A stretch of DNA of 29,635 bases, taken from NCBI GenBank assembly GCA_004335635.1, contig QAXH01006345.1, positions 1-29,635 of the forward strand, given 5' to 3'. This document shows positions 1-29,635 of this stretch, piece by piece. The notes beneath the pieces are model-generated. The model saw nothing but the letters and a program-made list of their open reading frames with translations. It made no database searches and was not told the DNA's origin. Positions within the stretch are counted from its first letter, which is position 1; each line of letters starts with the position of its first letter. Source of the DNA: Chloromonas sp. AAM2. Taxonomy: Eukaryota; Chlorophyta; Chlorophyceae; Chlamydomonadales; Chlamydomonadaceae. A program made the position numbers and the translations under genes.

Positions 1-1313
1 GGACAATTTGACAGGTTGCTGTGGGGAGTGTTCTTGTGTCCTGGTGTGTTGGCTGATGGGAACTATTGTGTGATGAGTACTCGTTACGTTTCTTGCCTTG
101 GGTCACGCTGTGGGTTACACTGCGTGTGCGTGTGCGTGTACAAAGAGTCTTTGTGTTGGTACACGGTATGGTGTCACTTCTGGGACAGGCTGTTGTGCGT
201 GGACAAGAAAGAGATCGCCTCTTTTTGTGTGATCAGTAAGTTGTGACCGATACCCGTACATGACACAGCCGTGGCGCACGAATTGACGACAGTATTGGGA
301 CTTTGAACAGTTGTAAGCAGCGAGCCAAAGACAACTGCAACTTACATTTTGGAACAACTGGGTAAACTGATTCACCACCCAACACACAAGCAGCCAAAAG
401 CCATGCAAGCAGCACATGTCGAGCTAGACAAGCCAAGGCGTTTGAGCCCATTGTCTCCTAGATCCTGAAAGCTGAGAAATTGACGCCAGACCCGGTCACT
501 ACTTCACTGGCTGGCTGTAGCGTCCACAGTACACAAGGCCACCGCGCCCACCACCAGGCTTTGGTTTGTTATGACTTGTTCCACGCTTGCCGACCGCACC
601 ACACTTAGGGCATTTGCCCATCAGGGTGCCAGCTGGCCATGTTTTGCGAGTACCAAGGCCCAGAAAGCCTGGTGAAGCTTTCGAGGGTGCCAGCCCCAGC
701 CGCACCTGAATGCAACAGCAATGCAGCGCGAATCACACAGAGTACAAGTTTTCTTCGGTCGTGCACCTGTCCGCTGATGAATATGTATGTGCGACTCTGC
801 CTTACGACGTGTGTTTCTGAAGGTTCGGTTTTGAAATCGTGGTCATGCCGCACACATACTCAGCCATTTTGTCTTGTTTCTTTTGCAAAGTGCTGCCAAT
901 GGTTATCGCTTGCCGTTGCTCGGCGGGTCTGAGCTTGTAAGGTGACGGCCTTCACTAGGGTTTGTCGGGACCGGGTTGGTTAGGCCTGGCCCAAAACTGC
1001 ATTGCGACTCTTAAAAACCACATATCGTGCATCTGTGATAGGTATCGAAACCCTCTTAATCGGCGACAACGAGTTTGGCACCCATGTACCCACGGGTGAC
1101 CTAAAGCATCAGCAAAAATGCACCTTCAGCAAGTACAGCCTTGCTCACTGGCAGCTCAACATGCCAGGCATGGCGTGTTTGTTCCACACGGGCAAGGGCT
1201 GTCTTGACTTGAACACACGCAAATTAGCCAGTATACGTACGTGTTCAAAGACAGACAATGAGTCCCATGGCTCCCAATGGCTCCCATGATGATCCAACCA
1301 CCATGTCCAGATG
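1..1313. other. No gene recognised
   Basis: I see no exon chain with consistent phase on either strand. The left end is GT-rich. A minus-strand ORF at 499-621 has one CxxC pair but no supporting exon, and the other ORFs are short and of random composition. The stretch probably holds the 3' flank of the minus-strand gene that ends at 1314. Confidence 0.5.
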
Positions 1314-2479
1314 TCATGCGCTGATGTCCATGCATGAATTGTATCGAATGCACACGTCGGTCTTGTAACGTCTTAAGTAGGTGGAGGCCACATGAGGGTT
1401 GTTTGCAGTCCTTTCTTGTGATAATTTGGGCAGAAGCCCTGTCAGTGCTGCTGCTGTGACGAGGTACATGCCTCCGCTGGGGACATTGATGATGTGGTCG
1501 ATGCATTCCTGACTGTCCCGCACCTCCTCCAGCAATGCACCACCAGGCATGTCAGCAATCTGGCTGGCGCTAAAGACGGCCCGGCCCACAACACCACTGG
1601 GCAGTTCGTCGAAGTGCTGCGAAACAAGGAAATTAGTAAAAATGACAGATTTCGAACAAAAGTTTTCGGGTGGTCTCGAATTCACAGCCGTCGCAGATGA
1701 TCAAATATATACCTCAAGCAGCTATAACCCTGTCATGCCATGCACATCACAATGTCTAAACCTAACATTAGCCTCACCAACCTTGCCCGGTGGCTTCACC
1801 ATGACCTGTTGTCCAGCACGCTCCCCGAACTGCTGTGGCAGGGTTATCACCGCACCTCCCTTGGGGGGGTTGACTCTTGCGAAGTAGCCTCCGTGCACCA
1901 CAGACAGCCCGTGGCCCTCCAGGAATTGCGCTCCTCTGCTGAGCGCGGCACGAGTGTGCCCTGCACAAAGCATGTGCCAACAGGAGAGGAGATGTAAAAA
2001 AAACAAAATAGCCTTCTTCAATACATGGGCTGCCTGTAACACACACCTGTCGGGTACACTTCCAGCGCCAGCTCGTCCAGGTTATGGGCCTGTAGCAAGC
2101 CGCCCGAGCGCGTGTGCGCTGCGCCATGAATGGGATGCTGCCACTCCTCCACCAAGCCTGCATACAGGCTTGGTGGTGCGGGCACGATTTCCTCGAAGAG
2201 CAAGGCATGACCCTCAACCTGTTTAAAGTCGGTGAAGGGGTTGCCCCTGCAATTCACCTGACAAAGCAGCACAGCAGCACATCACCACTGGGCAGCGTCA
2301 ATTTCAGCTTTGAGTAATTGCATTAACAAAGCCCTGTGCAGAGGAAAAGGCTGTGCTCCCATCCGCACCTGCTGCATTGCTTGTAAGCAACTGAAGTCAA
2401 AAACTGGGTCGGATCTCTTCCGCCGGGCACCATGACCACCCGACAGGGCGATCTCGCCTGGAGGAGCCACTGGTTTCAT
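1314..2479 (-). CDS. Uncharacterised 267-aa protein, 4 exons
   Basis: Model: complement(join(1314..1616, 1782..1960, 2047..2257, 2369..2479)). The ATG is at 2479-2477 and TGA at 1316-1314, 804 nt in all. All junctions are GT-AG and agree in phase (0, 1, 0), which is why I believe it is a gene. I do not recognise the family. The N-terminus (MKPVAPPGEIALSGG) is followed by a basic GARRKRSDP patch. Exon 2 carries GHALLFEEIVPAPPSLY and an aromatic/His stretch (EEWQHPIHG). Exon 3 has a Gly-rich GHGLSVVHGGYFARVNPPKG segment. Exon 4 is Ala/Gly-rich, and its last 40 residues look less protein-like, so the true 3' end could differ. No signal peptide, membrane segment or catalytic motif is obvious. The exon 3 donor is GTTGGT; a GTGAGG four bases on would change the phase. 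Upstream non-coding exons are possible. Confidence 0.6.
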
Positions 2480-4244
2480 CCTGTACGCGCTGGTCAATGG
2501 ACGCGCTGGTCAATGTTCCACGAAATGCAGGATGTGCTGCGGAGGCGCCGTGTGCGCTGCTGTGCGTGCTGTGCGCGCTGCGCGCATCACCTCCGACCGG
2601 GAACGAATTGAATTTGCACACCAAATGGAGGTAACTCGCTCCGGACTACTTTGCTCTCGTCATGAATTGCCCTCCGCAGTGATCTCATTTTTGAAATGAG
2701 TGGCGGCGACGCCCATTGGAAGCTATGCAGAAGCTGGCCCAGGTCTTAAGGCGGAGTCGAACATACATATACAAGAGAGGACAAGGCTTATATACAAAAT
2801 ACGCACCGTCTACCACAACACGCTGTGTGTTCACTCCGAAGTTCACCCTGCATGTGGTTAACACACACACACACACACGCGCACACACACACACACACAC
2901 TCTCAAACAGTGTTTTTGCGGACACACACAGGTTTCAGGGACAGTCCCAAAACTGTCCCAGAACTCGCAAGGCACTGCTATGCAAGGCTCTGGCCGGTAG
3001 ATTGAGTGCAACATGGGTGAAGTGTGCAAAGCTGTCCCGGTGGAGAAATCGCCTCAGTCTGTACCCATGCCACTTACGGAAGCTCGCCCACCCTCAGACA
3101 TCAGCACCGACGTTCTGAAACACGACAAGCTAAGACCATACTCGGCTGTTGAGTGGTCGGGTTACTAACAATATGAACACAAGCACCAGCAATTCGTCAA
3201 CAGTGATGCCAGAGGATGAAATCGCTCTGCAGTTTCAAGCCAGCCAGCCATTACAAGGTGAGAGAGCAACCACTAAAACCCCCACAAGCCCACGCCAGAC
3301 ATTGGGCATTGCGGACATTGGACATAAGGATTCCCACCAGACATTGCACCTTGCGACCGTGCTGGCATGATGTGAAACCGAGGTTGCCGGTTCTAGGGCA
3401 AAGAACAAACATTCTTGCAGGGCGACTCTCACTCAAAACTTCTGGGTTTCTCCTGTGTGCATACGTAGCCGCAGTGCACTTCCCCATTCGCAATTGTTTG
3501 TCTAGACATATGCCAGCCAGAAAAAAAACAGGAAATGTCCCAGAGCGCTCCAATGTCCGGAAAGCTCCAACCAGTGTGGCCTTGCTAGTGCTTATTATTA
3601 AGCAGGTCAAGCAAATCGACTAGAAAGACATGCCAAGCTGACTGCAGCCGAGTGAATGTGCTGCTCAACCTGCACTTGTAAAATGCACATCAAGGTCTAC
3701 TTGGACACAGCTCATGATGCCGTTCAAGCATATGAAGCCCAGCACGCTGTACATGAAAACGCATACAGATACAGCATCTCTGCACGCACGAAACCTTCAA
3801 GCTAGCGAATGATGCATTCAAAGCTGCAGCGGGTGTGGCATGAGGCAGGTGTGGCAAGTCCACATGGCCATATGGACTTTTTCCTTGAGCTCTAGACATC
3901 CCTGGCAGCGGCCCTGAAGTAACAGTCTCCCGTACCTTGCATAAGTCTAAGGTGCACGAGTTGAAAAAAAGGAGCTTGTGGCAGAAGGGAGGTTTGTTTT
4001 GGCAGATCTACACGCCATCAACCGTCTTGATGTGTTCTGGTACATCTGTCTCTCCCCCCCTCGCATGTCCTGGTCCCACACTTTGTGGTGACATTCATTG
4101 CCGCCACAAGCGACTGTGCATTTCGCCGAACGATGTCACAGCCCAAAGTCGCAAGATAAGAGGAATTGGAAAACATCGAAACACAGGGAAATTGCAATCC
4201 ATGCAGGTAATGATGGCGATCACCTCATGATAGGTGGCAGAGCG
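2480..4244. other. Long non-coding stretch
   Basis: About 1.8 kb without a supportable gene. It holds an AC microsatellite (2861-2901), a short direct repeat GCGCTGGTCAATG near 2488-2514, and the flanks of two minus-strand genes. A 135-codon ORF at 3216-3623 has no codon or domain signal. Confidence 0.5.
2861..2901. repeat. AC dinucleotide microsatellite
   Basis: About twenty AC units, interrupted once by GCGC near 2879-2882. It produces artificial TH or VC-rich ORFs on both strands. Confidence 0.95.
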
Positions 4245-5079
4245 TCAATGCTTCTTTGACCCCCGGACAGCAACGCCCACTGTGGTGGCGCCGTGGATTT
4301 CATGCATGTCGGTGCACTTCTCTGGCTCCCATGGCAAGCTAGGGTGCTTGGAATCGTGGTGCGCCTGCATACACAACACATCATTCGGACTTCACCAACG
4401 TACCCATGGTGAGGATGCCCACTTACTGAGATGGGAGTACCACTTGCGTGCTGCACAAACACACAAATCCTGGTACTAGTGCGCTGATGATGTGCATACA
4501 TCACATTTGACGAACAAGGCTGGGACGAGCTGACACACTTGTGCAAACAGGGTGCATGAGAGGAAGTCAACTGACTACAAGGGCGCAGCTGCACAACACC
4601 TGTACCCCCACCTGCATGCTGACCAAGCTCGGCGCCGAGACCTTGCAGATGTGACACTGCATGGCATAGGCAGTTTACTGGCAATCAGCGAACAACAGGA
4701 CAGCAGGACGTGGAGCAGAGGACGTGAAGGGTGAGGAGGTAGGTGGACAGGCAACTGGTATCTGCTGATATTGCATGCCAGAGGGACATGGAGAGGCCTT
4801 GGATACTTCTGGTTGTCCAGAGCCTATAGATAAACGGCCCTCTCATCGGAACTGGGTGGCACCTGAAACTTGGCGTGACCAGCCTTCCCGCCCTTTCGGT
4901 CGGCCTGGCCTTCCTTCCCGCCTCCCATATTCGTCAGCGCTGCCTTTGCCTTGGCAGCCAGCTCCGCCGCAGTATGCTTGGCTGGCTTTGCCTGCAGCAG
5001 GGTGTAGGTTTGGGTGTGAGCACGGGCCCGGGCTTGAGTCGTTCCGGCACAGGCTTCGGACTGTTCGTACCTTGCCCAT
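4245..5079 (-). CDS. Small C2H2 zinc-finger protein, 100 aa
   Basis: Model: complement(join(4245..4364, 4612..4656, 4863..4991, 5071..5079)), 303 nt with TGA at 4247-4245. All three introns are GT-AG in phase 0. The first coding exon is only ATG GGC AAG. Residues 4-46 form an Ala/Lys-rich helix (KHTAAELAAKAKAAL) and a Gly/Lys segment (NMGGGKEGQADRKGGKAGH). The zinc finger follows: C47-x2-C50-x12-H63-x4-H68, or H64-x3-H68. The C-terminal tail contains HPSLPWEPEKCTDMH and ends GSKKH. The layout (basic Ala/Gly-rich N-terminus, one C2H2 finger, HPxLPW tail) resembles small eukaryotic one-finger proteins of the ZNF706/At2g23090 kind; this is from memory and the family assignment is tentative. A nucleic-acid-binding role is inference. 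The finger is split by introns before C47 and before A62. Confidence 0.85.
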
Positions 5080-5431
5080 GTTGCCCAATAGCCCTGCAGA
5101 AGCTCACGTTGCCGGCAGGAAGGTACCGCAGACGAACAAGTCAGGGTTCTCGGCGGCTGCGGTGGCTAGAAGCGGCCCACACGCCTACAAGGCCGAGTGT
5201 GTTGCCCCAATATCGAATGCAAAGCCGACCGACGCAGAGGAGGTTTCAAGTATGAACCAACCAAAGGTGGCAAACTAAATAACTGCCAAAACGTTTTCAT
5301 GTTAATTGCCAAACGCATCTGTTGATGATAGCAGTACCAGGCGCTCGGTGCCTTCCGCGTGCTACTTGGTTTGTAGCTCCAGCCTCGTTTTGGTGTCCCA
5401 GACAACAAGATGAGGAGCTTGGGGGCGGCGC
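5080..5431. other. Intergenic, promoter side of zinc-finger gene
   Basis: Lies between the zinc-finger start (5079) and the stop of the next minus-strand gene (5432), so it should hold the 5' UTR and promoter of the former and the 3' UTR of the latter. I see no TATA box. A minus-strand ORF here is not supported. Confidence 0.45.
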
Positions 5432-5924
5432 TCAGGCTTCTGCATGGGCTACAAAGATCAGGTTAGTCTGTAGTCGTTGGTAAGGGGACACGGCCGTGCC
5501 CCTGGTGCCCAGTTCGACCTGCGAGTCTGTTGATCATGTCGGGAGGCATGCAGGGCCAATCGCTGGGCAGTCCATTTGCCTGTTTTCGTGTCTAACACAG
5601 TTTATGCAAACATCCAGCGATCTGAGAGTAGCTCTACCCTTGTGATCGCAATTGCCAATTGAAGTCTCACTTGTGATGTTGTGGTCGCGGGTGTTGCAGA
5701 GGGCACAATCCAGGCGCGCGATGCAGCAGCGGCAGCGACCCAGTGAGTCGTATTTGGCAATCGCATCCTGCTTCAGACTTACGAGTTGCAAAGGGTTCTA
5801 TGTCAATCCATGCTTGCACACCATCCCGCACTGTATGCAGCACGTAGGCCGAGCTAGCTCCAGCCCATAAGCCAATCTCACGGTTCAATCGACCGTGTAC
5901 TGTCGCCGATTGTGCATTGTCCAT
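5432..5924 (-). CDS. Uncharacterised 98-aa Cys-rich protein, 3 exons
   Basis: Model: complement(join(5432..5526, 5671..5767, 5820..5924)), 297 nt. The ATG is at 5924-5922 and TGA at 5434-5432. Exon 1 encodes a hydrophobic/aromatic run, IGLWAGASSAYVLHTVRDG. Exon 2 holds a cysteine cluster, GRCRCCIARLDCALC, with spacing C-x-C-C-x6-C-x2-C that could bind metal. Exon 3 has VELGTRGTAVSPYQRLQ and ends AHAEA. The phases agree, but intron 1 is only 52 nt and its donor (GGT|GTGCAA) is weak; a stronger GTAAGT lies 15 bases before the acceptor and gives no usable intron. I do not recognise the family. The ATG overlaps the start of the plus-strand RAP gene inside one CCATGG palindrome, so one of the two starts may be wrong or the 5' UTRs overlap. 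Confidence 0.5.
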
Positions 5925-8900
5925 GGGCAACAGGCGCGATCCCAAGTTTCCTTCCTGTGCTCCTGCCCGTAGGCTGTTTGGCCAGTCTCGTGGGCTGAAC
6001 ACTGGGACAGCTACGCTGGCGCCAGCAGCAGCTGCTGTACAGGGTGATGTGGAGGGCGTAATGAGGGAGATTGATCGCGTTATTTCAAGCGATACAGCAG
6101 GCGCCAAGGAGGTCTCTGATGCAGCTGTAGCTCTAGCTTACCTGCAGGCTAAGGGCAACAGGAGGTAATTGGGGATGCTGTTTGTCATGCAGGTGCTCAG
6201 CCCAGAGCTTGGCTGATGTAGCAGGACAGCGCACAACATGCGTGGGTCCCATCCATGCAGGGCGAGGCAGCTGGCATACCTGTTTGATCATGTGGTCATC
6301 AGGAGCAATCCGTGGCTTCTTGATTGCGCGCAGATTGTGGGGCAAGGTGTTTGAGAGAGCGTCCGTGTCAACCTTTGATGCTCCCAGCTTGTCCTCATTT
6401 CTATGGGCTGCCACCACAGCCGGTGTTGGTCATTTCAAGACAGTGGCTGAGCTGTCGGGAGCAGCTGCCAAGCTGCTTCCCAGCCTGAGCCCCAGCCAGC
6501 TTTCGATTGTGGTGGAGGCGCTTGGCAGGGCAGGTGCCAAGGATGAGCAGCTGCTGGCCAGCATTGCAGACCAGGTAGGCCAAAACAGCAGCTGCTGGCA
6601 AACATGACTTAGTATTGAGCACCGTGGACACATTGCGTGGGGGGACGTGGGGAAATTTTGTGCCAGAGCTGGCGCTGTCCAGCTCGCCATGCCATTTTGC
6701 AGCATGTGTGGCAATTGCTAGTGGCTCACTAGCTGTGGCAAATGCACACAGGTGGTCGGCAACCTAGCTGCCTACAAGGCCGCCGACTTGGCGCGTCTGG
6801 TGTGGGGCTTTGCTGCTGCTGGTTCTTCAGACGTTAAGCTGGTCAAAGCTGCATCCAAGGTATGTGGCGCGTACAACGCACGCAAGTACACATATGATGC
6901 ATGACAGTGGCGCGCAGCGTACTGCTGAATCTTGGCCAGTTCAGCTGACGTGCTGCAGCAGTCCAAGCCTCGGGCAGTCAAGCCCGCTTTAGTTTAGTGC
7001 ACAGGCAGTTCTTAATCTCCCCGCTACCCGTGTGGCTGCTAATAGGTGCTAGGCGATAAGGCAGCTGAGCTGAGCGGCCGGGAAGCAGCCCAGGCAGTGT
7101 GGGGACTGGCGCGTCTGCGCCGTGCCGACAAGGCAACCTTGGATGCACTGGTTCGCACTGCCAAGTGAGTTCAGGATGCTGTGAACTTCTTTGTCATCAT
7201 GCGCCACTAGAAGGAACAGGGCGGTCACGCACAACAAGGGTTTAGTCGTGTACAGCGCTGAGCTGCCACCTGACGCACCAGGCAGTGGACAGTTTCCCTT
7301 CAGCCAGCACAGTTCATTTCGTGGTCTCGCGACGGATTTGAGAGCGGGTACAAGGCACGAATTTGGCAGCGACCTACACAATCTTGCAGGCCAGAACTTG
7401 TCTTTTCTCCTCTGTCATGCAGGGGCAAGCTGGACAGCGGTGTGGATGCAGCTGGCCTGGTCTGGGCTCTGGGCTTCATTGGGTACAGGGCAGATGCTGA
7501 CACCATCAAGGTGGGCTTGCGGCACACACGCAACCATAGGGGCTGACTGACGACACGACATGCAACGTGATTGCATTCACTAGGGCAGCCGGGTATTGCA
7601 CACTGCTCACAGCTGGCAGTGGCTTGCAGCTGCCCTGGAAGGAGCACCAAAATCAGTGCATAAGCGAAGCGCACAGCCACACTGAGATGCGCCGCATGCC
7701 ACGCCATTATGGATGTGAATCACCGCCTTGCCACCCCATTTTGGTCCTGGTCAGCCATCTTTTGGTGTGCATGACACGTCCCATGCTGGCATGCCTGGTG
7801 CAAACATCTCAGGCCTGTCATCATATCATTGCGAGTGCAGGTGCTAGCGTCAACGCTCAAGGCGCACAGCAGCGAGCTGACGCCAGCACATGCTGTTGAT
7901 GCAGCCTGGGGTCTTGGCGTGCTTGGTGGCGAAAAGGTAAGCGTCCAACAGGCAATGGGCGCATGTTGGCCACTGGATGCGCCTATCATAACAACTGTTT
8001 GGCTTAATGCCTGCCTGCAGGATGCAACCACTGCTTTGTTTGGTATTGCCTCAGCTGCCATCGAGTCAGCCCCCGATTCGCTGGACCCGTACCAGGTGGC
8101 CTCGCTCTTCGAGGCATCCGCAGCGTCTGGTGTGCCATTGTCTGAGAAGGTGAGGTTGAGGGCGTGTGCTGGCGTCATTTAACAAGCAACTGCAGGAGTT
8201 GGAAAGAACTGCCAGGCAATATTCTGATGGGGCAGCAATCCTTCTCAATGACAATTGAGCTTGCTCAACTCACATCTTGTCTTCGGAAGGGCTCATTCTT
8301 GCATGCACACACTTACCTGACTTTGAGCAGGTGTCTGCCTACGCCGCCAAAATGCACGCTCTAGTTGAGGAGGGCGCTAAGGGCAAGCGCAGCGCAGGGC
8401 TGTCAGCTTTCAAGGACGATCTTGCACGAGCCACTGCACAGGCCCTGGGCGCCAGGTATGCATATGACGCTGCGCTGCATGGCTCTCAGGCCAGCACCAC
8501 TGAAAACATGTGTCGCATTCAGCATACACGTAGAGTGTGCCTTGCAATGGCGTGCTTTCCAACCCTTGACCGGTGATGTCTGGCCTCAGGTACCGGCCTG
8601 AGGTGACTGAGATGGTGAAGAGCTTTGCCGTCTTGACCGCTGCTGGTGTGCACATTGACACCGCGGTGAACATGGACCAGACCAAGGTGGCCGTCGAGGC
8701 TGTGGGCCCGCACTACCTCAGCTCCGCTGGCACGGTGAGTCTGGGTATGCGAACAGGTATTGGATACAGCGGTGATGGCACTTTGGGGTGGGGCAGGTCC
8801 AGGCAAAAAATGTGGGATGGGATTGTATGAGCTGGCATGGCAAGAGCCAGTTTCTTGCGGTTGCGTTTGTTTGTGTGTTATTATTGAAGTGCGCTCATGT

Positions 8901-9581
8901 GTGTGATCATTGGAGTGCGCTCATGTGTTGGTGTGTTCGCAGCCCCTGGGCCCTGCACTGGCACGTGCCAAGCTGTTCGAGTCCCAGGGCTACAAGCCCG
9001 TGCTGGTGACCTTCAGCGAGTGGGCAACGCTTGGGACGGCCACAGACAAGGCCAAGGCAGTCCTGGCAAAGATCAGAACAGCCGTTCCCGCCACAGCCTC
9101 TAAGGTGAGGTTTCAGATGCGTAGATTTCACAGGCCTGTCGGGTGCAGGCAGCGCATGTTGTTTGTGGGACCACACTGCCTGTCAACTGTCAGCCCCACA
9201 CATGATCCGTCTGTCAACTGTTACCTCAGCAATGGCATATTTTAACGGCTGGCTACTAGTTTCATGTATCCATCATGTCTTCAGCTGTGGTCGGACTCAG
9301 CCACCAACGTAAAGCATCCTGTCCTGACCTATTTCGAACTTTGGAGACCACCATGTTAACAGCCCGTACACTTCCACTGTACTATTTTCCTTCCCCTCTT
9401 GCCCCTGCTGAGCAGTCCTCCCCGGACTGAAGGCCATGTATACAACAACAACAACAACAACATTCCACTGTGGGTGTAGATGCTCGTCATTTGCTGACGA
9501 CTCTTTTTCATCTTGCCCTGCTTGCAGGTGGATGCTTTGCAAAAGAAGCTGAACGAGCCATTTGATCCCTATGCGCAATGA
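5923..9581 (+). CDS. RAP-domain helical-repeat protein, probable organelle RNA factor
   Basis: Model: join(5923..6164, 6334..6574, 6752..6859, 7046..7164, 7423..7510, 7841..7936, 8021..8149, 8331..8455, 8590..8734, 8943..9104, 9528..9581), 502 aa, with all junctions GT-AG and in phase. The N-terminal 45 residues are Arg/Ala/Ser-rich with few acids, as in a transit peptide. Residues about 80-340 are degenerate helical repeats with an ALxWG-like core (ARLVWGFAAAG, AQAVWGLARL, GLVWALGFIG, VDAAWGLGVLG), as in OPR/FASTK-type proteins. The C-terminus (about 400-475) is a RAP domain: GVHIDTAVN, VAVEAVGPHYLSS, ARAKLFESQGYKPVLVTFSEW. RAP proteins act in chloroplast and mitochondrial RNA processing and translation; the particular target cannot be read from sequence. 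The start is the least certain part: the frame stays open upstream of 5923, and another ATG lies at 6061. Confidence 0.88.
9442..9462. repeat. ACA trinucleotide microsatellite
   Basis: Seven ACA units inside the last intron (9105-9527) of the RAP gene. Confidence 0.9.
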
Positions 9582-9795
9582 AGCACTGATGTAGACGCTG
9601 GATTGTGCTGACAGCCTGCATAGCTCAGCGATCTACAGACACGGTTACCACGAGCCGTTGATCCGCAGCATCACTGCGTAGGTGATGCTGCCACGTAGGT
9701 GTACAGGTCGTGAGCTGGGCACAGTATTGTGCTTTGTCAGTGTGGGGAGTGGACAGTTTGTTTCTACCAGCTTGTTTCAGAATCTTTGTACACCC

Positions 9796-9800
9796 TGTAA
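9796..9800 (+). terminator. TGTAA poly(A) signal for RAP gene
   Basis: TGTAA is the usual poly(A) signal of green algae. It lies 215 nt after the RAP stop codon, giving a short 3' UTR. Confidence 0.5.
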
Positions 9801-10314
9801 GAGCACAGACGGATACGATATTGATAATATCAGGCTGGCAGGTGCACGTACAGTACATCCATTGTGTAGTGACAGCCCAGCAGACAGACATCGGAGCACG
9901 TTCACACTGACCACCACCACCACTACTTCCCCAGCGAGCCACACTTGAAGGCGGTTTTTACAGGTGAACTCAAAAGAGTCACACACAACAAACAAGGGTC
10001 TATGACAGCAGCTGCGCACGTGACTAAAACGTCAGGAAAGTTAACTCGGAAAAGAGGAAGAACACAGTGCAAGTCACTGTGGATAGTGTAAGATCAGTGA
10101 CAGGGTGACAGGTCCACATTGATTGTTTCTATCTGTTTAGTCAAAATCAAGCCAACCAATCAGGGAAGCGCTCACAAAATCCGCGTGTCATGCAACCCCA
10201 AGCCCACGCCATTAAGCCCGGCTCAGAACCTTTCACGAGGAAACAAAGATCAGACCAGTCCAAACATCCTCTCTGGCCCCTCTCAACCTCACTGACCCCT
10301 TCCACGCTTGTGTA

Positions 10315-10319
10315 TTACA
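10315..10319 (-). terminator. TGTAA poly(A) signal for SpoU gene
   Basis: TTACA on plus is TGTAA on minus, about 440 nt after the SpoU stop. The position fits, but a pentamer is weak evidence alone. Confidence 0.4.
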
Positions 10320-10757
10320 ATGCCCAAGTAATCGTAAGCATTAACGGTGTCCCATGTGCTCATGCGTAGGTGTCGGGTTCAGACGGCAAGGCTGCGTAGG
10401 TATGGACAACATTGATATGACAATTGCCTTTCCTTAGTGGATTCAGAATTGTCACTGGAAACAGGAGGTGCATACTCGCATCTTCCGTGGCCTGACCAAG
10501 GTGGCCGCCAGGAAGTTGGCAAATCCGAGCACATCTCAACTCAGCAATTCCCTCATTGCCTGGGATGCCCACGCTTCCTGTGCTTCCAGCTGTGCCGGGT
10601 CTTCAGCCTCTTGCCGTTCAGCCCGCACCTGCAGCCACCACCCCATCCTCTGACCAAGGCACGAACTGGCATGCATGTGTTGATAATTATGGGACTATTG
10701 AAGACTGCAGGATTGAAGTTTGCCAGTTTTTTTTCCATGGTGCTCTCTGCATCGTAA

Positions 10758-12250
10758 CTAATGGCAACCCACCAGGGCTGGATCTGCTGCAACTCCACGT
10801 GCTTGTGTGCGCTGTGGCCTTTCGGCGACATCAAACTTGCCTCCTTCTCGGCTGTGCTCCCTGTATCCTGTGTAGGCACAGCCATGGCATTCCAGTCAGG
10901 CAGGAGTTCACATGCGGCTCTTCAGTGTGCTGATCATTGTCCTGGGCTGTGCCACTCATTGTTGAGGGCTTCTCTTTGAATACTCACACAGAACGTGCGC
11001 ACCTGCCCAGGTTGCAAAGTGATGGAGTACTATTGACGCCGCAACGGCTACGTTGAGAGAGGCAGTCCCGCAGCCATACTGCAACCATGGTGAAAATGCA
11101 TCAATCAGGCGATTGTTGCACTCCAGCAGCTGTTGACTGGAGAATTGGACATGCCGGATGTGCCTCATATTGGGCTGACATTGTGGCAGGGTTGCTGACT
11201 GGCTGCTTCGGGCGAGAACCTGGCTGATCCTGCCACAAGCTTCCGCGACGCACCTGAGGGATGTAAACGAACTGCAGGAAGCGAGAGACAGCAGGAAAGC
11301 AAAGCAACGTTCAGCATGTGTACGTGCATGGTGAACCAGGACGCTGAATGCTGCATCGGTGTGCCTGCAGGGTGGCGGCAAGTGCTGGGCATGCATCTGC
11401 ATCAGTCAGCACTCACCTTATCGCACAATGCCATTTGTTTGCTGCTCAGGCCCTGGCCCTCGTTGCCTAGCATGAAGGCAGTCGGTCCTGAATGTACAAG
11501 CTGCAGTCAAATTTAGCTGACCTGGCATCGTTTGCATAGCTACGATGTGCAGCCGCTTGCAATTCAAAGCCGCACCTGAGAAGGGATGTTGTTGCACAGG
11601 GATTGCGTCCGCAGTTATTTCAATGCCGATGATTTCGCAATTCTCAGTCTCTTTCAAGTGTTTCACGCAGGCATCCAGTGTTGGAAAATGTCTGCAAGTT
11701 CCCAGACACAAGTTGCATAATCATCAGCACACATTGTGAAAATACTGAGCTACGACTTGCTGCACTGCATTTGCAGTTGGTCTCGCAACTTGCTGCTCGG
11801 CAAGTTGCGCCAGCAAGTGCTGTCATAACTATGGTTCCCAAGTCAGAGCGTAAGTGCCTACCTGAAGGCTACATGGGCGTCAGCGCCATGGGAACCAAAC
11901 GTGTTGTACTGGCGAGAGCCGGCCAAGCAAACCTGCGTCAAATGCCATGCACAGTCACCCATATATGCTTGGCACATGTGCCGCACGTATTTCTGGTCAG
12001 TGCTACACACAATGTGAGCGAAACTTGATAACTTTTATGAGACACACGCTGTTATGGATGGCACATGCTGCGCATGATGCAATGGCACACAGCCGTGCAT
12101 GAACATCAAACATCGGAACGGTCAGCCGCCGGCACGCACCTCCTTGACTCCAAACGCCGTACTGCATCGAGCAATTGTCCCCAAGTTGTGCTTCTTCGCG
12201 ACCGAGTGCGTTATCACGAAGCACGGACACTGTCCAGTCTCGCTCTCCAT
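10758..12250 (-). CDS. SpoU/TrmH-type RNA 2'-O-ribose methyltransferase
   Basis: Model: complement(join(10758..10867, 11003..11078, 11254..11271, 11417..11487, 11576..11691, 11862..11932, 12140..12250)), 573 nt, 190 aa, all GT-AG and in phase. The three SpoU motifs are present in order. Motif 1 is HNLGTIARCSTAFG (residues 21-34), with the conserved Asn and Arg. Motif 2 is AFMLGNEGQGLS. Motif 3 is YGCGTASLNVAVAASIVL. They build the trefoil-knot SAM site, and the family methylates 2'-OH groups of tRNA or rRNA. The Phe-Gly-Ser-His segment and the C-terminal GGKFDVAERPQR stretch are as in plant one-domain SpoU proteins. Exon 5 is only 18 nt (FVYIPQ). An in-frame TAG just upstream of the ATG supports this start; no transit peptide is visible. 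The target RNA is unknown. Confidence 0.93.
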
Positions 12251-12911
12251 GACTTCTTCCTGGGATACGGCTTTGCCAAGAGCAAGATGAACCTAATGCA
12301 ATTGCTAGCCTTTACGTAAATGGCTAGATGCAATGGTGTGCTTGTACGTCTGCGTTCTGCCCATGTGTCAATTTGGCTTGCTGCACTGTTTCACACGCAT
12401 ACCATTTGCACACACTAGCACAATCTCATCTGCAGCCTGCTACACATGGCCGCGTTCGCGTATCAGATGATGTTTTTAGGTGTTGGTGTCACATGTTGAC
12501 TGCATAACACATTGCCTTGGAGTGACAGTGCACGGTTTACATGTGTCATTCGAGGGGAAGCCATTGTAATCATCGCAAGCGCCAGCGTTGATGCCACATC
12601 GCGATTGGTACACGCGTGCAACTCCAGCCGGGAATCCCCGGGCATTCGCATGGGTCGTCCAGGGTCAGAAGGTGGTGTGGCCAGAGCGCGCCGTCCTCGG
12701 GCTGTTGGCTGCAGCCAGCTAAATGCCACGGCTTTGGAAGGTTGAGGCGAGTTCCTGCGTTACTGATCTAACTAACCGGGGAAACAATGCAGCCGAGTGA
12801 CCTCCTGCCGTAACTGCTGTAACCAACCGCTGACAGTTTGAGTTCTGAGCCAGAGCATGTTCGTTTGTTGCAATTTGACAGTCACTGCCGTTGCAAAATC
12901 CTCTTCTTCTC
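12251..12911. other. Divergent promoter region, SpoU and P4H
   Basis: This 661-bp gap separates two genes transcribed away from each other, so it should hold both promoters and 5' UTRs. No TATA box is clear. Upstream of the P4H start there is a short uORF (12787-12813) and a second ATG at 12857 whose frame overlaps the P4H start; either could lower translation. Confidence 0.5.
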
Positions 12912-14858
12912 ATGGAGCGCATAAGCGTGGGTTGCATAGTAGTTGTACTTGCGGCCTACTGCGCCCTACCCTTGGCTGTAGCCTCTGAAAGCTGGGGAGC
13001 ACGTAAGCTGCTAGCCGTTGTAGAGAAAGAACTTGTAGGGTGGCTGGGAGAGCGCACGTTTGATGACAAGGCGGAGGACTCCAGAGGCATGGTAATTATG
13101 GCTGACCAGAGGCATGGTAAACATAGTCACACTGGCCTAATGATGGGGCCGCGTGGTGTGGCCTGCAGGTGGTGTTGTCATGGGAGCCAAAGATATTCTT
13201 GTTCAAGGGCATCCTCTCAAATGGTGAGCAATGCCACGGCTGGATTCCCAGCAGCTGCATGAACATTAGTCCAGCAACTGGGGATGACATGACATGCATT
13301 AGCAGAGATGACATGGGGGAGAACAACTGCAAGGAGGCAACAGCGTAGTTTTGCGATGCACCTGAGAGCTGATTGGCTTTCATGCATTCTCTCCCGAAAA
13401 TCTGCGCTCACATGTGCATTCAATGACAGGCATTCAACTACAAAAGTCGAAATGCAGTGCATGCTCAGACACTGGAATGCCCGCCTGCATGTTGAACGCC
13501 TTCGTTGCTGACCTTCGGGTTCAGCACTGCAAGTCAATGGCAGGTACATTAGGAGCTATGACAGATGCATGACACGACATGCTGACATGTGCCTGCTCGC
13601 TGCCTTGCTCTGGCAGCTGAGTGTGACTCAATGATATCCATGGCCAAGCCACGCCTGGCACGGTCTGGCGTGTCAGACTCAACGACAGGCGAGGTGAGGT
13701 TGTTTTCACTCGGTCTGGGGCCCATTGGGTACAGAGTCTGTCGGTCAGCCGCCCCGCATGCTAGACTTTGCAGCAGGCCTGACCTTGCTGGATAAGAACT
13801 GACACAGATAAGAACTGCCAGTCACAACTGTCTGTAGAGTCGTTGAGCCAATAGTTGCCTGAGGTTGGTGCTGCTGCAGGGGAAGCTCTCGGATGTCAGG
13901 ACAAGCTCAGGTGAGATTGAACGAGAATAATGAGCAGGGCACTGTCAGGGACTGCCACCAGTGCAGGCTTGGCAGGCCTGCTGGCGCAGGCCGCTTATTC
14001 TGACTACGTTGTGCATGCCACAGCCTGACATGCTGCTTCACGTTGTCAACGTCAGCTGCACGGAAATCAGGGTTGGAATAGGTGCCGAGGATACACGCTG
14101 CAAAGCAACTGCCTACCTGCCCTTTCTCGGGTTTTGCATCAAAACCAAGGATTGATGCCAGTCCACAGGTCTGGCATGTGCGGTACATAGACTGGCAACG
14201 CACAACGTTTACTTGCAACATATGGCAGTGTTGCTGATCGAGGTTCATGGGCAATGTGTGCGGCTCAACACATTGCTGTTGCCCCTGCTTGTGCCAGGCA
14301 TGTTCTTTGAGCGCGGCGAGAATCCCACCGTATCAGCCATAGAGGTGTGTTGGGGTGCCTCTGCATGACTGTTGAGGCGCATGGGGATGTCTCCCAAGAC
14401 AATGGATAACGCTACAAGCTCAACCGGCCACTTTATGCTTTATTCATCCGAGCAAGCTCGTCCACTGGCACCACAGTCAGCCCTGGCAGCAGCTCTGCGC
14501 TTGCCTGCATGTAAGTAGCTCTGCTAATCATACGATATGTTGTTGATCATGCACAAACCTGGGTTTGAAAAAACCATGTTTTGCCTCACAGGAGCGCTTA
14601 GCCAAGTGGACAATGGTTCCCATGGTCAACGGGGAAGGCATTCAAGTGCTGAGGTGGGTACGGCAGGCGGTGGCATGTTAAATGTCAGGCGGGAGACACC
14701 CGCGCTAAGCAAGGCGGCATACATATGGCCACTGGGCTTCAAGCTACAGGTATCATTTGCAGTGAGCTTTCTGGCTTAACGATTGTCAGACGCGTACTTC
14801 TTGGAGAGATATTGTGTCTAGCTGCAGTACCGTGGGTTAAACCATGAAAAGCTATGTA

Positions 14859-14896
<38 letters not shown>

Positions 14897-17800
14897 CATT
14901 CGCAATGCTGTTTATTTGCAATGCTGTTGTTGTAGTGCTCTGGGTCCACTGTGCCCACAGTAGTCTTGTTGATCCGGATGATATGAAACCCTGCCGCATG
15001 GAGGCAGCCTCATCACATGGCACACGTAAGCTCAGGCAGCTGACTTTTCATGTGTGTCCCACGTGCCATGTGCAGGTATGAAAAGACGCAGAAGGTAAGG
15101 AAGCGTGCGGCTGCAGAGGTTGGGATCATGCCTGCCTCTGATCTCCGCCCGCACCAGCTGTTGACTCATCCTGTAATTCTGATATTAATGGTGCCCACGA
15201 TTCCCATTCACTATAAGCTTCCATGGTTTCTGTCCTCTGCAATGAACCGTTTGGTACCCGCTGTTGGAGGGTTGATGGCTAATAGGCAGGCTGGGCGGTG
15301 ATAGCTCTCACACTGTTTGGGAGGACAGCTCGCTGAGGAGTAAGCAGGTTAGACCGTGATGGTACCCAAGTGTCTGCAATGCTACCCCTGTATATATGGT
15401 GCCATATTTGATCACTGTTCATGCAGTACTCTCCCCACCATGACTACTTCTCCTTTGATGCAGCAAATGATAACGGAGGCAACAGGTAAGCCAGGTGGCA
15501 GCAGCAAAGATCCGATCGTGGTTCAGGGCATCCAGCAGGTTACTGACTCAGCAGGTTGGCCGCAGGGTTTAGGCAGGGTTTGGATACAGGTGGCGCGTGC
15601 CAGACATCCTGAGGCACCTGCAGATATGCAGTGGCCCAGACTGTGTTTGATTGAGTATGTTAGTCATCAAGCTTAGTCCCGGCCTAGCAACTCGTGTCAT
15701 TGCTCCCGCTGCTGCAGGCTGGTCACTGTGCTGATGTACTTGGCGGATGTGGAGGAAGGAGGGGAGACAGTCTTCCCAAAGGTCAAGGCACCCCCTGAGC
15801 AGACAAGGGAGGCAGGCTACTCTGAGTGCGCCATGCAGGGGCTGGCATACAAGCCACGCAAGGGAGATGGTGCGTTGGGCTGGGGCGGAAGGGTGAGGAC
15901 GTAACCTGCATGCACTTTGTGGTGTGCCATGGCAGGCAATGCAAGCAATGCACGAGCAGACCAGGTGGTGCTGGCGTTTGAGAGCAACCGACTGACATGG
16001 GATGAATGGCAGTGGTCTGTGAATTATGCGACCAAAGAGATGGCTGTTGAAAGGACGTTTCTAGTCTGTGTGACTCACATGCCTTTGGTCTTCTCAACAC
16101 TCTCTGAGCTGCTGTCCTCCATGCTGCTGCTCTGCAGCCATCGCATTCTGGAGCATCAACAACGATGGGCGGTTTGAACCCAAGAGCCTTCACGGCAGCT
16201 GCCCAGTCATCAAGGTACGCTCTTGGGTGTATGAAGTTGTTTTGCGTGTTGTTTCTATTGTGTACTACATGAGTAAGCGCCTTAGGTACATCAAGTTGCT
16301 CGCCGTACTGTACTGCATGCCACAGACAAGAGGACCAGACTGTTTTGAAATATGATGACTGATGTAGAACTGAATGCAGCTGGCACCACCTGTAAGCAAC
16401 AAGACCTCAAGCTAATTTCTGGCATCTGAGCTGAAGCACTCGGGTGAAGGTAGAGCAGCGAAGCTGAGAGACTGCTGGCCTAGAAGCCGGGTTGTGTGAA
16501 CAAAGCAGTGGGTCTGAGAAAAGGCCGCCTTCCAGTTTTCGATGCCAATGCCACGCGGTTTCGCTTTAACTACTAGTCACGCTCAGCATCTGTTATGTCA
16601 TGCCAGCCTCTGGCTGCAGATTGCTGCAATACCACTCCTCATCAAGATATGGTGTGGCGTCACATGTGCTGTGCCGTCACGCATACAGGGCGAGAAATGG
16701 AGTGCAACCAAGTGGATTCATTTAGGGCGGTACGCCATGGGGGCCGAGAGGCCGCAGAAGGTGGTGCGTGTCATCTACGTGCCGCCCCCTCCACCCGCAG
16801 TCCCGGGATGCATCGACAAGCATGTGCTGTGAGTAGCATGTGCTGCGGAGTGGCATGTTGTTTACTGGACATGGGCTCTGAAAATGGACTGACTATTGCA
16901 CGTTCAATCAACCTATGTGACATGGGTCTGGTACCGGGGCGATTTCTTAACAGCTTGCCTGTCATTTAACAGTCAATAGGTGTCAGGGACTACTGCACAA
17001 GCCACGTTGGTTCTGGTTCATAGTTCGTCGCGGTTGAGACTGGATGCGTTGAGACTGGATGCGTTGAGACTGGATGCGGCATGCAGTGGCCATGGCTGCA
17101 TAGCGTTTGCTTTGAGGACTTGCAAGCTATGCGGCCATGGGTTGAACTACTTTGTGCATGTGTTGCATTGTCTGCTGCTATGCGCAGTTGCAGTCACTGG
17201 GCAGAGGCTGGCGAGTGCGAGTCGAACCCCGGCTTCATGGTCGGCAGGAAGGGCCAACCAGGTGAGCTCATGGGGCCAGACACTGCCACATGGCTGAAGC
17301 GCTAGTCACTGCCTGACCGTTGTGAAGCTGATCAATTGCAGGCAAAGCATGCATAACAAAACAAGAGAAACGCGGCTGGCCACTTTGTTCTGTCTTTGCA
17401 AATCGTCACAAAACACATAACATGTAAACAGGTTGCGTCGGAAGTATCGTTTAGTGCACTTAGTAATGAAGATGTATGGGCGCCTACTGTGCCAGGCACG
17501 CCCATTGGCTGCTGATCAAGTGTTTTCCAACTGTGCGGTCCGGTGGTTGCTCAGTCAACTTGCCAACTCCGCAACATGTAATTGCTTGCCCATGGTGGGG
17601 TCTGCCTCGTGTTGATGTTTTTGAGATGGCAGCGAGGCTTTGCTTGCCAGCAACAGGGCACATTTCCACGGGGTTGAGATTGAGTGATCTCTCATACTGC
17701 ATCCATTTTGGCCATGCCGTGCCTCACAGCTGTGCTGTTGTGCGTCTGCAGTTACAGTCACTGCTGTGCAGATTTAACCAACACGCCTTTGATTGTCTGC

Positions 17801-17960
17801 CTCATGTCTTCAAATTACGGGATTCGCCAGAATTTGTGAGCTTGGCTTGTTTTGGCTGCTTGCCCAACGTGTGGGAAAGCCAAACGTGTGCTTTTGCCGT
17901 TTCTTTGCAGGCGACTGTCTCAAGGCGTGCAACCGCTGCGATCTGGGCCCCAACGCTTGA
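12912..17960 (+). CDS. Prolyl 4-hydroxylase with C-terminal ShKT domain
   Basis: Model: join(12912..13091, 13169..13223, 13617..13693, 13880..13910, 14298..14344, 14592..14653, 15076..15094, 15427..15485, 15718..15869, 16138..16214, 16689..16828, 17188..17261, 17911..17960), 1023 nt, 340 aa, all in phase. It is an Fe(II)/2-oxoglutarate dioxygenase that hydroxylates peptidyl proline. In algae this serves hydroxyproline-rich wall glycoproteins, acting in the ER/Golgi. Residues 1-25 are a signal peptide or anchor (GCIVVVLAAYCALPLAVAS). Other landmarks are LSWEPKIFLF, AECDSMI and VRTSSGMFFERGE. The metal ligands are H161 and D163 (YSPHHDYF) and H246 (SLHGSCPVIKG); K256, ten residues after H246, fits the 2-oxoglutarate-binding Lys. 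MYLADVEEGGETVFP is typical of the family. Six cysteines (294, 301, 310, 327, 331, 334) form a ShKT module, common at the end of plant and algal P4Hs. Exon 7 is only 19 nt. Confidence 0.95.
14859..14896. repeat. ATG/GAT trinucleotide microsatellite
   Basis: Nearly thirteen ATG units in the P4H intron 14654-15075. On minus it reads as a poly-His run, which is an artefact. Confidence 0.95.
17033..17077. repeat. 15-bp tandem repeat, three copies
   Basis: The unit GTTGAGACTGGATGC occurs three times in a row, perfectly, in the P4H intron 16829-17187. Confidence 0.95.
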
Positions 17961-18404
17961 TGCCATGACTACCTGGGCATGGGGCATGCCACTGAGATTC
18001 GGGCATTGCAGAAGGAAACAAAAAGGCGAACATGACTTGTTACACTCTCATGGCACTGCGTGTGCGCTAGCGGATGTGTAGAAAGGCATCACTGATGGCA
18101 TCACTGACGGCATGTTCAACCTCTCGTGCACGACACACCGTGCTTTTGTTGCACCTGGAAATGATATTTTGTGCTTCGGACTTGATAGTGGGCTTGTTAT
18201 CCAGGCATCTGCAGACGCCACACAGGTTAACTGCATCTCCTGACTGATGCACCTGCTGCCTGCCACAGATCGATCTTCCACCGCTGCCGCCAAGCGCAAG
18301 TGCGGAAGAAGCCATGCATGTGTTTGCAGGTGTACACAGAACTGTGGCAGGTTAGATGCAATTTGATGCTGTCAAGCATATGTAAACATAAACATGAAGT
18401 AGGA
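17961..18404. other. P4H 3' flank
   Basis: No gene is seen. TGATGGCATCACTGATGGCATC-like short repeats lie just after the P4H stop, and a TGTAA is at 18381-18385. Confidence 0.5.
18381..18385 (+). terminator. TGTAA poly(A) signal for P4H
   Basis: It lies 421 nt after the P4H stop and directly before the inverted-repeat element. Confidence 0.35.
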
Positions 18405-18541
18405 TGTTTACAAGGAGGGAGTGCACACCACGAAGCACGTCCAACGCAAATAACAACTACTTGCGCAAATTGCAAAAATTACTCCTAGTAAAGGGGAATC
18501 TGACCGTGTCAGCAAGGGGTGGTGAGGCCCTTGTGGCCATC
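18405..18541 (+). repeat. Left inverted repeat of the element
   Basis: 137 bp, complementary to 19590-19726 with only scattered mismatches (for example ACCACGAAGC against ACCATGAAGC). Confidence 0.9.
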
Positions 18542-18555
18542 ACCCCACAGAATGC

Positions 18556-18624
18556 CTTCGGCATCTGCCAGTCTACCAGCAAATGCTTTAGGCCCTAGGC
18601 TGAGCTGTTGATGCACAACGTCTT
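18556..18624 (+). repeat. 69-bp direct repeat, copy 1
   Basis: Runs from CTTCGGCATCTGCCAG to CACAACGTCTT and matches 19882-19950 in the same orientation with two mismatches seen. It is followed by CCCTGAGCAGA/AAAGCAGATAA units (18625-18676) that recur inverted at 19751-19818. Confidence 0.9.
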
Positions 18625-19137
18625 CCCTGAGCAGACAAAAGCAGATAATCCCTGAGCGGATAAAAGCAGATAATGATCAGCAGCCTGGAAACTTTCGAGT
18701 GACAGAACAGCCTGTTCTTGGAGAAAAGACGGTGGTCGTCAGTCTGGCTTGGTGTCAAGCCCTGCCAATTCTCTTGAGTTGTTTCATGAAGGAGTACAAA
18801 TCTTCGGGACGGCCGCAGTGTGTCTTTGCTCTGCACAACTTCTGTACCTGCGTCTGTTCCGCCATTGCACAGAACAGAGGTAACAGACTGAATGTGGCAG
18901 GAAACGCACGGCAAACTCAGAAATGCAAGTGATGTGTGCCATGACACAGCCTTGTGCTAAAATGCAACCAACTGTGGTCCCGCAAGCTCAACGACTTCCT
19001 GAATCTGCCTGGAACGGCGTTATTTGTTCATATCTGTAAACAATGACCTATTAATCATCGCTGTAAGCTGTAGCTGGCCAGGAGAGATGTGCAGCGGCAG
19101 AGGTCCGGTATGTACGAAAGTACGTACGAAGACGTCT

Positions 19138-19192
19138 CGCTTGTCAGAGCGAGAGTAACGCTTGTCAGAGCGAGAGAAACGCTTGTCAGAGT
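19138..19192. repeat. 21-bp tandem repeat, about 2.6 copies
   Basis: The unit CGCTTGTCAGAGCGAGAGTAA lies inside the foldback element, just upstream of the TATATATT at 19199-19206. Confidence 0.9.
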
Positions 19193-19304
19193 CCGTGGCT
19201 ATATATTGACACCGTCGCTCTCTGCTCGTCCTCTTCGCCCCGGAGGACCTCGGCTGGCTTGGAGGGCGTTGGTGAGTGGGAGTCTTTATGCCTTGAACAG
19301 CAGT

Positions 19305-19385
19305 CGGCCTCGCGCAAATCACATTTCGTACACACGGCCTCGCGCAAATCACATTTCGTACACACGGCCTCGCGCAAATCACATT
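19305..19385. repeat. 30-bp tandem repeat, 2.7 copies
   Basis: The unit starts CGGCCTCGCGCAAATCACAT and ends TTCGTACACA; it lies inside the foldback element and the copies are identical. Confidence 0.95.
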
Positions 19386-19589
19386 GCAGGGCACGATTGT
19401 ACAAGCTGTCCTTAAATGGGCCATGAAGTAACGTCATATGGCAAAAAATGCCGCTTACATGACTGGAATTCGCTATCAACAGTTGACATTGTGAGGGTTG
19501 CCATTGCACTAGCTCTAACACTGACCTTGACCCTGACAATCTTTCAATCCAGTCCATTTATATGGCTAACGGGATGCTTTCGGATGGGG

Positions 19590-19726
19590 GATGGCCACAA
19601 GGGCCTCACCACCCCTTGCTGACACGGTCAGATTCCCCTTTACTAGGAGTAATTTTTGCAATTTGCGCAAGTAGTTGTTATTTGCGTTGGACGTGCTTCA
19701 TGGTGTGCACTCCCTCCTTGTAAACA
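19590..19726 (-). repeat. Right inverted repeat of the element
   Basis: Reverse complement of 18405-18541, same length. Confidence 0.9.
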
Positions 19727-19750
19727 ATGACTCTCGGTAAAAAAAAGACT

Positions 19751-19818
19751 CTGCTTTTATCTGCTCAGGGATTATCTGCTTTTATCTGCTTTTATCTGCT
19801 GGTGTCTGCTCAGGGATT
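19751..19818 (-). repeat. Inverted copy of AGCAGATAA-type units
   Basis: TTATCTGCTTTTATCTGC units and TCTGCTCAGGGAT are the reverse complement of the units at 18625-18676 and lie outside the right inverted repeat. Confidence 0.8.
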
Positions 19819-19881
19819 TTCCTAGTTTTTCCTAGTTGAATTGATACATGCTGGGTCAACGACGTGTATGCAGTATCGACG

Positions 19882-19950
19882 CTTCGGCGTCTGCCAGTCT
19901 ACCAGCACATGCTTTAGGCCCTAGGCTGAGCTGTTGATGCACAACGTCTT
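19882..19950 (+). repeat. 69-bp direct repeat, copy 2
   Basis: Same orientation as 18556-18624; marks the outer limit of the repeat complex on this side. Confidence 0.9.
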
Positions 19951-20228
19951 AAGAGTGTGCCCTGTACTTTTCCACCAGTCCGAGGCGAGCATGCCGTGAG
20001 ATATATGTTGGCAATTCGCTGCGTCTGACGGGCAGCAGTCCGTGCTGAGCACACGCCACTACTCGGCCGGAGACCGCAGCATGTCTGATCCCGTACAGGC
20101 TATGTCCAACCCGCTCATCGCCCCATTCTGATTGATTGGCAGGAGTTGCTGCCCATGTGGCATGATGCAAACGCAATCCTTGTCAACTCAGCAGCTACTG
20201 TTGGTATCGCTATCTATCGCCGAAGCTC

Positions 20229-20328
20229 GTCTAATGAGGCGCTGTGCATCTCGGGTTGACCACACACACCCCACGGACACATCTCGGTCTAATGAGGCGC
20301 TGTGCATCTCGGGTTGACCACACACACA
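20229..20328. repeat. 58-bp period duplication upstream of channel promoter
   Basis: The stretch GTCTAATGAGGCGCTGTGCA onward to CACACACAC occurs at 20229-20269 and again from 20287, about 40 bp shared, at a 58-bp period. Confidence 0.9.
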
Positions 20329-20357
20329 TCCCTTTCAAGGTCCATCGCAGTCGCGAC

Positions 20358-20364
20358 TATATAA
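20358..20364 (+). promoter_or_regulatory. TATATAA box, probable channel-gene promoter
   Basis: TATATAA in ACTATATAACTT lies 412 nt before the channel ATG on the same strand. If used, transcription would start near 20390 with a 5' UTR of about 385 nt. Position and sequence only. Confidence 0.4.
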
Positions 20365-20775
20365 CTTGGCGCTGAAGTGGCGCTGGCCACGGCTCGTCTC
20401 GCATCTGCCCACGTGAAGGTAGGAGTCTAGAACGGAACAAGCGTCTTTGACCACAGTAACGCAGTCAGTAACCGGCTGTGCGACTGAACCCAGAAGGCTT
20501 TGCGTGAAATCGGAACTTCGTCCAATGTCATTGGTCATTGCCTTGGCCCTGCCAGCTACGCAACAGGGCTGCAACTGCCCGCCCCGAAAAACCGCCACAA
20601 ACCGGTGATTAGATTTGCCCTCCCTCCCTCGCTCCCTCCCTCCCTCCTCCGGTCCGACAGTGTTTTCCTGGTCAGTTTTGCTGTCCTTGGCTAACCCTTA
20701 CATCAGATCCCTAAACCCAAGGGTCCAAGAGGCCCCCTCTACCAGCGTGCCCCTCGTACTGTGGCTCGCTTGGAG

Positions 20776-23700
20776 ATGGCAACCATTCTGCGCGCAATGA
20801 GCACCTCGGTCCTGTTATCTCTTGTTTTCTTTGCCGGGACAGTGACCAGCCAGCAGACCTGGCCATTGCTAGGGCAAGGGCTGCCACCCCCTGGGCGCAC
20901 TGTCGTGCTCGTTGACACATTCATTGACGCGCTCGAGTCCATCAATAGCAACACGAACTCTTGGACTGGGCACGGTGAGCTGCAGCCCGCACGGGTTGTA
21001 ACCCGCATATCAGTTTTGATTATGTTGGCAAATATACTGCAGGATTACCGAACTCCTTTCCTTGCTGCTGCAGTCTGGTTCCACCTGCAGTGGAATGACA
21101 CCAGGGCGCCGGACATCATCACAAATGCCACTGCCAATTGGGTCAGCAGCGGCACATGCAACAGACCTTGCGATTGGACCAACCATGCGAGCGGGGGCTG
21201 CTGCGATGGCGTGTTCCTTCCACACCTGGAAATTCCGAACTTAATCGCTATCAATCAGGTGAGCTGCAAAAAGACGGTGTTAACTAGCACATACTGCTCT
21301 GACCACCTGCCCTGCTGACCTTGATGTTGACTTGTGGATGCACTTTGGAATGTTAAAAAACTTGATCACGCAGTTGTTGCAGCACTCTTATACACACTTG
21401 TATACGCTCTGCTGGTGTTTCATGCATCTAGAAAACACTCAAGCCACTGTCCTGCTTTGAGAAGTCTTGATTTGGAAATCGTTTGCAGGAGATGGTCTAC
21501 ACGTTCAGGATATGGACCAAAGCCGATAAAAGCGGCGTCATGCAGTGGAGTGCCAGAATCTCTGCGGACTTTCATTCTCCATTTGACTTCAGGGCTTGGC
21601 CTTTTGAGCATGTGGGTAGGCACAGGCCTGCACTTCATGACCTACACAGCCAGATCATGGCAATCAATCAGCAATTCACCTGCTTGATATGCAGCGCTTG
21701 CCATCGTACGCACGGGTTTCGCGTGCATATGGCGGATGCAGCAAGACGGCAGGTGCCAAAGAACAGCAAGAAGCCACAGCAGCTTGTCGGAAAGCATGTT
21801 GAGTAAGCATGACAATTTCTGTATTCGCCCAGAGTGTATGATTCCGGGTCTGTACGTTGCTCACACACTGGCAGCAACACACTGTGCAAAGAGAGTTTGC
21901 ATGCTTCATTCACTTGATGCTTTGGCTCGTGTGCTTGCGCCCGTGCAGCAACATCTTTTGGTGGAGCTTCAAATCCCTCCCTCCATTGCTGACCGGGTGG
22001 CCCTTGGCGGTGGTGATTCATTGCACCTTCAGAACACGCCACACACCAAGGGTGCGGCTCGAACTGTGATGTCAAGTCAGCTGGCACCCATGTTCTGGCA
22101 TGGCAATTGTGCACAGTTCCATGGGTATGCCGCAGCTGCCGCACCTGACCACATCGTACATGTATAGCCACAAGCGCCCAGTCTGAGTACGTGTTTAGCA
22201 GTGTCTGGTTTGGAATTGGCTGATCATGCGAACGAGCTCTAGCTTTTAGCTTGAAGGCAACTCAGCTATGCAACATATTCCAGAAGTCAGCTGAGTCGTC
22301 CTGCAAACGGAAGGCCTTGTTATCGCAGCATTGTTCCAATCCAAGCATGTTGCCAGGCCAGATGCGGATTGTGCACAAGGACACGTACGCACAGGGATCC
22401 ATAGCAAAGCTCTGCACCCGCTATACAGGCCCCATCGTTCCTGGGTGGAATCTTGCAAAGGTGACCAAACGCGTCTTTGACTACTCCGCATGTTACAACG
22501 CTTCCAAGTCCAACACCTCAGTATACAACATCACGGGCGAAGAGGTGCGTGCATAGCCATCAACTTTTCATGCAACCAGCTGAGGTAACGGATTGCATCC
22601 ATTGCATATGGCTAGCGAGCACCTTACGCGTCAACGTTCTCCTTTCGCTGGTTCTCTACTTGTGGCTTGACCTGGTTGAAGAGACAAAGGTCCGGTCGCG
22701 CTGCCCCTCCTTCAGACGTGAATGACAATGTGGTAGCATTTTCAACACCAGCCGGTGGCTACATCAATCGGTATCATCTGCCGCATTGCACTGCCTATCG
22801 ATGATCTGTTGGTGTGCAGGTGGCAATGGAAAAACTCTCATTTGATGGATGGGCGCAATCAAGTCAGCCAAATCCAGAAGGCGCTGAGGTCACAAGCGTT
22901 CGCTTGGAAGACTGCCAGGCGAGTGGCGCATCGGCATTCTTGAACCCTCACGGTACATGGAGAGTAACCCTGGCTACTTGAATACCATGGCGTGTGCTCA
23001 TCCAATACTAACTTGACTGACGTTCTGAACCAGTGCTTCAGTGACTGACTCAACGTGGTGTGTTTGCTACCTGACTTCAGTTCCTGAGAAACGGAGGGGC
23101 AACTGCTGAAGATTTGTCGCAGTATGGCCCAAGATACATGCTCGTAGATACAATGGTAAGCATCATACTGCTGCCTCTCTTCAGCCTTACCCTCCAGCGG
23201 CGAGCAGCGAGGATGCATGCCATTTTACATCTGGAATCACTGTATTTGTTTGTTCGTCCAGGTCACTATCTGTAATGAGTGAGAGGAGCAAGTGGCTCAG
23301 TCATGCTGCAGTTGCGCCACGTGCATGGTGTTTGTTCTGCCCTGCAGGTAAAGCGAATTGAAGGTTACTACGTCATGGCCAACATCGTTCCCCTGCTCCT
23401 GCTGACCTACATGGTGTTTGTTACGTACGCCATGGAGCGCAGCGACCTGGAAGCACGCATGGCGAGTATCAGGCCATGGGGTGCCTGGAGTGGATGCTTT
23501 TGTCAGTGAGAGGGAAGCACATGGCGTTGCCAAACAAGTGAAGCAGTGAGATCGTCAGGCTCAAGCTGTGGCCTGTGTGTGGGACAGCCCACGCAAGCAG
23601 TAGCACAGTAATGCATGAAACACACGCCTGTGATTATGTTTGTGATAGCACACCCAAAGGCTGTCAGGCGGCGAAACCCGCCGACATGCCGCAAACTTGT

Positions 23701-26700
23701 TTACGGCATGTGCAGCAAGGTGGTTGTACTTTGTGTGTTTGCAGGGTGTGGTCGTGACGCTGGTTCTCTCTATCAGCGCCCTCCAGTGAGTATGCATACT
23801 GCTGAGACTCAAACCTTGGCCAGACCTTGTTCCTGAAGTGGCTGCATTCGTTTGCTCACAGATGCACTTACCGGCACCTTATGCTCTTGCTCTTGCCTCT
23901 GGTGTGCTCCTGCAGGTTCACATGGGATTTCCCTCCAGCTAGCTACCTGAATGCAGTGCAGCAGGTGAGCATGCGGCACACTGTCCTGGCCCAGCTATTA
24001 TTGTTCTACTTAAGGTCTACAACAGACATCGCGCATCTACTGTAGCTGTGTACATGCGAGTCCCTTGTACCTTTTCCATTCTGTGTGCAGATCACGCTCA
24101 TGGCTTACGGGATCTTCTTTCTGGTCTCTATTGAGTCCATGATTGCGTCGCACATCTGCCGACTGCACATGCACCGGCGCCAGAATCAGATGCTGCATGA
24201 CGCCGTGGCCGCACAACGCTTCAACTCTGCGCCATCCTACATGCCAAGTGATGCGTGAGTCACACGGACTTTGGCTTTTTATGCGAAATCAGTAGAATTT
24301 GCCACAGACGTGAGCGGTCGCACGCTCTGCAGCCAAACGCTCTTGGTCAAAAGTCAGCTTTCACGGCTGCCGGCAATCGTTGCAGACAGAAGTGTAGCAA
24401 CGCCTATGCTCGTACCTTGATCATCCATCGCTGTTGACTTCTGCGTGCGCGGCACCCGCACATGCACTGTGTACTGTTCCGATACACGGTCTTTCGTCTC
24501 TGTATGTGTAGTTGTGCTTGCAATCCACTTCTGTCACCTTGTCACTCGTGCCTTGTTTATGATGTGCTGATGGGAATGGATTGAAGTTCTGTGTTTCGGC
24601 CCCTGACTTGCAGAGGCTCAATGTCAGCTGTGGCGCGCGGCATGCCAAGCACCTGGGCGGGACCCCTCGTGACTGATCGGTCCGGGGAGCTGCCCGCCAA
24701 GGTCGGCCGCACGGAGACAGATAGCGCATCCTCACTGCAACAACGCACGAGGTGGGTGTGCGAGGAGCCGAGTAGGCGGGCTTCAACATGAGGCCACTGT
24801 CAGGTTTGCATGTCCAGTACTTACCCGAATACGGCAGGCATCCCGTTGCTTGCGTTGACCTGCCTGTCTGCCATACCTTCTTCTGCAAGACCTTGTGCTT
24901 GTCACAAAGTTTGCCGTGCTCCACCCTTTGTCGTGTTGTGCGCGCCCCGGCCTTGCAGTGCCAGCGGCGCCACCAAGGGCCCACTTATCCGGGATTCCAC
25001 CCTTCCTCGACCCGCTCTGCCAAACTCAGAACGCATCGCGGCAAGCTCAAGGCAGAGCTCTGGGCCAGTGGCCGAGGGGCTTTGCTTCCGTGGACATGTA
25101 CCTGGCCGACAGGAGAGTGCGGCCTCTGATGAGTTCCTAGACGACGTTGAAGACCCTGGCAATGAGCGAGCGAGCCGCCAGTCCGTGGGCGCGAGGAGCA
25201 GCGGCAGTGGCGTGTGCAAGCCATCCATGCTTACCGTTCCTGAAGCAGCAGAGGTGAGAATAGACTGGGAACGCGCATGAGGGCCGAAACTGTGAGTTGA
25301 CTGATTGCTGCAAAGATTATCTGTTAGCGGATTGTGTCGGATGCGCATCACAGATGTAGGAACGGGTTTTGATAACTCCTGAGTCGATCAGCGAGCACTG
25401 TGATGGATCCATCGATGCGTCTCAGCTTTTGAAGGGCATGTAGCAGACTTGTCAGGCAAAGCTGAGAGTTCAATGCTCGGCGCCTGCGTGACTGCCATGT
25501 TGTTGTGGCTCCAACATGCATGCAGCATAGCGGAAGCTCAAGAGCAGTATTCTTTTCCATACTTGACCTGTCCAGCCAGCACCACATTTCCATTACAGGT
25601 CTGTTGCAGGTGTTGCTAACATGTGCTGCAAGCGAAGGCGGATTGTTGCAAACTACTGCTGCAGGGTGCCAACTCTCAGCGCCCTCAACTGCGCTCCCAG
25701 AAGACAGGGGCCTCCTTGATGCCTGCTAACTTTAACCTGAGCAGGTGAGGGCATTGTATTCCTTCTGTAAACGTGTTGACGTGCGTGTTAGAGCAGAAAT
25801 ATTCACGAGCGCAAACGCTAGTAAGTCATGCAGTGGGTGAGGCTTATTACGATTCTGACAAACCCAAGCAATCGTTCAGGGGTTAGTCGAAGCGCTGGAA
25901 GGCCCCAAGACAGCGCCTGGGCAGTGTATTCCTTCTGTAAACGTGCTGACGTGCGTATTAGAGCAGAAATATCCACGAGCGCAATCGCTAGCAAGTCATG
26001 CACCGGGCGAGGCTTATTACGATCCTGACAAACCCAAGCAATCGTTCAGGGGTTAGTCGAAGCGCTGGAAGGCCCCAAGACAGCGCCTGACAGTTTAGCC
26101 TGCAGTTAATGGTGCAAGTCTTAAACATATGAGAAGTGACAAGGCAGTTCACCAGGGGCCGTGCACTACGCCTGGGTTACATCTACGCAATGTCACAAGT
26201 AATGTGCACAATGGGTAATACCCACTGTGCAAGCCTCGTGCTTCCTCAGTAGTGGGCAGTGGCCAGGATCCCGTGATCAATCAGGATCAGCAAGCTATCC
26301 TGCCGTGCATCCTATTGTCCAGGCTGATGATGAACATGCACACATCACCATCGTGCCCTGCAGGGCCATGAGCATAAGCGTTGGCGCCATGGCCAAGCAG
26401 ACCAAGGCATTCCAGCAGCGTATTGATAAGGACGAGGCATATGCTCTGCTGGTGAGCATGCTACATGCAAGCATGCCCTGTGCGCATGACTGCGTGGATT
26501 AGCTTTGCACTTGCATGAGCACCCTCAACTATTCTTGTTGCAGCAAGCACTGGTGCAAGCCTTTGCCTGGGCCTGTGGATGGTCAATAATTTCCAGGTGC
26601 CAGTGCCTGTTTTCACTTCATCTGCTATGCGCCTGCCCTTGCATAGCTCTTGTCCTGTTGCTTGCGCCTGCTCGCACAGCTCTTGTCCTGTTGCTTGCGC

Positions 26701-27304
26701 CTGCTCGCACAGCTCTTGTCCTGTTGCTTGCGCCTGCTCGCACAGCTCTTGTCCTGTTGCTTGCGCCTGCTCGCACAGCTCTTGTCCTGTTGCTTGCGCC
26801 TGCTCGCACAGCTCTTGTCCTGTGCTCTATGTTTGCTCCTCGTTCCCTGTTCCGCTTCATTGGCTTCGTCTGACATTCCTGTCGTTGGCTGCTGATGATG
26901 CACAGTTCGCTCGCCGCATGGACATCATCTTCTGCTGGTTCATGCTGGTGTCGTTTACGATCATTGTCATCGTTCTCCTGTACGTCAACGGCCAGGTGAG
27001 TGCAGCAAAGACATTGCGGCAGGCCAAGTTGCTCTCTCCTCATGGCAGGGCAGAAAACGCACCATCATCGCTCGTGCATCACACATCTTGCATTCCAATC
27101 AACAGTTGTGTATCACACGAGGTCTCTGTCCTAGTGCATCACACATCTGTATTGGCATTTGATCAGGTTGCTTTCTTGCATGCCAGCATGTGTTGCAGGC
27201 ATGGATGTGCTTGTTTGGCAGTCATTGGATTTGACTTCTGATATGTGCAGGTCGGAGACCACAAGATGATGCTCATCGGAGCCACAGCTCCGGCCAACAT
27301 GTAA
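20776..27304 (+). CDS. Pentameric ligand-gated ion channel homologue
   Basis: Model: join(20776..21258, 21489..21611, 21949..21996, 22329..22544, 22820..22963, 23081..23155, 23348..23461, 23745..23785, 23916..23964, 24091..24254, 24614..24751, 24959..25253, 25665..25744, 26364..26451, 26906..26995, 27251..27304), 2202 nt, 733 aa, in phase. Residues 1-26 are a signal peptide. The ligand-binding domain has the W-x-D-x-R motif (QWNDTR, W106-R110) and the core loop SPFDFRAWPFEHQHL (191-205), which has no Cys pair. TM1 is about 371-393 (YVMANIVPLLLLTYMVFV). TM2 starts EARMGVVVTLVLS (398-410). The TM2-TM3 loop is FPPASYLNAVQQ. TM3 is about 432-454, followed by a cytoplasmic loop of about 230 Ser/Arg-rich residues. 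TM4 is about 691-713 and the tail has 17 residues. The family forms pentameric cation or anion channels; the ligand is unknown. One intron (23462-23744) is GC-AG. Residues 67-89 may hide an unresolved small intron. Confidence 0.88.
25749..26088. repeat. 170-bp tandem duplication in a channel intron
   Basis: Copies are 25749-25918 and 25919-26088, aligned without gaps with about ten differences. It lies in the intron 25745-26363 within the region coding the cytoplasmic loop. Confidence 0.92.
26645..26823. repeat. 33-bp minisatellite, 5.4 perfect copies
   Basis: The unit begins AGCTCTTGTCCTGTTGCTTG and ends CGCCTGCTCGCAC. Five full copies and 14 bases of a sixth lie in the intron 26452-26905. 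As 33 is a multiple of three, frames stay open on both strands and give false repeat-protein ORFs. Confidence 0.95.
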
Positions 27305-28532
27305 CCTGCACCACGCACCTGCACGGACTTGCCATATGAATATGCATGTGTAGTAGCATGACTGTACCAACTGAGATAAGGATGCTCGTGACCCTGTGGT
27401 CCAGCGATCAATGGTGTGTGATCAAGAGCACATGACGACAGCCGTGTTGGTGGCAAGTTCATGTTCATTTCGAAGTAGTGGCGCACTACAGTGTGAGTGT
27501 GAATCATATACATTGGTGTGATGTCTGGGTGAAACGTGAGAGAGAAAGGGACAGAGAAAGGTGTTGGGTCTTGGTTGATGGGCAATTAAGCGTCGAGGAG
27601 CCTCTCCGGGAGAAGGTCGATCATGTCCCGGTGATCAAGGAATTCACAGTGAGCCAGGGAGAGTGATCCAGACTACACGTGATGAAAACCGTGCGTTTGC
27701 TGGGGACTAGCTAGTATTCAGTTGATGTTCATTTCCATGGCTACATGTAGCTGCAGTTGAGGTGGTCATACTCTTGAGGCATCACCGGACGTCAAGTGCT
27801 TGGCACGAAAAGACTAAACCACGATGCTACTTCTGGGTGACTGCAGCTCGTCATAAGCAATGCCTGCTGCTTTCGAGCTCGATTCCAGCGGCAGGCTAGA
27901 TTTCACTCATGCCGCACCTCAAGTTCTTGTCAGTTACAGCTATTAACTTGACTCGCGTTTTGATGTTTTTATAAACCCTTTGCTGTGCAGCAGGTTGATT
28001 GAAGGCATGATAGCTCATAGCCTAGCCTCGGCTGTGCGTGCCCTCTGGTTTCCAGCTGTGCAGCTGTGCAGGGTGTGTGACCCAGGTGATGCGCACGGCT
28101 GCTGTGCCTCTGTCTTGATAATCACTGTGCAAACACTGCGCTTTTCTTCTGCAGTGGCAAACCCAAGCAAAAGCTGCTTTTGTCAATGTGAGTAGTCAAG
28201 CCCACCAGGTGAAGATTTCGAACCAAGAGTTCCAGTTGTGTTGTCACGTCGACTGTCGAGTCGTCTGGCGGCTGCTGTGATTTTCAACTCATTTTTACTC
28301 GTAAAGTGACAGTTTCATATTTTATGGGGGAGCAACAAGGCAGGTTGCGGATGCATGGCGTCAGGCATCGGAGACACATGCAGGATGAGGTCGTGCGCAC
28401 CTTAGTCACGTGCTGCAGCTCTTGTTGGTCCCTTTTTCAGTTTGTACTGCTGCACTTGCAGCTTCCAGACGGTTGTGTTGTGCAGGTATGCAATTTGTTT
28501 TCATAACGCCTTTGTTGGTGAGCTTGATGGCA
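27305..28532. other. Intergenic after the channel gene
   Basis: No gene is supported. It holds a purine-rich GAGAGAGAAAGGGACAGAG tract near 27538 and a TTTTTATAAACCC (about 27966-27978) that could be a TATA box for the ORF that ends at 28906. Confidence 0.45.
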
Positions 28533-28906
28533 TCAGGTGGCGTCCAGATGCTCTGCTGCGGAAGAACGTTGACATGGAGCCCCTGCTGGATTTTCACGGA
28601 CGCTCACAATGGCCTGGCCTATTGCAGCAGCAGGTCTACTATGTGACAGGCTCAGTTCTCCAGGCTAAGAAAATTGTTGCCAACCTTCAATATGCAGCAA
28701 CTGAAGCCTCTAATGCTTTGGATTCCAGCCCTGTGCCAGTGTGTACTTGTGCATGCAGTAAACGAGCATGTCTGGTTGCCATGTTGGACCAGCCTCTCCA
28801 TCCAGTCTCTGTGGAGCCCGTGAAAAACATTATCGGCCGGGCTTTCCCTGTCCTGCAGTGGATGGACATTTTCTGCCTGCATCCTGTCACCAGACCAGTA
28901 GAGTAG
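28533..28906 (+). CDS. Tentative 3' part of an unknown gene
   Basis: A 124-codon open frame ends with TAG at 28904-28906. The best protein-like part is WRPDALLRKNVDMEPLLDFH and QVYYVTGSVLQAKKIVANLQ, and the end reads QWMDIFCLHPVTRPVE. Possible upstream exons end at 28485 (after LCR, phase 2), with a 51-nt intron or read-through, as the frame is open across it. A Cys-rich stretch at 28007-28089 (PAVQLCRVCDP) could be an earlier exon. I do not recognise a family. The composition could also arise by chance, so treat this as a candidate only. It converges with the channel fragment on minus. Confidence 0.3.
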
Positions 28907-29000
28907 TCAGCTGATTGCTACCACGAACGTGAACGAGTAGACTGCACAAGGTTCTGAGACCAGGGGGCACGTGGAAGCCCGGGGGCATGTCAGGTCGTAC

Positions 29001-29635
29001 CTGCGCAACTGCTGATGGGTTGAACGATGCGTCACAGACCTCAATAGCAAGGTGTGTTTGGGAAATCGAGCTTTGGTTGGCAGCAGCACTCAGCTGTGCC
29101 CATGACGAGGGTTGCAGGGGCTGCAGGGACACCTGAGGCACTGGGGCATGACACAAGTGAGTCGCCTTATCTCCTGGAAATCTCTGACACCCAACAGTCA
29201 ACTCACAACATTAATTGCCCAACCAATCCGTGCATCCCTCATTGGCTTGTAGGTCTTGCAATTACTGACATGCTGGCCATAACCAGGTATGAAGGCGTGG
29301 AAGCAAGATATTACTGTGCCAGAGCTGCACTTGCATGTGCAGGTCTTGCAGGGGCCTCACCTGCTGCATGTCTTCGCTGACGCTGTACACGGACGTTGCA
29401 TTGGTGGAGTTGAAGCATGCGCTGCTGTCGTACACACGCCGGGTCACCTGGGACGTGTACCAGCCAGGCACTGGATCTCCTGATGAGGGCAAGGCATGCA
29501 GCAAACAGAGTGTGTGTTTGTGCTTGAACGCCCAAATGCTTCATGGTGTGGTGCAACTCAACGGCAAGGGTTGCGACCTGGACTTATGTTGTCAGGCCAT
29601 CCGACCCTGCCGCCCTGCTCCGGCATTCAAAAGCC
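29001..29635 (-). pseudogene. Partial second channel copy, extracellular part only
   Basis: Two minus-strand exons match the channel at 20776-27304. The exon ending at 29361 (donor at 29360-29359) encodes DPVPGWYTSQVTRRVYDSSA and continues CFNSTNATSVYSVSEDMQQ. It aligns with IVPGWNLAKVTKRVFDYSAC and NTSVYNITGEE of the complete gene (exon 22329-22544). The next exon, 29132-29001, encodes 44 residues (VSLQPLQPSSWAQLS to SFNPSAVAQ) and aligns with exon 22820-22963. Both introns are at matching positions and phase 0. Below 29001 I find no exon for TM1-TM4 on this strand, so the copy looks cut before the pore. The upstream part lies beyond the window. It could also be a soluble ligand-binding-domain gene or an assembly break. 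Confidence 0.6.

Follow-up and report, generated by a model that had tools for sequence, protein, structure and literature searches.

The stretch of Chloromonas sp. AAM2 DNA analysed here (hereafter the window; 29,635 bases in its full length) carries on its plus strand a gene of 17 exons, running from an ATG at 20776 to a stop codon at 27302-27304, with 670 codons and no internal stop. Fourteen of its 16 introns have GT-AG borders; the two exceptions, introns 6 and 8, are GC-AG. The exons are as follows, the paralogue being a second copy on contig C87 of the same assembly.

20776-20974, plus strand: exon 1, signal peptide (residues 1-25) and first part of the extracellular domain; 196 nt in the paralogue
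21074-21258, plus strand: exon 2, W68, W73-N-D75-T-R77, the four-cysteine cluster C95/C99/C109/C110 and loop A FLPHLEIPN; same length in the paralogue
21489-21611, plus strand: exon 3, strands preceding the Pro loop, and SPFDFRAWPFEH; same length in the paralogue
21949-22051, plus strand: exon 4, QHLL and onward, start of NTPHTKG; same length in the paralogue
22429-22544, plus strand: exon 5, PGW210 (core Trp, strand 9) and C225; acceptor set by the paralogue and three relatives
22820-22918, plus strand: exon 6, long strand 9-10 region with C274; followed by a GC-AG intron, as in the paralogue
23081-23155, plus strand: exon 7, strand 10 running to M1
23348-23461, plus strand: exon 8, pre-M1 Arg303, M1 with Pro315, and E335-A336-R337-M338; followed by a GC-AG intron (GT-AG in the paralogue)
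23745-23785, plus strand: exon 9, M2 pore helix with Leu346 at 9'
23916-23964, plus strand: exon 10, end of M2 with Asp356 (19') and the M2-M3 loop FPPASY
24091-24254, plus strand: exon 11, M3 with the beginning of the cytoplasmic loop
24614-24751, plus strand: exon 12, cytoplasmic loop
24959-25253, plus strand: exon 13, cytoplasmic loop
25665-25744, plus strand: exon 14, cytoplasmic loop
26364-26451, plus strand: exon 15, pre-M4 stretch
26906-26995, plus strand: exon 16, M4
27251-27304, plus strand: exon 17, conserved C-terminal tail GDHKMMLIGATAPANM and stop

An earlier gene model of 709 aa was rejected, as the paralogue and the relatives place the acceptor of exon 5 later and the GC donor of exon 6 earlier; that model, or part of it, was the query in the single-protein PDB search, the first protein search and the paralogue search. 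Two introns contain tandem repeats, a 170-base unit present twice in intron 14 (25749-26089) and a 33-base unit present six times in intron 15 (26623-26823). Elsewhere in the window, a 151-base inverted repeat (18405-18555 and 19576-19726, 96% complementary, 1020 bases apart, with further repeats flanking it) looks like a small transposable element. Prolyl-4-hydroxylase-like pieces lie on the plus strand at about 15716-17302 (2OG-Fe(II) oxygenase, E 1.9e-9; C-terminal ShK domain, E 6e-5), and plus-strand exons of a repeat-rich protein at about 6001-9103, perhaps an organelle RNA factor, give a weak FAST_1 match (E 3.5e-4, below the cut-off).

The predicted protein presents the landmarks of the pentameric ligand-gated ion channels (pLGICs) in the order of the superfamily, together with four hydrophobic segments. 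A signal-peptide-like stretch occupies residues 1-25, W-x-D-x-R appears as W73-N-D75-T-R77, the Pro-loop stretch SPFDFRAWPFEHQHL lies at 158-172, and the membrane segments fall at about 307-390 (M1, M2 and M3) and at 628-650 (M4). All of these elements, which a reading of the letters alone (the sequence-only reading) had listed, could be located in the 670 aa protein; the cytoplasmic loop, which it had put at 230 residues, is also present, with an M3-M4 interval of 237 residues. That reading was equally right that the loop cysteines of animal receptors are absent: no cysteine pair flanks the Pro loop for a Cys-loop disulphide, and residues 110 to 225 have no Cys between them. The extracellular cysteines stand instead at 95, 99, 109, 110, 225 and 274.

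Individual positions can be set beside the superfamily frequencies given in the portions of Jaiteh, Taly and Henin (2016) available to us (PMC4795631). Their Table 1 gives 100% for a Pro at the beta6-beta7 loop tip, which in the window protein is P166, and the Pro-loop pattern around it recurs in each of the 17 algal proteins over which motifs were counted (15 relatives, the window protein and its paralogue). The motif itself reads WPFE in the window protein, the paralogue and the relative P0001, and YPFD or YPFE in 14 volvocine proteins, beside a superfamily consensus [F/Y]PxD with F at 71%, Y at 25%, D at 93% and E at 3% (PMC4795631). In a five-sequence alignment the core beta9 aromatic W210 (Trp in 71% of the superfamily) and the pre-M1 Arg R303 (94%) are invariant, while R337 at M2 0' and L346 at 9' (basic in 79% and Leu in 75%, respectively; PMC4795631) are invariant both there and in the alignment of the 15 relatives. 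Loop D Trp W68, Pro315 of M1 and P358/P359 of the M2-M3 loop are likewise invariant among the five sequences; located by script, the loop D Trp was recovered in 15 of the 17 proteins, being mislocated in P0001 and falling in a part that P0015 lacks.

Profile searches point in the same direction, weakly with Pfam and clearly with the NCBIfam model LIC and with a family profile against the PDB. The HMM comparison suggested by the sequence-only reading did return both expected Pfam families, so that its refuting outcome, a lack of hits to both, did not arise, although each stayed under its curated score, which is a search threshold and not a biological feature: the ligand-binding domain reached 19.3 bits (E 8.2e-4; cut-off 26) and the membrane domain 12.3 bits (E 0.21; cut-off 28.1), the latter spanning residues 313-647. 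The NCBIfam models LIC (E 2e-10, 40 bits; cut-off 280) and LGIC_1 (E 9.1e-6, 25 bits; cut-off 500) matched as well, and both match all five proteins of the five-member alignment. A search of the whole assembly with PF02931 gave no match and is uninformative, since 14 control genomes were equally empty and introns split the gene. Against the PDB, the 709 aa model alone reached 1.6e-6 with a GLIC/GABA-A chimera and the five-member profile 3.9e-9, with solely pLGICs among the best 60 of 280 matches. Predicted monomer folds of two relatives of the window protein have low mean pLDDT (49.2 and 55.7); the AF2 fold of P0001, of low mean pLDDT, comprises an outer beta-sandwich and four membrane helices, and this low-confidence fold matches solely pLGICs among its best 50 matches. 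Taken with the 17-exon model and the landmarks, these matches bear out the view of the locus as coding for a full-length Cys-less pLGIC subunit.

Which known channels the protein most resembles depends on the part considered. Among the alignments displayed, the five-member profile scored, over its Pro-loop stretch, about 22 bits with outer domains of the GLIC or ELIC type and 17 with a further GLIC chimera, whereas the membrane part scored 20 bits with the glycine receptor, 13-15 with GABA-A receptors and 11 with ELIC. For the outer domain of the 709 aa model alone, GLIC gave 12 bits and the glycine receptor 5; further profile matches, the bacterial channel DeCLIC among them, also scored best in the membrane part. 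The closeness to GLIC given in the sequence-only reading is therefore half right: it holds for the Pro loop, while the membrane part scores best with the glycine receptor. GLIC and ELIC, in this like the window protein, are not known to have Cys-loop cysteines; nor are they known to have the large M3-M4 loop, the six extracellular cysteines or the C-terminal tail motif. From glycine and GABA-A receptors the window protein differs by the missing Cys-loop pair and by a Glu in place of Pro at -2'.

The paralogue on contig C87 (in an assembly of 74.4 Mb and 2324 contigs) has 17 matching exons, 12 of them identical in length to those of the window gene (exons 2-11, 16 and 17); exons 2-11, all of equal length in the two copies, encode most of the outer domain as well as M1-M3. 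The two proteins share 513 of 656 aligned residues, and their 16 introns are 63-79% identical. Over the gene pair, the NG86 method gave dN 0.131 and dS 0.636, i.e., a dN/dS of about 0.2, a pairwise figure that cannot tell which of the two copies was constrained. By part, dN and dS were 0.231 and 0.282 for the signal peptide, 0.106 and 0.709 for the extracellular domain, 0.057 and 0.380 for M1-M3 (ratio 0.15), 0.233 and 0.877 for the cytoplasmic loop, and 0.040 and 0.421 from pre-M4 to the C-terminal end. After the signal peptide, the cytoplasmic loop is the least conserved part, with 126 of 197 residues identical between the copies. This pattern indicates a selected protein, with constraint falling on outer domain, pore and final exons, and the matching exons, residues and dN/dS of the paralogue show that the window gene is not a product of chance. 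At their 3' ends, the two loci are 94.9% identical over 215 bases that take in the last exon and downstream non-coding DNA (27242-27456 in the window; locus L021, 8440-8654, on C87), far more than in the introns, which may reflect either gene conversion or constraint on the 3' end. Weak single matches to the window protein, P0001 or P0002 turned up on contigs C901, C1147 and C1470 (E 0.04-0.4); these assembly searches, which score the best candidates alone, matched the window, C87 and those three contigs.

A diverged fragment of the same family lies tail to tail with the main gene, on the minus strand at the contig end (28986-29534 of 29635 bases).

29370-29534, minus strand: diverged relative fragment, counterpart of exon 5 (E 2.7e-8)
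28986-29141, minus strand: second piece of the same fragment, counterpart of exons 6-7 (match to P0001, E 0.002)

As no pore exons belonging to it were found within the window, the fragment is likely a broken or truncated copy. Its presence suggests that decay may occur in this family, and one may ask whether the window gene is itself in decay, or already without function, as the duplicate of a channel still active on C87, given that a second copy exists and that the donor of intron 8 is GC in the window copy where the paralogue has GT. We regard this as very improbable. GC-AG introns are spliced in many eukaryotes, and intron 6 is GC-AG in both copies; all 16 introns begin with GT or GC and end with AG, the 670 codons are free of frameshifts and stops, and the ratio of about 0.2 for the pair, lowest from pre-M4 to the C-terminal end, in M1-M3 and in the outer domain, speaks against it too. 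The window gene is a real, complete and constrained gene of a known kind, a solid new member of the pLGICs.

Relatives outside the assembly were sought in three protein searches, each scoring about 8000 candidates, so that the list of relatives is incomplete. The first returned three proteins, namely P0001 (43% identity, source 'lgn') and two from Edaphochlamys debaryana; the search with one E. debaryana protein returned 14, with the query and P0003 included, from Edaphochlamys, Gonium pectorale, Chlamydomonas incerta, C. schloesseri, Pleodorina starrii and C. reinhardtii; and a profile search gave two relatives already known. One or both pLGIC Pfam domains are precomputed in 13 of the 14 volvocine proteins, and the C. 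reinhardtii proteins XP_001691705.1 and XP_001691727.1 are annotated 'ligand-gated ion channel'. Among the matches found, P0001 is the closest relative outside the Chloromonas sp. AAM2 assembly. It is 771 codons long and comes from a contig of 2927 bases. Few introns would fit there, which points to a spliced transcript, with outer domain and pore joined, as its probable source. In a tree of 18 algal rows from 17 proteins, the window gene, the paralogue and P0001 form one clade (100/100) and the volvocine proteins another (100/100), with nine of the 15 inner branches open and the bootstrap not settled. P0001 differs from its clade mate in the window by an ESR triad before M2 and a longer insert before the Pro loop. 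The Gonium protein P0004 (1269 aa) holds two pLGIC subunit cores in tandem in one predicted protein, which may reflect a fusion in the gene model or a genuine tandem subunit, and was split in the tree; its first half entered as a short row of 256 residues, for which a false motif match is suspected.

The volvocine proteins (P0002-P0015) resemble the window protein in the Pro loop and in the motif NT[AP]H.KG..GW (HT in one of the 14), and 13 of the 14 share the extracellular cysteine cluster and, again in 13, the C-terminal GDH tail; they differ in belonging to a separate clade with a G[DE]R or NDR triad where the window gene has EAR. Identity between the window protein and P0002 or P0003 is 26-32%. 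Over all 17 algal proteins, NT[AP]H.KG..GW is universal (with the HT variant in two), the C-x3-C ... GCCD cluster just before loop A is found in 16 (P0015 has no N-terminal part), and the tail GDH..[ML]L..P[AG]N[ML] also in 16 (the end of P0012 differs). Between the core Trp and M1, exactly two cysteines occur in 16 proteins and three in the paralogue, and the two cysteine columns of this region are invariant in the 15 relatives. Neither the cysteine cluster nor the C-terminal tail is mentioned in the accessible portion of Jaiteh et al. (PMC4795631), and no prior description of the six extracellular cysteines, the tail or the altered charge-filter motif was found in the literature examined. 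Judged from sequence, the cysteine set, the tail and the EAR motif would form the novel part of the algal family.

Immediately before M2, the triad is EAR in two of the 17 proteins (window gene and paralogue), ESR in one, G[DE]R in 13 and NDR in one; the window triad therefore departs from the metazoan cation triad GE[K/R] at -2' to 0'. Animal cation channels are marked by GE[K/R] and anion channels by A[R/K], and in protists the site is generally insufficient to predict selectivity, as stated in the sections of the 2016 survey at our disposal (PMC4795631). It is conceivable that the window gene codes for an anion channel of the chloride type, as in glycine and GABA-A receptors: E335-A336-R337-M338-G339 aligns with P-A-R-V-G of the glycine receptor, and A[R/K] is the metazoan anion signature (PMC4795631). 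Such a reading strikes us as rather unlikely, because the Pro at -2' is replaced by Glu, 19' is an Asp, and the G[DE]R of 13 of the 17 algal members is near or equal to the cation type. We lean, with less certainty than for membership of the superfamily, toward a cation-selective channel, on account of Glu335 at -2', Asp356 at 19' and the cation-like triad in most of the sister clade. GLIC, too, has a Glu at -2' and an acidic residue at 19'.

That the gene encodes a pLGIC subunit, and by proposal a ligand-gated pore, we hold to be highly probable, the route of the ligand signal and the selectivity being drawn from the superfamily, as is every step that follows. The channel would be assembled from five subunits, either all identical or including the C87 paralogue, with the outer domains exposed to the medium or to the lumen of an organelle. 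Ligand binding would take place at the subunit interfaces, and the binding signal would pass through the Pro loop (where E168 stands for the superfamily Asp) to pre-M1 Arg303 and the M2-M3 loop FPPASY, and from there to the M2 helices, which would line the pore with Leu346 at 9' as the gate. By analogy, the channel would likely open an ion pore upon a signal from outside, for which the sequence-only reading suggested a small molecule or protons. A classical amine pocket seems unlikely, since the loop B position, 13 residues after the Pro, is non-aromatic in all 17 algal members. In nicotinic receptors the loop B Trp stands at this position. Several observations weigh against the subunit assignment: the window protein alone falls below both Pfam cut-offs and far below those of NCBIfam, the folds are of low confidence and belong to relatives, WPFE departs from the usual [F/Y]PxD, and E-A-R contains the metazoan anionic A[R/K]. 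With the long cytoplasmic loop and the unusual Pro loop (E for D), one could also imagine a receptor or binding protein that has kept the fold and signals via the 237-residue loop instead of a pore. This scarcely fits a complete M2 with Arg 0' and Leu 9' invariant in both alignments, nor the ratio of 0.15 in M1-M3 beside a cytoplasmic loop that is least conserved after the signal peptide, and we give it very little credence.

Retaining the channel subunit as our reading, we put forward a further and tentative idea, which we think somewhat less likely to be right than wrong: that green algae hold a distinct pLGIC class. In it, six extracellular cysteines (four before loop A, two in the strand 9-10 loop) would replace the Cys-loop disulphide; the near-invariant extracellular tail GDHxxML..P[AG]NM would serve as a fixed coupling piece; and the acidic ring, at -1' in G[DE]R, would have shifted in the window lineage to -2' (EAR), altering ion selectivity relative to its volvocine cousins. 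A pH or metal site made of His169/His171 coupled with the C-terminal tail was considered too, but nothing observed speaks for or against it.

The occurrence of such a channel in an alga, highlighted in the sequence-only reading, is not news. Jaiteh et al. reported pLGICs in Chlorophyta in 2016, naming Chlamydomonas and Chlorella (PMC4795631, in part), and the C. reinhardtii proteins already bear the name. According to the same available text, most protist pLGICs are devoid of the Cys-loop cysteines, and no pLGIC of a unicellular organism had a known biological role as of 2016 (PMC4795631). The accessible part of a 2024 diatom paper places Cys-less pLGICs in chlorophytes and notes their absence from land plants (PMC11085791), and a review mentions Cys-loop receptors together with green algae (PMC8584932). 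A hint at physiology comes from a comparison in Chlamydomonas sp. (PMC11355073, in part), where the channel name is the paper's own annotation and the gene is other than that of the window. Among the titles and abstracts listed in our literature search, none dealt with what a green-algal pLGIC does, which is weak evidence of absence; as far as we have seen, this branch is catalogued and apparently unstudied. With a clean algal gene pair and annotated Chlamydomonas relatives, the role of nerve-type receptor channels in cells without nerves becomes testable. Moreover, should folding depend on the Cys-loop pair, receptors without it must have another mechanism, as put in the portion of the survey available (PMC4795631), and the six conserved cysteines offer a concrete candidate for stabilising the fold of a eukaryotic Cys-less receptor.
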